This document shows positions 1 to 64,000 of a stretch of DNA of 64,000 bases, one piece after another. Positions within the stretch are counted from its first letter, which is position 1; each line of letters starts with the position of its first letter. The notes beneath the pieces are model-generated. The model was not told the origin of the DNA. It searched no databases and was given only the letters and a program-made list of their open reading frames with translations. Made by a program: the position numbers and the translations under genes. The stretch is from Roseateles depolymerans. GTDB lineage: Bacteria > Pseudomonadota > Gammaproteobacteria > Burkholderiales > Burkholderiaceae_C. Location: NCBI RefSeq assembly GCF_003387155.1, contig NZ_QUMT01000003.1:558001-622000 (forward strand), given 5' to 3'.

Positions 1-1847
1 GCGATGGCTATACCCAGATCTTGCTCAATGGTGCGAGGGCGCCCCGTGGCTTCAGCATAGACACTCTGTCCGTTGACGCGATCGAGCGAGTCGAAATCTC
101 ACGCACGACCAGCGCCGAGACCAGCGCGCGGGGCATTGCGGGCACCATCAACATCATCCTGAAGAGAACCTCGAACAACCGGGAAACGGCCACACTCAAA
201 AGCTCTGTGTCCGGCGGATGGGTGGACGGCCACTCGATTGACGGGTCGTACTCTTTCGCCAACGAGTCCGGCAGCATCGCGCTGCAGGCATCGGAACGCC
301 GCACCGATGTGATGCGTTCCACTCGCAGCGCGCTGGTGGACCAGTTGCCCGGTGCCGCAGCCATTCGCAGCCAGGAAGTGGCGCGCGGTCCGGCCACCAC
401 GCATGAGCAGAGTCTGGCACCCAAGGCCGAATGGCGGGACGAGCGACGCTCGGCGACGCTCGAAGGACTCTACCAACGCTCCCACCAGCAACGGCACACC
501 ACGCTGACGCGCTGGGACAGCGCTCTTCCGGACGGCGGCAGCCCGGTGAGCGGTGCCACCGACAGCCGCATCAACCGCGAAACCTGGTCAGCCTCGGCCC
601 TTTACCGCCAAGACGACTGGTTGACCGACCATGTGCTCGACGCACGGCTCACCGCGGGTTCCAGCCGCCGCCTGTCGGAGGGCACAGTCGTTGATGAGAC
701 GGCTGCCCCAGAAGACCGGGATCGCGCCGTCCGATATCCCTCTCTCGACCGCACCTTCGGTGTTCGCCTGCGAACGCAGAGCCGTGCCGACGCCCCAAGC
801 CGTCTGACCTTGGGATTGCAGTACGACCGCCTGCATCGCTCCGAGCAGCAGACGATCCTTGCGGGCACCCGCACCGATGATGACTACGGGATCGAGAACA
901 CAGACCTCGCTCTCTTTGCCAGTTGGACCCACCGGTTGGCTGGCGGTGACGAACTGCAGGCGGGATTGCGGCAAGAGCGGATCTCCTTCGCTTATGAAGA
1001 GAATCAGAGCGCCGCGATGCGCCGTCGCTTCGCCTACTGGATTCCGCAGGCGGCATGGCAACGCAAACTCGCCGAAGGTGGACCCACCATCAACCTGGCC
1101 CTGACCCGCTCGATCCGCCTGCCGGACGAAGCCGACTTTTCCAGCCGCACTTACCTGGCGGTTTTCAATGGCCCTGCCAGTCCCGACCAGCGCGGCAATC
1201 CGACGCTTCGACCAGAAACGGCGGGCGCGATTGAACTCGGACTTGCGCTACCCAAAGGCGCACCTTTCGAACTCAAGGGCTCCTTGGCGTACAAGCATCT
1301 CGACCATGTGATCGTCCAGGAGCTGCTGTATGACGAAAGCTGGGTATCGCGACCCCGCAATGCTGGCAAGGGCCGGCTGTGGACGTCCAGTGTGAGCCTG
1401 CGCCATCCCTTTCAGCAGCAGGCGTCGCCAGGTCTCAAGGGCAGCGGTTCGTTGTCACTGAGCACGAATGGCTCGTCGGTGGCATTGCCCGATGGCACCC
1501 GCTCCCGGCTGCCCAATGCAGCGCCTTACCAAATCAGCATCGGCGGGGACCTTCAAGGCGGCAATACCTGGCCATGGTCGGCCGGCCTTCAATGGACCTA
1601 TCGCGCTCCCACCCACTATCGCCTGCTGGGCGGCGCCAGCATGAGCACTGGCAGTCGCCGCACGCTCGACCTCTACGGCTCAACGCGTCTGGCCAAGACA
1701 CTGACTGCAAGGATGACACTGGCCAACGTGGCACAACGTGCACAGCAACGCAGCTATGTCTTCGATCAGGGCGGGCGCTTGGCCGAATCCACTTCCCGCA
1801 TCCGCGACGGCGCAACCGTTCGCCTGGCGCTGGAATGGTCGATGTAG
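1..1847 (+). CDS. TonB-dependent outer-membrane receptor, 5' end outside window
   Basis: The reading frame is open from the first bases and about 615 residues are visible. The first 60 visible residues are the end of a plug domain, with an LLNG motif, an 'AIERVEI' segment and an 'IAGTINI' glycine turn, all typical of TonB receptor plugs. The rest is a long barrel region rich in alternating aromatic and polar residues, with an 'RPE' strand near the middle as in siderophore receptors. The signal peptide and TonB box lie upstream of the window. The last residue is Met after Trp-Ser rather than the usual Phe. It lies on the same strand 81 bases before the phosphonate genes and shares their lower GC, so it may belong to that island, either for product uptake or as an unrelated neighbour. 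The ligand cannot be told from sequence. Confidence 0.85.
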   Translation, partial: DGYTQILLNGARAPRGFSIDTLSVDAIERVEISRTTSAETSARGIAGTINIILKRTSNNRETATLKSSVSGGWVDGHSIDGSYSFANESGSIALQASERRTDVMRSTRSALVDQLPGAAAIRSQEVARGPATTHEQSLAPKAEWRDERRSATLEGLYQRSHQQRHTTLTRWDSALPDGGSPVSGATDSRINRETWSASALYRQDDWLTDHVLDARLTAGSSRRLSEGTVVDETAAPEDRDRAVRYPSLDRTFGVRLRTQSRADAPSRLTLGLQYDRLHRSEQQTILAGTRTDDDYGIENTDLALFASWTHRLAGGDELQAGLRQERISFAYEENQSAAMRRRFAYWIPQAAWQRKLAEGGPTINLALTRSIRLPDEADFSSRTYLAVFNGPASPDQRGNPTLRPETAGAIELGLALPKGAPFELKGSLAYKHLDHVIVQELLYDESWVSRPRNAGKGRLWTSSVSLRHPFQQQASPGLKGSGSLSLSTNGSSVALPDGTRSRLPNAAPYQISIGGDLQGGNTWPWSAGLQWTYRAPTHYRLLGGASMSTGSRRTLDLYGSTRLAKTLTARMTLANVAQRAQQRSYVFDQGGRLAESTSRIRDGATVRLALEWSM

Positions 1848-1928
1848 TGCGCTGAGTACGCACTGCACTTCCTGACGGTCTTCACACCGCTTTTCACCCA
1901 CCTGTCTCTTACACGCGATAGCAACGCC

Positions 1929-2843
1929 ATGAACCACCGCTGGATCCGCACCCCTGATTGGAGTCAACTGACACACGACCCGCAGAAGCACCGCCATTAC
2001 CCCTCGGAGTTCGAATTCAGGCTGCTTTGGGAAGACCTCGAGCAAACATTCGGCATCAATGCCGAGTCCAGTCTGTTGGATTACACCGTGCTGGTGCTCA
2101 AGCCCGAATGTTTTCGGCGGAAGGTCTCCAAGCAAGTGCTTGACTACATTGTCGAAAACGGCTTCACCCTGGTCGATCTGGACATTCGGCACATCACGCC
2201 GGCTGAGGAAAACTACATTTGGCGTTATCAGTGGAACACCGCGACGGTGGACCGCTTGCGACTGCTGACGATCAAGAACCACGGCGAAGCCAGCGCCATC
2301 CTGCTCCTGAGGCGGCCAGCGTCGGCACACGCTGGGGTGCCGGCGAGCGTCCATCTGGCGTCCATCAAAGGATCTTCGGCTTACCTGGAACGACGACAGG
2401 CCACCGACATCCGCACGATTCTGGAGATCCCGAATCGTGCGCTCACTTTCATCCACTGCCCGGATGAGCCAGCCGACCTTCTTCGCGAAGCCATCACCCT
2501 GTTCCCAAAAACCGACCGCCTGATCGATCGACTTCGCGAGGGCGTCGATGCAACTGGGCACATATTCGACCGTGTCATGAGCCATGAACTCAGCATTGCT
2601 CCGCACGGTGTCAGGTTTTCCGAAGTTGCGGAGCGTCGAGGACTCTCAACCCACACCGCCGACAAGCGGCCCCTCGACGACATCCGCTCTGCGTTCGGTC
2701 CCATTGACCAGGAGACCGATCGCTGGGACTTCGTCACGTATGCGGCCGAGCTCATCCGGCACGACCGCTTGGACGAAGGTCCCGCCATCTCCACCCGCTT
2801 CTTGCCTCAGATCCTGGCAAGTTGGTCAAGCGAACCGCGCTGA
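1929..2843 (+). CDS. Nucleoside-diphosphate-kinase-like protein of the phosphonate operon
   Basis: This is a 304-residue protein. Residues about 50-193 follow the NDP kinase fold: 'YTVLVLKPE' (Lys58, matching the phosphate-binding Lys), 'AEENYIWRY' (Tyr96), 'TDIRTIL' (Arg162) and 'FIHCPDEP', where His176 aligns with the phosphorylated His of the family's N-x-x-H-G-S-D-S motif. Only His and the acidic/Pro pattern of that motif survive, so ordinary housekeeping NDP kinase activity is doubtful. An N-terminal extension of about 48 residues and a C-terminal domain of about 110 residues are not recognised; classical NDP kinases have about 140 residues in total. It lies 27 bases before the PEP mutase gene, so co-transcription is likely. 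Possible roles are phosphoryl or nucleotidyl transfer to a phosphonate intermediate, or nucleotide binding without catalysis. The fold assignment is by eye. Confidence 0.6.
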   Translation: MNHRWIRTPDWSQLTHDPQKHRHYPSEFEFRLLWEDLEQTFGINAESSLLDYTVLVLKPECFRRKVSKQVLDYIVENGFTLVDLDIRHITPAEENYIWRYQWNTATVDRLRLLTIKNHGEASAILLLRRPASAHAGVPASVHLASIKGSSAYLERRQATDIRTILEIPNRALTFIHCPDEPADLLREAITLFPKTDRLIDRLREGVDATGHIFDRVMSHELSIAPHGVRFSEVAERRGLSTHTADKRPLDDIRSAFGPIDQETDRWDFVTYAAELIRHDRLDEGPAISTRFLPQILASWSSEPR

Positions 2844-2870
2844 GACGCGGCATCAAAAGGGAGTTTGAAA

Positions 2871-3722
2871 ATGACAGAACGATTGAATCTGAGCATCTCG
2901 AGCTTTGACGTTGCCATGGAGATGCACAACCCGCTGTCGGCCATCGTGGCCCAGGAAGCAGGTTTCCCGGCACTCTGGGCCTCGGGGCTCACATTCGCCA
3001 GTGCGATGGGCTGCCGGGACCGCAATGAGGTGTCGTGGACACAGTCGCTGCACAACCTGATCGACGTCGTGCAAGTGGCGCGTCGGCCCATCTTGTTCGA
3101 CTGTGACTCAGGCCATGGGGACTTCAACAACTTCCGGCATGTGGTGCGACGCATCGAACAGATTGGGGTCTCGGGCGTCGTGCTTGAAGACAAACTGTTC
3201 CCGAAGTCCAACTCATTCGTCGAGGGCGACCAGACCCTGGTGAGTGTGCGTGAGCAAGTGGGCAAGCTGCGCGCAGGGCTCGACGCGCGCAAGAGCGAGC
3301 ATTTTTTGATCGTCGCCCGTAACGAGACGATGATTTCTGGCGGCACGGTGGCGGAATCGCTGGACCGCTGCCATGCCTATGTGGAGGCCGGCGCCGACGC
3401 CGTATTCATCCACTCGAAGCGCCGCGATCCGGAGCAGATCTTCGATTTCCTCAGTCAGTGGAAGCGCCGGGCTCCGGTCGTGATTGCGCCCACCACCTAC
3501 GACGACGTGCATTTCGACGAGTTCGCCCATGCCGGTGTCAATCTGGTGCTGTGCGCCAACCACAGTCTGCGCGCCTCGGTGCGCGCCATGGAGCAGGTTT
3601 GCCAGCAGATTCTGCAGACGCGCCGGCTGAGTGCTGTGCGCGAAATGGTCTGCTCGATGGACGGCCTCTTTTCGATGCTCGACTACCAGAAGCTGGCGCA
3701 GGACGAACTCCATTACGGCTGA
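2871..3722 (+). CDS. pepM: Phosphoenolpyruvate phosphomutase (C-P bond formation)
   Basis: This 283-residue enzyme of the isocitrate lyase/PEP mutase superfamily rearranges PEP to phosphonopyruvate, the entry step of nearly all known phosphonate biosynthesis. The mutase signature EDK-x5-NS is exact ('EDKLFPKSNS', residues 106-115), which separates true mutases from phosphonopyruvate hydrolases and lyases. Other active-site elements are 'WASGL' (36-40), the Mg-binding 'DCDSGHG' (77-83), 'IVARNE' and 'ANHSLRASV'. The length matches characterised mutases (about 290). The ATG at 2871 was chosen because AAAGGGAG lies seven bases before it; an in-frame TTG two codons upstream overlaps that spacer. 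The mutase equilibrium favours PEP strongly, so a driving enzyme is needed. No decarboxylase is present, and the aminotransferase two genes downstream is the likely partner. Confidence 0.95.
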   Translation: MTERLNLSISSFDVAMEMHNPLSAIVAQEAGFPALWASGLTFASAMGCRDRNEVSWTQSLHNLIDVVQVARRPILFDCDSGHGDFNNFRHVVRRIEQIGVSGVVLEDKLFPKSNSFVEGDQTLVSVREQVGKLRAGLDARKSEHFLIVARNETMISGGTVAESLDRCHAYVEAGADAVFIHSKRRDPEQIFDFLSQWKRRAPVVIAPTTYDDVHFDEFAHAGVNLVLCANHSLRASVRAMEQVCQQILQTRRLSAVREMVCSMDGLFSMLDYQKLAQDELHYG

Positions 3723-3768
3723 ATACGTCTGTATGCCACCAACCTACATCAGCACAAGAGGATGAGCC

Positions 3769-4599
3769 ATGAGTGAACCCGCAGCGACTTTCTTCGAGTA
3801 TGTGAGCAAGGCCTTGAGTGAGGTCCCAGATCAGCGCCTTACGGCGGCGCTGATCTCAGGCTTTGAGAACAATCTCGACTCCCTCCGCAACTATGCCGAA
3901 ACCTACCAGCACATCACCTCGTCGAAATGGTCGGCAGATTCTCTAAGCACCTTCTTCTGCGGATGGCGCAGTCCGGACGGCGCTGCACATGCGGTGTCCA
4001 GCATCGCCGTACGACTCCTTCAGGAAGCGGCGCTCCTGCCTCGCGATGAGGACAAGCTCAAGCTGATGCAGGCGGCACGCCATTGCGGCGAAATCATTGT
4101 TGAAGACATCGGACTGGGCGAGCTGCATGGTCATCCCCACCATTCGAAGCTCTATCACCGCCTCGCTTCGGCCGTCTGCGGATCTGATGCGTGGCGGCTT
4201 CAGGACCGATTCCTGAACCCGATCACCAAGGAGTTCTCGACCTGGGTGGGCCAGAAGAGACCGTTGGCCCCGCAACTGATTGAAGCCATCGAGATGATGA
4301 TCATGACCGAGCTGTTCAACACCGGCGAATACAACATGATGACGCCGATGTGGAAGGCGTGGCTGCGTAAGCACTACGGCTACTCAGCCAGCGAGGTCAA
4401 TCATGTGGCCTCTTTCCTGAGCGTCCATTGCGGCAGCGTCGAGGCGCGACATTTCACTCACGCAACCGAAGTCCTGGCACTCTATGCCGACGCGACCGGT
4501 GAGGCCATCGATTATGGGCGCATCGCTGGCCTGTCGGCCGAGTATGTCGACCGCGCCTGCACCCATGCGCGCAAGATGGCTTCAGTGCTGACACATTGA
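3769..4599 (+). CDS. Haem-oxygenase-like putative metal-dependent oxidase (HDO/TenA fold)
   Basis: This 276-residue, nearly all-helical protein resembles the iron-containing redox enzymes of the haem-oxygenase-like fold. The first ligand helix shows 'VEDIGLGELHGHPHHSKLY' (111-129), matching the family pattern E-x-G-x-G ... H-x-x-L-F/Y, with Glu112 and His125 as candidate ligands. A second helix carries Glu181 and Glu187. The third reads H220-x4-E225-x2-H228-x2-H231, which does not fit the usual H-x3-D/E-x2-H exactly, so the ligand set is uncertain. Relatives (UndA, BesC, SznF, CADD) cleave C-C bonds, decarboxylate or N-oxygenate amino acids using O2. In this operon an amino-phosphonate substrate is plausible but inferred. 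It starts 46 bases after pepM with a GAGGATG ribosome site, and its stop is nine bases before the aminotransferase ATG. Confidence 0.65.
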   Translation: MSEPAATFFEYVSKALSEVPDQRLTAALISGFENNLDSLRNYAETYQHITSSKWSADSLSTFFCGWRSPDGAAHAVSSIAVRLLQEAALLPRDEDKLKLMQAARHCGEIIVEDIGLGELHGHPHHSKLYHRLASAVCGSDAWRLQDRFLNPITKEFSTWVGQKRPLAPQLIEAIEMMIMTELFNTGEYNMMTPMWKAWLRKHYGYSASEVNHVASFLSVHCGSVEARHFTHATEVLALYADATGEAIDYGRIAGLSAEYVDRACTHARKMASVLTH

Positions 4600-4607
4600 G
4601 TGCGTTC

Positions 4608-5816
4608 ATGATCGAATTTTCCAATGCACTTGCTGAGCGCATGCGGCTCGTCACCGCACCGGGCACGTCGAGCATGCGCTCCAAGGCCAATGCGCTGCGG
4701 GCCCAGGGCATCGAGGTGGTGAACTTCGCGGCTGGGGAGCTGTTTTTTGACGCCAGTGAGGGCATGCGGCGTCATGCGGTGGCCGCCGTCAATGGGCGCC
4801 GCAATCGCTATACCCCGCCACTGGGCATGCCCGAGCTTCGCGAGCGACTTGCCGAACATCTGAGCCTACGTCTGGGGGTCCGCTATGCGCCAGACGAGGT
4901 GGCGGTCACCTGCGGCGCCAAACAGGCGCTCTTCAATACGGCCCTGATCCTGCTCAATCCGGGCGACGAGGTGCTGATTCCGGCGCCCTACTGGGAGACC
5001 TTTCCAACGCAGATCCAGCTGGCTGGCGGGGTACCGGTGATCGTTGATACGACGCGCAGTGGCTTCCGCCCTCGGGTGGAAGACCTGCACGCCGCTTTGA
5101 CGGACCGCACTCGAATGATTGTGCTCAACACGCCGAATAATCCGACCGGCGTTGTTTATGACGAATCGCTGTTGCGCGACATTGGAGAATTCGCTCGCAG
5201 GCACGGGCTTTGGATCGTGTTCGACGAGTGTTATGGAGAGCTCGTACGGGAGGGGCACGTGCATCACAACGTGGTCTCCCTCTGTCCGGAACTCAAGGCG
5301 CAGACCATCGTGGTCAATTCGTTCTCGAAGAGCCACGCAGTGACCGGATGGCGCGTCGGCTATGCGGCCGGTCCGCGGCAAGTCATCGGGGCCATGCACA
5401 ATCTGCAGGGACACACGACGTCTAATCCTTCCACGCTCTCCCAATATGCGGCACATGGGGTGATGGAGGACGGCGATCCGAGCTTTCTTCACACGGTGAA
5501 CACTTTCCTGGAAGACCAGGCTCGAATTGCACGAGAGATTGTCGGCGAAGTCCGCAGCATTTCCGTCGCACCTGCCGAAGGCGCTTTTTATCTTTATCTG
5601 CGGGTGGCCAGTCGGCTCGGCGGTCGGTATGGCGGACGCCCTATCGAGACGATCGATGCGCTCGCGGAATTGCTTCTGGGAGAAGCCCATAGCGCCGTGG
5701 TGCCGGGCAGCGCCTTCGGTGATCCCTGCGGCCTGCGCATTTCTTACGCCGTTGAGACGAGCGCATTGACGCAGGGGCTTCTGAAGATTCGTGACGTTTT
5801 GAACGCGATCGACTGA
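4608..5816 (+). CDS. PLP-dependent class I/II aminotransferase, probable phosphonopyruvate transaminase
   Basis: This 402-residue fold-type I aminotransferase of the aspartate aminotransferase subgroup shows 'TPPLGMPELR' (69-78), 'APYWETF' (126-132), 'NTPNNPTG' (174-181), 'FDECYGE' (Asp206) and 'NSFSKSHAVTGWRVGY', with Lys241 as the PLP Schiff-base lysine. A C-terminal 'GLRISYA' Arg matches the substrate alpha-carboxylate Arg. In the PEP mutase operon the simplest role is to convert phosphonopyruvate to phosphonoalanine, which would also pull the unfavourable mutase reaction forward. The substrate is inferred from context only. The start is uncertain: ATG at 4608 is used here, but an in-frame TTG at 4596 overlaps the preceding stop in a TTGA arrangement, and neither has a strong ribosome site. 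Confidence 0.85.
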   Translation: MIEFSNALAERMRLVTAPGTSSMRSKANALRAQGIEVVNFAAGELFFDASEGMRRHAVAAVNGRRNRYTPPLGMPELRERLAEHLSLRLGVRYAPDEVAVTCGAKQALFNTALILLNPGDEVLIPAPYWETFPTQIQLAGGVPVIVDTTRSGFRPRVEDLHAALTDRTRMIVLNTPNNPTGVVYDESLLRDIGEFARRHGLWIVFDECYGELVREGHVHHNVVSLCPELKAQTIVVNSFSKSHAVTGWRVGYAAGPRQVIGAMHNLQGHTTSNPSTLSQYAAHGVMEDGDPSFLHTVNTFLEDQARIAREIVGEVRSISVAPAEGAFYLYLRVASRLGGRYGGRPIETIDALAELLLGEAHSAVVPGSAFGDPCGLRISYAVETSALTQGLLKIRDVLNAID

Positions 5817-5848
5817 TACTCCCGACCTGATTCTAATGACCCGGAGCC

Positions 5849-7255
5849 ATGACCATGACTGATGTACGCACGGAAACCGATTCGTTCGGCCCCATCAACG
5901 TCCCAAGCGACCGTTACTGGGGTGCACAGACCCAGCGTTCACTGACCAACTTCGAGATCGGCGCTGACCGTTTCCGCTGGAAATTCCCTGTGATCCGCTC
6001 CCTGGCGATCCTGAAAAAGGCCGCCGCGCAGGCGAATGCCGAGCTTGGTCAGCTGCCGAGCGAACTTGCCGAGGCCATCGTCAAAGCCGCGGACGAGGTG
6101 ATCGCCGGAACGTGGACCGATCACTTTCCGCTGGTCGTGTTCCAGACGGGCTCGGGCACACAGTCCAATATGAATGCCAACGAAGTGATCGCCAATCGGG
6201 CGAGCGAGCTCCTCGGCGGCGTTCTGGGAAGCAAACGACCGGTTCATCCGAATGACCATGTCAACTGCGGCCAAAGCTCCAACGACACCTTCCCGACTGC
6301 GATGCACATCGCCGTGGTCGCGCAACTGGAGGACCAGTTGCTGCCCAAGGTCCTGCAGCTGCGCGACACGCTCCACCAGAAAGCGCAATCTTTTGAGACG
6401 ATTGTGAAGACCGGGCGGACCCATCTGCAGGACGCCACGCCCATCACGCTCGGCCAGGAGATCGGCGCGTGGGTCGCGCAGCTTGATTACGCGCTCAGCA
6501 CCGTGCGCGCCAGCATGCCAGCGCTTTTCGATCTGGCGATCGGCGGCACAGCCGTGGGCACAGGGCTCAACGCTCATCCGCAGTTCGGTGACTTGTGCGC
6601 CAAATACATCGCGGCACAAACCAAGCATCCGTTCCGCTCGGCCGCCAACAAGTTCTTCGCGTTGTCGGCCCATGACGCGCTGGTCACGACGTCGGCAAGC
6701 CTGCGGACGCTGGCTGGCGCACTGCTCAAAATCGCCAACGACGTGCGCTGGCTCGCCAGCGGGCCGCGCTGCGGCATTGGAGAAATCCGGATTCCGGAGA
6801 ACGAGCCGGGCTCGTCCATCATGCCGGGCAAGGTGAATCCGACACAGTGCGAAGCCCTGTCAATGGTGTGCGTGCAGGTATTCGGCAATGACGCCGCAAC
6901 CGCCTTCGCTGGCAGCCAGGGCAACTTCCAGCTCAATGTCTACAAGCCGGTCATGGTGCATAACGTGCTAGAGAGCATCGACCTGATTGGTGACGCCTGT
7001 GTGTCCTTTGACCTGCACTGCGCCCGTGGCATTGAACCGGACCTTGCAGTGATTGAGCGCAATCTCGAAAAGAACCTGATGCTGGTCACCGCGCTGAATC
7101 GGCACATCGGCTACGACCATGCTGCGAAGATTGCCAAGACGGCGCACCAGCAGGGTAAGACCCTGCGTGAGACGGCGATTGAGTTGGGGCTGACGACCGC
7201 GGAAGAGTTTGACCGCTGGGTGGTGCCGGCACAGATGACGTACCCGACCGCCTGA
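5849..7255 (+). CDS. fumC: Class II fumarase, last gene of the phosphonate operon
   Basis: This 468-residue protein matches E. coli FumC along its full length. It shows '[10 protein letters not shown]' (100-109), the B-site 'HPND' (133-136), 'QSSND' (142-146), 'GRTHLQDA' with His192, and the superfamily signature '[11 protein letters not shown]' with catalytic Ser322. It should interconvert fumarate and malate. It starts 32 bases after the aminotransferase with CCGGAG before the ATG. Its presence in a phosphonate operon is unusual. It may act on a phosphonate analogue of fumarate or malate, serve as a nitro- or amino-eliminating lyase like other superfamily members, supply oxaloacetate-derived donors, or be an ordinary fumarase carried along. 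All the usual catalytic residues are kept, which favours genuine fumarase chemistry. The DNA directly after its stop is a truncated gene, marking the island edge. Confidence 0.9.
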
Positions 7256-7416
7256 CGCGAAAGGCGCAAGGCCCCCGCGGCCAACGCAGCCAAGGCAGCC
7301 ACTGGCGCCATAGCGGCGGCGACATACCCTGCGCTGCTCGGCCCCCACGCCGCAATAGCCAGACCGCCCACCACCGCCCCCAATCCAATGCCCGCGTTCG
7401 CAGCCGACACGGTCAA
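7256..7416 (-). pseudogene. Remnant of an MFS transporter C-terminus
   Basis: Read from 7416 downward, about 54 codons encode 'SAANAGIGLGAVVGG' followed by a hydrophobic helix ending 'AAGALRLSR'. This is the typical last pair of transmembrane helices of a DHA1-type major facilitator protein. The frame then runs without a stop into the antisense of fumC, so the natural end of the gene has been lost. The upstream part is also missing and abuts a LysR fragment at 7418. It is a double-truncated remnant, not a functional gene. Confidence 0.6.
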
Positions 7417-7417
7417 G

Positions 7418-7531
7418 GTCCCTCACACGGAGGGACTGCCGCTGCATTTGATCTGGCAAAGGAGCCGCCAATGGCTGCCCAAGGTGGACGGCTTGCTTGC
7501 GCATCTCGGTCGAACGCTTCAGATGCTCTGA
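7418..7531 (+). pseudogene. Remnant of a LysR regulator C-terminus
   Basis: Thirty-seven codons ending in TGA encode 'GLPLHLIWQRSRQWLPKV' and then 'DGLLAHLGRTLQ'. This matches the last strand and helix of the effector domain of LysR-type regulators, where 'L.W...R..P.VRAF.DFL' is typical. No upstream portion exists: the preceding DNA belongs to the MFS remnant on the other strand. The LysR N-terminal piece at 7796 lies downstream, so the two are not simply halves of one interrupted gene in order. Confidence 0.5.
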
Positions 7532-7710
7532 AGAATGCGCCGCCCCCGCTCCACCTGCCGGAAGGTCTCATCGTCTTTCCAGGCAACGTCCAGGAAAACC
7601 CGGGTGGATTCCAGGAAGTTTCCGTCCACGTCAAACGTTCGGCTCACGCCGTGCCATTGCCCCATGAAGGCGTCGAATGGGCGTTCCTGATTTGATTGCA
7701 TTGCTTGCAT
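7519..7710 (-). pseudogene. Truncated small lipocalin-like protein (DUF3598-type start)
   Basis: The 63-codon frame begins with an ATG at 7710 and contains 'FDAFMGQWHGVSRTFD' followed by 'GNFLESTR'. This resembles the opening strands of lipocalin-like proteins such as DUF3598 or DUF1579, which are normally two to three times longer. After 'FRQVE' the frame runs into the LysR C-terminal remnant and stops, so the 3' part seems to have been lost. A TAGAC-TT-GTCTA palindrome lies 31 bases upstream. The family call is tentative. Confidence 0.4.
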
Positions 7711-7740
7711 CGATATCTCTCCTGTGTTGCTTGGGGTGTG

Positions 7741-7752
7741 TAGACTTGTCTA
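7741..7752. promoter_or_regulatory. Palindrome TAGACTTGTCTA, TetR-type operator candidate
   Basis: This is a perfect 12-base inverted repeat (TAGAC-TT-GTCTA) between the divergent lipocalin-like start (7710) and the LysR start (7796). TAGAC-NN-GTCTA is the pattern of NemR-like and other TetR-family operators. No TetR gene is present here, so it is probably a relic of the lost locus. Confidence 0.4.
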
Positions 7753-7795
7753 GGGGCACCAATCGATTCAAAGAAGGAGCGACCGCGTACCTGCC

Positions 7796-8077
7796 ATGGA
7801 TTTACAACAACTCCGTACCTTCACTGTGATCGCCCGGGAGGGCAGTCTTGCCCGGGCATCGGCCCAACTCTTCCTCAGCCAGCCGGCCATCAGTGCCCAG
7901 TTGAAGGCCCTGGAATCGGAACTGGGCGTCAAACTCTTCGACCGAACGTCCAAAGGCATGACCCTGACCTTCGCCGGTCGCGATCTGCTGCAGGAAGCCA
8001 GCAATAACCTGGCCGCGGCAACAAACATCCTGGCGCTACGACGCAACCTAACAACTGGAAGAAGGGCATGGCGTTGA
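7796..8077 (+). pseudogene. LysR regulator truncated after the DNA-binding domain
   Basis: The frame gives 93 codons. Residues 1-80 are a standard LysR winged helix: 'MDLQQLRTFTVIAREGS', 'SQPAISAQLKALE' and 'LFDRTSKGMTLT'. The effector-binding domain (about 200 residues) is absent. From about 8038 the DNA instead encodes, in another frame, the middle of a BPSL0067-type protein, so the LysR sequence ends at a recombination junction and the last residues are read-through. A lone HTH could still bind DNA, but decay is more likely. Confidence 0.75.
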
Positions 8078-8352
8078 CGCCCGCCGTGGTGATCGCGCTC
8101 TCCGCAGGAACGCCCATCGCGAGCGGCTGGAACGCCGCGGGGTACTACCCCAACAATTCGACAGGCCAGCACGCAGGAATCTTCTCCGGTGCATTGGTGG
8201 AGAATGGGCAAGCAATCGGCTTCAAGATCATCGAGCAGTACAACGGCATCGACAAGATCAGCGAACGCACCGTTTACTTCGACCCGGTCGCACACGGCAA
8301 GCGCGACACCTATTTCTATAACGGCGAGAACTACGCCACCATCCAATGGTGA
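8038..8352 (+). pseudogene. C-terminal part of a BPSL0067-type amidase effector
   Basis: The frame reads 'TTQPNNWKKGMALTP' and then 'GTPIASGW' and 'GQHAGIFSG', ending 'TYFYNGENYATIQW'. The W-x-K-G ... G-T-x-I-A ... G-x-H-A-G/A-I order is that of BPSL0067/Tae4-like NlpC/P60-type amidases, many of which are type VI secretion effectors. The N-terminal segment with the catalytic Cys is missing; the retained His in 'QHAGIF' would be the catalytic His. The join to the LysR remnant is near 8038. An internal ATG at 8068 could give a 94-residue fragment. The stop overlaps the next gene by seven bases, a typical effector/immunity arrangement. Confidence 0.5.
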
Positions 8353-8822
8353 ATCCATCCGCACAGTCACTTCGCCGATACCTCACGGCACTCCTGGGCG
8401 TCATGGCTCTTTCTGCGCCTGTTCTCTCAACAGCCGCACCTGAACCCTTCTCGTGTCCGGTGCTGTTGGGGCAGACCGATCAGAAGGCCCTCGCAGAACA
8501 CCCAGGTTGGCAAGCCGTCGTCATTCAGCCGGAAGTCACCAAGCACGAACTCAACAGCTTCCAGATCAATTGGGGGCCGGTGGAGAAGCCAGACGGCGCC
8601 ATCTACGACGAACAGGTGGAAAAGCCCGATGGCCGCAAAGGCAGCAGCCTGACACTCGGCTGGGATGTGCATGAGATCCAACAGGGCTATGCGATTTGTG
8701 GCTATGCATTCACCAATGTCCGGCTGGTGCGGCCATTGAAGGGTTACTCCCGCTGCACCGCGGTCAGCCGTCGCCCCTCCAAAGACGCCGCCTATCGGTT
8801 CGAGTCGGCCGGCTGCCGCTGA
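8346..8822 (+). CDS. Small exported protein, possible STY0300-type immunity partner
   Basis: This is a 158-residue protein with a Sec signal peptide (basic start, hydrophobic residues about 12-28, cleavage near 'STAAPEP'). The mature part has four Cys ('FSCPVLL', 'AICGYAF', 'YSRCTAV', 'ESAGCR'), suggesting two disulfides and a periplasmic location. The size, the leading 'CP' and the position after a BPSL0067-type gene fit the STY0300-like proteins found beside periplasm-targeted amidase effectors. The family call is from memory of such neighbourhoods and is moderate. The gene itself appears intact although its partner is truncated, which would make it an orphan immunity gene. Confidence 0.5.
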   Translation: MVNPSAQSLRRYLTALLGVMALSAPVLSTAAPEPFSCPVLLGQTDQKALAEHPGWQAVVIQPEVTKHELNSFQINWGPVEKPDGAIYDEQVEKPDGRKGSSLTLGWDVHEIQQGYAICGYAFTNVRLVRPLKGYSRCTAVSRRPSKDAAYRFESAGCR

Positions 8823-8861
8823 AGGATCCGAAACATCACCGCAGCAGCGGCGACTGGCATT

Positions 8862-9797
8862 TCAGGGAAATTGGGCCGCCGTTGCCGCGCCGACCGCCTT
8901 GGCGAGATAGTCCACGAAGGCCCGCACGCGTGCAGACAGGTGGCGGTTTTGGGGATAGAGCACATGGAAGGAGCGGGAGCGCCCCCCGTTGTCCTGCAGC
9001 ACCTCGACCAGTCGTCCCGACTTCATCGCCTCGCGGGCCACGAAGTGGTAGATCTGGAACAGGCCACCGCCCGCGATGGCCCAGCCCACGCCGGCCAGCA
9101 CGTCTTCATGCACGCGCTGCCGGCTCTTGAAGCTGAAGTCGATGTCCTCGCCTGCGGCATTGCGGAAGATCCAGGGCATGGGCCGGCCGGTACTGGGCAA
9201 CACGAACTGAATCAGGTCGTGCACCGCCAGTTCCTCCAGCGTGCGCGGCGTGCCTTTGCGCCGAAGGTAGTCGGGCGCGCCGAACACGCCAACGGTGGCC
9301 TCTTCCAGCTTGCGCGCCACCAGGCGTGAGTCGCGAGGCTCGCCCAGGCGGATGGCGAGGTCATAGCCGTCTTCCACGAAGTCGATGTTCCGGTTGGACA
9401 CATTGAGCTCGACCTCCACGCCCGGATAGGCCGCCATGAAGCCCGGCAGCAGGGGGACGAGCCGATGGTGGCCGTAGAGCGTGCCCACGCTGACGCGCAC
9501 CAGGCCCTTGGGCTCGCTTTGCTGACCAGTGATGGCCCGCTCTGCTTCCGCGATCTGCTCCAGCGCCTGCTGACACTCCGCGCGGTACAGCTCACCGTCA
9601 CTGGTCAGGCGCACGCTGCGCGTGGTGCGGGTGAACAGACGCACGCCCAGGCGGGTCTCCAAACGACTGATCGAGCGGCTCACCGAAGCGGGCGTCACGC
9701 CCAGCAATTCGGCGGCGGCGGTAAAGCTGCCCAACTCGGCAGCTTTGCAGAACAGCTCGATGCTGCCGAGCTGCACGGGGTCAAATTGCCGGGCCAT
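8862..9797 (-). CDS. LysR-family transcriptional regulator
   Basis: This is a full-length LysR regulator of 311 residues. Residues 10-70 form the winged helix ('FTAAAELLGVTPASVSRSI', 'LFTRTTRSVRLT'), followed by a linker helix and an effector domain of the CrgA/DsdC-like subgroup with 'DLAIRLGEPRDSRL' and 'GLVEVL'-type C-terminal features. It is divergent from the exported DJ-1/PfpI gene at 9926, and the 128-base gap contains a perfect 15-base palindrome with a T-N11-A core. It therefore probably controls itself and the two PfpI genes. The inducer is unknown. Confidence 0.9.
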   Translation of the reverse strand: MARQFDPVQLGSIELFCKAAELGSFTAAAELLGVTPASVSRSISRLETRLGVRLFTRTTRSVRLTSDGELYRAECQQALEQIAEAERAITGQQSEPKGLVRVSVGTLYGHHRLVPLLPGFMAAYPGVEVELNVSNRNIDFVEDGYDLAIRLGEPRDSRLVARKLEEATVGVFGAPDYLRRKGTPRTLEELAVHDLIQFVLPSTGRPMPWIFRNAAGEDIDFSFKSRQRVHEDVLAGVGWAIAGGGLFQIYHFVAREAMKSGRLVEVLQDNGGRSRSFHVLYPQNRHLSARVRAFVDYLAKAVGAATAAQFP

Positions 9798-9845
9798 TTA
9801 TTCAGCTATGTAATCAAAGAAGTTCTGTAAGACCAGTTTATCGAC

Positions 9846-9860
9846 ATTGATCGGATCAAT
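9846..9860. promoter_or_regulatory. LysR-type operator palindrome ATTGATC-G-GATCAAT
   Basis: This is a perfect inverted repeat of two 7-base arms around one base, located between the divergent LysR and PfpI genes. It contains the T-N11-A pattern that LysR proteins recognise. A second partial TCGAT element lies just downstream near 9868-9873. It is the natural candidate site for the adjacent regulator. Confidence 0.55.
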
Positions 9861-9925
9861 AAAGTCTCGATCCAAGGGGCGGCGAAGCTCGCCCCACCGA
9901 TCAACCTGTACGAGTCCAAACTGCC

Positions 9926-10765
9926 ATGAAAGCTCTGTTCAAAGTCCTGCTGTCCACCGTGGCGCTGAGCCTGTCCACGCTGGCCGCCGCCGCCCCCAAG
10001 GGGGAGGTGCTGGTGGTGCTGTCCAGCGAGACCGCCTTGCCCCTGCGCGATGGCAAGACCTTCCCCTCCGGCTACTACCTCAACGAGTTCGGCGTCCCCG
10101 CCGATGCCCTGCAGCGCGCTGGCTACCGGCTGACCGTGGTCACGCCGCGTGGCAACCGCCCGCAGGCCGACCAGCGTTCGGTAGATCCTCAGTACTTCCG
10201 CGGCGACGCACAGGAGATGAAGCGCATCGCCGGCGTGGTGGACCAGTTGACGCAGCCCAATCAGGTCCACTCGCTGCCTGAAGTGATCAAGGGCGGTCTG
10301 GATCGCTACGCCGCAGTGTTCATTCCCGGCGGCCACGCGCCCATGATCGATCTGGCCAACAACCCGCTGGTGGGACAGGTGCTGCGTCACTTCCATGCGC
10401 AGGGCAAGCCCACCGCCGCGATCTGCCACGGCCCCATCACGCTGCTCGCGGCGCAGGACGATCCCCAAGGCTACGAACAAGCGCTGGGTGAAGCCAACAC
10501 GGGCCCGGCCAGGAACTGGATCTACAGCGGCTACCGCATGACCATCTTTGCCGATGCCGAGGAGGCGGTGTTCGAAGCCTCGCTCAATGGCGACAAGCTG
10601 CGCTACTACCCCGCCCGCGCCATGGCCACGGCCGGCGGTGACATGCGATTCGCCAAGGCCTGGGAGCCGCATGTGGTCGTGGACCGCGAACTCATCACCG
10701 GCCAGAACCCTTTCTCGGACCAAGCGCTGGCGCAGGCGCTGATCGCCGCCCTGGCCAAGCGCTAA
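9926..10765 (+). CDS. Exported DJ-1/PfpI-family protein
   Basis: This is a 279-residue protein with a clear Sec signal peptide (Lys-rich start, hydrophobic 8-22, 'LAAAAPKG' cleavage site). The mature part is a DJ-1/PfpI domain: Glu54 in 'NEFGVP', the 'FIPGGHAPM' loop (132-140) and the nucleophile elbow 'AICHGP' with Cys167-His168. The family includes glyoxalase III-type deglycases, chaperones and amidases. The periplasmic location is less usual than the cytosolic one and suggests a role in detoxifying carbonyls outside the cytoplasm; this is inference. It is followed 38 bases later by a second family member and is divergent from a LysR regulator. Confidence 0.85.
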   Translation: MKALFKVLLSTVALSLSTLAAAAPKGEVLVVLSSETALPLRDGKTFPSGYYLNEFGVPADALQRAGYRLTVVTPRGNRPQADQRSVDPQYFRGDAQEMKRIAGVVDQLTQPNQVHSLPEVIKGGLDRYAAVFIPGGHAPMIDLANNPLVGQVLRHFHAQGKPTAAICHGPITLLAAQDDPQGYEQALGEANTGPARNWIYSGYRMTIFADAEEAVFEASLNGDKLRYYPARAMATAGGDMRFAKAWEPHVVVDRELITGQNPFSDQALAQALIAALAKR

Positions 10766-10803
10766 ATGGCATAGCCCTCTTCAACACACTGAAAGGACAC
10801 CTC

Positions 10804-11505
10804 ATGAGCTCCCGCATTCTGATGATCGTCACCTCCAATGCCCGCATGGGCGAAACCGGCAAGCCCACGGGCTTGTGGGCCGAGGAGCTGGCTGTCCCCT
10901 ACTACGCGCTGGTGGATGCCGGCGCCGAAGTGACGCTGGCCTCGCCGGCCGGCGGCCCCGCACCCATCGATCCGGGCAGTCTCAAGCCCATGGGGCAGAA
11001 CGACCCCGTTGTTGAGCGGTTCCTGGCGGACGAGGCCCTGCAGGCGCGCATTGCTGCGACGCCCAAGGCTGAAGATTTCGACGGGGCCGACTTTGATGCC
11101 GTCTTCTTCCCGGGCGGTCACGGCACGATGTGGGACCTGCCGGTCGATGCCGGCGTGACCCGCGCGGTGGAGCGAGCCTTTGCGGCCAAGAAGCTGATTG
11201 CCTCGGTCTGCCATGGTGCGGCCGGTCTGGTGACGGCTCGGCGTCCGGATGGACAGTCCATCGTGAAGGATCTGCGCGTCAATGCCTTCACCGACGCCGA
11301 GGAAGTGGCGGTGGGCCTTGAGAAGGTCGTGCCCTTCATGCTCGAGGCGCGTTTGCGCGAGCTGGGTGGCCGCTTCGAGGGAGCCGCGAATTGGCAGCCC
11401 TTTGCTGTTCGTGATGGGCAGCTAATCACGGGGCAGAATCCCCAGTCGTCGCACTTGGTCGCGCAGGAGCTCTTGGGGGCGCTGGCCGAAGCGTCGCGGC
11501 AGTGA
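10804..11505 (+). CDS. Cytosolic DJ-1/PfpI-family protein (Hsp31-like)
   Basis: This 233-residue protein has no signal peptide. Its 'GLWAEELAVPYY' segment provides the Glu, 'FFPGGHGTMWDL' the oxyanion loop, and 'SVCHGAAGL' the nucleophile Cys136-His137, matching the Hsp31/glyoxalase III subgroup that converts methylglyoxal to lactate or repairs glycated groups. GAAAGGA lies about seven bases before the ATG. It is probably co-transcribed with the exported paralogue upstream, giving one periplasmic and one cytosolic enzyme under one LysR regulator. A 10-base-pair hairpin follows at 11538. Confidence 0.88.
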   Translation: MSSRILMIVTSNARMGETGKPTGLWAEELAVPYYALVDAGAEVTLASPAGGPAPIDPGSLKPMGQNDPVVERFLADEALQARIAATPKAEDFDGADFDAVFFPGGHGTMWDLPVDAGVTRAVERAFAAKKLIASVCHGAAGLVTARRPDGQSIVKDLRVNAFTDAEEVAVGLEKVVPFMLEARLRELGGRFEGAANWQPFAVRDGQLITGQNPQSSHLVAQELLGALAEASRQ

Positions 11506-11537
11506 CGGGCTGACGGATTGGGGGAGGCATGACCAAG

Positions 11538-11563
11538 GAGCGCAGCCGGGACTGGCTGCGCTC
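11538..11563 (+). terminator. Strong GC hairpin after the PfpI pair
   Basis: GAGCGCAGCC pairs perfectly with GGCTGCGCTC around a six-base loop. No T-run follows, so this is either a poor intrinsic terminator or an RNA 3'-end stabiliser. Confidence 0.5.
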
Positions 11564-11616
11564 GGTGGTGTTCAATACGTACTGAGCAAGGGCGGTGAAG
11601 CCGCGGAGCATGGGTC

Positions 11617-12168
11617 ATGAGCTGGAGACTGGTATTCCCATTCATGAAAGACTACCCGGTGATCACCCCGGACGACATCAGCGCCTTTGAGGCTCGCAAC
11701 CAGCTGAAGTTGCCTGCCGACTATGTCGCCTATCTGCTGGAGTTCCGGGGATCCTCGCCCATTTACCATAACGATGAAGGGCGATATCGCGCCGTCGAGT
11801 ACACCGTGGACTGGGAGGGGAAGCCGGCGCAGTCCTATGGGGACGAGTGCGGGCTCGAGAGCACGTTCAGCATCTTCGAAGGCAAGGAGATCGATTCGCC
11901 TTACAAGGGAGGATGCGATCTCGACGACAACATTGTCTGGAATCGGCACCTCCATCCTCCTGGCTTGCTGCCGATTGGCATGGATGCGGGCAACTCGCTG
12001 TTTTTGTTGGGTGTGGAGGGCGATCTGACGGGGCGGGTGTTCTTCCTGTCGACCTTTCACGTGCCGGATCCGATCTCCTTCGAGCATATCGGCCACATTG
12101 CCCCGACGTTCACGGATTTCCTTCAGGTTGGCCATCCCGCTGGCTCCTCGCGCAGCGCGTCAAGATAA
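11617..12168 (+). CDS. SMI1/KNR4-family protein
   Basis: This is a 183-residue protein. Its N-terminal half has the SMI1/KNR4 pattern: 'DDISAFEARNQLKLPADY' (a helix ending in the LP-x-D-Y motif), 'LLEFRGSSPI', 'LLPIGMDAGNSLFLL' and a final 'FEHIGHIAPTFTDFL'. In bacteria such proteins are often immunity factors for contact-dependent or polymorphic toxins. No toxin gene is adjacent, so it is an orphan copy, perhaps guarding against neighbours' effectors. An internal ATG at 11644 would also give a complete domain. A bidirectional terminator follows at 12241. Confidence 0.75.
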   Translation: MSWRLVFPFMKDYPVITPDDISAFEARNQLKLPADYVAYLLEFRGSSPIYHNDEGRYRAVEYTVDWEGKPAQSYGDECGLESTFSIFEGKEIDSPYKGGCDLDDNIVWNRHLHPPGLLPIGMDAGNSLFLLGVEGDLTGRVFFLSTFHVPDPISFEHIGHIAPTFTDFLQVGHPAGSSRSASR

Positions 12169-12240
12169 CGAACGGCACGGCCATCACCTTCTCCCACCTG
12201 GCCGAGATGTGTGACCTGCCGGACGGACAGGTGGTGAATC

Positions 12241-12267
12241 AAAACGGGAGACGCCGACTCCCGTTTT
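12241..12267. terminator. Bidirectional intrinsic terminator
   Basis: AAAACGGGAG pairs perfectly with CTCCCGTTTT around a seven-base loop. The A-run and T-run on the two sides let it act for the SMI1 gene on the plus strand and possibly for glmS on the minus strand. Confidence 0.8.
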
Positions 12268-12393
12268 GGGCTCTGGGTGTGTGGCCAGCGCCGCCGTGAG
12301 CGCAGCGCATCCAGCGATGCGGCAGCAATTCATGGATGCAGCTGGCCGGCTGGGTCGGCAACTGGTCCACAGTACCCGGCCCGGGGCTCTGAC

Positions 12394-14268
<1,875 letters not shown>

Positions 14269-14281
14269 GGAGAAGCTCCTG

Positions 14282-14358
14282 GAATATTGCGAATGGCGGA
14301 ATCGTAGGAGCGCCGTTCAGCAAGAGGCTTTCAATTTCAAAGGCGAAACGCAATATTC
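14282..14358. promoter_or_regulatory. Inverted repeat GAATATTGCG...CGCAATATTC between glmS and the AsnC-type gene
   Basis: Two exact 10-base reverse-complement copies lie at 14282-14291 and 14349-14358, 57 bases apart, in an AT-rich divergent promoter region. Lrp/AsnC proteins bind AT-rich paired sites as octamers, so the neighbouring regulator is the obvious candidate ligand. Assignment is by position only. Confidence 0.45.
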
Positions 14359-14406
14359 AATCACCGCCAACAGTTAAGGAACTTTTCTTTCATAATTTGC
14401 GTCAAG

Positions 14407-14910
14407 ATGGAATCTTCAATCAATCTGGATGCTGTCGACCTGCGCCTATTGGACCTGCTGCAGGCCGATGCCTCGCTCTCCAACCAAGCCCTGGCCGAGC
14501 GCGCGCACGTCTCCCCCGCCACCTGCCTGCGCCGCGTGCGGCGGTTGGTGGAAAGCGGGGTGATTGAAAAGCAGGTGGCCCTCTTGTCTCCCGACAAGCT
14601 AGGCAGCGGGCTCAGCGCCCTGGTGGAGATCACGCTGGACCGGCAAGGCGCCGAGCATCTGGACGCCTTCGAGGCCCTGGCCGTGGCCGCCCCGGAAGTC
14701 CAGCAATGCTGGCGGGTGGCGCCAGGCCCGGACTTCATCCTGGTGATGCAGGTGCCGGACATGCCGGCCTACCACGCACTGGTGCAGCGCCTGTTCACCC
14801 AGCAGGCCAACGTGCGCAACGTGAAGGCCTTTTTCTCGGTGAAGCGGGCCAAGTTCGACCCGCGCGTGGCGCTGCCCGGCCTCAGCGCTTCAGGATCAGC
14901 AGCCCCTTGA
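14407..14910 (+). CDS. Lrp/AsnC-family transcriptional regulator
   Basis: This is a 167-residue regulator. The N-terminal winged helix reads 'LDAVDLRLLDLLQADASLSN', then 'ERAHVSPATCLRRVRRL'. The C-terminal RAM domain shows 'ISVLVEITLD' and 'GPDFILVMQVPDM' features. It is divergent from glmS and shares a region with a 10-base inverted repeat. Its 3' end overlaps the convergent rlmI gene by 29 bases. An amino acid is the usual effector of the family, but which one cannot be told here. Confidence 0.92.
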   Translation: MESSINLDAVDLRLLDLLQADASLSNQALAERAHVSPATCLRRVRRLVESGVIEKQVALLSPDKLGSGLSALVEITLDRQGAEHLDAFEALAVAAPEVQQCWRVAPGPDFILVMQVPDMPAYHALVQRLFTQQANVRNVKAFFSVKRAKFDPRVALPGLSASGSAAP

Positions 14911-16063
14911 GGTACTCGCCCTCGGGGAAGTAGATGGTCTGCGGATGGTCCGGGGATGCGCCCACCCGGTCCATGATGAACCCGTCCACGCCCGCATCCA
15001 TGCCAGCGCCCGCCACGATCTTGTGGAAGAGCTCGGGGCCCACGCCGCCGGAGCAGGAGAAGGTGAACAGCAGGCCGCCCGGCTTGAGCAGCTTCAGGCC
15101 CAGGCGATTGATGTCCTTGTAGGCCCGTGCCGCCCGCTCAGCATGCGCCGCCGTCGGCGCGAACTTGGGCGGGTCCAGGATGATGGCGTCGAAGCTGCGG
15201 CCCTGCTTGAGCATGTCGCGCAGCGTCTGGTTGACGTCAGCATCCAGCGCCGTATGACGGGCGGGGTCGAAGCCGTTGAGCTCGACGTGCGCCGTCGCGC
15301 GGGCCAGCGCCGGTGCGGAGGAGTCCACGCTCACCACCTCCGTCGCGCCCCCTGCCAGTGCAGCCACCGAGAAACCACCGGTGTAGCTGTAGCAGTTCAG
15401 CACGCTCTGGCAGCCGTAGTGCCGCACCAGGTCGGCGAACTTCTTGCGGTTGTCGCGCTGGTCGAGGTAATAGCCGGTCTTGTGGCCCTCGGCCACGTCC
15501 AGGCTCAGCTTCCATTCGTGTTCGGAGATCACCACGGCGGTGTCTCCGTCGCCGCGCAGCCAGCCGGTGACCGGCTCCAGGCCTTCGAGCGTGCGCACGC
15601 CCGAATCCGAACGCTCATACAAACGGGACAGGCCGGTGGCCGCGAGCAGCAGGTCGGCAATGACGCCCTTCCACTTCTCGGTGCCGGCAGACAGGAACTG
15701 GGCGCACAGGGTGCTGCCGTAGCGGTCCACGATCAAGCCGGGCAGGCCATCGGCCTCGCCATGGATCAGCCGCACGGCATCCGAGGCGATCGGCATGCGG
15801 GCCCGCAGGGCGATCGCCGCCTGGATCTTGCGCTGGAAGAAGGCTTCGTCGATGCGTTCATGCTCATCGAAGCTCCAGGCGCGCACCCGGATCATGGAGG
15901 TGGGACTGAAGGAGGCCCAGCACAGGAATTTGCCTTCGGCCGATTCCACACGCACGGTTTCACCAGGGTCGGCCTTGCCTTTGTCGATCGAGCCCTGGAA
16001 GACCCACGGATGGCGGCGCAGCAGCGAGCGGTCCTTGCCCTCGCGGAGACGAATCACTTTCAT
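14882..16063 (-). CDS. rlmI: 23S rRNA m5C methyltransferase, RlmI type
   Basis: This 393-residue protein starts at the ATG at 16063 ('MKVIRLREGKDRSLL'). An N-terminal PUA domain (about 1-75, 'RRHPWVFQGSI') precedes an RlmI-like middle domain and a Rossmann methyltransferase with 'LNCYSYTGGFSVAAL' (SAM motif I), 'VDSSAPAL' and the catalytic/binding 'LDPPKFAP'. The family methylates cytosine 1962 of 23S rRNA. The frame stays open upstream past 16063 but that part has no domain character. Its 3' end overlaps the AsnC-type gene by 29 bases. Confidence 0.92.
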   Translation of the reverse strand: MKVIRLREGKDRSLLRRHPWVFQGSIDKGKADPGETVRVESAEGKFLCWASFSPTSMIRVRAWSFDEHERIDEAFFQRKIQAAIALRARMPIASDAVRLIHGEADGLPGLIVDRYGSTLCAQFLSAGTEKWKGVIADLLLAATGLSRLYERSDSGVRTLEGLEPVTGWLRGDGDTAVVISEHEWKLSLDVAEGHKTGYYLDQRDNRKKFADLVRHYGCQSVLNCYSYTGGFSVAALAGGATEVVSVDSSAPALARATAHVELNGFDPARHTALDADVNQTLRDMLKQGRSFDAIILDPPKFAPTAAHAERAARAYKDINRLGLKLLKPGGLLFTFSCSGGVGPELFHKIVAGAGMDAGVDGFIMDRVGASPDHPQTIYFPEGEYLKGLLILKR

Positions 16064-16185
16064 GCGAGCGATTGTCCCCGATCGCGCCGCACCGTCCGCA
16101 ACCGGCCGGCACGCCAGGGTCTCGCGCCGCCCTGCGCTGCCAACAGGCTCACGAACTCCGCCCGCGGCCGCGGGGACTGACCCGC

Positions 16186-16737
16186 ATGCACATCCATGCC
16201 TTCCCCGCGGACCGGCGCCGCTATTCCGCCTTCCTCCGTCACGCTCACTGGCTCTCGGCCGCGCTGGTGCTGGTGGCGTATGTCTCGATCTATGGCCGCG
16301 AGTGGTGGGAGCGCGGCACGCCCGAGCGGATCCTGGCGGGACAGCTCCACACCCTGTCCGGCCTGCTGTTGCTGCTTCTGACGGTGCCGCGCCTGCTGGT
16401 GAGATTCCAGGAGACGCCGCCCCCCATCGTGCCCGCCCCACCCCTGCCGCAACGGCTCATGGCCGGGCTGGCGCATGTGGCGCTGTTCCTGTACCTGGTG
16501 GTGCAGCCGCTGCTGGGCCTGTCCACGCTGATGGTGTCGGGCAAGGGAGTCGGCTTTCCGCTGATCGCGTGGCGCATCCCCGGCCTGGCCGTTCCCAATG
16601 AAAGCCTTGCCAAGGCGATCAAGGAGCTGCACGAATTTGTTGGCGTGCTCTTCATCTATGTGATCGCGGCCCATCTGCTCGCCGCGATCTGGCACTGGCG
16701 GGTGCGGCAGGACAACGCGCTGCAGCGCATGCTCTAG
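16186..16737 (+). CDS. Cytochrome b561
   Basis: This is a 183-residue inner-membrane protein with four predicted transmembrane helices. Histidines placed to bind two b haems lie in 'LRHAHWLSAALV', 'GQLHTLSGLLL', 'AHVALFLYLV' and 'KELHEFVGVLF'. The family passes electrons between the quinone pool and periplasmic acceptors and in some species acts as a superoxide:ubiquinone oxidoreductase. The ATG at 16186 was chosen because the upstream extension of the frame is proline/arginine-rich and overlaps the rlmI start. It is convergent with the next gene. Confidence 0.9.
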   Translation: MHIHAFPADRRRYSAFLRHAHWLSAALVLVAYVSIYGREWWERGTPERILAGQLHTLSGLLLLLLTVPRLLVRFQETPPPIVPAPPLPQRLMAGLAHVALFLYLVVQPLLGLSTLMVSGKGVGFPLIAWRIPGLAVPNESLAKAIKELHEFVGVLFIYVIAAHLLAAIWHWRVRQDNALQRML

Positions 16738-16742
16738 GGGAC

Positions 16743-18479
16743 TCAGCGCGCCCGCGGCCCCAGCGTGCCGAAGGCCCAGCCAATGTTGACGCTGGCCATG
16801 GGGGTGCTCTGCTTGGAGCCCCCCAGCGCCTTCCACTGGCCCACCCCCACCTTGATGCGCAGACGGTCCTTGGGCTCCCTGCCCTCCCACTGCGCCCACA
16901 GCTCGCCCTGGGTGACCGCGCCGCCGCCGACCGCCACACCGCCGCCGCCGGCTGCGCCTACCAGCGCTTCCGCGCCGACCCGGAAACCACCCGGCAGGCG
17001 CTGCGTCTTCGCGCCCAGGCCAAACATGCCGTAGGAAAACGCGCCCGCCTTGCCAAAGGCCGCGCTGCCCGCCTGCGCGACCCCATACCAGGGTCCGCTG
17101 AAGTCGCGCGCCATGCCGATGCCCAGGCCCGTCACCGAATCCTTCGAGCCGTCCTTGAATTCGAAGGTCTTGAAGCGCGGCATGCTCAGGTACCAGTCCT
17201 GCTCCCGCACGGTGCCGGATTCCAGCGGCGGGGTGTTGAGCACCCGGGAGCCCTTTTCCAGCGGCAAGGCCAGCGACGCCCGCACCTGGAAGGAGTCGTA
17301 GTGGCCCCACGGCGCCTTGAGGTAGCTGCCGTCCACCCGCAGCGTCGGTCCCCAGGGCGTGATCCAGCGCAGGGTCGGGCCGGCGCGGAAGAGCCAGCCA
17401 TTGCCCGTATCCAGGTTGCCGCCGCCGCCCAGGCCGGTGGAGAGCTGCCCCCCCACCCGCAGGCGCGGCGAGATCACGCCCCAGTCCTGGCCGGCATTGG
17501 CGAAGATCTCCATGTAGCCGTCGGACCCGCCGGAGGCTGCGCCCGAGGCCTCCAGGCCCCACCACGATCCGCCATTGCCGAAGTACTGGCGCAGGTCCGC
17601 GCCGGCCTTGCCCTTGCGGTTGGCGACCGACTGTCCGTCCCGGGTGATGCTGCCGGAGCGCGGTTTCTCCACACCGGCGCTCAGCGCGATTTCGTCGAAG
17701 CCCATGCCGGTGCGGTCGCCCGCGCGACCGAAGAGCCCGGCATCGGCGGGCGAGAAGCTGAGCAGCCGGTCCATGCGGCCCAGCGTCAGGCCCCAGGTCG
17801 TGTCCTTGATGTTGCCGCTGGGAAAGCGCACCTGCGTCACGCCCACGCCTGCATACCAGTTGCCGAATTCCCCCCGCAGGGAGATTTCCGGGCGCAGCAT
17901 CAGGCCACCGCCGGCACGGACCTTGTCGGAGCTGACGCCGCCGCCGGCCCCTGCATAGATGCCGGTGGCCACATGCCAGTCCTGCGTCAGCCGCCAGCGG
18001 CGCTGCGCCGTGAAGCCTGCGGTGAACAGGCCGCCATAGTTGCCCTTGGCTGCGCCGTAGAAGGTCGGTCCCAGGCCCCAGTCCTCATTGACCGCCACCA
18101 TGTAGCTCAGGCCCAGCAGCGCCGTGCGCTCGCCCGTGGGCATCTTCAGCGGCGTCCAGTTCAGTTCGAAGGCGGCCGGCCGGCTGTCCGTGGCGGTGAC
18201 GGGCACGTCAGCCGTCGTACCGCGGCGCAGATCGGTGGTGACCCCGGGCGTGGATGCGGACGAGGATGCCGACAGGAACGGACCGGTGCCCTTCGCCGGA
18301 CCGGAGGTCGGGGGCTGCGTTTGCGCCTGCGCAGTCGCCGCCAGCAAGGCCGAGCACAGCAGCAGCGGACGGCCGGGTGACGGCACCCGCAGCGGTCCCA
18401 GGGCCAGCCAGCGGGGAGAGACGCCGCGCAGCGCGCCGCGCCAGGAAGACGGCAGGGAGGAGGAAAGTGGGGAAGGCAT
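16743..18479 (-). CDS. Large exported glycine/aromatic-rich protein, probable outer-membrane barrel
   Basis: This is a 578-residue protein. The N-terminus is long and basic, with the hydrophobic stretch 'LLLCSALLAATAQA' near residues 40-53 giving a Sec cleavage site; the true start may be an internal codon. After a Ser/Thr/Pro-rich linker the sequence is made of short alternating strands rich in Gly, Trp, Tyr and Phe ('GIYAGAGGG', 'WYAGVGVTQVRF', 'LTLGRMDRLLSF') and ends 'NIGWAFGTLG'. This is the look of an outer-membrane beta-barrel of perhaps 20 or more strands. No family is recognised. It lies 11 bases from xerC on the same strand, and the pair may be co-transcribed. Confidence 0.65.
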   Translation of the reverse strand: MPSPLSSSLPSSWRGALRGVSPRWLALGPLRVPSPGRPLLLCSALLAATAQAQTQPPTSGPAKGTGPFLSASSSASTPGVTTDLRRGTTADVPVTATDSRPAAFELNWTPLKMPTGERTALLGLSYMVAVNEDWGLGPTFYGAAKGNYGGLFTAGFTAQRRWRLTQDWHVATGIYAGAGGGVSSDKVRAGGGLMLRPEISLRGEFGNWYAGVGVTQVRFPSGNIKDTTWGLTLGRMDRLLSFSPADAGLFGRAGDRTGMGFDEIALSAGVEKPRSGSITRDGQSVANRKGKAGADLRQYFGNGGSWWGLEASGAASGGSDGYMEIFANAGQDWGVISPRLRVGGQLSTGLGGGGNLDTGNGWLFRAGPTLRWITPWGPTLRVDGSYLKAPWGHYDSFQVRASLALPLEKGSRVLNTPPLESGTVREQDWYLSMPRFKTFEFKDGSKDSVTGLGIGMARDFSGPWYGVAQAGSAAFGKAGAFSYGMFGLGAKTQRLPGGFRVGAEALVGAAGGGGVAVGGGAVTQGELWAQWEGREPKDRLRIKVGVGQWKALGGSKQSTPMASVNIGWAFGTLGPRAR

Positions 18480-18490
18480 CGAACAGTCGC

Positions 18491-19420
18491 TTATTTCTTC
18501 TTGGCGCGCGGATGCGCGGCGTCATAGACCTTGGCGAGGTGCTGGAAGTCCAGGCGGGTGTAGACCTGCGTGGTGCTGATGTTGGCGTGGCCCAGCAGTT
18601 CCTGGACCCCTCGCAGGTCACCGCTGGACTGCAGCAGGTGCGAGGCAAATGAGTGGCGCAGCATGTGCGGGTGGACATGCGTCGGCATGCCGGCATGCAG
18701 GGCCCGTTCCTTGAGCCGTGCGCGGACCTGATGCGCGGTGATGCGGCGCCCCCGCTTGTTCACCAGCAAGGCGGTCTCGCCGTCCTGGGCCCACTGGCCG
18801 CGAACGGCCAGCCAGTCCTGCAAGGCCTTGAGCGCCGGCCCGCCCAGCGGCACGGCACGGCGTTTGGACCCTTTGCCCAGCACGTGGGCCTCCTGGGTGT
18901 CCGGTTCGATCCAGCCCAGCGAGGTCGGGAAATAACGCAGGTCCAGGCCCACCAGCTCCGACACCCGCACCCCGCCGCCATACAGCAGCTCCACCAGGCA
19001 GCGGTCCAGCGCCTCGCCGACCGGGTCGGCATTCGGTTCTGCGTAATCGGCCAGGCGCACCGCATCGTCCACCGCCAGCGCCTTGGGCAGCGGTCGCCCT
19101 ACCTTGGGCGGCCGCAGGTCGACGATGGGATTGGCGGCGATCAGGCCGTTGTGGCCCAGCCACCGATACCAGCCGCGCCAGGCGGACAGGATCAGCGCCA
19201 AGGTGCGCGGCGCCAGGTCGCCCTGATGCAGCTGGGCCAGGAAGCGCCGGGCCTGATGCGCCGTCAGCCGCAGCAGCGGCACGTCCGCTTTGGCGGCCAG
19301 CGCATTCAGGCGCTCCAGCGCCTCGGTATAGAGCGTGAGCGTGCGCTCCGCCAGACGGCGCTGCACACGCAGGTGGTCCAGGTAGCGCTGCTGCTCGTCA
19401 GTCAGCTTGGGCGGCTGCAT
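18491..19420 (-). CDS. xerC: Site-specific tyrosine recombinase XerC
   Basis: This 309-residue recombinase resolves chromosome dimers at dif with XerD. The N-terminal SAM-like core-binding domain covers about 1-100. The catalytic domain shows Arg in 'GGGVRVSELVGLD', Lys in 'GKGSKRRAVPL', 'HMLRHSFASHLL' (His and Arg), His in 'LGHANISTTQVY', and the nucleophile Tyr in 'QVYTRLD'. It overlaps the DUF484 gene by 23 bases, the conserved dapF-DUF484-xerC order of proteobacteria. Confidence 0.96.
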   Translation of the reverse strand: MQPPKLTDEQQRYLDHLRVQRRLAERTLTLYTEALERLNALAAKADVPLLRLTAHQARRFLAQLHQGDLAPRTLALILSAWRGWYRWLGHNGLIAANPIVDLRPPKVGRPLPKALAVDDAVRLADYAEPNADPVGEALDRCLVELLYGGGVRVSELVGLDLRYFPTSLGWIEPDTQEAHVLGKGSKRRAVPLGGPALKALQDWLAVRGQWAQDGETALLVNKRGRRITAHQVRARLKERALHAGMPTHVHPHMLRHSFASHLLQSSGDLRGVQELLGHANISTTQVYTRLDFQHLAKVYDAAHPRAKKK

Positions 19421-20096
19421 GCGGGTCCGCGGTCAGCAGGCGCGACAGCGCGGCGCTGGCGATTTCGCCCACGCGCGTCAGAAACTCGGTGCCCATCTCG
19501 GCCGTGTAGCGGGTCGGGTCGGGCGAGCCCAGCACCAGCAGGCCGAAAGGCTGCGAGGGCGTTCCGGCCATCAACGGCACCAGGGCCAGCGAAGCCACAT
19601 CCTCTTCCAGCCAGCGCGCGGCTTCGAAACCGGAGTTGATGCCGCAGTACGGCTGGTTCAGGCTGCTGACGAAGGTCTTCACATCGCTGCTGACCTCCGA
19701 CGCAAAGGGCGCCAGCGCATGCCCGGCATTCACGTTCCACAGGCGCAGGTTGGCCTGGGGAATGAGGAACTGATGACGCAGCTCGCGCAGCAGCACTTCG
19801 GGCAACTGGCCGTCCTCACGGGTGAGCATCAACGCCAGCGTCCAGCGGTGCAGGCGGTCGGCGATGGCCACGTTCTCCTGGCCGTTGCGGATCATCTCGA
19901 CGATCTTGTGTTCCAGGCCGCGGATCTTGTCGCGCAGCAGTTCCGCCTGCCGCTCCTGCAGCGACACGGCACGCTGGCCGTGCGGATGGGAGATGCGCAC
20001 AGTGGCCAGCAGCTCGGCATGACGCTCGAAGAAGCCGGGGTCTCTCGCCAGGTAGTCGGCGATGTCTTGTTCGGTAATGCCTTCGATGCCGCTCAC
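19398..20096 (-). CDS. DUF484 family protein
   Basis: This is a 232-residue protein with the DUF484 hallmarks: '[20 protein letters not shown]' at the start, '[20 protein letters not shown]' leading into a coiled-coil helix, then a GAF-like domain with '[14 protein letters not shown]' and '[13 protein letters not shown]'. Function is not established; it always sits between dapF and xerC. The start is a GTG overlapping the dapF stop in a GTGA four-base overlap, so translation is coupled. Confidence 0.9.
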
Positions 20097-20959
20097 AGTT
20101 CGATTTCTCCTTCAAACACGGTCTGCGCCGGTCCGGTCATGAAGACCGACGCCTCCAGCCCCTGAGTGAGGCCGGCCCATTCGATGCGCAGGTCGCCGCC
20201 GTGGGTGTGGACTTCCACGGCTTCGTCCAGCCAGCCCAGGCGGATGCCGGCCACCACCGCCGCACAGGCGCCGGTGCCGCAGGCCAGGGTCTCGCCGCTG
20301 CCGCGCTCGAACACCCGCAGCTTCACTTCGCTGCGGCTGACGATCTGCAGGAAGCCGGCGTTGACCCGGCGGGGGAATCGTTCATGGCCTTCCACCTGCG
20401 GGCCGATCAGGCCGACTGGGGCGTGGTCCACGTCTTCCACCCGCTGCACGGCGTGGGGGTTGCCCATCGACAAGACGGCCACCTCGCAGGCCATGCCGTC
20501 GCCCAGCGCCAGCGGCCACAGGTCGAAGCCGTTGAGCGCGCGCGGGGTGAGGCCTTCGGGCTGGAAGGGCACCTGGGGCAGGTCGAAGATCGGCGCGCCC
20601 ATGTCCACCGTCACCCGGCCGTCCTCGCGCAGACGCAGTTCCAGGATCTTGTTGACGGTCTGCACGCGCACCGTGCGCTTGTCGGTCAGGCCCTTGTCCA
20701 CCACGTAGCGGACGAAGCAGCGGGAACCATTGCCGCAGTGCTCCACCTCGGAGCCGTCGGCATTGAAGATGCGGTAGCCGAAGTCCACGCCCGGCGTGCG
20801 GGAAGACTCGATGACCAGGATCTGGTCGCAGCCCACGCCAAAGCGGCGGTCCGCCACATGGCGCAGCTGCTCATGGGTGAGCTGCATCGGATGCTGCGTG
20901 GCGTCCAGCACGACGAAGTCGTTGCCAGCCCCATGCATCTTGGTGAAGCGCAGTTTCAT
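20093..20959 (-). CDS. dapF: Diaminopimelate epimerase
   Basis: This 288-residue enzyme converts LL- to meso-diaminopimelate for lysine and peptidoglycan. The start at 20959 gives the canonical '[19 protein letters not shown]'. The two catalytic cysteines lie in '[11 protein letters not shown]' and '[12 protein letters not shown]'. The length matches the family. It is the first gene of the dapF-DUF484-xerC set. The upstream lpxL gene ends 50 bases before its start on the same strand. Confidence 0.97.
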
Positions 20960-21009
20960 GAGGGGATTATCACCGTGGTCCGTGACGCGCCGGGGCCTGA
21001 CAGGCCTGC

Positions 21010-21900
21010 TCAGCGCTGATAAAGCGACGGCTCCCCCGGCGGCCGGGTCTTGAAGCGCTTGTGGACCCAGAAATACTGGGCCGGATTCTCCAGAATCCGC
21101 GCCTCCAGCCATTCATTGAAGCGCCGCGCATCGGCTTCCAGGTCGCCGCTGGGATAGTTTTCCAGCGCGTCATAAGCGGTGACCCGGATGCCTTGTCCCT
21201 TGGGCAGCATGGTGACCACCACCGGCTGCACCACCATCTTCATGGTCTGGGCAATCTTGGCCGGGGCCAGCAGTGTGTTGGCCGGCACACCGAAGAAGGG
21301 CACGAAGGCAGAGTCCTTGGGGCCGAAGTCCATGTCCGGCAGGTTCAGGAAGCCGTAGCCGTCGCGGATATGGCGCAGGATGCTGCGCACGCCCTCATGC
21401 CGGTCCGCCAGCTTGGTCGTGCCAAAGCGGGACCGCGCGCGGCGCAGCGCCACATCGAAGGTCGGGTTGCTCTGGCGCTGATAGATGCTCGAGCCCGGCT
21501 TGGACTGGTTGAGCATGATGGCCGGGCCCACCCAGTCCAGGCCCACGAAGTGCGGCATCAGCCACATCACCGGCCGGTCCACCTGCTCGGACAGGCGGAT
21601 GTTGCCTTCCACCTTCATCATCCGCTGCAGCCGCGCCGGGGACGAATACCAAAGAAACCCCCGCTCCAGCAGGCTGCGACCCAGCCAGCCGAAATGCTCC
21701 CGCACCAGCGCCTGGCGCTCGGCCTGCGGCATCTGTGGGAAGCACAGCTCCACATTGCGCAGAGCGACCCGGCGACGCGAGCCGGCCAGCCGGTGGAGCA
21801 GCCCGCCCAGGCCCCAGCCCAGCGCCGCCACCCAGCGCAAGGGCAGCCAGTGCAGCAGCCACAGCAGCCCGATCAATGCATAAGTCGCCAGTTTTCCCAT
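21010..21900 (-). CDS. lpxL: Lipid A biosynthesis lauroyl/acyl transferase
   Basis: This 296-residue inner-membrane enzyme of the LpxL/LpxM (HtrB) family adds a secondary acyl chain to lipid A. An N-terminal anchor helix (about 5-25) is followed by the catalytic H-x4-D motif 'HFVGLD', then 'IYQRQSNP', 'LPDMDFG', 'FFGVPANT' and a C-terminal '[12 protein letters not shown]'. The ATG at 21900 has GGAA about nine bases upstream; an ATG at 21915 would add five residues. The gene is divergent from metK, whose promoter begins about 40 bases away. Confidence 0.92.
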
Positions 21901-21941
21901 CCGTGCCAATTCCATTGGGCAGCACAGGGCTGCCTTTTTTC

Positions 21942-21947
21942 TATAAT
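21942..21947 (+). promoter_or_regulatory. Consensus -10 box (TATAAT) of metK
   Basis: An exact TATAAT lies six bases before a predicted leader stem that starts at 21954, so transcription would begin right at the stem. No good -35 hexamer is seen 17 bases upstream. Confidence 0.7.
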
Positions 21948-21953
21948 GCGCCC

Positions 21954-22010
21954 GTCGCCGAGTTAACTTGGACAACTTGCGGGGCGACTCAAAAATGCCG
22001 CTAAAGCGTT
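21954..22010 (+). ncRNA. SAM-II-like riboswitch candidate in the metK leader
   Basis: GTCGCC (21954-21959) pairs perfectly with GGCGAC (21983-21988) to form a P1 stem. The loop carries CTTGC (21976-21980), which can pair with GCTAAAG (22000-22006) to close an H-type pseudoknot. The linker TCAAAAATGCC and the GCTAAA strand resemble the conserved parts of the SAM-II (SAM_alpha) class. It starts within a few bases of the transcription start expected from the TATAAT box and precedes SAM synthetase, the expected regulated gene. The class is known mainly from alphaproteobacteria, so the assignment is tentative. Confidence 0.5.
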
Positions 22011-22065
22011 CGCCGCCTGACTCCCAGCACGGCAACGCCCGTAGACTGAAAAACAGGAGTTTAAA

Positions 22066-23244
22066 TTGGCGAGCGATTTCCTCTTCACTTCGGAATCCGT
22101 GTCTGAAGGCCATCCGGACAAAGTGGCCGACCAGATCTCCGATGCCATCCTGGATGCCATCCTGGCCCAGGACCCCCGTTCCCGCGTGGCCGCCGAGACC
22201 CTGTGCAACACCGGCCTTGTGGTGCTGGCCGGCGAGATCACGACCAATGCGCATGTGGACTACATCCAGGTCGCCCGGGACACCATCAAGCGCATCGGCT
22301 ACGACAACACCGAATACGGCATCGACTACAAGGGCTGCGCGGTGCTCGTGGCCTACGACAAGCAGAGCAACGACATCGCCCAGGGCGTGGACCAGGCCTC
22401 GGACGACCATCTCAACACCGGCGCCGGCGACCAGGGCCTGATGTTCGGTTATGCCTGCGACGAGACGCCGGAGCTCATGCCCGCGCCCATCTACTACGCG
22501 CACCGTCTGGTGGAGCGCCAGGCCCAACTGCGCAAGGACGGCCGCCTGCCCTTCCTGCGTCCGGACGCCAAGAGCCAGGTGACGATGCGCTATGTGGACG
22601 GCAAGCCGCACAGCATCGACACCGTGGTGCTGTCCACCCAGCATGCCCCCGAGATGTCGCTGGGCGACAAGATGAAGCCGGAGTTCTACGAGGCCGTCAT
22701 CGAGGAAATCATCAAGCCGGTGCTGCCCAAGGAATGGCTGCAGGACACCAAGTACCTGGTCAACCCGACAGGCCGCTTCGTCATCGGCGGCCCGCAGGGT
22801 GACTGCGGCCTGACCGGTCGCAAGATCATCGTGGACACCTACGGCGGCGCATGCCCGCACGGCGGTGGCGCGTTCTCCGGCAAGGACCCGACGAAGGTGG
22901 ACCGCTCGGCCGCCTACGCCGCCCGGTATGTCGCCAAGAACATCGTGGCGGCGGGCCTGGCACGTCAGTGCCAGATCCAGGTGGCCTACGCCATCGGCGT
23001 GGCCCGTCCGATGAACGTGACGGTCTACACCGAAGGCACCGGCGTCATCCCCGACGAGCAGATCGCCGCGCTGGTCAACGAGCACTTCGACCTGCGCCCC
23101 AAGGGCATCATCCAGATGCTGGACCTGCTGCGCCCCATCTACGGCAAGACCGCGGCCTATGGCCACTTCGGCCGTGAAGAGCCCGAGTTCAGCTGGGAGC
23201 GCACCGACCGCGCCCAAGGCCTGCGCGCCGCTGCCGGACTTTGA
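22066..23244 (+). CDS. metK: S-adenosylmethionine synthetase
   Basis: This 392-residue enzyme makes SAM from methionine and ATP. It shows '[18 protein letters not shown]' near the start, '[12 protein letters not shown]' (ATP-binding) and '[16 protein letters not shown]' (phosphate-binding signature). The start is TTG at 22066, with AGGAG six bases upstream; no ATG fits the family N-terminus. The leader of about 110 bases contains the SAM-II-like element and a consensus -10 box. A clean intrinsic terminator follows at 23350. Confidence 0.98.
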
Positions 23245-23349
23245 TCGGACCCTCGGGCCCGGGCAGCTGAGCAACATGTCACGGTCTCTGCATCCCGCAT
23301 GAGAATCCGGGCGTAGTGCGCATCTGAAAAGCCCAAATACCCCTCATCC

Positions 23350-23374
23350 AGGGCCGCTTCTCGCGGCCCTTTTC
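23350..23374 (+). terminator. Intrinsic terminator of metK
   Basis: GGGCCGC and GCGGCCC form a perfect seven-base stem with a five-base loop, followed by TTTTC. Confidence 0.85.
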
Positions 23375-23400
23375 ATTGGGGCGTGGGCAAAATCAGGGGC

Positions 23401-24420
23401 ATGCATGCTGCACCGACTCCGCTGACCATCCTCATCGTCGATGACCAGAACGCCACCCGCGTGGCCCTGACGGCGGAACTGGATCGGGTGGGGCATCGCG
23501 TGCTGGAAGCGGACAGTGCGGAGTGGGGCCTGGAGCTGTTCCGCCGCTACCGTCCCGACGTGGTGCTCATGGACGTCGAAATGCCGGGCCATGACGGCTA
23601 CTGGACCGCCCGCGAGATGCGCGCCGCGGAACCGGGTGGCTGGACGCCCATCATCTTCCTCTCCCAATTCAAGCAGGACCTGGACATCTGGAAGGGCATC
23701 GAGTCCGGCGGGGACGACTATCTGGTCAAGCCCGTGTCGCCGATGATCCTGCATGCCAAGCTGCGTGCGATGCAGCGGCTGGCCCAGATGCGGCACCGCC
23801 TGGTGACGATGTCCGAGGAACTGCGTGCGGCCAATGCGCAGCTGGAGGAACTCTCCAGCGTGGACGCCCTCACCGGCCTGATGAACCGCCGCGCGCTGGA
23901 TGCCCGGCTGCAGCAGGAACTGGACCTGGCGCGTCGCGAGAACAAGCCGCTGACCCTGGTGCTGTGCGACGTGGACCATTTCAAGCGCTACAACGACGCC
24001 GCCGGCCATGTGGCCGGAGACGCCTGCCTGCGCCGGGTCGCCCAGCTGCTCAAGGAAACCTGCCGCCGTCCCGCCGACTGCGCCGGACGGTATGGCGGCG
24101 AGGAATTCGCGCTGATCCTGCCCAACACGCCGCGCTCGGGCGCGATGACCTATGCCCGGGCGCTGATGCGCACCATCGAGCTGTCGGCGATTCCGCATCC
24201 GGACTCGCCGACCGGCCCCAGCATCACCCTGTCCGGGGGCATCACCACCTGTGTGCCGGATGAAAGCACCAGCGTGGAAGGCCTGATCATGCGGGCCGAT
24301 GAAGCGCTGTACAACGCCAAATCCACCGGCCGCAACCGCTTCTTCAGCTTCGAGATGCAGATGGACACGCAAGAGCAGAAGTCGGCCTTCGGGACGCTGG
24401 ACGGCGGCCGCCGGCCCTGA
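23401..24420 (+). CDS. Response regulator with diguanylate cyclase (GGDEF) output
   Basis: This 339-residue protein makes cyclic di-GMP. Residues about 8-125 form a receiver domain ('ILIVDDQNATR', 'VVLMDVEMPGHDGY' with the phospho-acceptor Asp, 'DYLVKPVSP' with Lys). A short coiled-coil signalling helix ('MSEELRAANAQLEEL') leads into a GGDEF domain with 'SVDALTGLMNRRAL' and active 'GRYGGEEFALIL'. An inhibitory I-site is present: 'RPAD' lies five residues before GGEEF, so product feedback is likely. The ATG at 23401 is used; a GTG six codons earlier is possible. No partner histidine kinase is adjacent. Confidence 0.93.
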   Translation: MHAAPTPLTILIVDDQNATRVALTAELDRVGHRVLEADSAEWGLELFRRYRPDVVLMDVEMPGHDGYWTAREMRAAEPGGWTPIIFLSQFKQDLDIWKGIESGGDDYLVKPVSPMILHAKLRAMQRLAQMRHRLVTMSEELRAANAQLEELSSVDALTGLMNRRALDARLQQELDLARRENKPLTLVLCDVDHFKRYNDAAGHVAGDACLRRVAQLLKETCRRPADCAGRYGGEEFALILPNTPRSGAMTYARALMRTIELSAIPHPDSPTGPSITLSGGITTCVPDESTSVEGLIMRADEALYNAKSTGRNRFFSFEMQMDTQEQKSAFGTLDGGRRP

Positions 24421-24594
24421 TCAGCGCCACACACGCAACCCCTCGGCTCATCCTCCGCGTTCCCCGGCCCCCTCGGCGCACCCTCCGCGCACCCTTGCGC
24501 GCCGGTGACCCGCTCGGGCCCGCGCGCTGCTGCCAGAATCCAGCATCAGCCCGACGTATCGTGCAGGCTGCCTCCCAGCCTCATCGCCGCTCCG

Positions 24595-25695
24595 ATGCCT
24601 GTGATCGACCACGATGCCCTGCGCCGGCATGCCATTGCCCGCACGCTCTTCCCGCCCACCACCTTGCTCAAGGCCATCCGCCGCCTCGGCTTCGTGCAGG
24701 CCGACCCGATGCGGGCGCCGGCCCGAGCGCAAGACCTGATCCTGATGCAGCGGGTGCAGGACTACCGCGCCGGAGATCTGGAGCGCCGCTACGCCCGGCT
24801 GCCGCTGGAAGAGGACTGCCTGGTCAACTACGGCTTCCTGCCGCGCGAGCATCTGCCGCTGATGCATCCCCGCACCGCCAAGCGGCCGTGGGACGCAGAG
24901 ACGCATGCGCGCGCCGCCGAAGTGCTGGCCTTCGTGCGCGAGAAAAAACACGCCCATCCCGCGGACGTGCTCAATGCCTTCAGCCACCATGGCCGCGTGG
25001 CCGGCTACTGGGGCGGTGAGCTCAACGCCAGCACCCAGTTGCTCGACGGCTTGCATTACCGCGGCCTGCTGCGGGTGGTGCGGCGCGACGCCGGCACGCG
25101 GGTGTATGCAGCGGTCGAGCACCCGCCGCAAGACGACAGTCCTGATGCCCGGCGTGCCAGGGCCCATGCGCTGCTGGATCTGGTCGTGTCGCTGTATGCG
25201 CCGCTGCCGTCCGCCACGCTGGGTTACCTCACGACCTTGCTGAACTACGGCGCCTTCCATCTGCGGGAGGAGACCCGGGCCGCCTGCAAGGAGGCAGCCT
25301 CCCGCTACGCGCATGTAAAGATCGACGGCGAGCGCTGGTTCTGGCCCGCGGATGAATCGCCGACCTCGCGCCGCCACCGGGTGGACCTGGAGCGGGTGCG
25401 CCTGCTGGCCCCCTTCGACCCGCTGGTCTGGGACCGTCGCCGGTTCGAGCGCCTGTGGGGCTGGGCCTACCGCTTCGAGGCCTACACGCCGGCCGCACGG
25501 CGCACCATGGGCCACTACGCCCTGCCGATGCTGTGGGGCGACCAGATGATCGGCTGGGCCAATCTCAAGGTGGTGAAGGAGCGGCTGGTGCCGGAGCTCG
25601 GCTTTGTCGGCACGCGCCCGCGGGATGCGGTGTTCCGCCGGGCGCTGGACGAAGAGTTGCACCGCATGTCGGTCTTCCTCGGCCTGGAGGACTGA
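24595..25695 (+). CDS. Winged-helix DNA glycosylase of the YcaQ/AlkX family
   Basis: This 366-residue protein of the AlkZ-like family removes alkylated or crosslinked bases. 'GFVQADPMRAPARAQ' carries the catalytic Q-x-D motif, as in E. coli YcaQ (AlkX), rather than the QxQ of Streptomyces AlkZ. Three winged-helix modules are expected; 'HPADVLNAFSHHGRVAGYWGG' and 'LAPFDPLVWDR' are conserved family segments. The ATG at 24595 precedes 'PVIDHDALRRHAIART'; the upstream in-frame extension is low in conserved character. It lies 174 bases after the diguanylate cyclase and 32 bases before the convergent AraC gene. Confidence 0.85.
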   Translation: MPVIDHDALRRHAIARTLFPPTTLLKAIRRLGFVQADPMRAPARAQDLILMQRVQDYRAGDLERRYARLPLEEDCLVNYGFLPREHLPLMHPRTAKRPWDAETHARAAEVLAFVREKKHAHPADVLNAFSHHGRVAGYWGGELNASTQLLDGLHYRGLLRVVRRDAGTRVYAAVEHPPQDDSPDARRARAHALLDLVVSLYAPLPSATLGYLTTLLNYGAFHLREETRAACKEAASRYAHVKIDGERWFWPADESPTSRRHRVDLERVRLLAPFDPLVWDRRRFERLWGWAYRFEAYTPAARRTMGHYALPMLWGDQMIGWANLKVVKERLVPELGFVGTRPRDAVFRRALDEELHRMSVFLGLED

Positions 25696-25727
25696 CCCCG
25701 GCGGCGCTGCGGTTCAACGCGCGCCGC

Positions 25728-26654
25728 TCAGCTGGCGCGCAGGATCTGCTCGATGTCCGCGCGGGGCGGGGTGCCAAACAGCCGCCGGTACTCGCGGCTG
25801 AACTGCGAGGCGCTTTCATAACCGACCTGATGCGCCGCGCTGGCCGCATCCAGGCCCTCGGCCAGCATCAGGCGCCGGGCATGCTGCAGCCGCAACTGCT
25901 TCTGGTATTGCATCGGCGAGAAGCTGGTCAGCTGCTTGAAGCGCTGGTGCAGCGTGGAGGGGCTCATATGCGCCACCTCGGCCAGATGGTCGATGCTCAG
26001 CGGCTCGTTGAAACGGCGGGTCAGCTCATCGATGGCGCGAGACAGCCGGCGGGTGGCACTGTCCTGCTGCGCCAGTGACCGCAGTCGGGGGCCCAGAGGT
26101 CCGGTCAGCACCCGGTAGAAGATTTCCCGCTGCAGCAGCGGGCCCAGCACGCGCTGGTCCTGCGGGCTGTCCAGCAACTGCATCATCCGCAGGGCGGCGC
26201 CCAGCAGCGAGGCATCCACCGGGGCCACGTTCAGGGCGCTCTGGGCCTGCGGCTGGGCATCGGAACTCATCGGACCGACCTCCAGCATCAGGTCCGCCAG
26301 GGTCTGGGTGTCGCAGCTGACGCGGATGCACAGATAGGGCTTGTCCGGCGTGGCATCGATCACCTGGCCGCGCGGGAGCATGGTCATCGACACCAGCAGG
26401 AAATGCAGCGGGTCGTAGAACAGCGTCTCGTCGCCCAGCTCCACTTTCTTGCGTCCCTGCAGCACGATCACGACGCCGGGCTCATACAGCGCCGGGCCCT
26501 TGGGCGTGGTGGTGCAGGCGCGGATCAGGTGCAGGCAGGGCACGGCGCTTTGGTGGGAGCCTTCACCGGCCACATGGCGCAGCGTCAGGTCGACCATCTG
26601 GGCGCGCAGAGCCTGGAGCTCGTCGGCCACGGGGAGGGAGGTGGGAACAACCAT
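25728..26654 (-). CDS. AraC-family transcriptional regulator
   Basis: This is a 308-residue regulator. The N-terminal AraC_N-type cupin domain shows '[16 protein letters not shown]' and '[16 protein letters not shown]'. The C-terminal pair of helix-turn-helix motifs shows '[20 protein letters not shown]' and '[22 protein letters not shown]'. It is divergent from an aldo-keto reductase with 200 bases between, the common Burkholderiales arrangement of an AraC regulator controlling a redox enzyme gene. The start at 26654 is the ATG before '[12 protein letters not shown]'. Confidence 0.92.
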
Positions 26655-26854
26655 GCTGCGAATTGTGCAAACAGAACGCGCACGTGCACAGGGTGTCGGA
26701 CAGCGGTCTGGAGGATTGGGCAATTACGGGCGAGCTTTGCGCTGGTTCTGAGGGGGGTCGGATTTCTAAGCTGTCGGACATCGCAGCCCAGGCCGGACGT
26801 CCCGGCCCGCTGCCCCCTTGCCCCCCTGCCCCCCTGCCACCAAGGAGTGCCGCC

Positions 26855-27952
<1,098 letters not shown>

Positions 27953-27994
27953 GTTCCTGAGTGCCTGAGAGTGCCTGCGTCACGGCGCCCCTCG

Positions 27995-28471
27995 TCATGG
28001 GAGGTAGGACAGCGGCAGTGCCGTGGTGAACTTTAGCTCCTCCATCGCGAAGCTGGAGGAGACGTCAAACAACTGGGTGCCGGCGATGAGGCGCTTGTAG
28101 ACCTGGTCGTAGGCGGCGATGTCGGGCACGACGACGCGCAGCAGGTAGTCGACATCGCCGCTCATCCGGTAGAACTCGACCACCTCGGGGATGGCCTCGA
28201 CCGTGGCGCGGAAGCGGTTGAACCACTGCTCCGTGTGGGTGTTGGTCCGCACCGCGACGAAGACGGTGACCGCCACATTCACCTTGGCGCGGTCCACCAG
28301 CGCCACCTGGCGAGTGATGACGCCGGCCTCCTTCAAACGCTGCACCCGGCGCCAGCACTGGGTGGCCGACAGGCCCACATCGGCGGCCAGGTCGGCCACC
28401 TGCCGTTCGGCATCCACCTGCAGCAGGTCCAGCAGTTTGCGATCGATGGAATCCAGTTTCGTTTTCGACAT
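27995..28471 (-). CDS. Lrp/AsnC-family regulator, likely sulfur amino acid-responsive
   Basis: This 158-residue regulator has an HTH ('LDSIDRKLLDLLQVDAERQV', 'VGLSATQCWRRVQRL') and a RAM domain with 'MSGDVDYLLRVVVPDIAAYD'. It is divergent from the cysteine desulfurase/persulfide dioxygenase/rhodanese fusion with 240 bases between. Several Lrp relatives (DecR/CyuR type) respond to cysteine and control desulfhydrases, so this one probably senses cysteine or a related thiol; that is inference from context. An imperfect inverted repeat at 28601 could be its site. Confidence 0.92.
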   Translation of the reverse strand: MSKTKLDSIDRKLLDLLQVDAERQVADLAADVGLSATQCWRRVQRLKEAGVITRQVALVDRAKVNVAVTVFVAVRTNTHTEQWFNRFRATVEAIPEVVEFYRMSGDVDYLLRVVVPDIAAYDQVYKRLIAGTQLFDVSSSFAMEELKFTTALPLSYLP

Positions 28472-28600
28472 GGGACGAGGAATCAGAATGCAGCGCTGAG
28501 GGTGGATTGGGCCACAGTCGGGGGCAGTCCAACGGCCGCCCGCGTTTGGTAGGTTTCCCCTGGTGGCCCAGATCGCATCCGGATCCACTGGTCGCGATTG

Positions 28601-28630
28601 GAAATCAGCTTTCCCCCTTAGCTGGATTTC
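28601..28630. promoter_or_regulatory. Imperfect inverted repeat before the cysteine desulfurase fusion
   Basis: GAAATC-AGCT and AGCTGGATTTC are near-perfect reverse complements (one base missing in the left arm) around a TTTCCCCCTT centre. The AT-rich flanks fit an Lrp-type site between the two divergent genes. Confidence 0.4.
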
Positions 28631-28711
28631 TGGAATGCTCTTGCATATTTCTTCGTAGGGAACAGCGGGATCGCAAGCCATTCCCGCCCCGGGCTTCCGA
28701 CAATCTGCCAG

Positions 28712-31021
28712 ATGGACATCTATCTGGACGCCAACGCCACCACCCCCGTGCTCGAGCCGGCCCGAGAGGCCGCGCTGGCGGTCATGGCGCAGACCTTCGG
28801 CAACCCCAGCAGCGTCCATGGCGCCGGCCTCAAGGTCCGGGCGCTGATGGACGAGGTGCGGGCCACCGCACGACGCGTGCTGGACGCTCCCACAGGCCGA
28901 CTGCTCTTCACCAGCGGCGCCACCGAAGGCATCCAGACCGCCGTGCTCTCCGCGCTGATGCATCTGCGTCAACGGCGCCACCCGCCCTCGTTCCCAACCG
29001 CCCCCTCGCCCGATCGCATCCGGTCCGCCCCGCCCACGCGCGTCCTGTATGGAGCCACCGAACACAAAGCGGTCCCCGAAGCGCTGGCTCACTGGAACAG
29101 CGTGCTGGGCCTGGGTCTGGACATCCAGGCCATTCCCGTGGGCCGCGACGGCCGGCACGACCTGAACTGGCTGCGCGAGCATCTCGACGGCACCGGGCTG
29201 GTCTGCACCATGGCTGCCAACAACGAAACCGGCGTCATCAGCGACCTCGACGGCATCGCCGCGCTGCTTCGCGACCGGGACCTGCTCTGGCTCGTTGATG
29301 GCGTGCAGGCGCTGGGCAAGCTGCCCCTGCACCTCATTCGCCGCCGCATCGACTACGCCCCCTTCTCCGGCCACAAGCTGTACGCGCCCAAGGGCATTGG
29401 CATGCTGTACGTGCGGGACGGGGCCCCCTTCACGCCGCTGCTGGCCGGCGGCGGGCAGGAAAGTGCGTCGCGCTCGGGCACCGAAAACACGGCCGGCATC
29501 GCGGCCCTCGGCGCCGTCCTCAAGGCGCTGGAAACCGGCGGCACCTTTGCATCGACCCAGGTGCTGCTGGGCCACCGGGACCGCCTGGTCCAGGCCCTGC
29601 GAGACGCCTTCCCCGGCGTGATCTTCAATGCGCCGTTCGACATCAGCCTGCCCACCACCCTCAACCTGTCGGTGCCCGGCCTGAGCGCCCGCACCCTGCT
29701 GGACCTGTTCGACGCCGCCGGCATCCGCGCCAGCGGCGGCTCCGCCTGTGGCGCCGCCAAGGCACAGCCCAGCTACGTGCTCCAGGCGATGGGCCTGCCG
29801 CACGCACAGACGGCGTCCGCGGTGCGTCTGTCGTTTGGACCGGCCGATGCGCCCGAGATGCTGCGGGAAGCCTGCGACCGGCTGCGGGCGTGCGGAGAAG
29901 CGCTCCAGTCGTCGTGTCGACCGGGCGACGCCCCTGGCGCCTCGATGCAGGCCCCAACAACCGCCGCCAGTCATGAACGCATCACCCGCTGGGTCGTGGA
30001 CGGCGCCTGCTGCTACGCCGTGTGGGACGCCGCCTCCGGTCACTGCGTCATCATCGATCCGCTGCCTGAGCTCACCGCCCCGCTGGCGCAATGGCTGGAC
30101 TGCCGCCATGCCCGCGTCGCGGCGGTGCTCGACACCCATGGGCACGGGGACCATGCCTCGTCCGCACCGCAGCTGCGTGAACGCCTTGCTGACCGGATGC
30201 TGCCTGCGCAGGACCTGGACGCGCTGGGTTGGCCGCAATCGGCCGACGAGATCGTGCTTGGCGCGATGCGCCTGAAACGCCTGGCCGTGCCGGGCCACAC
30301 CGCCGACTCCACGGCGTATCTGCTGGACGACGAGAGCGGACTGTGCGCCGCCTTCGTCGGTGACACCGTCATGCCGGGTGCACTGGGTCGCAGTGATTTT
30401 CCGGTGAGTGCGCCGCTGTCATATGCGGACTCGCTGCACCTGCTGCTGAACGTGGTCGGCCGGGACACCCTGCTGCTGCCCGGACACGATTACGACAACC
30501 GCTTCGCCACGACGCTCGCCATCGAATGCGACGCCCAGCCGCTGCTGGACGGTGTGCTGAGCGGCCGGCTGGCCCCGCCGGAATTTGCCAGGGCCAAGGC
30601 CGAGCTGGAGCGGGACCTGCCGCCAACGCAATATCAGACCATCGCCTGCGGTGCCCGGGCCGCCCCTGCCGGCGCTGCCGATTCCGTGGACATCAGCCAG
30701 GACCTGGTCGCTTCCGCGCTGGCCTTGCGCCAGACCGCCGGCGCGGCTCGTCCCCGCCTGATCGATGTGCGCGAAGCCTATGAGCATCAGATGGGGCCGC
30801 TGTCGGCCCGCTGGCCGGTGGCGGCTGAAGTGGACGTCGAGGTGGTGCCGCTGTCCCTGCTGCTGAACCAGCTCGACGCCTGGCGCTCGCTGCCGGAAGA
30901 AACGCCGCTGGTCTTTTGTTGCCGCAGTGGCAACCGCAGCGCTCAGGCCGCGCGGGCGCTGCGCCGGCTGGGCCACTCCCAGGCGTATAGCCTGGCGGGC
31001 GGATTGGCGCTGTTGCCCTGA
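28712..31021 (+). CDS. Cysteine desulfurase - persulfide dioxygenase - rhodanese fusion
   Basis: This 769-residue protein has three enzyme domains. Residues about 1-400 are a NifS/IscS-like class V desulfurase: His119, Asp197, PLP Lys222 in 'FSGHKLYAPKG' and the persulfide Cys346 in 'SGGSACGAAK'. Residues about 425-610 are an ETHE1-like metallo-beta-lactamase domain with 'THGHGDH' (475-481), His529, Asp551 and His592. Residues about 660-769 are a rhodanese with active loop 'CCRSGNRS' (736-743). The order suggests that sulfur taken from cysteine is passed as persulfide to glutathione, oxidised to sulfite and joined to thiosulfate in one polypeptide. MBL-rhodanese fusions are known (CstB, PRF types); the extra desulfurase is unusual. 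It is divergent from an Lrp regulator. Confidence 0.9.
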   Translation: MDIYLDANATTPVLEPAREAALAVMAQTFGNPSSVHGAGLKVRALMDEVRATARRVLDAPTGRLLFTSGATEGIQTAVLSALMHLRQRRHPPSFPTAPSPDRIRSAPPTRVLYGATEHKAVPEALAHWNSVLGLGLDIQAIPVGRDGRHDLNWLREHLDGTGLVCTMAANNETGVISDLDGIAALLRDRDLLWLVDGVQALGKLPLHLIRRRIDYAPFSGHKLYAPKGIGMLYVRDGAPFTPLLAGGGQESASRSGTENTAGIAALGAVLKALETGGTFASTQVLLGHRDRLVQALRDAFPGVIFNAPFDISLPTTLNLSVPGLSARTLLDLFDAAGIRASGGSACGAAKAQPSYVLQAMGLPHAQTASAVRLSFGPADAPEMLREACDRLRACGEALQSSCRPGDAPGASMQAPTTAASHERITRWVVDGACCYAVWDAASGHCVIIDPLPELTAPLAQWLDCRHARVAAVLDTHGHGDHASSAPQLRERLADRMLPAQDLDALGWPQSADEIVLGAMRLKRLAVPGHTADSTAYLLDDESGLCAAFVGDTVMPGALGRSDFPVSAPLSYADSLHLLLNVVGRDTLLLPGHDYDNRFATTLAIECDAQPLLDGVLSGRLAPPEFARAKAELERDLPPTQYQTIACGARAAPAGAADSVDISQDLVASALALRQTAGAARPRLIDVREAYEHQMGPLSARWPVAAEVDVEVVPLSLLLNQLDAWRSLPEETPLVFCCRSGNRSAQAARALRRLGHSQAYSLAGGLALLP

Positions 31022-31051
31022 GCGATCAGGCGCCGTCCCGCAGCGTCTGCC

Positions 31052-31912
31052 TCATGCCTGGCATGAAGGGCCGGTGTCGGTGACCTCCCTGGCCTCACTG
31101 GCCTCCCTGGCCTCCAGCATCGCCTGAACCACTTCGGCGAACCCCTCGCCGCGCTCCGCGCGCGTCACGTATCGGGGGAGATGCGTCAGCACCGGCAGGA
31201 AGCGCTCGATGTTGGCCACGGCCACGGTGAACGGCATCCGCTCGAACATCAGCTGGTCGTTGCTCGAGTCCCCCACATACAGCCACCGACGCGGGTCGAA
31301 GGCCATGCCCGTGAGGCGCGGCACGGCCCACTCTGCGGCGGTCCACTTGCTGTGCGTGCCGATCCACCCGTTGATGTGGATGGAGCTCACCGTTGCATGC
31401 AACCCGTGCGCCTGCATCACCGCACAGACCGCCTCGATGGCCTGCGGCGGCAAATGCGCATGCTCGCTGTGGTCGATGGCGATGTCCGTGAGACGTCCCG
31501 CGCTGTCGGTCGCGAGCGTCGCCCCCGGCACCCGCGCCAGGATCTCATCGGCACATTGCTTCAGCCGCAGGGCATTGCGCGCCCGGGTGTCGGCGTCCTG
31601 GCTGAACTCGACGATCAGCGGGGCGGGGGAAGGTTCAGGCGAAGCGCCTTTGACCCGTTGCCGCGTCAGCAGCACCCCGCCGTTTTCCGCCACGATGCCG
31701 CAGACCGCCCAGTCCCGGGCCATCGGCTCGCTCCAGCCCGCCGGCCGCCCGGTGATGGCGATCACCGGCAGCCCGGCCGCCGCCAGCCGCTCCAGTGCCT
31801 GCCGCGCAGACGCGCCCAGGCCCCCGCCGGTGGTCAGGGTGTCGTCGATATCGGTCAGCACCCCCACCACAGCGCGCCATTCCTCACGGGGACAAGACAT
31901 CAGAGGCTTCAT
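31052..31912 (-). CDS. HAD-superfamily (IIB) hydrolase
   Basis: This 286-residue phosphatase-like protein has motif I 'LTDIDDTLTTGG' (two Asp), motif II Thr in 'VIAITGRPAG', Lys in 'GTHSKWTAA' and motif IV 'YVGDSSNDQLMF'. These are the features of Cof/SPP/TrpP-type HAD-IIB enzymes acting on sugar phosphates. The substrate is not known. The last 20 residues are an imperfect Glu-Ala repeat encoded by repeated GGCCTCCCT units and may be dispensable. Its start lies about 20 bases from the ahcY promoter on the other strand. Confidence 0.88.
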   Translation of the reverse strand: MKPLMSCPREEWRAVVGVLTDIDDTLTTGGGLGASARQALERLAAAGLPVIAITGRPAGWSEPMARDWAVCGIVAENGGVLLTRQRVKGASPEPSPAPLIVEFSQDADTRARNALRLKQCADEILARVPGATLATDSAGRLTDIAIDHSEHAHLPPQAIEAVCAVMQAHGLHATVSSIHINGWIGTHSKWTAAEWAVPRLTGMAFDPRRWLYVGDSSNDQLMFERMPFTVAVANIERFLPVLTHLPRYVTRAERGEGFAEVVQAMLEAREASEAREVTDTGPSCQA

Positions 31913-31930
31913 GGCCGGCGATTGTGCGTC

Positions 31931-31936
31931 TAGAAT
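31931..31936 (+). promoter_or_regulatory. Candidate -10 box (TAGAAT) of the ahcY operon
   Basis: TAGAAT lies eight bases before the first stem of the SAH riboswitch, the expected distance for a transcription start at about 31943. No consensus -35 is visible. Confidence 0.5.
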
Positions 31937-31944
31937 CTGGCTCG

Positions 31945-32031
31945 TTCCGAGGAGCGTTGCGACCTCTCACCGCCAGAGGCCAGGCTCGGAACTGCTGTGT
32001 TGTATCCCCTCACAGCCCAGCAACCGCGCTC
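31945..32031 (+). ncRNA. S-adenosylhomocysteine (SAH) riboswitch
   Basis: The element follows the SAH class closely. TTCCGAG (31945-31951) pairs with CTCGGAA (31985-31991) as P1. CCTCT (31963-31967) pairs with AGAGG (31975-31979) as P2. GCTGTG (31994-31999) pairs with CACAGC (32011-32016). The pseudoknot is formed by GAGCG (31952-31956) with CGCTC (32027-32031) and GTTGC (31956-31960) with GCAAC (32020-32024). The conserved GAGGAGCG-TTGCGAC and AGGCTCGG segments are present. It precedes SAH hydrolase, where this riboswitch turns on expression when SAH accumulates. Confidence 0.9.
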
Positions 32032-32116
32032 ACCCGTTGACCTCTTCAGGCGGCCGGGTGGGTGTGTTGTCCCCACGGCCCCAGGTGTCAACGGCTCAAC
32101 CCACGCAGGAGCCCGT

Positions 32117-33550
<1,434 letters not shown>

Positions 33551-33558
33551 TGACCGCG

Positions 33559-33583
33559 GCGGCCTCCCGCCCTGGGAGGCCGC
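33559..33583 (+). terminator. Hairpin after ahcY without T-run
   Basis: GCGGCCTCCC pairs perfectly with GGGAGGCCGC around GCCCT. With no U-tract it may attenuate, rather than end, transcription into tlyA, or protect the ahcY mRNA end. Confidence 0.5.
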
Positions 33584-33663
33584 TCGGCCATCTGCCGTCG
33601 GCGTCACTGCCCTGCCCATCCCCGTTCATCGCGTCCATCGCGTTCACTGCACCCATCGCCTCG

Positions 33664-34449
33664 ATGAGAGCTGACCAGTTGCTGGTGTCCACCGGCCTTG
33701 CCCCCACCCGCTCCGCCGCCCAGCGGCTGATCGAGCAGGGGGCCGTTTCCTGGCATTCGCCCAAGGGCTGGGTGCCGCTGAAGAAGGCCGGCGAGGCCCT
33801 GCCCGAACAAGCCGAGCTGCGCATCACCGACGATGCGGAGCTGCGGTATGTCTCGCGCGGTGGCCTCAAGCTGGAAGGAGCGCTGCGGGTTGCAGGCCTG
33901 GACGTCACCGGCCTGACCGCGCTGGATGTCGGGCAGAGCACCGGCGGCTTCACCGACTGCCTGCTCAAGGCCGGTGCGGCGCGTGTGGTCGGGCTGGATG
34001 TCGGCCACGACCAGCTGCATGCATCGCTGCGCAGCGACCCGCGAGTGGCTGCCCTGGAGGGCACGCATGTGCGCGCGCTGGCCGAGAGCCCTCTGCGCAC
34101 GCTGGCCCCGGAAGGCGGCTTCGATCTGGTGGTGGGCGACCTGAGTTTCATCTCCATGGTCGGCGCCCTGCCCCACCTGGATCCGTGGCTGGCCGTCGGC
34201 GGTCAGGCGCTGCTGCTGGTCAAGCCGCAGTTCGAGCTGGGGCCTCAGGCCATCGGCAAGGGCGGTCTGGTCAAGGATGTGACGCTGTATCCGCAGCTGG
34301 AGCAGCAGGCGCGCGACGCCGCGCTGGCGCTGGGCTGGTCGGTGCAAGGCTGGATGGACAGCCCCATCACCGGCGGCGACGGCAATCGAGAATTTTTCCT
34401 GTGGGCCCGCAAGACCGGCCTGCAGCACAGGGAAGGACCCACCCCATGA
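33664..34449 (+). CDS. tlyA: TlyA-family rRNA methyltransferase / hemolysin-like protein
   Basis: This 261-residue protein starts with an S4 RNA-binding domain ('MRADQLLVSTGLAPTRSAAQ', 'ELRYVSRGGLKLEGAL') followed by an FtsJ-like methyltransferase ('ALDVGQSTGGFTDCLL' as SAM motif I, 'VGDLSFISM'). Homologues 2'-O-methylate 16S or 23S rRNA; the hemolysin name is historical. The ATG at 33664 was chosen because the earlier part of the frame lacks domain features. Its stop overlaps the metF start by four bases (ATGA), so translation is coupled. Confidence 0.9.
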   Translation: MRADQLLVSTGLAPTRSAAQRLIEQGAVSWHSPKGWVPLKKAGEALPEQAELRITDDAELRYVSRGGLKLEGALRVAGLDVTGLTALDVGQSTGGFTDCLLKAGAARVVGLDVGHDQLHASLRSDPRVAALEGTHVRALAESPLRTLAPEGGFDLVVGDLSFISMVGALPHLDPWLAVGGQALLLVKPQFELGPQAIGKGGLVKDVTLYPQLEQQARDAALALGWSVQGWMDSPITGGDGNREFFLWARKTGLQHREGPTP

Positions 34450-35285
34450 GCACACCTGTCAGCATCGAGTTTTTCCCGCCCAACACGCCAGTGGGCAGCG
34501 AGAAGCTCAAGACCGTGGTGCAGGAACTGCGTGCGGTGAACCCGCAGTATTTCAGCGTCACCTACGGCGCTGGTGGATCGACGCGCGAGAAGACGCTGGC
34601 CACCGTGGCCGAGATCGCCCGGCAGGGCTTCGACGCGGCGCCGCACCTGTCCTGCGTGGGCTCCACCCGCGAGAACATCGCCGAGATCCTGGCCACCTAC
34701 CGCGCCCAGAACATCCGCCGCGTGGTGGCCCTGCGCGGCGACTTGCCCAGCGGCACCGCTACCGCCGGCGAGTTCCGCTATGCCGCCGAGCTGGTGCGCT
34801 TCATCCGCGAGACGCAGGGCGCCGACTGGGACATCGAAGTCGCGGCCTATCCCGAATATCACCCGCAGCAGCGCTACGCCGCCCGGGACCTGCAGTTCTT
34901 CGCCGACAAGATGAAGGCCGGCGCCAGCGGCGCCATCACGCAGTTCTTCTACAACCCTGATGCCTACTTCCATTTCGTGGATGCGGCACGTGCGCTGGGG
35001 GTGGACGCGCCGATCGTGCCGGGCATCATGCCGATCAACAACTACGCCCGCATTGCGCAGTTCGCGCAGCGCGACGGCATCGAGATTCCGCGCTGGGTGG
35101 CCCTGAAGATGGAAGGCTACATGGACGATGCCGCGTCGGTGCGCGCCTTCGGCCTGGACGTGGTCACCCGGCTGTGCGAGCGGCTGATCGCCGGCGGCGT
35201 GCCGGGGCTGCACTTCTACACGCTCAACCAGTCGGCGTTGACGCTGGAGTTGTGTTCGCGCCTCAAGTTGTCATCGGAGCTTTGA
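34446..35285 (+). CDS. metF: 5,10-methylenetetrahydrofolate reductase
   Basis: This 279-residue FAD enzyme makes 5-methyl-THF for methionine synthesis. It shows 'SIEFFPPNTP' at the N-terminus, 'FSVTYGAGGST', 'HLSCVGSTREN', 'VALRGDLP' and 'QFFYNPDAYFHF', all family hallmarks. It is the last gene of the ahcY-tlyA-metF set, overlapping tlyA by four bases. Through the SAH riboswitch it would be raised together with SAH hydrolase so that homocysteine is remethylated. Confidence 0.97.
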   Translation: MSTPVSIEFFPPNTPVGSEKLKTVVQELRAVNPQYFSVTYGAGGSTREKTLATVAEIARQGFDAAPHLSCVGSTRENIAEILATYRAQNIRRVVALRGDLPSGTATAGEFRYAAELVRFIRETQGADWDIEVAAYPEYHPQQRYAARDLQFFADKMKAGASGAITQFFYNPDAYFHFVDAARALGVDAPIVPGIMPINNYARIAQFAQRDGIEIPRWVALKMEGYMDDAASVRAFGLDVVTRLCERLIAGGVPGLHFYTLNQSALTLELCSRLKLSSEL

Positions 35286-35404
35286 CATCTGACAAGGCCG
35301 CAAGCCCGTGAGGGTTTTGGCGGCCAAACCTTGTGCGGCATCAAGGTTTCTACCGATCGGCAGGCGTTCAATCCGTCCTGTTCGCTACCTAGGAGAAACC
35401 TGAT

Positions 35405-36076
35405 ATGAACGTCCTTCGCTCTCGTGCCGCTCGTGTGTCCTCTGCTGCGTCTTCTGGTGCGGCCTCGGCCCTGGTGGCCGCCGCTGCTGCGGTGGTCGGT
35501 CTGTGCGCACCGGTGATGGCGCAGGCCCAGTCGGTGGAAAACCCCTGGCTGGTGCGCGTGCGTGCGCTGCACCTGGATTCGGCCAACAAGGACTCGACCG
35601 GGCTGGACCTGAGCATCAACAACAAGACCTTCCCGGATGTTGATGTTTCCTACTTCTTCACGCCCAACATCGCTGCGGAACTGGTGCTGACCTATCCGCA
35701 AAAGCAGCGCATCTACTCGGGGGACACGCAGATCGGCACGCTGAAGCATCTGCCGCCGACCCTGACGGTGCAGTACCACTTCAACCCCGCCGGTCAGGTC
35801 CGTCCGTATGTGGGCGCCGGCCTGAACTACACGCACTTCTCCAGCGTGCGCTTTGACAGCGCGGTGCAGGCGGCCCTGGAGCCCAGCATCAAGCACAACA
35901 GCTTCGGCCTGGCCGCTCAGGCCGGTGTGGATGTGATGCTGGACAAGCAGTGGTCCCTGAACTTCGACATCAAGAAGGTGCAGATCCGCACGAAGGTGTC
36001 GTCGGCCGGCACGGAAGTCGGCAAGTTCAAGGTGGACCCGCTGCTGATCGGCGTGGGGGTGGGCTACCGGTTCTGA
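35405..36076 (+). CDS. OmpW-family outer-membrane protein
   Basis: This is a 223-residue protein. A long N-terminal signal peptide (Arg-rich start, Ala-rich core, cleavage near 'VMAQAQS') precedes an eight-stranded barrel: 'WLVRVRALHL', 'VDVSYFFTPNIAAELVLTYPQ', 'TVQYHF', 'VRPYVGAGLNYTHFS', 'FGLAAQAGVDVMLD' and the terminal Phe in 'GVGYRF'. OmpW barrels pass small hydrophobic molecules. AGGAGA lies about 12 bases before the ATG. A second family member is at 52703. A strong terminator follows at 36185. Confidence 0.93.
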   Translation: MNVLRSRAARVSSAASSGAASALVAAAAAVVGLCAPVMAQAQSVENPWLVRVRALHLDSANKDSTGLDLSINNKTFPDVDVSYFFTPNIAAELVLTYPQKQRIYSGDTQIGTLKHLPPTLTVQYHFNPAGQVRPYVGAGLNYTHFSSVRFDSAVQAALEPSIKHNSFGLAAQAGVDVMLDKQWSLNFDIKKVQIRTKVSSAGTEVGKFKVDPLLIGVGVGYRF

Positions 36077-36184
36077 TGCATCGGTCGTCCGCCGCAGTGT
36101 GGTTCCTCACCCAGTGAAGGCACTGCTGCAACGGTTTCATGGCCGACGCACATAGATGATATGGGGCAACGCGGCGGCCATGGG

Positions 36185-36219
36185 AATGGCGCCTCCTTCG
36201 CGGGGGGCGCCATTTTTTT
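36185..36219 (+). terminator. Intrinsic terminator of the ompW gene
   Basis: AATGGCGCC pairs with GGCGCCATT around an 11-base loop, followed by a run of T (seven T in total from 36213). Confidence 0.9.
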
Positions 36220-36284
36220 CGTCGGTCGGAGCCGTCGCACCGGGCCGTCGTTCGGAGCCGTTGCGGATCCCCTGCGTGCGCTGA

Positions 36285-36761
36285 TCAGGCAGACTGGCGC
36301 GGCGATGATTCAGGCACGGATGCGCCCGCCTCTGCCTGCGAGCCGGGCCGTCTGTAGGCCATGCCCACCGAACGCGGCGCGGTGTGAACGAAGCCGAACT
36401 GCGCGTAGAGGTCCTGCGCCTGTCCATCCGCGATCAGGCTGACATAGCCGCTCGCGGGCACATTCGCCTCGATGTACTTCAGGATCTCTCCCATGATGCG
36501 CTTGCCCAGCCCCTTGCCCTGATGCGCCTTGAGCACAGCAATGTCGACGACTTGAAAGAAGCACCCGCCATCGCCGATCACCCGCCCCATGCCGACGGGC
36601 GTCGAGTCATGGAGGATCTGCACCGCAAACAGCGTGTTGGGGAGTCCCCGCTCAGCCGCCTCGTCGGTCTTGCTACTCAGGCCGGAGCCGACACGCAGGG
36701 CTTGATACGTTGGAACCGAAGGCGTTTCAAGCAGGCAGGTGTAGGCGGTGTTTTGGGTCAT
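36285..36761 (-). CDS. GNAT-family N-acetyltransferase
   Basis: This 158-residue acetyltransferase has 'GMGRVIGDGGCFFQVVDIAV' leading to the acetyl-CoA loop 'AHQGKGLGKRIM' (R/Q-x-x-G-x-G/A) and a C-terminal 'LYAQFGFVHTAPRSVGM'. It is of the small PhnO/AAC-like type with no recognised substrate. The ATG at 36761 ('MTQNTAYTCLLETPS') fits the family start; a codon seven positions upstream is also possible. Confidence 0.88.
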   Translation of the reverse strand: MTQNTAYTCLLETPSVPTYQALRVGSGLSSKTDEAAERGLPNTLFAVQILHDSTPVGMGRVIGDGGCFFQVVDIAVLKAHQGKGLGKRIMGEILKYIEANVPASGYVSLIADGQAQDLYAQFGFVHTAPRSVGMAYRRPGSQAEAGASVPESSPRQSA

Positions 36762-36877
36762 GAGCCAGGGCTTGTGAAACAAGGCGATGCCTGCATTCTG
36801 GCAGTTGGATCGTGACCAGGCTTGGTCAGCGCCATGCCATGTCCGGCGCTGGAGGAGCCCCTGTCAAAATCCCGCCC

Positions 36878-37573
36878 ATGCAGACCCCGTCCCTGGCAAC
36901 GCCCTCACCACGGCCCGACGCGGACACCCCGAATCCGCTGCTCTACACCTTCCGCCGCTGCCCCTACGCCATGCGTGCACGGATGGCGCTGCTGCAAGCC
37001 GGCTGCGTCTTCGATGCGGTGGAGGTCAGCCTGCGCGACAAGCCCGCCAGCCTGCTGGCCTTGTCCCCCAAAGCGACCGTGCCGGTGCTGCAGTTGCCCG
37101 ATGGCCGCGTGATCGAGGAGAGCTGGGACATCATGCGCTGGGCACTATCTTCGGAGGATGCCCAGGGCTGGTGGACGCGGGCGCAATCCCCGGACAACCT
37201 GGAGGCGCTGCAGCGCAACGACGGTGACTTCAAACACCACCTTGACCGCTGGAAGTACCCGCAGCGCTTTCCGGGCGACGCCGTCACGCCGGACGCCCAC
37301 CGCGACCGGGCCGTTGATGTGCTGTTGCGGCCGCTGGACGAGCGCCTTCGCACCGCGCCGTTTCTCGGTGGCGCGGATCCCTGCGCGACCGACCTGGCGC
37401 TGTTCCCATTCGTCCGCCAGTTCGCGGCCGTGGCGCCAGCCTGGTTCGCAACGCTGGACTTGCCGGCGCTCCCGTCCTGGCTGGACGGCTGGCTGGGTCA
37501 TCCGCTGTTCATCGCCTGCATGCACAAGCTGCCGGCCGAAGGAGTGAGCCGCTTCCCCCCTCTTGAGCCGTAA
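36878..37573 (+). CDS. Glutathione S-transferase-like protein (glutaredoxin-2/YibF type)
   Basis: This is a 231-residue protein. A thioredoxin-like N-terminal domain with 'LYTFRRCPYAMRARMAL' and 'KATVPVLQLPDGRVIEES' is followed by an all-helical C-terminal domain ending with 'ATDLALFPFVRQFA' and 'LPSWLDGWLGHPLF'. The C-P-Y-A motif has the active Cys of GST/Grx2 proteins. The start is uncertain: a strong GGAGGAG lies 20 bases before the chosen ATG, and an earlier ATG at 36839 precedes it. It lies alone between divergent and convergent genes. Confidence 0.85.
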   Translation: MQTPSLATPSPRPDADTPNPLLYTFRRCPYAMRARMALLQAGCVFDAVEVSLRDKPASLLALSPKATVPVLQLPDGRVIEESWDIMRWALSSEDAQGWWTRAQSPDNLEALQRNDGDFKHHLDRWKYPQRFPGDAVTPDAHRDRAVDVLLRPLDERLRTAPFLGGADPCATDLALFPFVRQFAAVAPAWFATLDLPALPSWLDGWLGHPLFIACMHKLPAEGVSRFPPLEP

Positions 37574-37674
37574 GGGACGAACAGGCATGACAACGGGCAT
37601 GACAACGGCCACTTCACCAAGGGCCCACCGGGGCCCGCCCGATGGGCACAGCCCCTCCCCGCTCGGCCTTGTCG

Positions 37675-39102
37675 TCAGCTCACCTGCTCAAACGCATCCC
37701 GCGTCAGGTTCTCGGGCCCGCCTTCCGCGCGGCACGCCACATCGTCTTCGATCCGCACCCCGCCAAAGGCACTGAGGTGCTTCACCAGCGCCCAATCCAC
37801 CTGGGCCGCCGCGGGCGTGGCGCGCAGTTTCTCCAGCAGCATCGGAATGAAATACAGCCCCGGCTCGATGGTCACCACCATGCCCGACTGCAGCACGCGC
37901 GTCAGCCGCAGATAGGGGTGGCCTTCCGGCTTCGGCAGCGTGCCGCCCTCTTCATCCTTCATGAAGCCGCCGATGTCATGCACCTGCAGGCCCAGCAGAT
38001 GGCCGATGCCATGCGGCAGGAAGGTGCTGGTGACACGCTGGGCCAGCATCGCCTCTTCGTCCATCTTCACGATGCCCACCTCGCGCAGCACATGCGCGCA
38101 TTCCGCGTGGGCCGCGAGGTGGATGTCACGATAGTCCGTGCCCGCACGCACCCGGTCCACCAGCCGCAGCTGCGACGCTTCCATCGCATCCAGCAAGGCC
38201 TGGAAGGTCGCATCGCCATTGCCGGTCGTGCGGGTGATGTCCGAGGCATACCCGCAGCTGTGCGCCCCGGCATCCACCAGCAGCGACAGCGACTGTGCCG
38301 GCGCCACCACATCCTGGTACTGATAGTGCAGCACCGCGCAGTGCTCATTGAGCGCGACGATGTTGCCGTACGGCAGATCTCGCTCGGCCATGCCGACGGC
38401 GGTCAGGTAAGCGCGGTGCACCTCGGCTTCCGAGGCCCCCTCGCGGAAGGCACGCTGGGTCGCCAGGTGCCCCTTGGCGCCCAGCACCGAAGCCTCCCGC
38501 ATGCGCAGCAGTTCGTAAGGCGTCTTGACGGCGCGGGCATAGTGCAGCGCATTCAGCACCGCCGGCGGATTGTTGGGCACCAGCTCGCCCAGGGCGGCAT
38601 CGGCTTCTCCGATCACCGCTAGGCGCCCCGGCACCTGCAGGTGCGGCAGCGCGTCCTCGGCACGGCGCACGATGATCAGCTCGAAGTGCTCCACCCAGAA
38701 GCCGCTGGGCGCCGCGGGCGGTACATGCCAGTAGTCCTCGGGCTGGCAATACACGAGGCGCGGCTTGTGGCCGGGGCGGATCACCAGCCAGCTGTCCGGA
38801 TGCTGCACCAGCGGCACCCACAGCTTGAAATGCGGATTGGGCTGGAAGACGTAGGGCCGGTCATCCAGGAAAGCGAATTTCTCGACGCCAGACGCAATCA
38901 CCAGCGCATCAAAGCCGCCGCGCTGCAGCGCATGCTCGCTGCGTCGCTGCTGCTCCGCGAGGTGGTCGGCGTACAGCGCCGACAGGGAGGCGGAACGGGA
39001 CGCGGACCCGGCGGCGGCTGTCACGCTGGAAGCGTCAGCGGCGACGGGAACGGCGGATGCGGCAGAGGCGCCGGAGAGGGAATGAGATGTGGCGAGCGTC
39101 AT
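37675..39102 (-). CDS. pepQ: Xaa-Pro dipeptidase (prolidase)
   Basis: This is a 475-residue M24-family metallopeptidase. The metal ligands are visible: Asp in 'LLVDAGAHSCGYASDITRT' (two Asp), His in 'FLPHGIGHLLG', Glu in 'VVTIEPGLYF' and Glu in 'GGVRIEDD'. These match bacterial PepQ, which cleaves X-Pro dipeptides and some organophosphate esters. The first 35 residues are a Ser/Ala-rich extension with no family match, so the real start may lie further in. Its start overlaps the stop of the upstream 5-formyl-THF cyclo-ligase by four bases (ATGA). Confidence 0.93.
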   Translation of the reverse strand: MTLATSHSLSGASAASAVPVAADASSVTAAAGSASRSASLSALYADHLAEQQRRSEHALQRGGFDALVIASGVEKFAFLDDRPYVFQPNPHFKLWVPLVQHPDSWLVIRPGHKPRLVYCQPEDYWHVPPAAPSGFWVEHFELIIVRRAEDALPHLQVPGRLAVIGEADAALGELVPNNPPAVLNALHYARAVKTPYELLRMREASVLGAKGHLATQRAFREGASEAEVHRAYLTAVGMAERDLPYGNIVALNEHCAVLHYQYQDVVAPAQSLSLLVDAGAHSCGYASDITRTTGNGDATFQALLDAMEASQLRLVDRVRAGTDYRDIHLAAHAECAHVLREVGIVKMDEEAMLAQRVTSTFLPHGIGHLLGLQVHDIGGFMKDEEGGTLPKPEGHPYLRLTRVLQSGMVVTIEPGLYFIPMLLEKLRATPAAAQVDWALVKHLSAFGGVRIEDDVACRAEGGPENLTRDAFEQVS

Positions 39103-39827
39103 GCGCGAGGATTCTCCCAGACCAGGCCCATGTCGGTCAGCATGGCATCCAGCCGGACATCGTTCGGAAGGGCGGACAGCGCCGGCTGGAAGCCGTGGCT
39201 GTAGCCCAGGCCCACCACCAGCGGCCGCGGTTCAATGCGCGCGATGGTGCGCTTCATGAAGCCGCCGCCGTAGCCCAGCCGGATGCCCCCCGGGCCATAC
39301 CCCAGGCAAGGCAGCAACAGCAGTTGCGGTTCAAAGGCTTCGGTGTCCTTGGGTTTGGTGATGCCGGTGCCGTCTTCTTCCATCGGGCAGCCGGGGTACC
39401 AGATGTGAAAACGCAGCCGCTGCTCATCCCGGTCCACCACCGGCAGTCCGATGCGGCGCTGCGCATCCACCTCGCTCCAGCGGTAGAGCGCAGGCATGGG
39501 GTCGAATTCCCCCTTGATCGGCCAATAGGCGGCGATGCGGGACTCCTTGCGGGCCACCAGCCACACCCGCAGCACCCGTTGCAGTTGCTCCGACAGATGC
39601 AGGCGGCCGGGCAGGTCCAGGCGTTCCTGGATCAGTTGGTCCCGCAGGGCTCGGCGCTCGGCCAGGGCCTCGGGGGAAGCGCCTGCGCCGGGGTCCGGGG
39701 GCACGTCCTGCAACTGGCGTGGCGATTGTTCCGGTGTGCCGCTTGGTGTGGCACTTGGAGTCTGATCCGGCTGGGGGCCCGGCTTGTGGTCCGGCTTATG
39801 GTCCGGCGTCGTGTCCTGAGAATCCAT
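39099..39827 (-). CDS. 5-formyltetrahydrofolate cyclo-ligase (copy 1)
   Basis: This is a 242-residue protein. From about residue 50 it matches the family: 'RRALRDQLIQERL', 'IAAYWPIKGEFDP', 'LLLLPCLGYGPGGIRLGYGGGFMKRT' split around the G-Y-G-G-G-F/Y nucleotide loop. The enzyme converts 5-formyl-THF to methenyl-THF using ATP. The first 45 residues are Pro/Asp/Lys/Gln-rich with repeated 'DHKPDHKPG' units; translation may start at a downstream GTG near 39704. A second copy lies at 41905. It is translationally coupled to pepQ. Confidence 0.85.
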   Translation of the reverse strand: MDSQDTTPDHKPDHKPGPQPDQTPSATPSGTPEQSPRQLQDVPPDPGAGASPEALAERRALRDQLIQERLDLPGRLHLSEQLQRVLRVWLVARKESRIAAYWPIKGEFDPMPALYRWSEVDAQRRIGLPVVDRDEQRLRFHIWYPGCPMEEDGTGITKPKDTEAFEPQLLLLPCLGYGPGGIRLGYGGGFMKRTIARIEPRPLVVGLGYSHGFQPALSALPNDVRLDAMLTDMGLVWENPRA

Positions 39828-39910
39828 CCCGCTCCCGATGTCCCGGACCCCGTGGTCCCGGCTGCGTTGATTGTGGCCGTCCAGCGTGGGCCGCGCTAGA
39901 GTGGGCCCCC

Positions 39911-40420
39911 ATGGGAACGACTCGTCCAGACAACGGCTTTGTGGCGCACTGCATGGAATTGCTGGCGGTGCTGGGCCCGATCCGCGCCAAGCGCATGTTC
40001 GGCGGTCACGGCCTCTACGCCGACGACATCTTTGTCGCCATCATCACCGGTGACCAGCTCTATCTGAAGACCGACGACCAGACCCGGCCGCGCTTCGAAG
40101 CGGCCGGCTGCGCGGAGTTCCGCTATGACCGGCGGGCGAAGGATGGATCGGTCACCACGGCGTCGCTGGGCTACTACCAGCCGCCGGAAGAGGCGCTGGA
40201 GTCGGCGGCGCTGATGGCGCCATGGGCGAGGCTGTCGATGGAAGCAGCGCTGCGGTCGGCCAATGCCAAACCCAAGCCCAAGCCCACGCCTAAGGCCAAA
40301 GCCAAGCCCAAGCCACCAGCGGCCGAGAAATCGCCCGTGGCACTCAAGCCGTCGTCGGGCGCGGCAGCAACGTCAGCAGCCGGTTCGAGATCCGCGTCGA
40401 AAGGCCAGAAACTCCGCTGA
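39911..40420 (+). CDS. TfoX/Sxy N-terminal domain protein
   Basis: This is a 169-residue protein. Residues about 8-105 match the TfoX N-terminal domain: 'CMELLAVLGPIRAKRMFGGH', 'GLYADDIFVAII', 'YLKTDD' and 'LGYYQPPEEALES'. The TfoX C-terminal domain is absent, and the tail is a Lys/Pro/Ala-rich stretch ('KPKPKPTPKAKAKPKP'), perhaps nucleic-acid-binding. Sxy/TfoX proteins regulate competence; the single-domain forms are uncharacterised. The last 77 bases overlap the convergent DUF2917 gene, so the tail may be partly a by-product of that overlap. Confidence 0.85.
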   Translation: MGTTRPDNGFVAHCMELLAVLGPIRAKRMFGGHGLYADDIFVAIITGDQLYLKTDDQTRPRFEAAGCAEFRYDRRAKDGSVTTASLGYYQPPEEALESAALMAPWARLSMEAALRSANAKPKPKPTPKAKAKPKPPAAEKSPVALKPSSGAAATSAAGSRSASKGQKLR

Positions 40421-40727
40421 CCGAATTCGCGCCACGGCGGCTGGCGCACGCCTGCGGCGGCACCAGCAGCTGAAACCGCGCCTGCGGCCAGGCTTCGATC
40501 ACCAGTTCGGCGCCGTTCGGCAGGTCCAACGCATCCCCGGCTTCCAGCCAGTAATCGTCGGACGGCAGGTCCAGCGCGCCGCGCTGGGTCACCCACACGC
40601 GCCCTTCCAGCACCCGCAGTTCCCGCTGGCCAGGACCGATCGGCAGCCGCATGGCTTCTCCGGCTTGCAAATCCCAGGCGCCATCCCGACGGGTCGGGTG
40701 GATTGATGACAAATTGGTTAAAGACAT
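40344..40727 (-). CDS. DUF2917 domain protein
   Basis: This 127-residue cupin-like small protein has 'LQAGEAMRLPIGPGQRELRV', 'GRVWVTQRG' and 'DYWLEAGDALDLP', the pattern of DUF2917. In Burkholderiales it is nearly always divergent from a LysR/GcvA-like regulator, as here (gene at 40855). GGGAG lies six bases before the ATG at 40727. The 3' part overlaps the convergent TfoX gene by 77 bases. Function is unknown. Confidence 0.8.
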   Translation of the reverse strand: MSLTNLSSIHPTRRDGAWDLQAGEAMRLPIGPGQRELRVLEGRVWVTQRGALDLPSDDYWLEAGDALDLPNGAELVIEAWPQARFQLLVPPQACASRRGANSVSGVSGLSTRISNRLLTLLPRPTTA

Positions 40728-40854
40728 GATGTACTCCCATCGCCCCCCGACGCCCGCCAGATTGGGCTTCATCCTCGAAGGCATGGTGGCATCCTAGGGT
40801 TGCCCCGGGGCGCGGTCCAATGAGAGTTGGGCTTCGGATTGATAGCATTTGCGC

Positions 40855-41844
40855 ATGAATACCCCCCGCCACCGTCCCCTGAGCATCGGCCCGCTGCGTG
40901 CGTTTGAAGCGGTGGCCCGGCGGCTCAGTTTCAGCGGGGCGGCGGAGGAGCTGTTCCTGACCCAGTCCGCGGTCAGCCGGCAAATCCGCGCGCTGGAAGA
41001 GGAACTGGGCACGACGCTCTTCCAGCGCGGCACCCGGCATGTGGCGCTGACCGCTGACGGCCAATTGCTGCAAAGCACGGTGGCGCCGCTGCTGGAGCGG
41101 CTGGACGGCACGGTGCGGCAGATGCGCCAGACGCGCGGCCGCCGGGTGGTGAACGTGACCACCTTTGCCTCGTTCGCCTCCCTGTGGCTGATCCCCCGGC
41201 TGGAGGCCTTCCAGCGGGACCATCCGGACATGGACATCCGCGTCTCCGCCCACGATCAACTGGTGGACCTGGAAGACAGCGAAATCGACATCGCCCTGCG
41301 CTATTGCCCGCCGCGCGGCGTGCCGCCGACGGCGCAGCGGCTCTTCGGCGAAGTGCTGACGCCGGTGGTCAGCCCGTGGATGGCCGGTCAGGCCGCGTCG
41401 GGCCAGGCGCCGCCCCTGAGCACCGCCGCTGACCTGCGTCACCACACCCTGGCGGAGGAGGACGACCAGCGCCCCAGCGGCCTGTTCCTGAGCTGGCGTC
41501 GCTGGCTGGCCGAGCGGGGACTGCCGGACCTGCAGCCGCGCCGCTGGATGTATCTGAATTTCACCTACCAGCAGGTGCAGGCGGCGGTGTCCGGCCAGGC
41601 GGTAGCGCTGGCGCGGTTGCCGCTGGTGGCCGAGGCGCTGCAACGCGGGGAGCTGGCTGAACCCTTTGGAGAGACGGGGCGCATGAGCGCGCCGACGGTC
41701 TACTGGCTGATGCTGTCCCGGCAAGGCCGGGCCCGCGCGGAGGTGATGGAGTTTGCGCAGTGGATCCTGGAGCAGGCGGCGGGCACGCGCAGCGCCATCG
41801 GCGAAGGGGAGCCGCCCAAGGCGGCGCCTTTCAGCGGCGACTGA
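40855..41844 (+). CDS. LysR-family regulator, GcvA-like
   Basis: This is a 329-residue regulator. Its HTH reads 'LRAFEAVARRLSFSGAAEEL', then 'TQSAVSRQIRALEEELG' and 'LFQRGTRHVALTADG'. The effector domain has 'VNVTTFASFASLWLIPRLEAF' and 'DIDIALRY'-like segments typical of GcvA-type regulators. It is divergent from DUF2917, and the 127-base gap contains two direct TTGGGCTTC repeats (40762 and 40827). It probably controls the DUF2917 gene. Confidence 0.92.
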   Translation: MNTPRHRPLSIGPLRAFEAVARRLSFSGAAEELFLTQSAVSRQIRALEEELGTTLFQRGTRHVALTADGQLLQSTVAPLLERLDGTVRQMRQTRGRRVVNVTTFASFASLWLIPRLEAFQRDHPDMDIRVSAHDQLVDLEDSEIDIALRYCPPRGVPPTAQRLFGEVLTPVVSPWMAGQAASGQAPPLSTAADLRHHTLAEEDDQRPSGLFLSWRRWLAERGLPDLQPRRWMYLNFTYQQVQAAVSGQAVALARLPLVAEALQRGELAEPFGETGRMSAPTVYWLMLSRQGRARAEVMEFAQWILEQAAGTRSAIGEGEPPKAAPFSGD

Positions 41845-41904
41845 GCGCACCCCTCCTGCGGCGGCCCGTGGCCGGCGCTGGCCCCTGGCCCGATCAGGGC
41901 GCGA

Positions 41905-42501
41905 TCAGGGCGCGATGATCTCGATTTCCGTCAGCACGATGGTCAACGGCTGGTCATGCGGCTGCACCTCGAACGGCACCTCGCAGCAGGCCCAGCCCAG
42001 CCCGATGGTGGTGACACCGGGATGTTCTTCCAGCCATCGGTCGAAATAACCGCCCCCGTAGCCGAGCCGGTAGCCCTCGCGGGTGAAACCCAGGCACGGC
42101 ACCAGCAGCACTTCAGGCACCATCACGGCGCCGTTGGCGGTCGGAATGTCGCATTCATCGCGGCGGGTGGGCGCGCTGCCGTCCCAGCGGTGAAAACTCA
42201 TGCTCGCCGGTCCCTGGTTCGGTCCCGCCTTTCGGGCGAACGGGAGCGCCAGTTGCAAGGTTGCATCGAGTTTGTGGGCCAGAGCCCAGTCCGCTGCGTT
42301 AAATTCACCGTCCAGGGCCCAGTACAGCCCCAGGCTCATTGGCTCCAGTTGCTGCAGCAGGCCTTGGAGCTGTTCACCCAGCCGGTTCTCCGCAAGGCGG
42401 GCGTCGGGGCTGGCCCACCATTCCTGGCGACGCGCCCGCAAGGCGCGTCGCAGCTCGTTTCTCTCATGGGGCCAGGTGTTGTCCGTGGGGGAGGCATTCA
42501 T
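41905..42501 (-). CDS. 5-formyltetrahydrofolate cyclo-ligase (copy 2)
   Basis: This 198-residue protein is close to the normal family length. It shows 'RNELRRALRARRQEW', 'LGLYWALDGEFNAADW', 'VPEVLLVPCLGFTREGYRLG' and 'YGGGYFDRWLEEHPG', the complete ATP/substrate loop. It is the better candidate for the housekeeping enzyme; the copy at 39099 has a diverged 'GGGFMKR' loop and a long extension. Its start lies 11 bases from the divergent lytic transglycosylase gene. Confidence 0.93.
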   Translation of the reverse strand: MNASPTDNTWPHERNELRRALRARRQEWWASPDARLAENRLGEQLQGLLQQLEPMSLGLYWALDGEFNAADWALAHKLDATLQLALPFARKAGPNQGPASMSFHRWDGSAPTRRDECDIPTANGAVMVPEVLLVPCLGFTREGYRLGYGGGYFDRWLEEHPGVTTIGLGWACCEVPFEVQPHDQPLTIVLTEIEIIAP

Positions 42502-42512
42502 CGCAGTACGGC

Positions 42513-44573
42513 ATGAAGTTCGCTCGGATCACTGTAACCGCCCTGGCGCTTGGCGCCATCGGCCTGTCGCCGCTTCCTTCCATCGCGCAGGCGCCCACGC
42601 CCTTTGCGGTGGTCCCCAATCCGCCGCCGCCCAATGCCGACCTGGTGCTGGACGCGCGCGATGCCTGGCAAAAGCGCGACCGCGCCCGGCTGGCCGCCGA
42701 CCGCCAGGCCGCCCTGGACCAGCAGCATCCGCTGGCCCCCTGGTTCGACTACTGGGACCTCAACAGCCGTCTGTCCGAAGCCACCCAGCCTGAGGTCAGC
42801 GCGTTTTATGCGCGCTGGCCCGGCAGTTACGTGGAAGACCGGCTGCGCAATGACTGGCTGCTGGAGCTGGGCCACCGCCGCGACTGGGCCAACTTCCGGC
42901 GCGACCATGCCAGCTACAAGATGCAGGACGACCGGGAAGTCGTCTGTTATGCGCTGCTGGCCGACCCGGCCCTGGAGCGCAGCAAGGAACTGCGCGAGCA
43001 GGCCCGCAGCGCCTGGCTCAATCAGCGCGACAGCGACGAAGGCTGCCATCTGCTGGCCACCACGCTGCTGGAGACCGGCAAGCTCAAGGACACCGACGTC
43101 TGGCTGAAGATGCGCCAAGCGGTCGAGGCCAACCGGCCGCGGGTCATCAAGCAGGTCAGCGGTCTGTTGACCAAGGCCGAGACCCAGTCCCTGACCGAAC
43201 TCATGGACAAGCCCGACCGCTATCTCAAGCGCAAGGGCGCCGCCCGGCCGCGTGCGCAGGCGGAACTGACCGCCCTGGCACTGCAGCGCCTGGCGGTGCA
43301 GGACCCGTCCACCGCCACCGACGACGTGCAGGCCTGGGCCGCCCGCCTGCCCACCGACCTGGCCGCCTGGGTGTGGGTGCAGTTGGGCCGTCAGGCCGCG
43401 CTGCGCCAGCAGGAAGTGGCCAGCGATCGTTTCGATCGTGCCCTGCGCCTGCAGGCCCGGGCCGGTGTGCCGATGGAATGGAGCGACGACACCCTCAGCT
43501 GGATTGCCCGGGCCGCCCTGCGCGCGGACGGCGGCAACGGCCGGCCGGAGCAGTTGCTGGAGGCCATCGCCCTGATGAAGCCGTCGGAGCAGCGCGATGC
43601 CGCGTGGGTGTACTGGAAGGCCAAGGCCCAGCAGACGCTGGCCGCCAAGGGCCCCGCCGGCGACGCCCAGCGCAAGGAAGCCCTGGACGCGCTGCGCGGC
43701 CTGGCCTCTCCCCTGCACTACTACGGCAAGCTCGCCGCTGATGAACTGCGGCTGCGTCTGCCGCTGCCGCCCCAGCCGGCCGACCTCACGCCGCAGGAGC
43801 GTGCGGCGGCCCTGTCGATGCCGGGGGTGTCGCGGGCGATGCAACTGCTGGCCGTGGGCCTGCGCAGCGAAGGCCAGCGCGAATGGAACTTCACCATGCG
43901 CGGTCTGGGCGACCGGGAGCTGCTGGCCGTCGCCCAGGCGGCCTGTGAGCGCGAACTGTGGGAACGCTGCATCTCCACCAGTGAACGCACTCGCCAGGAG
44001 ATCGACCTCAACACCCGCTATCCCATGCCCTACCGCGCCGATGTGTTCCGCACCGCCGCCGCGTCGGGGCTGGACCCGACCTATGTCTACGGCCTGATCC
44101 GCCAGGAATCGCGCTTCATGATGGATGCCCGCTCGCATGTCGGCGCCTCCGGCCTGATGCAGGTGATGCCGGCCACCGCCAAGTGGACCGCCAAGAAGTT
44201 GGGCCTGGACGTGAAGCCGGAGATGCTGCACGACCGGGACGTGAATCTGCGCCTGGGCACTGGCTACCTGAAGCTGGTGCTGGACAGCTTCGACGGCTCG
44301 CAGGCCATGGCGGCGGCGGCCTACAACGCGGGCCCCAACCGGCCGCGGCGCTGGCGGGAAGGCTCGACGCTGGATGCCGCCATCTGGACCGAGAACATCC
44401 CCATCAACGAGACCCGGGACTACGTGCGCAAGGTGCTGTCCAACGCCACGGTTTATGCCCAGCTGATGGGCCGTGAGGGCGGCACGCAGCTGCGCGAACG
44501 CCTGGGCCGCGTCATCGGGCCTGCCGGCACCACGGCCGCCGTGGCCCAGGACCTGCCGGCCAACGGCAACTGA
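42513..44573 (+). CDS. slt: Soluble lytic murein transglycosylase
   Basis: This is a 686-residue periplasmic enzyme. A Sec signal peptide ('ALALGAIGLSPLPSIAQA') is followed by a long helical superhelical (U/L) region, then the catalytic SLT domain near residues 515-650. 'GLIRQESRFMMDARSHVGAS' carries the catalytic Glu, then 'GLMQVMPATAKW', 'NLRLGTGYL' and 'AAAYNAGPNRP'. It cleaves peptidoglycan to 1,6-anhydromuropeptides. It is divergent from the second cyclo-ligase with almost no spacer, so their promoters must overlap coding DNA. Confidence 0.95.
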   Translation: MKFARITVTALALGAIGLSPLPSIAQAPTPFAVVPNPPPPNADLVLDARDAWQKRDRARLAADRQAALDQQHPLAPWFDYWDLNSRLSEATQPEVSAFYARWPGSYVEDRLRNDWLLELGHRRDWANFRRDHASYKMQDDREVVCYALLADPALERSKELREQARSAWLNQRDSDEGCHLLATTLLETGKLKDTDVWLKMRQAVEANRPRVIKQVSGLLTKAETQSLTELMDKPDRYLKRKGAARPRAQAELTALALQRLAVQDPSTATDDVQAWAARLPTDLAAWVWVQLGRQAALRQQEVASDRFDRALRLQARAGVPMEWSDDTLSWIARAALRADGGNGRPEQLLEAIALMKPSEQRDAAWVYWKAKAQQTLAAKGPAGDAQRKEALDALRGLASPLHYYGKLAADELRLRLPLPPQPADLTPQERAAALSMPGVSRAMQLLAVGLRSEGQREWNFTMRGLGDRELLAVAQAACERELWERCISTSERTRQEIDLNTRYPMPYRADVFRTAAASGLDPTYVYGLIRQESRFMMDARSHVGASGLMQVMPATAKWTAKKLGLDVKPEMLHDRDVNLRLGTGYLKLVLDSFDGSQAMAAAAYNAGPNRPRRWREGSTLDAAIWTENIPINETRDYVRKVLSNATVYAQLMGREGGTQLRERLGRVIGPAGTTAAVAQDLPANGN

Positions 44574-44616
44574 CACCCCGCCCATCCCTCCTCCACCATC
44601 CCCCGGGAGCGCCTCC

Positions 44617-45330
44617 ATGAGCCTGACCCTGCTGATCGGCAACAAGAACTACTCGTCCTGGTCGATGCGCCCCTGGGTGCTGATGAAGGCGATGGAGATC
44701 CCCTTCGAGGAGCGGGCGCTGCGTTTCGATTTCACGCCGGACTCGGCCTTCTACAAGGAGGTTCGCGCCGTGGCGCCGACCGGCAAGGTGCCGGTGCTGG
44801 TGGAGGATGGCCTGGCGGTCTGGGACAGCCTGGCGATCGTCGAATACCTGGCGGAGCGTTTCCCGGACCGCGGCGTGTGGCCGACCGACCGGGCCCGGCG
44901 CGCCCGCGCACGCACGGTCTGCGCGGAGATGCACAGCGGCTTTGGCGCCTTGCGGTCCCACTGTCCGATGAACATTGATGCGGACCTACAGACGGTGGGC
45001 CCGCAACTGCTGGCCCGCGAACCCGCGCTACGTGCCGACCTGGAACGCATCGGCCAGTTGTGGACAGACACCCTGCAGGCCTGTGGCGGCCCCTTCCTCT
45101 TCGGCACCTTCAGCGCCGCGGACGCTTTCTTTGCGCCGGTGGTCATGCGCGTCACGCGCTATGGCCTGCCACTGCCCCCGCTCGCCCAGGCGTACGCTCA
45201 GCGCCTGGAGGCGACACCGGCCGTGCAGGACTGGGTCGCCGCGGCACTGGCGGAAAAGGATTTTTTGGACTTTGAAGAACCGTACCGGGACGTGAGCGGA
45301 CCGGTGCCGGTGCTCAAGCCGGTGATCTGA
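44617..45330 (+). CDS. Glutathione S-transferase family protein
   Basis: This is a 237-residue GST. The N-terminal thioredoxin fold reads 'LLIGNKNYSSWSMRPWVLMK' with Ser as likely catalytic residue and 'PTGKVPVLVEDGLAVWDSLA' as the glutathione-binding cis-Pro/Ser segment. The helical C-terminal domain has 'AADAFFAPVVMRVTRYGL'. CGGGAG lies about eight bases before the ATG. It follows slt by 43 bases and may be co-transcribed. Confidence 0.92.
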   Translation: MSLTLLIGNKNYSSWSMRPWVLMKAMEIPFEERALRFDFTPDSAFYKEVRAVAPTGKVPVLVEDGLAVWDSLAIVEYLAERFPDRGVWPTDRARRARARTVCAEMHSGFGALRSHCPMNIDADLQTVGPQLLAREPALRADLERIGQLWTDTLQACGGPFLFGTFSAADAFFAPVVMRVTRYGLPLPPLAQAYAQRLEATPAVQDWVAAALAEKDFLDFEEPYRDVSGPVPVLKPVI

Positions 45331-45402
45331 GGCGCAATCCGGCCTCAACAAGGGAAACAGACGGGCGCCAGGAACCCTGGCACCCGTCCGGCCGGGACGG
45401 CC

Positions 45403-45711
45403 TTAATCCTCGCGGCGGCGGCGGACGAGGAAGCCCATGGCCAGAAGGCCACCCAGCATCAACGCTTGCGTTTGCGATTCACTGCCCAGGGAGGGCAGCA
45501 ACGAATCCGCACCTTCCTGCTCATTAACATCCGGCAACTGGACCGGCTCAGACTGGCTACGCTGGACAAAACTGGACTCAGCCGCCACGGGCTCCGCAGG
45601 GAGCTGTGACAACCCGCGGACCGCCGAAGACAGCTTGGGTGGGACCTGCTGTTCCTTGGCGTGGGCGGCGAGACTCAGAAACACCAATCCGAGAGCGACG
45701 ACTACCTTCAT
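45403..45711 (-). CDS. Small exported protein with C-terminal membrane anchor (PEP-CTERM-like)
   Basis: This is a 102-residue protein. It has a short Sec signal ('VVVALGLVFLSLAAHA'), a Ser/Gln/Glu-rich middle, and a tail with 'LPSLGSE', a hydrophobic segment 'ALMLGGLLAMGFLV' and a closing 'RRRRED'. The tripartite tail (motif, transmembrane helix, Arg cluster) resembles PEP-CTERM sorting signals, but the V-P-E-P motif is replaced by L-P-S-L-G. It may be a variant sorting substrate or simply a tail-anchored protein. A 16-base palindrome lies about 60 bases upstream of its start. Confidence 0.65.
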   Translation of the reverse strand: MKVVVALGLVFLSLAAHAKEQQVPPKLSSAVRGLSQLPAEPVAAESSFVQRSQSEPVQLPDVNEQEGADSLLPSLGSESQTQALMLGGLLAMGFLVRRRRED

Positions 45712-45769
45712 TCATACACTCCCAACTGCTGGTCAACCTGCCTGGCTCGGTGTCTCTCTCGGCCCTTTG

Positions 45770-45785
45770 GTCCGCTGTAGCGGAC
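45770..45785. promoter_or_regulatory. Palindrome GTCCGCT-GT-AGCGGAC
   Basis: Perfect seven-base arms lie around GT in the 155-base gap between the small exported protein gene and cca. It could be an operator for the former. No regulator is adjacent. Confidence 0.4.
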
Positions 45786-45866
45786 ACTCATTTGCAGGTG
45801 ACATGGTGAATATACCTAGCTAGCGTAAATTAACTACCCCCACTGTTGGGGATGCTGCACCGCAAC

Positions 45867-47108
45867 ATGAGTATGCAAATGTATCTGGTCGGCGGCGCTG
45901 TTCGCGATGCGCTGTTGGGTTTGCCGGTCCAGGACCGGGACTGGGTGGCCGTGGGCGCCGATCCGCAGGCCCTGCTGGACGCCGGTTACCTGCCGGTGGG
46001 CAAGGACTTTCCGGTCTTCCTCCATCCCAAAACGCATGAGGAAGTGGCGCTGGCGCGCACCGAGCGCAAGACCGGCTCTGGCTATCGAGGATTCCAGGTG
46101 CATGCCGCCCCGGACGTGACGCTGGAGCAGGACCTGGCGCGCCGCGACCTCACCATCAACGCCATGGCCCAGGCCGAGGACGGCTCGCTGGTGGACCCCT
46201 ACGGCGGCCAGCGGGACCTTCAGGCGCGGGTGCTGCGGCATGTGTCGCAGGCTTTTGTGGAAGACCCCGTCCGCATCCTGCGCCTGGCCCGCTTTGCCGC
46301 CCGTTTCAGTGACTTCAGTGTGGCGCCGGAGACCATGACCCTGATGCAGGAGATGGTGAACAACGGCGAAGTGGACGCGCTGGTGCCGGAGCGGGTGTGG
46401 CAGGAAATGTCCCGGGGACTGATGGAGGACCGTCCGTCCCGCATGATCGAAGTGCTGCGCGAGTGCGGGGCCCTGGCCCGGCTGGCACCGGCCCTGGACC
46501 GTCTTTTCGGGGTGCCGCAGCCACCGGTTCATCACCCGGAGGTGGACACCGGCGCCCATCTGCTGCTGGTGCTGGACCAATGCGCCCGGGTGCAGGCGCC
46601 GCTGACGGTGCGCTTTGCGGCGCTCTGCCACGACCTGGGCAAGGGAGACACCCCGGAAGCCGACTGGCCCCGTCATCCGGGCCACGATGCCCGTGGCGTG
46701 CCGCTGACCGAGGCCCTGTCCGCCCACTGGCGGGTGCCGACCGAGTGCCGGGACCTGGCCGTGCTGGTCGCCCGCGAGCACATTCACCTCCACAGCAGCC
46801 TGGGCTTCAGCCCGGAGGCCCGCCTGCGGCTGCTGGAGCGCTGCGACGCCCTGCGCCGGCCCGACCGCTTCAAGGAGATGCTGCTGGCGTGCGAATGCGA
46901 TGTGCGCGGCCGCACCGGCATGGAGAACCGGGACTATCCGCAGCGGCCCTGGATGCTGCAGTCCCTCGCGGCGGTGCTGGCGGTGGATACCGCCGCCATC
47001 TCGGCACAGGCCCTGGCCGCGGGCCGCAAGGGGCCGGCCATCGGGCAGGCGATCCATCTGGCACGGCTCAACGCCCTGCGGGCGATGGAGCCGGTTCAGA
47101 GCATGTAG
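45867..47108 (+). CDS. cca: CCA-adding multifunctional tRNA nucleotidyltransferase
   Basis: This 413-residue enzyme adds or repairs the 3' CCA of tRNA. It shows 'YLVGGAVRDALLGLPVQDRD' (nucleotidyltransferase signature), 'FLHPKTHEEVALARTE', 'RRDLTINAMA', 'EDPVRILRLARFAARF' and an HD domain ('RFAALCHDLGKG', 'DTGAHLLLVLDQ'). The gamma/beta class I/II type with the HD domain may also have phosphatase and 2',3'-phosphodiesterase activity. Several ATGs lie close together (45867, 45873, 45879); the first is used. Its 3' end overlaps the convergent methyltransferase gene by 13 bases. Confidence 0.95.
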   Translation: MSMQMYLVGGAVRDALLGLPVQDRDWVAVGADPQALLDAGYLPVGKDFPVFLHPKTHEEVALARTERKTGSGYRGFQVHAAPDVTLEQDLARRDLTINAMAQAEDGSLVDPYGGQRDLQARVLRHVSQAFVEDPVRILRLARFAARFSDFSVAPETMTLMQEMVNNGEVDALVPERVWQEMSRGLMEDRPSRMIEVLRECGALARLAPALDRLFGVPQPPVHHPEVDTGAHLLLVLDQCARVQAPLTVRFAALCHDLGKGDTPEADWPRHPGHDARGVPLTEALSAHWRVPTECRDLAVLVAREHIHLHSSLGFSPEARLRLLERCDALRRPDRFKEMLLACECDVRGRTGMENRDYPQRPWMLQSLAAVLAVDTAAISAQALAAGRKGPAIGQAIHLARLNALRAMEPVQSM

Positions 47109-48241
47109 GACCGGTCGCCGCGCTGGAAGCCGATGGCGTCGAATTCCTCGCCCGGCACAAAGCCAATCACTTTGAACAGCTCGCCCATCTCGTGTTCGGC
47201 GATCAGCCGGTGCGCCATGCCGCGCTGCGCCAGGTCGGCGCCTTCCATCAGGTCCACCAGGCCGCAGTTGATCAGGAAGTGCGCCTGGGTGGTGTAGCCC
47301 AGCACCGTCAGCCCGGCTTCCTGCCCCGCCAGCGCAATGCCGGTGAAGTTCACATGGGTGGTGATGTCCTTCTGCCCCGGCAGGGACAGCGGATCGGGAT
47401 CGGCCCGGTGCAGGTGGTGGCACATCAACGTGCCGCCGGTGCGTTGCGGGTGGTAGTACTCCGACTCGGGGAAGCCGTAGTCGATGAAGAAGGCGGCGCC
47501 GCGCTTGAGATGGTCGGCCAGGGTGCGGACAAAGGCCTCGGCCTGCGCATGCACCTCGGTGACGGTGCCAGGCACGAAGGTGATGTCGGCTTCCGGCGGC
47601 GTGGGCGGCCGTGCGGTGGTGGGCCGGTCCGAGAAACACAGCCCGCCCTGCGCATCCATCTCCACCCCGCGTTCACGCCACTGACTGCCGGTCCAGTGCA
47701 GCAGTTGCACCGGCATGGCGTCCAGCAGTTCATTGGCCACGAGCACGCCGTGGATCTCCTGCGGCCACTGGTCCAGCCATTGCACCCGCGGCGCGAAGCG
47801 CGCCAGGCGCTGGGCCTGCCGCTGCCGAAGCGTGCCAGACAGGTCCACGATCTGGTAGTGGTCCACCGGTGTGCCCAGGGCATCGAGCGTGTCGATCAAC
47901 TGCTCGGCCAGGGCACCACTGCCCGCACCGAATTCGATGACGGTGCGGGTGCCGCTGACGGTCAGCGCCTGCGACACCTGCCGGGCCAGGGCCTGGCCAA
48001 ACAGCGGCGACAGCTCCGGCGCGGTGACGAAGTCCGACCCCTGCTGCGGCATGGTGCCGAACTTGCGCAGGCTGTTGGCGTAATAGCCCAGCCCCGGCGC
48101 ATACAGCACCAGGCTCATGTAGCGGTCGAACGGCAGCCAGCCGCCGGCCTCCTGGAGGGCCTGCCGCAGCAGGGCCTGCATGGCATCGGCAACGTCTGGA
48201 TGGGAAGGGAGTTCAGCCGGGGGCTGGGAAGCAGCAGTCAT
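47096..48241 (-). CDS. SAM-dependent methyltransferase, MidA/NDUFAF7 family
   Basis: This 381-residue protein has 'GGWLPFDRYMSLVLYAPGLGYY' followed by 'DFVTAPELSPLFG', 'VIEFGAGSGALAEQL' (SAM motif I), 'VANELLDAMPVQLL' and 'FFIDYGFPESEYYHPQR', all hallmarks of the DUF185/MidA family. The mitochondrial member methylates an Arg of complex I subunit NDUFS2; the bacterial role is likely similar but unproven. It overlaps the upstream GGDEF/EAL gene by four bases (ATGA) and is the last gene of the minus-strand operon that begins with tsaB. Confidence 0.92.
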   Translation of the reverse strand: MTAASQPPAELPSHPDVADAMQALLRQALQEAGGWLPFDRYMSLVLYAPGLGYYANSLRKFGTMPQQGSDFVTAPELSPLFGQALARQVSQALTVSGTRTVIEFGAGSGALAEQLIDTLDALGTPVDHYQIVDLSGTLRQRQAQRLARFAPRVQWLDQWPQEIHGVLVANELLDAMPVQLLHWTGSQWRERGVEMDAQGGLCFSDRPTTARPPTPPEADITFVPGTVTEVHAQAEAFVRTLADHLKRGAAFFIDYGFPESEYYHPQRTGGTLMCHHLHRADPDPLSLPGQKDITTHVNFTGIALAGQEAGLTVLGYTTQAHFLINCGLVDLMEGADLAQRGMAHRLIAEHEMGELFKVIGFVPGEEFDAIGFQRGDRSYML

Positions 48242-50343
48242 GGGTCGATCCTGGGCAGCGTTGGCCGACCCCGCCGGGCCAGCCATGCTTCGAATTCATC
48301 CGCCGGCATGGCGCTGGCAATCACTTCACCCTGCAGCTCATCGCAGCCCCATTCGGCCAGCAGATGCCACTGGCGGGCATTGCGAACGCCCTCGGCCCCG
48401 ACCCGCAGGCCCAGGCCCTTGGCCATCTGCACCATGGCCCGGGTGATGGCAGCGGCGCCGTTATCGTCCGGCAGCACCGCCACAAAACTCTGGTCGATCT
48501 TGAGCTTGTCCAGCGGCAGCCGGGTGAGCTGGTTCAGGGCGGTATAGCCGGTCCCGAAATCATCGATCGAAATCGCCAGCCCCTGGGAGCGCAGCGTCTG
48601 CAGCAGCTCGGGCAGGCGCTCGATCTCCTCGGTGAGCATGCGCTCGGTCAGTTCCAGCTCCAGCCATTCGCCGGGCACGCCGGCCGACTTCAGGATCTGG
48701 CCCACCGATTTCGAGAAACTGGCCAGGCGGAACTGCATGCTGGAGAGGTTCACGGCAATCGGCACCGAGGCGACGCCGCTGTCATGCCACAACCGGGTCT
48801 GGCGCGCGGCTTCGCGCATCACCCACTCGCCCAGCGGCAGCATCAGCCGATGCCTCTCGGCCACCAGGATGAAGGCATCAGGCGTGAGCAGGCCGCGCAC
48901 CGGATGCCGCCAGCGCAGCAGCGCTTCGGCCCCGACCAATTGACCCGTCTGCGCGTCCACCTGCGGCTGGTAGAACAGCACGAATTCGTCGGCGGTCAGG
49001 GCCTGGGCCAGTTCGCCTTCCAGCACCAGGTCGGCATAGGCGGTGGCCGCCATCGCGGGTTCGAAGAACCGGTAGGTGGCGCGGCCGGCCGCCTTGGCCA
49101 GGTACATCGCCGTGTCCGCATGCTGCAGCAGGTCTTCCGGCGTCTGCCCATGGTCCGGATAAAGCGCCACGCCGATGGATGGCGTGACCGACAGGTCCCG
49201 TCCGTCCGCCCGCACCGGCACCTCCACCACGCTCAGCAGCGCGTTGAGCACCACCAGCACGTCCTTGCGCTGCGTCACATGCTCGAGCAGCACCACGAAT
49301 TCATCGCCGCCGAATCGGGCCACCAGGTCCCCCGCCCGCAGCCCGGCGCGCAGCCGGTCGGCCACCGTGCGCAGCACCTGGTCGCCTTCCAGATGGCCCA
49401 GCGAGTCGTTCACCCGCTTGAAGTTGTCCAGGTCGATGAACAGCAGCGCGGCGCCTTCGCCGCCGCGTGCCAGGCGCTCGCGCAGCCGCTCCATCAGGGT
49501 GTTGCGGTTGAGCAGGCCGGTCAGCGCATCGTGATGGGCCAGGTGATGGATGCGGGCCATCGCCTCATGCTGGGCGCGCAGGTCTCGCACCACGCCCATG
49601 CGGTAGTGCTGGCCCTGGCAGGTCAAGGTGCGCACGATCAGCTCGACCGGTAGCCGGTGGCCCTGGCCATCGATGACGACGGTTTCGTAATGGGTCTCCT
49701 CGCCCGCCTCCATCACCGATCGCACCATGGCCACTTCCTCGGCCGCGACCAGATCCAGCGCCTGGCGGCCCACCAGCGACGACAGTGGCAGCCCGAGCAG
49801 CTCGCACAGCGCGGGGTTGGCGTCGGTGATCACACCGTCGCGGTGGAAGACGATGCCCTCCATCGACGCCTGCATGAACTTGGCCATGCGCTCTTCCGAC
49901 TCCCGCACGGCCAGCTCGGCCTCGCGGTAGCGGGTGATGTCGTTGATCAGCACGAAGGCCGACAGCACTTCCTTGCGGTCAGGCGACAGATGCGGCACCA
50001 GGTTGACCTCGATCCAGCGCACCTGGCCGTCCCGGCCCAGCAGCCGCCGCTCATAGTTGGCGCTGACATGCTGGTCCAGCAGCAGCCGCACCTGCGGCTC
50101 GATTTCCCGGGCGGCTTCCTCGCCGATCACTTCGCGCACGGTCAGGCCGAGGATGGCGTCCTCGTCCAGGCCAAAGGCCGCGGCATACCGGCGGTTGGCG
50201 AACAGACAGGTCAGGTCGTGGGCATCAAACACCGCAATCAGCACCGGCACGTTGTCCGCCAGCAGACGGAACTGGGCGGCCTGATCCTGCGCCGACAGCG
50301 TCGGACGGGATCGGCGCGAGGGCGGCGGCGCGGCGTGGGTCAT
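48238..50343 (-). CDS. PAS-PAS-GGDEF-EAL cyclic di-GMP protein
   Basis: This is a 701-residue cytosolic protein. Two PAS domains (about 20-145 and 150-265, with 'RWIEVNLVPHLSPDRKEVL' and 'MEGIVFHRDGVITDANPAL') precede a GGDEF domain with intact 'RFGGDEFVVLLEHV' and an EAL domain with 'VGAEALLRWRHP', 'NLSSMQFR', 'ELTERML' and 'IDDFGTGYTALNQL'. Both catalytic signatures look complete, so it could make or degrade cyclic di-GMP. There are no transmembrane helices; PAS domains suggest sensing of redox, light or a small ligand. It overlaps both neighbours by four bases. Confidence 0.94.
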   Translation of the reverse strand: MTHAAPPPSRRSRPTLSAQDQAAQFRLLADNVPVLIAVFDAHDLTCLFANRRYAAAFGLDEDAILGLTVREVIGEEAAREIEPQVRLLLDQHVSANYERRLLGRDGQVRWIEVNLVPHLSPDRKEVLSAFVLINDITRYREAELAVRESEERMAKFMQASMEGIVFHRDGVITDANPALCELLGLPLSSLVGRQALDLVAAEEVAMVRSVMEAGEETHYETVVIDGQGHRLPVELIVRTLTCQGQHYRMGVVRDLRAQHEAMARIHHLAHHDALTGLLNRNTLMERLRERLARGGEGAALLFIDLDNFKRVNDSLGHLEGDQVLRTVADRLRAGLRAGDLVARFGGDEFVVLLEHVTQRKDVLVVLNALLSVVEVPVRADGRDLSVTPSIGVALYPDHGQTPEDLLQHADTAMYLAKAAGRATYRFFEPAMAATAYADLVLEGELAQALTADEFVLFYQPQVDAQTGQLVGAEALLRWRHPVRGLLTPDAFILVAERHRLMLPLGEWVMREAARQTRLWHDSGVASVPIAVNLSSMQFRLASFSKSVGQILKSAGVPGEWLELELTERMLTEEIERLPELLQTLRSQGLAISIDDFGTGYTALNQLTRLPLDKLKIDQSFVAVLPDDNGAAAITRAMVQMAKGLGLRVGAEGVRNARQWHLLAEWGCDELQGEVIASAMPADEFEAWLARRGRPTLPRIDP

Positions 50344-51362
50344 TCAGCCTCCGGACGCCCGCCCCCGGACGCCAGCGTCTGGCGCGCCAGGCACAGGTCT
50401 TCCCAGGCCCGGGCCTTGTCCGGCAGATTGCGCAGCAGATACGCCGGGTGATAGGTGACCACCAGCGGCACGCCCTGGTAGCGGTGGACACGGCCCCGCA
50501 ACCGTCCAATGGCCTCCTGGCTCTGCAGCAGCTGCTGCACCGCGAAGCGGCCCATGGCCAGGATGATGCGGGGCTGGATCAGTTCGATCTGGCGCTGCAG
50601 GAAGGGCTCGCACTGCGCGAGCTCGGCGGGGTCCGGATTGCGGTTGCGCGGCGGTCGGCACTTGAGCGTGTTGGCGATGAATACCTGCTGCTCGGGCGGC
50701 CCTTCGCCACGGCTCAGGCCCAGGGCGCGCAGCATGTTGTCCAGCAGCTTGCCGGCCGGGCCGACAAAGGGCTCGCCCTGCAGGTCCTCCTGCTCACCAG
50801 GCGCCTCGCCGATGATCATCCAGTGCGCCTGCGAATGGCCGACGCCGAAGACGGTGTTCTTGCGGGTCTCGCACAGACCGCAGGCGCGGCACTGCGACAC
50901 GGCGTCGCGCAGACCGTCCCAGTCGAGGCTGGCGATGGCCTGGCGGGACAGGCCGGTGCGGTCGGCCTGGGTGGTTGCACCGACGGCATCCCCCACGGCC
51001 GCGGGCAAGGCGCGGGACAGCACATCGGCCGCCCGCTCGGCGGTCGGCCCCGCCGCGCGTTCCGTCTGCGCTTGCGCCGGTGGCGGTCCGCCAGCGGAGC
51101 CTGGCGCCGCGCGATCGGCCGCCCGCGCCTGCACGGGCGCACGCGGCCGCTCGGCCACGGCCACGGCGGCTGACGGGGCCTGGGCAGCAACCCGCTCGCG
51201 CGGCACGGCGCCTGGCCGCACGCCGGCCGTCTCGCCATCGGCCGCGTCAGCGCCCGACGCCTCGCCCACCGGGACTGCCTGGGCCGCCCCCACGGAAGGC
51301 GGCACCCAGATCTTCAGCCCCATGGCCTCCAGCATCCGGCGTTGACGGTCACTCCAGCTCAT
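50340..51362 (-). CDS. Family 4-type uracil-DNA glycosylase with iron-sulfur cluster
   Basis: This is a 340-residue protein. After a 130-residue Ala/Pro-rich extension, the glycosylase domain shows '[16 protein letters not shown]' and two later Cys ('LKCRPP', 'AQCEPF'), together the four [4Fe-4S] ligands. '[21 protein letters not shown]' is the active-site region and 'VTYHPAYLL' the H-P-x-x-L motif. It removes uracil from DNA. The long low-complexity extension is typical of Burkholderiales copies. It overlaps rimI and the GGDEF/EAL gene by four bases each. Confidence 0.94.
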
Positions 51363-51856
51363 GGGCTGCCTCCGGTCAGTCGCAGCGTCATCAGCAGCGC
51401 ATCCTCTCGGCCGTCGGCGCAGGGGTAATACCCGCGCCGCAGTCCGCTCTGTACAAATCCATAAGCCTCATAAAGACGGCGGGCCCGTTCGTTGCTCACC
51501 CGCACCTCGAGCCAGATCTGGAAACAGTCCCGGGCCCGGGCCAGCACCGCCAGCGCGTCCAGCATGCGCCGGGCCAGTCCCTGCCCCTGCAGGTCGGGGG
51601 CGACGGTGATGTTGAGCAGGTGCATCTCGTCGATCACCTGCATTGCCAGGAAGTAGCCGCACAGGCGGCCCTGTCCGTCCCGCAGCACGAAGCCGACATA
51701 ACCGGCGGCCAGTGAGTCGATGAAGTTGCCCCGCGTCCAGGGATGGCTGTAGGCCACGTTCTCGATGGCCATCACCTCGTCCAGGTCGATGGTGCGCAGC
51801 GGCTGCAGGGCTTGCAGCGCGGGTGAGAGCAGGATGTCCTTGGCTTGGGCGCTCAT
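51359..51856 (-). CDS. rimI: Ribosomal protein S18 alanine N-acetyltransferase
   Basis: This 165-residue GNAT enzyme has 'IENVAYSHPWTRGNF' at the start, 'HLLNITVAPDLQGQGLARRM' (acetyl-CoA loop Q-G-x-G-x-A), 'WLEVRVSNERARRLYEAYGF' and 'RRGYYP'. These match RimI, which acetylates the N-terminus of ribosomal protein S18. It follows tsaB by 11 bases, the conserved tsaB-rimI order. The ATG at 51856 begins 'MSAQAKDILLSP'. Confidence 0.95.
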   Translation of the reverse strand: MSAQAKDILLSPALQALQPLRTIDLDEVMAIENVAYSHPWTRGNFIDSLAAGYVGFVLRDGQGRLCGYFLAMQVIDEMHLLNITVAPDLQGQGLARRMLDALAVLARARDCFQIWLEVRVSNERARRLYEAYGFVQSGLRRGYYPCADGREDALLMTLRLTGGSP

Positions 51857-51867
51857 GCAACAGCTCC

Positions 51868-52653
51868 TCAGCCGGCAGTCGGGCCTGCGGGCACAGCGGG
51901 GGGTTGCGACTGCGGCTGTGGCTGCGCCGTGGCGGCGGCCTTGTCCGCGGCTCGTTCGGCCGTGGTCTGGGCCACCTTGTCCCGCACATACAGCGGCAGG
52001 GCCAGGGCCGGGTCCATCGCCAGGCCCTGTGCCCAGGCCTGCTGGGCGAGCGAGCCCAGCGCACGGGCGCGGGAGCGGGTCTGTTCGATCCGCACGGCAG
52101 ATCCGGTGTCCAGGCCCAGTGCCAGCAGCGCGGTCCCGGCGACGCAGGCCGGTGGGGAGGCGGCCCAGCGGGCCAGCAGCGGCGCCGGGTCGGTCAGCAG
52201 GGGGGCGTCCAGCACCTCCCAGTGCTGGCCATTCCATTGATAGTGGCCGGCGTAGATCTGGCCCATGCGGGCGTCCATGGCCACCCAGATGCGCAGGGTC
52301 GATTCAAGCGTGTCCGGTGGCTGCTGCTGCAGTTGCTGTAGCCGGGCGTCTTCCGCCACCAGCATCAGGCTGTCCAGCGCCAGCACCGGCTTGCCGGCCC
52401 CAAAGGCCAGGCCCTGGGCGACGGAACAGGCGGTGCGCAGGCCGGTGAAGGCCCCCGGCCCCTGGCCAAAGGCCACCGCGTCCACGTCGGACAGGCTCAT
52501 GCCGGCGTCCTTCAGCAATTGCAGGGCATCCGGCACCATCCGCTGGGACGCCTGCGCGCCCCCATCGGCATCCACAAAAGCAGAATGGCCCTGACCCAGA
52601 AGGGCCAGAGCCATGTGTTCGGTGGAGCTATCCAGGGCCAGTAACACGCTCAT
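51868..52653 (-). CDS. tsaB: tRNA t6A synthesis protein TsaB
   Basis: This 261-residue ASKHA-fold protein pairs with TsaD for threonylcarbamoyl transfer to A37 of tRNA. It shows 'LLALDSSTEHMALAL', 'AFGQGPGAFTGLRTACSVAQGLA' split by function, and 'VLALDSLMLVAEDA'. The C-terminus has a Pro/Gln/Ala-rich tail. It is the first gene of a five-gene minus-strand operon (tsaB, rimI, UDG, GGDEF/EAL, MidA-like). The partner tsaC lies at 56091 in this window. Confidence 0.95.
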   Translation of the reverse strand: MSVLLALDSSTEHMALALLGQGHSAFVDADGGAQASQRMVPDALQLLKDAGMSLSDVDAVAFGQGPGAFTGLRTACSVAQGLAFGAGKPVLALDSLMLVAEDARLQQLQQQPPDTLESTLRIWVAMDARMGQIYAGHYQWNGQHWEVLDAPLLTDPAPLLARWAASPPACVAGTALLALGLDTGSAVRIEQTRSRARALGSLAQQAWAQGLAMDPALALPLYVRDKVAQTTAERAADKAAATAQPQPQSQPPAVPAGPTAG

Positions 52654-52702
52654 GCAGCAAGTGTAGTGGCCCCGGCCGGCCCGGGAAGGGCCTCCCCCTC
52701 GT

Positions 52703-53404
52703 TTAGAAGGAGTAGCCGAGCGACAGCGTGTACACCATCGGGCGGAAATTGATGCGCGTGCGCAGCGTTTCCTCGCCGGTGTTGGTGGTGGTGACGGCGC
52801 GCATGTTGCTCTTCACATCCGCATAGGCGGCGGTGCCGACCAGCGACCAGCGCTCGGTGTAGCGCACGGTGAAGCCCACGTGCGCGGCGGCGCCCCAGGA
52901 GTTGCTCAGGTAGATCTTGGTGGGACCGCCCGAGATCGCGTCACCGGTGGGGGTGCTGCGAGTCTTCTCGAAGTAGGTGTAGTTCACGCCCAGACCGACG
53001 AACGGATAGAGCTTGGGCAGCAACGGACCGAAGTGGTAGTTGACGAAGGCCGTCGGCGGCATCTGCCGCACGACTGCGATCTGGCCTGCATTGCGCAGCA
53101 CGCCATTGCCATACACCTTGTGCGAGGGCGGCACGCCCAGCACCAGCTCGCCGCTCCAGTTGTCGGCAAAGCGATAGACCAGGCCGAAGCCGGTGGTCGT
53201 CTGGTCGCCGACGCGGATCTGCGCGCCCGGTTCCGGGAACTGCTTGGAGCCGCCCGACAGGGCCGCCGCCTTGCTGTTCACGTCGATGTGGGCCAGGCCC
53301 ACATAGACGGTGGTGGTGCCGACGGCGGCGTCCTGCGCGCTGGCCAGACCGCTCAGGGCCAGCAGGGCAGCGGCGGCGACGAGGGAAATGTTCTTCTTCA
53401 TCAT
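52703..53404 (-). CDS. OmpW-family outer-membrane protein (copy 2)
   Basis: This 233-residue protein has a signal peptide ('ISLVAAAALLALSGLASAQD') and barrel strands like the copy at 35405: 'TTVYVGLAHIDVNS', 'FGLVYRFADNWSGELVLGVPP', 'PTAFVNYHFG', 'YPFVGLGVNYTYF', 'AAHVGFTVRYTERW' and terminal 'LSLGYSF'. GGAG lies close before the ATG at 53404. It is 49 bases from tsaB and 23 bases after the lipase-like gene on the same strand, so it may share the promoter of the latter. Confidence 0.93.
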   Translation of the reverse strand: MMKKNISLVAAAALLALSGLASAQDAAVGTTTVYVGLAHIDVNSKAAALSGGSKQFPEPGAQIRVGDQTTTGFGLVYRFADNWSGELVLGVPPSHKVYGNGVLRNAGQIAVVRQMPPTAFVNYHFGPLLPKLYPFVGLGVNYTYFEKTRSTPTGDAISGGPTKIYLSNSWGAAAHVGFTVRYTERWSLVGTAAYADVKSNMRAVTTTNTGEETLRTRINFRPMVYTLSLGYSF

Positions 53405-53427
53405 GGGTCTCCGATTCTTTTTAGACA

Positions 53428-54837
53428 TCAACCGCCGGCGGCCAGCACGCGCTGGAACGAACCGCGAACGACGGCGGTGCAGAACGGAGGCACCAGGGTG
53501 CCGTGATAGGCGGCTTGAACGCCTGCAGCGCCCACAGCGGCAGCGCCTGCGTCACCGCTTTGCAAGCCCGCAGCCTTGATCGCCGCGGCGGCCGTTGCGG
53601 CCTTGCCTTGCTGGAAACCGCCATAGACGGTGGCGCCCACCGAGCTTGCGTCTTCCACGTTGAAGGCCGTGGCCAGGGCGCCCAGCGACTGCTTGGCCAC
53701 CGGCGTGTTGACCGTGTAGAACACGGTCGGGTCATTGGCGCCACCGCACAGGAAGACCGGATGCTTCGGCGTCCAGCCCAGCAGCGTGTTGGTCTGCAAG
53801 GCCTTGCGGAAGTTGGAGGTGGCGTAACCGGTGCGGAAGCTGTCGGTCAGCAGGCCGCCGGTACCGAACAGCTTGGTGAAGGTGGTGTCCTTCGGCAGCT
53901 TGCCGTCTTCCATCAGCTTCGAGACGTCCGTGTCGGTCGGGAACAGGGTCTCGGCCGTAGCGGCATAGGGCGACTGATAAACGTCGGTCGTGGCGCTGTA
54001 GATGTTGCCGTAGGCCTTCTGGTAGCTGGTCAGCATCAGGGGCAGGAACAGCGTGGCACCGGCATTCACCTGGCCGCTGGGCGACACGATGGTGTCGCCG
54101 AAGCCCACCAGGTTGTAGGGGCCGGACATCGGGCCCGAGGCCGACACGGTGAACTCGCTGGCGTAGTCACGCTCGATCACCTTGTGGGTGGCCATGGCGA
54201 CGTGGCCGCCTTGCGAGTAGCCGGAAATCAGCAGCTTGCTGGACGGCTGGGTGGTGGTGGCAGCGGAGGCCAGATAGCTCTTGGCCGCGCGCAGGCCGTC
54301 GATCATGTCGACCGCCGAGGCTTCCGCATTCAGGTAGGGGGTGTAGTTCAGGCCCGAGCGGTCATAGCCCAGGTAGTTGGGGGCGACCACGATAAAGCCC
54401 TGGGCGGCGTAGAAGGCCATCACCAACGACGCCTCGGTATTGGTCGTCACCTGAGCCATGTTGTAGCTCTTGAGCGTGGTGGTGCCGTGGGCATACAGCA
54501 TCACCGGACGATTGCCGGTGCAGGAGGCATCGGAGCCGCTGGGCAGCAGAACGGCGGTGGAGGCCGTGGCCGGGTTGCCGTTCGGGTCGCGGGTCATGTA
54601 GTAGACGTAGTGCACGTCCACGTTGCACTTGGCCGTACCGGTCAGAGCCTGGATGTTCTTGGCGCTGGTGCCGGCGTCGATCTGCGCCGTCGTGGCCTGG
54701 CCGCCGAGTTGTCCCAGCAGGACCGCGCCGCGGGCCGGAGGTGCGTCGTCACTCGAAGCTTCGCTGCCGCCGCCGCAGGCGGTCAGCAGCACGGACGCAG
54801 CCAGCGTCAGGCCGGCCAAGGGGAAATGGCGATTCAT
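53428..54837 (-). CDS. Secreted alpha/beta-hydrolase lipoprotein
   Basis: This is a 469-residue protein. The lipobox 'LLTACGGG' puts the lipidated Cys at about residue 21. The hydrolase domain shows 'PVMLYAHGTTTLKSYN' (oxyanion region), 'VAPNYLGYDRSG', the nucleophile elbow 'ISGYSQGGHVAM', an acidic 'CGGANDPTVFY' and a late His in 'YHGTLVPPF'. This is the layout of secretory lipase/feruloyl-esterase-like enzymes acting outside the cell. Its promoter region contains two palindromes (54894 and 54943), suggesting TetR-type control. It is probably co-transcribed with the downstream ompW copy. Confidence 0.85.
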   Translation of the reverse strand: MNRHFPLAGLTLAASVLLTACGGGSEASSDDAPPARGAVLLGQLGGQATTAQIDAGTSAKNIQALTGTAKCNVDVHYVYYMTRDPNGNPATASTAVLLPSGSDASCTGNRPVMLYAHGTTTLKSYNMAQVTTNTEASLVMAFYAAQGFIVVAPNYLGYDRSGLNYTPYLNAEASAVDMIDGLRAAKSYLASAATTTQPSSKLLISGYSQGGHVAMATHKVIERDYASEFTVSASGPMSGPYNLVGFGDTIVSPSGQVNAGATLFLPLMLTSYQKAYGNIYSATTDVYQSPYAATAETLFPTDTDVSKLMEDGKLPKDTTFTKLFGTGGLLTDSFRTGYATSNFRKALQTNTLLGWTPKHPVFLCGGANDPTVFYTVNTPVAKQSLGALATAFNVEDASSVGATVYGGFQQGKAATAAAAIKAAGLQSGDAGAAAVGAAGVQAAYHGTLVPPFCTAVVRGSFQRVLAAGG

Positions 54838-54893
54838 TCAGACTTCTCCAGGGTTGTCTCCGTCGTTTGTGCTCCGGGAGAGAGGCACTAAAT

Positions 54894-54907
54894 CGAACGG
54901 TCGTTCG
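54894..54907. promoter_or_regulatory. Palindrome CGAACG-GT-CGTTCG, TetR-type operator candidate
   Basis: Perfect six-base arms around GT lie 57 bases upstream of the lipase-like gene start and just downstream of a possible minus-strand -10 box (TATAGT at 54923-54928). The position would block transcription when bound. ACCGTTCG-type palindromes are common TetR/FadR-like sites in Burkholderiales. Confidence 0.5.
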
Positions 54908-54942
54908 TTTTTGTCAGTGACCACTATAAGCGCAGGGCTCTC

Positions 54943-54958
54943 TACGTTTTTAAACGTA
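54943..54958. promoter_or_regulatory. AT-rich palindrome TACGTTT-TT-AAACGTA
   Basis: Perfect seven-base arms around TT lie about 15 bases upstream of the presumed -10 box of the lipase-like gene, so they overlap its -35 region. The remaining 54959-55106 stretch before the terminator shows nothing recognisable. Confidence 0.4.
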
Positions 54959-55106
54959 AAAACCCTGACATGACGACAGCATGCCAGGGTCCTGCGCACA
55001 TTCAGTGCAAGGTCGCGGCGCAGCCGCAACACATTTCAGTGCAATGTGCGAAGGCGACCAAAGTCGTAGAGGCCATTCACCCAATCGGTGCATGGCGCAC
55101 GCAATG

Positions 55107-55135
55107 AAAAAGGGACAGGCATGGCCTGTCCCTTT
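55107..55135 (-). terminator. Perfect 12-base-pair intrinsic terminator
   Basis: AAAGGGACAGGC and GCCTGTCCCTTT pair perfectly around ATG. On the minus strand a five-base T-run follows, so it ends the GDSL-like gene at 55156. Confidence 0.92.
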
Positions 55136-55155
55136 GGGTGTCGGAGACGGTCCGA

Positions 55156-56094
55156 TCAGAACGGATTGTTCGACGCGCGGGTCTGTGCCAGCGACGCAAT
55201 GCGGGCCTGCACCGACGGCCCCAGCAGCGTGCTGCTGGCCCACATGTAGGTGGACGCCGAAGCCGCGCTGTTGAGCGTCTTGTCGGTGCACAGCGGCGGC
55301 TGGTAGGCGGCCAGGCAGGCCGCTTCCGTCGAGTTGGCCAGGCTGTAGGCGCTGGGGTACTTGGCGGCGGTCTGGGTCAGTTCGTCGGTCAGGATCAGGC
55401 CGATCTTGTGGCCGTCATTGAGGACGTTCAGGCGCAGGCCCAGATTGAAGCGGGACGACAGGTCGGACAGCAGCTTGGCGCGGTCGGTGTCGGCATGCGA
55501 GGCCCGCTCGGACACGGCGAACGGCGTCACGCCCACGTCCGGAATGGTGGAGATGATCACCTTGCCGCCGGCATTGGCGATGGTGTTGACCGTCGCGGCC
55601 AGTGCCTTGCCGCGGGCCTCGGCTTCATCGCCGAGCACCTGCTCGCCCTGCGCGCCGTAGGAGGCGTAGAGCTCCAGGATGTCGTTGACACCCGCCAGCA
55701 CCGTCACCAGGTCCTTGTTGTTGAAGCCGTCCAGGGCGAATTGCTGGTCGGCCTGACGGGCCACGTCGGCCACCTTCGCGCCAGCGGAGGCATACATCAC
55801 CGCCGTGGTCGCCGCCAGGTTGGAGGTGTTGCACTGGCTGAAGACCAGGCCGTAGTAGGACGCGAGCGACTGCACCCAGATCGGGTTGGACGAACAGGCG
55901 ATGGCGCCGGTCGTGGCATCGGTGGCATTGACGGTGTACTTGCTGCCGTCCGAGCGCAGGGCGCTGGTCTCGTCACCGAAGGCAATCAGGCGCGAGGGCC
56001 GGAACGGATCGATCTGTGAGCTGCCGCCGCCGCAGGCAGCCAGCATCGCGGTCGCCCCCAGCAGAATCGCCAGGTGGCGCTTCAAACTCTTCAT
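55156..56094 (-). CDS. GDSL/SGNH-like lipoprotein lacking catalytic residues
   Basis: This is a 312-residue protein. The lipobox 'MLAACGGG' gives Cys21. Block I, where GDSL enzymes have F-G-D-S, reads 'LIAFGDETS', with Glu in place of the nucleophile Ser. Block III is kept ('LAGVNDILE', G-x-N-D). Block V, where D-x-x-H is expected near the C-terminus, reads 'YMWASSTLLGPSVQ', so Asp and His are both lost. It therefore looks like a non-catalytic member of the SGNH superfamily on the cell surface or inner leaflet of the outer membrane. Its start overlaps the tsaC stop by four bases. A perfect terminator follows. Confidence 0.8.
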   Translation of the reverse strand: MKSLKRHLAILLGATAMLAACGGGSSQIDPFRPSRLIAFGDETSALRSDGSKYTVNATDATTGAIACSSNPIWVQSLASYYGLVFSQCNTSNLAATTAVMYASAGAKVADVARQADQQFALDGFNNKDLVTVLAGVNDILELYASYGAQGEQVLGDEAEARGKALAATVNTIANAGGKVIISTIPDVGVTPFAVSERASHADTDRAKLLSDLSSRFNLGLRLNVLNDGHKIGLILTDELTQTAAKYPSAYSLANSTEAACLAAYQPPLCTDKTLNSAASASTYMWASSTLLGPSVQARIASLAQTRASNNPF

Positions 56095-57140
56095 GAATTC
56101 TCCAAATCATCAAACTCCGGCGTCGCAAAAGCCGCCGCCGCTCGGGACAAACGATCCCGGATACCGTCCCAGGCCGCATCGGCCGGCGGTGCTTCCACCC
56201 AGATCTGCGCCGCACCGGCCGCATCCAGCTGCCGCAGCACCGCAAACAGCTCGCGGGCCACGGCCTTGGCCTGATCGGGCATCGGACGGTGCATGACACC
56301 GTCCAGGCCCGCCAGACCGGCATGTCGGGAATATACCGCCAGCCCCGCGGGCAACGGACCGGCCAGCGCCTGCTGCAGCGCCTCGGAATCCAGCAGCCGA
56401 ACGGTGGCCCGGGGCGCGTAATGGGCCGCGAGGGTCCCCGACGCCTTGGGGGCTGAACGGTCCGGGGCCCGCAGCGGTTCACCAGCGGCCGCTTCCAGCT
56501 GGGCCGGCGTGAGCACACCGGGACGCAGCAGGACGGGATGCCCGCGGCTGCAGTCCACGATGCTCGATTCGATGCCGACCTCGCAGGGGCCGCCGTCCAG
56601 CACCAGCAGCGCCGGACCGAACTCCTCCGCCACATGGGCCGCCGTGGTCGGGCTGACCCGGCCAAAACGGTTGGCACTCGGGGCGGCCAGTCCTTCCACG
56701 CCCAGGTCGCGGCAGGCGGCCATGAGCGCACGCGCCACCGGATGGGATGGGCTGCGCAGGCCGACCGTCGATTGCCCGCCCGCAGCGGCCGCGGCAACGT
56801 CGGGCCGGCGCTGCACGATCAGCGTCAAGGGGCCGGGCCAGAATGCCTCGATCAGGCGATGCGCCACGGGCGGCAGGTCCTGCGCGAAATGGCGGGCGCC
56901 TTGCTCGTCCAGCACATGGACGATCAGCGGATGGTCGCTCGGACGGCCCTTGGCGGCAAAGATGCGGGCCACCGCCGCATCCTGGTCAGCGCGGGCGGCC
57001 AGTCCGTAGACGGTTTCGGTGGGCAGGCCCAGCAGCTGGCCGTCGGCCAGCGTGCGAGCTGCGCGCTCGACCGACGCCGGCGCCTGTCCGTCCAGGACCT
57101 GGGTCATGTCCACCGTCATCGGCTGCGTCGGCCCTTCCAT
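56091..57140 (-). CDS. tsaC: L-threonylcarbamoyladenylate synthase (Sua5/TsaC)
   Basis: This 349-residue protein makes the threonylcarbamoyl-AMP used for the t6A37 tRNA modification. The YrdC domain reads 'GQLLGLPTETVYGLAA', 'KGRPSDHPLIVHV', 'FWPGPLTLIV' and 'APSANRFGRVSPTTA'. A C-terminal Sua5 domain makes it the long form. The start is uncertain: ATG at 57140 is used, while GTG at 57164 would overlap the purK stop and ATGs at 57119 and 57107 are also in frame. It lies between purK and the GDSL-like gene in one minus-strand run. Confidence 0.93.
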   Translation of the reverse strand: MEGPTQPMTVDMTQVLDGQAPASVERAARTLADGQLLGLPTETVYGLAARADQDAAVARIFAAKGRPSDHPLIVHVLDEQGARHFAQDLPPVAHRLIEAFWPGPLTLIVQRRPDVAAAAAGGQSTVGLRSPSHPVARALMAACRDLGVEGLAAPSANRFGRVSPTTAAHVAEEFGPALLVLDGGPCEVGIESSIVDCSRGHPVLLRPGVLTPAQLEAAAGEPLRAPDRSAPKASGTLAAHYAPRATVRLLDSEALQQALAGPLPAGLAVYSRHAGLAGLDGVMHRPMPDQAKAVARELFAVLRQLDAAGAAQIWVEAPPADAAWDGIRDRLSRAAAAFATPEFDDLENS

Positions 57141-57157
57141 GGGAGTCACCACTGCAT

Positions 57158-58318
57158 TCACCACTGCTGGGGCAACCCCAGCAAGGCGCAGGCCTGGCGG
57201 GCGCTCTCACGCGCCGCTTCCGGCGTGGCACCGGTCAGGTTCAGATGGCCCATCTTGCGGCCCACACGGGCCTGGGCCTTGCCGTACAGATGCAGCGAAG
57301 CACCGGGCAGCGCCAGCACCCCCGCCCAGTCGGGCGTGCGCTCCTCACCTTCTGCGGTGAACCACAGGTCGCCCAGCAGATTGAGCATGACCACCGGCGA
57401 ATGCAGCCGCGGCTCGCGCAGCGGCAGCCCGGTCATGGCGCGGACCTGCATCTCGAACTGCGACACGTCGCAGGCATTCATCGTGTAGTGGCCGGAGTTG
57501 TGCGGGCGGGGGGCCATCTCGTTGACCACCAGACGGCCGTCCTTCAGCACGAAGAATTCGACACACAGCACGCCCACATAGGACAGGCCCTGCGCAATGG
57601 CCACAGCGCTTTGCCGCGCCTGGGCCTGCAGGGCCTGCGGCACGTCCGGGGCCGGCACTTCGGTCACGGCGAGGATGCCGTCGCGATGCAGGTTCTGCTG
57701 CACCGGATAGGTGACCGCCTGGCCGTCGGCCCCGCGCACCACCAGCACGCTCAGCTCCAGCGCCAGCGGCAGCATCTGCTCCAGCACGCATTCCACGCCG
57801 CCGAGCTCCTGGAAGGCGAGGGCCAATTGGGTCCGGTCGGTGACCCGGCGCTGACCCTTGCCGTCATATCCCAGACGGGCGGTCTTGAGGATGCCGGGCA
57901 GCAGCTCGTCGCTGACACCCGCCAGGTCGGCCGTGCTGCGCAGCACGGCATACGGGGCGCACGGCACGCCGCTGGCCACGAAATGGGCCTTCTCGCGGGC
58001 GCGGTCCTGGCACACGGCCACGGCGCGGCCGGCGGGGGCCACCGTGCGGGTGGCGGCCAGCGAGTCCAGCGCCCGGGCGGGCACGTTCTCGAATTCGGTG
58101 GTGATGGCGTGGCAGCGCTGGGCCAGTTGGGCGAGCGCGGCGGCGTCGAGGTAGTCGGCCTTCAGATGGGCCTGCGCGACGGCGCCCGCCGGGCTGGCGG
58201 CATCCGGGTCCAGGACCACGCAGGTGTAGCCCAGCGATTGGGCGGCCTGCACGAACATGCGGCCCAACTGGCCGCCGCCCAGCACCCCCAGGGTGGCTTC
58301 GCCTGGCAGCAGCGGCAT
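57158..58318 (-). CDS. purK: N5-carboxyaminoimidazole ribonucleotide synthase
   Basis: This 386-residue ATP-grasp enzyme carboxylates AIR in purine synthesis. It shows '[17 protein letters not shown]', '[12 protein letters not shown]', '[14 protein letters not shown]' and '[25 protein letters not shown]' parts at the expected spacing. Its ATG shares one base with the purE stop (TGATG), so translation is coupled. Confidence 0.97.
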
Positions 58319-58878
58319 CAGCGCAGCTCCTCGGTCATGGCCGTGGCAGCGGCCGTCTGGCGCTTGCGGAAGGCGTCGAGCTGATCGCGCAGGGCCGGAT
58401 TGTCCCGGGCCAACATGGACACGACGAACAGGGCCGCATTGCCGGCGCCGGCATTGCCGATGGCAAAGGTGGCCACCGGAATGCCCTTGGGCATCTGGAC
58501 GATGGAGTGCAGCGAATCGACCCCCTGCAGATGCCGGCTGGCCACCGGCACGCCCAGCACCGGCACCAGCGTCTTGGCGGCCAGCATGCCCGGCAGGTGG
58601 GCGGCGCCGCCGGCCCCGGCGATGATGGCCCGCAGGCCCCGGCCTTCGGCCGCTTCGGCGTAGGCGAACATCTCGTCGGGCATGCGATGGGCGGAGACGA
58701 CCCGGGCTTCGAAGGGCACGCCGAACTCAGTGAGGAGGTCGGCGGCGTGCTTCATGGTCTCCCAGTCGCTGCTGGAGCCCATGACCACGCCGACCAGCGC
58801 AGCAGGTTGACCACCGCTGTCACCAGCGCGGTGACCAGCGTTGTGGGGCTTGGGGGTGCTCACGGGGTCGCTGCTCAC
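58318..58878 (-). CDS. purE: N5-carboxyaminoimidazole ribonucleotide mutase
   Basis: This is a 186-residue class I PurE. It shows '[20 protein letters not shown]', '[12 protein letters not shown]', '[17 protein letters not shown]' and 'LPVPVLGVP'-like core segments. The GTG at 58878 was chosen because AGGA lies seven bases upstream; a second GTG at 58863 would remove five residues, and no ATG precedes the conserved core. It forms the purE-purK pair. The 289 bases upstream, to the divergent thioredoxin gene, hold no recognised feature. Confidence 0.94.
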
Positions 58879-59167
58879 GGCGTCGTCCTGATTCGTGTAA
58901 TCCAGAAACCTTGAATTGTAGGCGTCCAACCTCAGTTGGCATGTTTCCGGCGCTTGTCGGGCTGCATCGCGTGCGTGACGGCATCGACATTCCCGTCGCA
59001 GGCGTGTTGCAGGCCGCGGCGCATCCGCCCTCCACGCTCCCGGATACAGGCATGCCGGTGCCAGTGGCGGGTTTGACGCAAAATGGCCCGAAACCGGACC
59101 GCGGCTTGCCCGGTCCTCCTGTAGCCCCTCCCGAATCGGGCCGTTATGCGGCCAAGTTGAACCCGCC

Positions 59168-60124
59168 ATGACCGACATCACCCTGCAAAACTTCGAAGCC
59201 GACCTGCTGCAAGCCTCCATGCAGCAGCCGGTGCTGCTGGACATCTGGGCCCCCTGGTGCGGCCCCTGCCGCACGCTGGGCCCGATGCTGGACAAGCTGG
59301 AAGTCGCCTATGCCGGCCGCTTCAAGCTGGCCAAGCTCAACAGCGACGACCAGCCGGAGATCGCCACCCAGCTGAGCCAGGCCTTCGGCGTGCGCTCCAT
59401 TCCCTTCTGCGTGATGTTTGTCGGCGGCCAGCCGGTGGACGGCTTCGTGGGCGCCCTGCCGGAAGCGCAGATCCGCGAATTCCTGGACCGCCACGTGCCC
59501 ACCGGCGAAGCGCTGGAAGCCGAGGAAGACCTGGCCGAGGCGCAGGCCCTGATGGAAGAAGGCGACAGCGAAGCCGCGCTGCAAAAGCTTCACGCCGCCG
59601 TGCAGGCCGACCCCACGAACGAAACCGCCCGCTTCGACTTGGTCCGCGCCCTGCTGGAAGCCGACCTGCTGGACGACGCCAAGGCGGCCTTCGAGCCGGT
59701 GGCCCACCGCGCGGCGGACACCATCACCCCGCATGCCCGTTTTGCCGCGCTGGCCACCTGGATCGCCGCCGCGGAGCGCGCCGCCCAGGGGCTGGACCCG
59801 GCGGGCCTGCAAGCCGCCATCGCGGCCAACAAGCGCGACTTCGACGCACGGTTTGCCCTGGCCCAGGGCCTGCTGGCCGGCCGCGATTTCACCGGCGCGA
59901 TGGATGAGCTGCTGGAAATCATCATGCGGGACAAGACCTGGAACGACCAGCTTGCCCGCAAGACCTACGTGGCCATCCTCGAGCTGATGACCAAGCCGCA
60001 GGCCGCCCATGCGGCGACCGCCGACACCAAGGGCGGCCTGCAACTGGCCGGCCCCAGCGCCGTGGCCTCGGCCGACCCGCTGCTGGACCAGTACCGCCGC
60101 AAGCTGAGCATGGCGCTGTTCTGA
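59168..60124 (+). CDS. Thioredoxin-fold chaperedoxin (CnoX/YbbN type)
   Basis: This is a 318-residue protein. The N-terminal thioredoxin domain has the full active site '[13 protein letters not shown]' and the cis-Pro '[10 protein letters not shown]'. A TPR-like helical C-terminal region follows ('[20 protein letters not shown]', '[14 protein letters not shown]'). CnoX in E. coli lacks one Cys, but the C-G-P-C here suggests a redox-active version that also holds unfolded proteins. It stands alone between purE and the DeoR gene. Confidence 0.92.
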
Positions 60125-60142
60125 CGCCAGCCCGCCCGGCGG

Positions 60143-60910
60143 TCAGCGCATCACCTCCCCCACCCCGGCCTGCCGGAGCCGCTCCAGCGCCTGCGGGTCG
60201 GCGTCGGCATCGGTCACCAGCACATCGATGTCGGTGCAGCGGCAGACCTGCATGCGGCTGCCCTGCCCCAGCTTGCTGGCATCGGCCAGCAGCACGCGGC
60301 CACGGGCCTGCGAGAGCATGGCCTGCGCCACCGCCACCTCTTCCCACAGATAGCTGGTGGCCCCCATCGCTGCGTCCAGCGCTGTCGGTGAAATGAAGGC
60401 CAGGTCCACCCGGTGTCGGCCGATCTCGGCCACGGTGAAGGCGCCCAGGGTGGCTTGCAGGTCGGCGTGATAGTCCCCGCCCAGCAACATCACCTCATGG
60501 TGGCCGGACCCTGCCAGCGCGTCGGCCACCGCCACTGAATTCGTGATCACCCGCAGGGCGGTCAGCCCCGGCGTCTGCGCCAGCACCTGAGCCAGGGCCC
60601 GGGTGGTGGAGCCGGCATCGATCAGGCAGGTGCTGCCCGAGCGCAGCAGGCCGGCCGCCACCTGTCCGATGGCGCGTTTCTGGCGCTGGCGCGAGAGGGC
60701 ACGCTCGGCATAACTGGCCTCCACCGGCACCGCCGCCGGCACCGCGCCGCCATGCACCCGGCTGAGCTTGCCGGTCTGCTCCAGCTCGATCAGATCGCGC
60801 CGCACCGTTTCCTTGGACACCCCCAGCTCGCGCGCCGCCGTCTCGGTGGTGACGCGATGCCGCTCGCTGAGCATCGCAAGAATCCTGTCGTGTCGTTCCT
60901 GGGACCACAT
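60143..60910 (-). CDS. DeoR/GlpR-family transcriptional regulator
   Basis: This is a 255-residue regulator. Its HTH reads 'RHDRILAMLSERHRVTTETA', then 'LGVSKETVRRDLIELEQTG' and 'LSRVHGGAV'. The sugar-phosphate-binding DeoRC domain has 'LIDAGSTTRALAQVL', 'VITNSVAVADAL', 'MLLGGDYHADLQATLG' and 'LLADASKLG'. It is divergent from a TonB receptor/PhoD-type phosphatase pair with an AT-rich 257-base gap, so it probably controls that pair. The effector is likely a phosphorylated sugar or polyol. Confidence 0.93.
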   Translation of the reverse strand: MWSQERHDRILAMLSERHRVTTETAARELGVSKETVRRDLIELEQTGKLSRVHGGAVPAAVPVEASYAERALSRQRQKRAIGQVAAGLLRSGSTCLIDAGSTTRALAQVLAQTPGLTALRVITNSVAVADALAGSGHHEVMLLGGDYHADLQATLGAFTVAEIGRHRVDLAFISPTALDAAMGATSYLWEEVAVAQAMLSQARGRVLLADASKLGQGSRMQVCRCTDIDVLVTDADADPQALERLRQAGVGEVMR

Positions 60911-61167
60911 GTCGGGCTCTGTCTCCTGGCTGTCCTGGCGGGGCCGTTGGCGTTGCGGACCTTGCATTGGCGCAGCCCCACACGCCCGTTTCATGACAGT
61001 TTGAGGATTTTTCTGTGATGTTGTGGATTTCCAGCGAACAGATGTGTTTTTGCGTGGTTGTCGTTGTGTTGTCTTGAGGCTTTGTGAGAGTGCGCAGCGG
61101 CGTCGGCGCTGGCCGGCCCATGACCTCCCCCGGTCTTTCGCAACGCACCCCGATCACCGAGAACACC

Positions 61168-63429
61168 ATGAAACATCCGCTGATGCCCACCACGCTGGTC
61201 CTGGCCCTGGGACTGGTCCATGCCCTGCCCGCTTTCGCCCAATCGAGCGACGGCAGCAGCCCCACCAGCGCCGGCAGCTCGGCCACCGAGCTGGAACGGG
61301 TGACCGTGAGCGTCGGTCGCGGCATGCTCCGCTCGGTGCAGAGCATGAGCCAGGCGGAATTCGAGAACGCACCGGCCGGCACCAGCCCGCTGCAGACGCT
61401 GTCGCGCCTGCCTGGTGTGAACTTCCAGGCCGCGGACGGCCTGGGCAACTACGAGTGGTCCACCCGCTTCACCGTCCGCAGCTTCTCGCAGAACCAGGTC
61501 GGCTTCACGCTGGATGACGTGCCGCTAGGTGACATGTCCTATGGCAACTTCAACGGTCTGCACATCAGCCGTGCCATCTCCAGCGAGAACATGGGTCGCG
61601 CGTCCCTGTCGCAAGGCGCCGGCGCCCTGGAAGCCGCATCGTCCAGCAACCTGGGCGGCACGCTACAGTTCTATTCCACCGATCCGTCCGACCGCTTCGG
61701 CGTGCGGGTCTCGCAGACCCTGGGCAGCGACTCCGACCGCCGCACCTTCCTGCGCCTGGACAGCGGCGCCACCGCCTTCGGCCAGGCCTACGTCAGCTAC
61801 ACGAATCAGTCCACCGACAAGTGGAAGGGCGATGGCCAGCAGCGCCAGGAACAGTGGAACCTGAAGTGGACGAAGTCGATTGGCGACAGTCGTGTCTCCG
61901 CCTTCGTGAACACCTCGCGCCGCAAGGAAGTGGACTACCAGGATCTGTCGCTGGCCCTGATCCAGAGCAAGGGCGACACCTGGGACAACTTCTACCCCGA
62001 CTTTGCCGCCGCGGTGAAGGCCGCCAACACCCTGTGCGGCGCCAACGGCAGCACCTATGTGGCCGCCTGCGACGACGCCTATTACGCCGGCTCCGGCCTG
62101 CGCAATGACGAGCTGGCCGGCGCCTCGCTGGACCTGCGCCTGGCGGACCACACCACCTGGAAGACCACCGTCTACCACCACCACAACAAGGGGGCAGGCC
62201 TGTGGTTCACGCCCTACCAGGCCTCGCCGGACGGCACGCCCGTGTCGGTGCGCACCACCGAATACAGCATCCACCGCTGGGGCGTGGTCTCCAACGCGGA
62301 AATGGAGCTGGGCGACCATCTGGTCAAGGCCGGCGTCTGGTTCGAGGACAACGACTTCGACCAGGCCCGCCGCTTCTACGCCGCCAGCCCCAATGCCATT
62401 CCCAGCGTCTACGAGTTCCCGAGCAATCCGTTCCTGACGCAGTGGCAATACGCGTTCAACACCAAGACCACCCAGTTCTCCCTGTCCGACACCTGGACCC
62501 TGACCCGCGACCTGACGCTGGGCGCCGGCTTCAAGTCGCTGCGGGTGGCCACCGACGGCCAGCTCGAGCGCGGCACCGGCCTGCCGTCCGGCAAGATCAC
62601 GGCGAAGAAGGGCTTCCTGCCGCAACTGGGCGTGAACTGGCGCCTGACCGAGAGCAACGAGCTCTACGCCACCGTGGCCAAGAACATGCGCGCCTTCCAG
62701 GCCGCAGGCACCGGCACCTCGCCCTATGCCACCACCGCGGCTGGTTTCGAGGCCATCAAGGGTTCGCTCAAGCCGGAAACCTCCGACACCTACGAAGCCG
62801 GCTGGCGGACCCGGGGTCGCGGTTATGAGGGCTCGGTCAGCGCCTACCTGGTCAACTTCCATGACCGGCTGCTGAGCGTGCAGCAGGGCTCCGGCATCCA
62901 GGGCAATCCGGTCGTGCTGTCCAACGTCGGCAATGTGCGGGCCACCGGCATGGAAGGCTCCTTGTCCTTCCGCCTGAGCAGCACCGTGAGCTGGTACAAC
63001 AGCCTGAGCCTGTCCAAGGCCGAGTACCGGGACGATGTGGTCAGCAACAACGTGACCGTCGCCATCAAGGGCAAGCGGGTGACGGATGCGCCGGACACGA
63101 TGTTCAAGTCGCAGCTGGGTTATGACGACGGCGCGCTGTTCGGCACGCTGGGGGTGGACTACCTGTCCAAGCGCTACTACACCTACACCAACGACAACTC
63201 GGTGCCGGACCGCACGCTGGTGAACCTCACCGCCGGCTATCGCATGAAGAACGTGGGCCTGCTGCGCGAGCTCAGCCTGCAGGGCAGTGTGAACAACCTG
63301 CTGGACAAGCACTACATCTCCACCATCGGCAGCAACGGCTTCACCAACAGCGACCCCACCGGCACCTACGCCACGCTGCTGCCTGGTGCGCCGCGCCAGG
63401 TCTTCGTGACCCTCACCGGCAAGTTCTGA
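61168..63429 (+). CDS. TonB-dependent outer-membrane receptor
   Basis: This is a 753-residue receptor, complete in the window. A Sec signal ('LVLALGLVHALPAFAQ') is followed by the short segment 'ELERVTVSVGRGML' (TonB box region), a plug with 'QTLSRLPGVNFQAADGLG' and 'FTVRSFSQNQVGFTLDDVPLG', and a 22-strand barrel with 'LKPETSDTYEAGWR' and the terminal 'VFVTLTGKF'. The next gene, a PhoD-type phosphatase, starts one base after its stop. The pair probably releases and imports a phosphate ester or its product. The ligand is unknown. Confidence 0.93.
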   Translation: MKHPLMPTTLVLALGLVHALPAFAQSSDGSSPTSAGSSATELERVTVSVGRGMLRSVQSMSQAEFENAPAGTSPLQTLSRLPGVNFQAADGLGNYEWSTRFTVRSFSQNQVGFTLDDVPLGDMSYGNFNGLHISRAISSENMGRASLSQGAGALEAASSSNLGGTLQFYSTDPSDRFGVRVSQTLGSDSDRRTFLRLDSGATAFGQAYVSYTNQSTDKWKGDGQQRQEQWNLKWTKSIGDSRVSAFVNTSRRKEVDYQDLSLALIQSKGDTWDNFYPDFAAAVKAANTLCGANGSTYVAACDDAYYAGSGLRNDELAGASLDLRLADHTTWKTTVYHHHNKGAGLWFTPYQASPDGTPVSVRTTEYSIHRWGVVSNAEMELGDHLVKAGVWFEDNDFDQARRFYAASPNAIPSVYEFPSNPFLTQWQYAFNTKTTQFSLSDTWTLTRDLTLGAGFKSLRVATDGQLERGTGLPSGKITAKKGFLPQLGVNWRLTESNELYATVAKNMRAFQAAGTGTSPYATTAAGFEAIKGSLKPETSDTYEAGWRTRGRGYEGSVSAYLVNFHDRLLSVQQGSGIQGNPVVLSNVGNVRATGMEGSLSFRLSSTVSWYNSLSLSKAEYRDDVVSNNVTVAIKGKRVTDAPDTMFKSQLGYDDGALFGTLGVDYLSKRYYTYTNDNSVPDRTLVNLTAGYRMKNVGLLRELSLQGSVNNLLDKHYISTIGSNGFTNSDPTGTYATLLPGAPRQVFVTLTGKF

Positions 63430-63430
63430 C

Positions 63431-64000
63431 ATGGACGGCAAGCCTCTAGGCACGGGGGAGGACCGCCTTCCCCTCAGCAGGCGCCGCCTGATGCTGGCGG
63501 GCTCTTTGGCCGCCAGCCCGCTGGCGGCGGTGGGGCAGGCGATGGCTGCGCCAGCGCCGGCGGTGGCCGTGGGCGCGGCCTCGGGGGCCTCCGGGGCATC
63601 GGGGGCATCGGCGGCATCGGGTTCGCAGCCCGGTGGCCCCGCTGCCGCCGGTCGCACCCGCATGCGCATCGCCTTCGGCTCGTGCGCGAAGCAAAGCAAG
63701 CCGCAGCCGATCTGGCAGGCGATTCGCGCCGCGCAGCCGGACCTGTTCATCTTCCTGGGCGACAACCTCTATGCCGACGCCCGGGACGAAGCCACGCTGC
63801 GCCAGCGGTATGCCGAGTTCATGGCCGTCGAGCCGCTGCAGGCTTTCCGTCGCGACACGCCGCACATCGCCATCTGGGACGACCATGATTTCGGCGATGA
63901 CGACGAAGGCGCGGACTATCCGCTCAAGCGTCTGTCCCAGCAGCTGTTCTGCGATGCATGGAATGAGCCGGCGGACTCCCCCCGCCGCCGCAATGACGGC
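63431..64000 (+). CDS. PhoD-type alkaline phosphatase/phosphodiesterase, 3' end outside window
   Basis: One hundred and ninety codons are visible and the frame is open at the window end. The N-terminus has a twin-arginine signal ('LSRRRLMLAGSLAASPL'), then a low-complexity linker with repeated Ala-Ser-Gly units. The metallophosphatase core begins 'MRIAFGSCAKQSKPQPIW', followed by 'FIFLGDNLYADARDE' and 'IAIWDDHDFGDDDEG', the metal-binding motifs of the PhoD/phospholipase D-like family. It is exported folded by Tat and removes phosphate from esters in the periplasm. It starts one base after the TonB receptor stop, so the two form an operon. Confidence 0.88.
   Translation, partial: MDGKPLGTGEDRLPLSRRRLMLAGSLAASPLAAVGQAMAAPAPAVAVGAASGASGASGASAASGSQPGGPAAAGRTRMRIAFGSCAKQSKPQPIWQAIRAAQPDLFIFLGDNLYADARDEATLRQRYAEFMAVEPLQAFRRDTPHIAIWDDHDFGDDDEGADYPLKRLSQQLFCDAWNEPADSPRRRNDG

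What the first reader, a model, noticed from the sequence alone, without database searches (positions are those of the whole stretch)
1929..7255. Phosphonate biosynthesis operon with an unfamiliar enzyme set
A PEP mutase with exact EDK-x5-NS motif lies in a five-gene run with an NDP-kinase-like protein, a haem-oxygenase-like enzyme, an aminotransferase and a fumarase. I know of no characterised phosphonate pathway with this set. Expected first steps are PEP to phosphonopyruvate to phosphonoalanine; the later steps would be new.
Basis: partly seen in the sequence, partly recalled or inferred. Interest (0 to 1): 0.92.

Follow-up and report, generated by a model that had tools for sequence, protein, structure and literature searches.

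The report
Phosphonate gene cluster with spare fumarase
The bacterium carries a rare, probably imported set of at least nine genes that should make a carbon-phosphorus compound by way of phosphonoalanine, and the extra fumarase gene in it suggests, but does not prove, that the product attacks fumarase, a central metabolic enzyme.

Summary
The five-gene run is real. The PEP mutase keeps its motif. The aminotransferase groups with ones beside PEP mutase in rhizobia, so PEP to phosphonopyruvate to phosphonoalanine is well supported. The NDP-kinase-like protein has an NDK fold plus extensions. The 'haem-oxygenase-like' ORF hits no library; only seven conserved ligand-type residues support it.

Upstream, the same strand continues with an MFS exporter, a nucleotidyltransferase, a Pfam-confirmed haem-oxygenase-fold oxidase and a TonB receptor: nine genes. 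MFS, nucleotidyltransferase and oxidase stand in the same order, near an NDK-like gene, on an Enterobacter plasmid, with no PEP mutase in the 16.6 kb searched. I found the whole set nowhere else in what I sampled.

The fumarase is an intact extra copy without a close counterpart in 15 congeners; the genome also has a FumC-like gene of unsure function and a class I fumarase. By analogy with flavophos, where a spare lumazine synthase protects the producer, I read it as a spare target: an oxidised phosphonoalanine derivative that inhibits fumarase. Product, oxidase chemistry and target are inferred. Rivals: biosynthetic fumarase, metabolic support, metallophore. New variant of a known kind.

The parts
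1..1847 (+). TonB-dependent receptor, 3' part (717 aa in all; begins at contig C3:557694, before the window)
   Evidence: Plug PF07715 49.4 bits on the upstream part, OMP_b-brl_3 PF14905 39.4 bits on the window part; open over 717 aa; overlaps the upstream oxidase gene by 4 bases and ends 81 bases before the NDK-like gene; no PDB relative at E 1e-3
1929..2843 (+). NDK-fold phosphotransferase-like protein, 304 aa, with about 110 aa behind the NDK domain
   Evidence: AlphaFold2 with 34 sequences, pLDDT 91.7, pTM 0.91; Foldseek best 4ane_A, TM 0.84 over the target; H176, D179, K147, R186 in 34 of 34 aligned sequences, K58 in 32 of 34
2865..3722 (+). PEP mutase (PepM), 285 aa; TTG start, or ATG at 2871
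   Evidence: PF13714 191 bits; aligns to solved PEP mutase 1m1b with E 2.2e-67, EDKLFPKSNS in place
3769..4599 (+). ORF3, 276 aa, putative haem-oxygenase-fold dimetal oxidase
   Evidence: no library hit; E112/D113, H125, E181, E187, H220, E225, H228 type residues kept in 7 of 8 aligned sequences, the window's own included, five of them changed together in the eighth
4596..5816 (+). class I aminotransferase, 406 aa, predicted phosphonopyruvate transaminase; overlaps ORF3 by 4 bases
   Evidence: PF00155 215 bits; groups with 7 PepM-adjacent rhizobial aminotransferases, support 95/99, in a tree of 22 rows
5849..7255 (+). class II fumarase (FumC), 468 aa, extra copy; predicted spare target
   Evidence: TIGR00979 728.7 bits, above cut-off; conserved blocks unchanged against solved fumarases, read by eye; a FumC-like gene and a class I fumarase elsewhere in the genome; best match 46-49% in 15 of 15 congeners
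7290..7423 (-). remnant of the 3' end of the MFS gene that also stands left of the cluster; likely edge of the inserted segment
   Evidence: 134 bp, 87% to L032:9179-9312
7427..7533 (+). remnant of the 3' end of the LysR gene that also stands left of the cluster; likely edge of the inserted segment
   Evidence: 107 bp, 88% to L032:11250-11356

Best explanation
A probably horizontally acquired nine-gene cluster (MFS, nucleotidyltransferase, oxidase, TonB receptor, NDK-like, PepM, ORF3, aminotransferase, FumC) makes an oxidised phosphonoalanine-derived antimetabolite. Steps: PepM turns PEP into phosphonopyruvate; the aminotransferase traps it as phosphonoalanine, an aspartate analogue (both well supported by homology). 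One or two haem-oxygenase-fold iron oxidases (the 481-aa upstream protein and perhaps ORF3) desaturate or N-oxygenate phosphonoalanine or a conjugate of it (inferred). The nucleotidyltransferase and the NDK-fold protein activate or cap the phosphonate by nucleotidyl and phosphoryl transfer (inferred; for the first there is a proposal in argolaphos). MFS exports; the TonB receptor takes the product or its metal complex back (inferred). FumC is a spare, working target enzyme that protects the producer; hence the product should inhibit fumarase, whose four-carbon dicarboxylate substrates resemble phosphonoalanine as aspartate does (inferred).
For: PepM. Aminotransferase: of 25 plasmid rows listed (891 records in all) I opened 7, and in 7 of 7 the gene directly follows a pepM gene; three of the 7 (H51, H58, H69) were chosen when one search had already shown PepM beside them. 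Tree support 95/99 for the window protein plus these 7. A dedicated phosphonopyruvate transaminase as PepM partner is shown experimentally for PnaA (PMC11867202). Larger cluster. Upstream oxidase: PF14518 30.2 bits over cut-off 28.9; a profile of it and four related oxidases matches MboA, E 8.6e-18. MFS, nucleotidyltransferase and oxidase in the same order on an Enterobacter plasmid, 29, 30 and 32% identical, with an NDK-like gene (35% over 200 aa) close by. FumC: intact by eye, extra, 32 bases behind the aminotransferase. Precedent for the logic: flavophos, a Burkholderia phosphonate cluster with a spare lumazine synthase that confers resistance (PMC12871164).
Against: No product, no substrate and no resistance test. 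ORF3's fold is not established. The set is found in one genome only, so the link of FumC to the pathway rests on one case; it could be a passenger. The other FumC-like gene of the genome is below the fumarase cut-off (528.8 of 664.75) and also close to an aspartase-named model (497.4 of 510), so its function is unsure. The top-ranked PepM hit in the plasmid collection (44.4%) is beside a phosphonopyruvate decarboxylase; the 40 PepM rows listed of 370 all lie at 41-46%, so PepM itself does not choose the branch. Two aminotransferases of that decarboxylase locus fall elsewhere in the tree. No redox partner like MboB was recognised among the nine genes. In flavophos even unrelated and nearly inactive lumazine synthases gave resistance, so a protective FumC need not show up in its sequence, and its intactness proves little.
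Confidence: 0.45

Rival explanations
1. FumC is a pathway enzyme: it adds water or ammonia across, or eliminates from, a phosphonic analogue of fumarate, malate or aspartate, for example 3-phosphonoacrylate from phosphonoalanine.
For: It is the last gene of the run, 32 bases behind the aminotransferase; the superfamily has been turned to biosynthesis, e.g. nitrosuccinate lyase CreD (named in the abstract of PMC13411527, seen only in the listing).
Against: It scores as a true class II fumarase, 728.7 against cut-off 664.75, and only 45.5 bits on the nitrosuccinate lyase model; the conserved blocks are unchanged against solved fumarases (by eye). A new substrate usually leaves marks there.
Confidence: 0.2
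2. FumC is metabolic support: the transaminase uses aspartate and releases oxaloacetate, and extra fumarase helps to pull oxaloacetate back through malate and fumarate, driving an unfavourable PepM reaction.
For: PnaA depends strictly on aspartate and is reversible, with co-substrate supply setting the yield (PMC11867202 section 7).
Against: The genome already has a class I fumarase and a FumC-like gene; no malate dehydrogenase or aspartase gene is among the nine genes.
Confidence: 0.13
3. The product is a phosphonate metallophore: made by iron oxidases of a kind that also make metal-binding groups, exported by MFS, and taken up again through its own TonB receptor.
For: MFS exporter and a complete TonB receptor inside the same run; chalkophore production is listed among the roles of this oxidase superfamily (PMC13108848 section 4).
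Against: The receptor reaches no NCBIfam cut-off and phmmer found no solved relative; an extra fumarase has no obvious place in it, although the two readings could both hold.
Confidence: 0.15
4. A phosphonate for the cell envelope (phosphonolipid or polymer), as the rhizobial PepM-aminotransferase loci may make.
For: The closest aminotransferases come from loci with a cytidylyltransferase and, in several, a CDP-alcohol phosphatidyltransferase.
Against: No such phosphatidyltransferase is among the nine genes; oxidase, exporter and TonB receptor point to a small secreted molecule.
Confidence: 0.05
5. Chance neighbours: only PepM and the aminotransferase form a pathway; ORF3, NDK-like and FumC are unrelated passengers.
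For: No second genome with the whole set in the samples.
Against: Gaps of -4 to 81 bases over nine genes; four of the genes have homologues together in another cluster.
Confidence: 0.07

Closest known systems
Argolaphos cluster (alp), Streptomyces monomycini, PMC8976061 (Table 1 passage and section 8 read)
   Same: PepM AlpH, a 291-aa NDK-like protein AlpE, nucleotidyltransferase AlpM, MFS AlpN, aminotransferase AlpL in one cluster
   Different: It goes through phosphonopyruvate decarboxylase to aminomethylphosphonate, with an HEPD-like oxygenase and peptide ligases; no haem-oxygenase-fold oxidase, fumarase or TonB receptor in the table.
Phosphonoalamide pathway (pnaABCD), PMC11867202 (abstract passages and section 7 read)
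   Same: PepM coupled to a transaminase giving phosphonoalanine
   Different: There phosphonoalanine is joined to dipeptides by ATP-grasp ligases; none is among the nine genes here (an ATP-grasp gene stands further left, outside the repeated edge)
Flavophos cluster (bsf), Burkholderia, PMC12871164 (abstract, opening, sections 4 and 9, passages read)
   Same: A phosphonate cluster that carries a spare copy of a housekeeping enzyme, the target
   Different: Route through 2-phosphonomethylmalate; target is lumazine synthase, not fumarase
Mangotoxin MboA, PMC13185094 (passages read)
   Same: A profile of the upstream 481-aa oxidase and four relatives matches it, E 8.6e-18
   Different: MboA acts on a Leu-Ala-Arg peptide with redox partner MboB; neither peptide ligases nor a recognisable partner stand in this run
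Enterobacter chuandaensis plasmid NZ_CP097174 cluster
   Same: MFS, nucleotidyltransferase and oxidase in the same order, NDK-like and an aminotransferase nearby
   Different: No match to PepM, ORF3, FumC or TonB of this cluster in 16.6 kb; instead an enolase-like gene, a dehydrogenase of 2-hydroxyacid type (by eye), U32 and M14 family genes

Membership tests
PEP mutase (PepM) | PEP mutase/ICL-superfamily domain with EDK-x5-NS | tested here: met
   TIGR02320 307.7 bits is slightly under its cut-off 319.55 and far above the phosphonopyruvate hydrolase model, 179.4
PEP mutase (PepM) | catalyses PEP to phosphonopyruvate | not testable with these tools
   needs enzyme assay
Phosphonoalanine branch (PnaA-type transaminase) | PepM-linked AAT-superfamily transaminase | tested here: met
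   second gene after PepM; groups with 7 PepM-linked enzymes, 95/99; PnaA itself was not in the tree
Phosphonoalanine branch (PnaA-type transaminase) | no phosphonopyruvate decarboxylase in the cluster | tested here: met
   none among the nine genes
Haem-oxygenase-like dimetal oxidases, upstream 481-aa protein | fold-family profile match | tested here: met
   PF14518 30.2 bits over 28.9; family profile to MboA E 8.6e-18
Haem-oxygenase-like dimetal oxidases, ORF3 | fold-family profile match | tested here: not met
   and for three relatives; so it is not filed as a member
Haem-oxygenase-like dimetal oxidases, ORF3 | three His and three or four carboxylate ligands | tested here: inconclusive
   a fitting set of seven positions is conserved in 7 of 8 sequences, but without a structure they are not shown to meet
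Nucleoside diphosphate kinase | NDK fold | tested here: met
Nucleoside diphosphate kinase | curated family score and catalytic His | tested here: inconclusive
   PF00334 20.4 bits under cut-off 27; one invariant His (H176) fits the active-site place by sequence order, and the Asn usually three before it (recalled) is Thr here and varies in the family
Self-resistance by target duplication (flavophos type) | extra, apparently intact copy of a housekeeping enzyme in the cluster | tested here: met
Self-resistance by target duplication (flavophos type) | copy confers resistance to the product | not testable with these tools
   product unknown
Argolaphos-type cluster | decarboxylase route to aminomethylphosphonate | tested here: not met
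   no decarboxylase or HEPD-like gene among the nine

The most novel reading that the evidence does not exclude
The product would be, as far as I know, the first natural phosphonate aimed at fumarase: phosphonoalanine oxidised at nitrogen or desaturated by diiron oxidases into a mimic of the carbanion or olefin of the fumarase reaction (a phosphono-nitronate or phosphonoacrylate type), with the cluster's FumC as spare target, and with a haem-oxygenase-fold oxidase at work in a phosphonate pathway.
Probability: 0.18. Interest if true: 0.85.

Novelty: new variant of a known kind. Interest (0 to 1): 0.6.

Why it matters
It points to an unexplored branch after phosphonoalanine, to oxidases of the haem-oxygenase fold in phosphonate chemistry (0 papers in the library hold 'phosphonate biosynthesis', 'PepM' and 'heme oxygenase-like' together; 0 hold 'fumarase', 'phosphonate', 'self-resistance' and 'biosynthetic gene cluster'; the library is open-licence PMC only), and, through the extra fumarase, to a named target that can be tested once product is in hand. 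It also describes an MFS-nucleotidyltransferase-oxidase module with an NDK-fold protein that is shared by two otherwise different clusters.

Tried and rejected
ORF3 relatives by pattern in genome contigs (29 stretches, no relative) and viral contigs (80 stretches, none), and in phage records (none). Folding ORF3 alone: pLDDT 41.6, not used for a fold search. Profile comparison of ORF3 with the other oxidases, small alignments: not significant. NDK-like gene as a phosphonate marker: rejected, PepM near 0 of 78 loci. FumC as the genus's own copy: rejected, the genus-type FumC-like gene is elsewhere. ATP-grasp gene L032:7590-8831 as part of the cluster: set aside, it lies beyond the repeated edge and has a 65% homologue in congener G127, whose best PepM match is 39%. 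Promoter and terminator scan: no more sites than in shuffles. A link of ORF3 to phosphonates through its relatives: none of 7 near PepM; one stands beside what read by eye as NRPS genes, others beside MFS or TauE genes and LysR- or GntR-type regulators (LysR by eye).
Full report
What is there. The window is contig C3:558001-622000 of a 5.66 Mb genome whose name the tools do not give. I read the contig upstream: on the same strand come an MFS exporter (L032:11871-13061; PF07690 45.8 bits), a nucleotidyltransferase (13058-14197; PF14907 21.7 bits, under cut-off 31.2; its Enterobacter homologue 45.6, over), an iron oxidase of the haem-oxygenase fold (14252-15697, 481 aa from a TTG start that may be too early; PF14518 30.2 bits, over cut-off) and a TonB receptor that ends at window 1847. 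Gaps over the nine genes run -4, 54, -4, 81, 21, 46, -4, 32 bases. That they are one transcript is inferred.

Where it came from. Right of FumC lie 134 bp and 107 bp that repeat, at 87 and 88%, the 3' ends of the MFS and LysR genes left of the cluster. In congener G529 an MFS-LysR pair stands without the cluster; in most other congeners the pair was not matched as a whole. Of 16 genomes of the genus, only the own one has a close PepM; 10 others have matches of 29-32%, and one of these, G127, also one of 39%. GC per kb is 0.58-0.65 over the segment and 0.61-0.67 in the flanks I measured, against 0.668 for the whole window: only a weak contrast. It looks like an acquired segment between two copies of one locus; how it came in is not shown.

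PepM. The protein aligns over its length to solved PEP mutase 1m1b, E 2.2e-67, with the EDK loop in place; the acid residues I know as catalytic (recalled) are kept, read by eye. Phosphonopyruvate hydrolase, isocitrate lyase and methylisocitrate lyase models score far lower.

Aminotransferase. Of 891 plasmid records with a match, 25 were listed; I opened 7 of them, 3 in the knowledge that PepM was there, and in 7 of 7 the aminotransferase directly follows a pepM gene. In a tree of 22 sequences, including 7 own-genome paralogues, the window protein joins these 7 with support 95/99; two aminotransferases from the Azospirillum thermophilum PepM locus, which also has a decarboxylase, do not. With PnaA as experimental precedent (PMC11867202), phosphonoalanine is the likely first stable product.

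NDK-like protein. Its Pfam score is below cut-off, but a model built with 34 sequences is confident (pLDDT 91.7). Of the 50 PDB chains listed by Foldseek, 46 are NDK or NM23 entries and 4 are axonemal assemblies (best: TM 0.84 by target length, E 9.2e-6). H176, D179, K147 and R186 are in 34 of 34 and K58 in 32 of 34. A scan of one genome per species gave 78 loci (a capped list); PepM is near none of the 78 (flanks up to 10 kb, several shorter). So it is a gene family of wider use. The argolaphos table lists one (AlpE) beside PepM; I could not compare its sequence.

Module shared with other clusters. MFS, nucleotidyltransferase and oxidase occur in the same order on a plasmid of Enterobacter chuandaensis (29, 30 and 32% identical), with an NDK-like gene (35% over 200 aa) separated from the MFS by two genes; no PepM match in 16.6 kb and none annotated in 46 kb, in a gene table that is incomplete by the tool's own account. 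A Lysobacteraceae MAG (L079) has NDK-like, PF14518 oxidase and PF14907 genes, and Bradyrhizobium YR681 (L072) has an Enterobacter-type set without matches to these MFS, nucleotidyltransferase and 481-aa oxidase genes. The nucleotidyltransferase found 1 of 72,556 plasmid records and the oxidase 4; the oxidase is in 2 of 399 genomes of the order, one of them the own, the other at 23%.

ORF3. It hits nothing in Pfam, NCBIfam or PDB sequences. Relatives are rare: 1 of 150 family genomes (own), 3 of 369 class genomes (own included), 5 of 398 phylum genomes with the profile (own included; the samples overlap), and 2 of 72,556 plasmids. I looked at 7 relatives in 6 loci; none has PepM near. Two relatives, in L006 and L147, were not examined for neighbours. 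In 8 aligned sequences, the window's own included, a set of seven positions (E112/D113, H125, E181, E187, H220, E225, H228) is kept in 7; in the eighth, a tandem paralogue, five of them are changed together. That joint loss argues for one metal site. The set resembles the three-His, four-carboxylate type described in PMC13108848 (abstract and sections 4 and 9 read), but hhalign, on 4 and 5 sequences, did not connect ORF3 to the other oxidases, so ORF3 is not filed as a member.

FumC. It passes the fumarase equivalog cut-off, and the blocks that I know as its active site (recalled) match solved fumarases, read by eye. The genome has another FumC-like gene, below that cut-off and of unsure function, and a class I fumarase. 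In 15 of 15 congeners the best match to the cluster FumC is 46-49%, while 5 of 12 genomes from other families of the order reach 59-61%. It is therefore an extra, probably foreign and probably active fumarase. In flavophos a spare lumazine synthase, not needed for production, confers resistance, and so do unrelated and nearly inactive ones (PMC12871164 section 9); I transfer that logic by analogy. That phosphonoalanine resembles aspartate and so the dicarboxylates handled by fumarase is chemistry from general knowledge.

How it most likely works. Supported by homology: PEP to phosphonopyruvate to phosphonoalanine. Inferred: oxidation by one or two iron oxidases; the nearest solved relative of the upstream one's family desaturates an amino-acid side chain in a peptide (MboA). 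Inferred: nucleotidyl and phosphoryl transfer by the two other enzymes; cytidylyl activation is proposed, not shown, for AlpM in argolaphos. Inferred: export, uptake, fumarase as target. I put phosphonopyruvate at about 0.93, phosphonoalanine at 0.85, oxidation of a phosphonoalanine derivative at 0.55 and fumarase as target at 0.4; these are judgements.

Is it new. PepM clusters, transaminase coupling and spare targets are known kinds. None of my paper searches listed a work that I recognised as describing this combination; I opened 7 papers in part and did not read the rest of the listings. The whole set was not found in the genomes sampled. New variant of a known kind.

Noticed in passing
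L029:1329-2597 (-), L069:12169-13458, and by clustering L059, L063, L072, L079: Enolase or enolase-like genes stand near NDK-like genes in several clusters (Pfam run for L029 and L069 only); the L069 one scores high on both enolase domains. They may be further spare targets or pathway enzymes.
   Followed up: partly
L151:8354-9163: A tandem paralogue of an ORF3 relative in which five of seven ligand-type positions are changed together, like a dead or regulatory partner of its neighbour at L151:9867-10739.
   Followed up: partly
L032:6115-8831: MFS-like ORF (by eye) overlapping an ATP-grasp-like gene, left of the repeated edge; a 65% homologue of the latter is in congener G127. Looks like a separate small peptide or conjugate system.
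   Followed up: partly
window 7796-8822: A 93-aa LysR-like N-terminal ORF followed by two short ORFs, read by eye as a broken regulator near the right edge.
   Followed up: no
L037 (Azospirillum thermophilum plasmid): A PEP mutase match and a phosphonopyruvate decarboxylase directly behind contractile injection system genes.
   Followed up: no
L152:6783-9729 and L153:7173-10070: ORF3 relatives between a LysR-like regulator (by eye) and a TauE-type exporter (Pfam for L152, by eye for L153) in two genomes, a small self-contained system of unknown product.
   Followed up: no
L027:9992-12343 (Streptomyces anulatus plasmid): NDK-like domain at the start of a 783-aa protein annotated as amidohydrolase, in a region with YcaO and TOMM leader-binding genes.
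   Followed up: no
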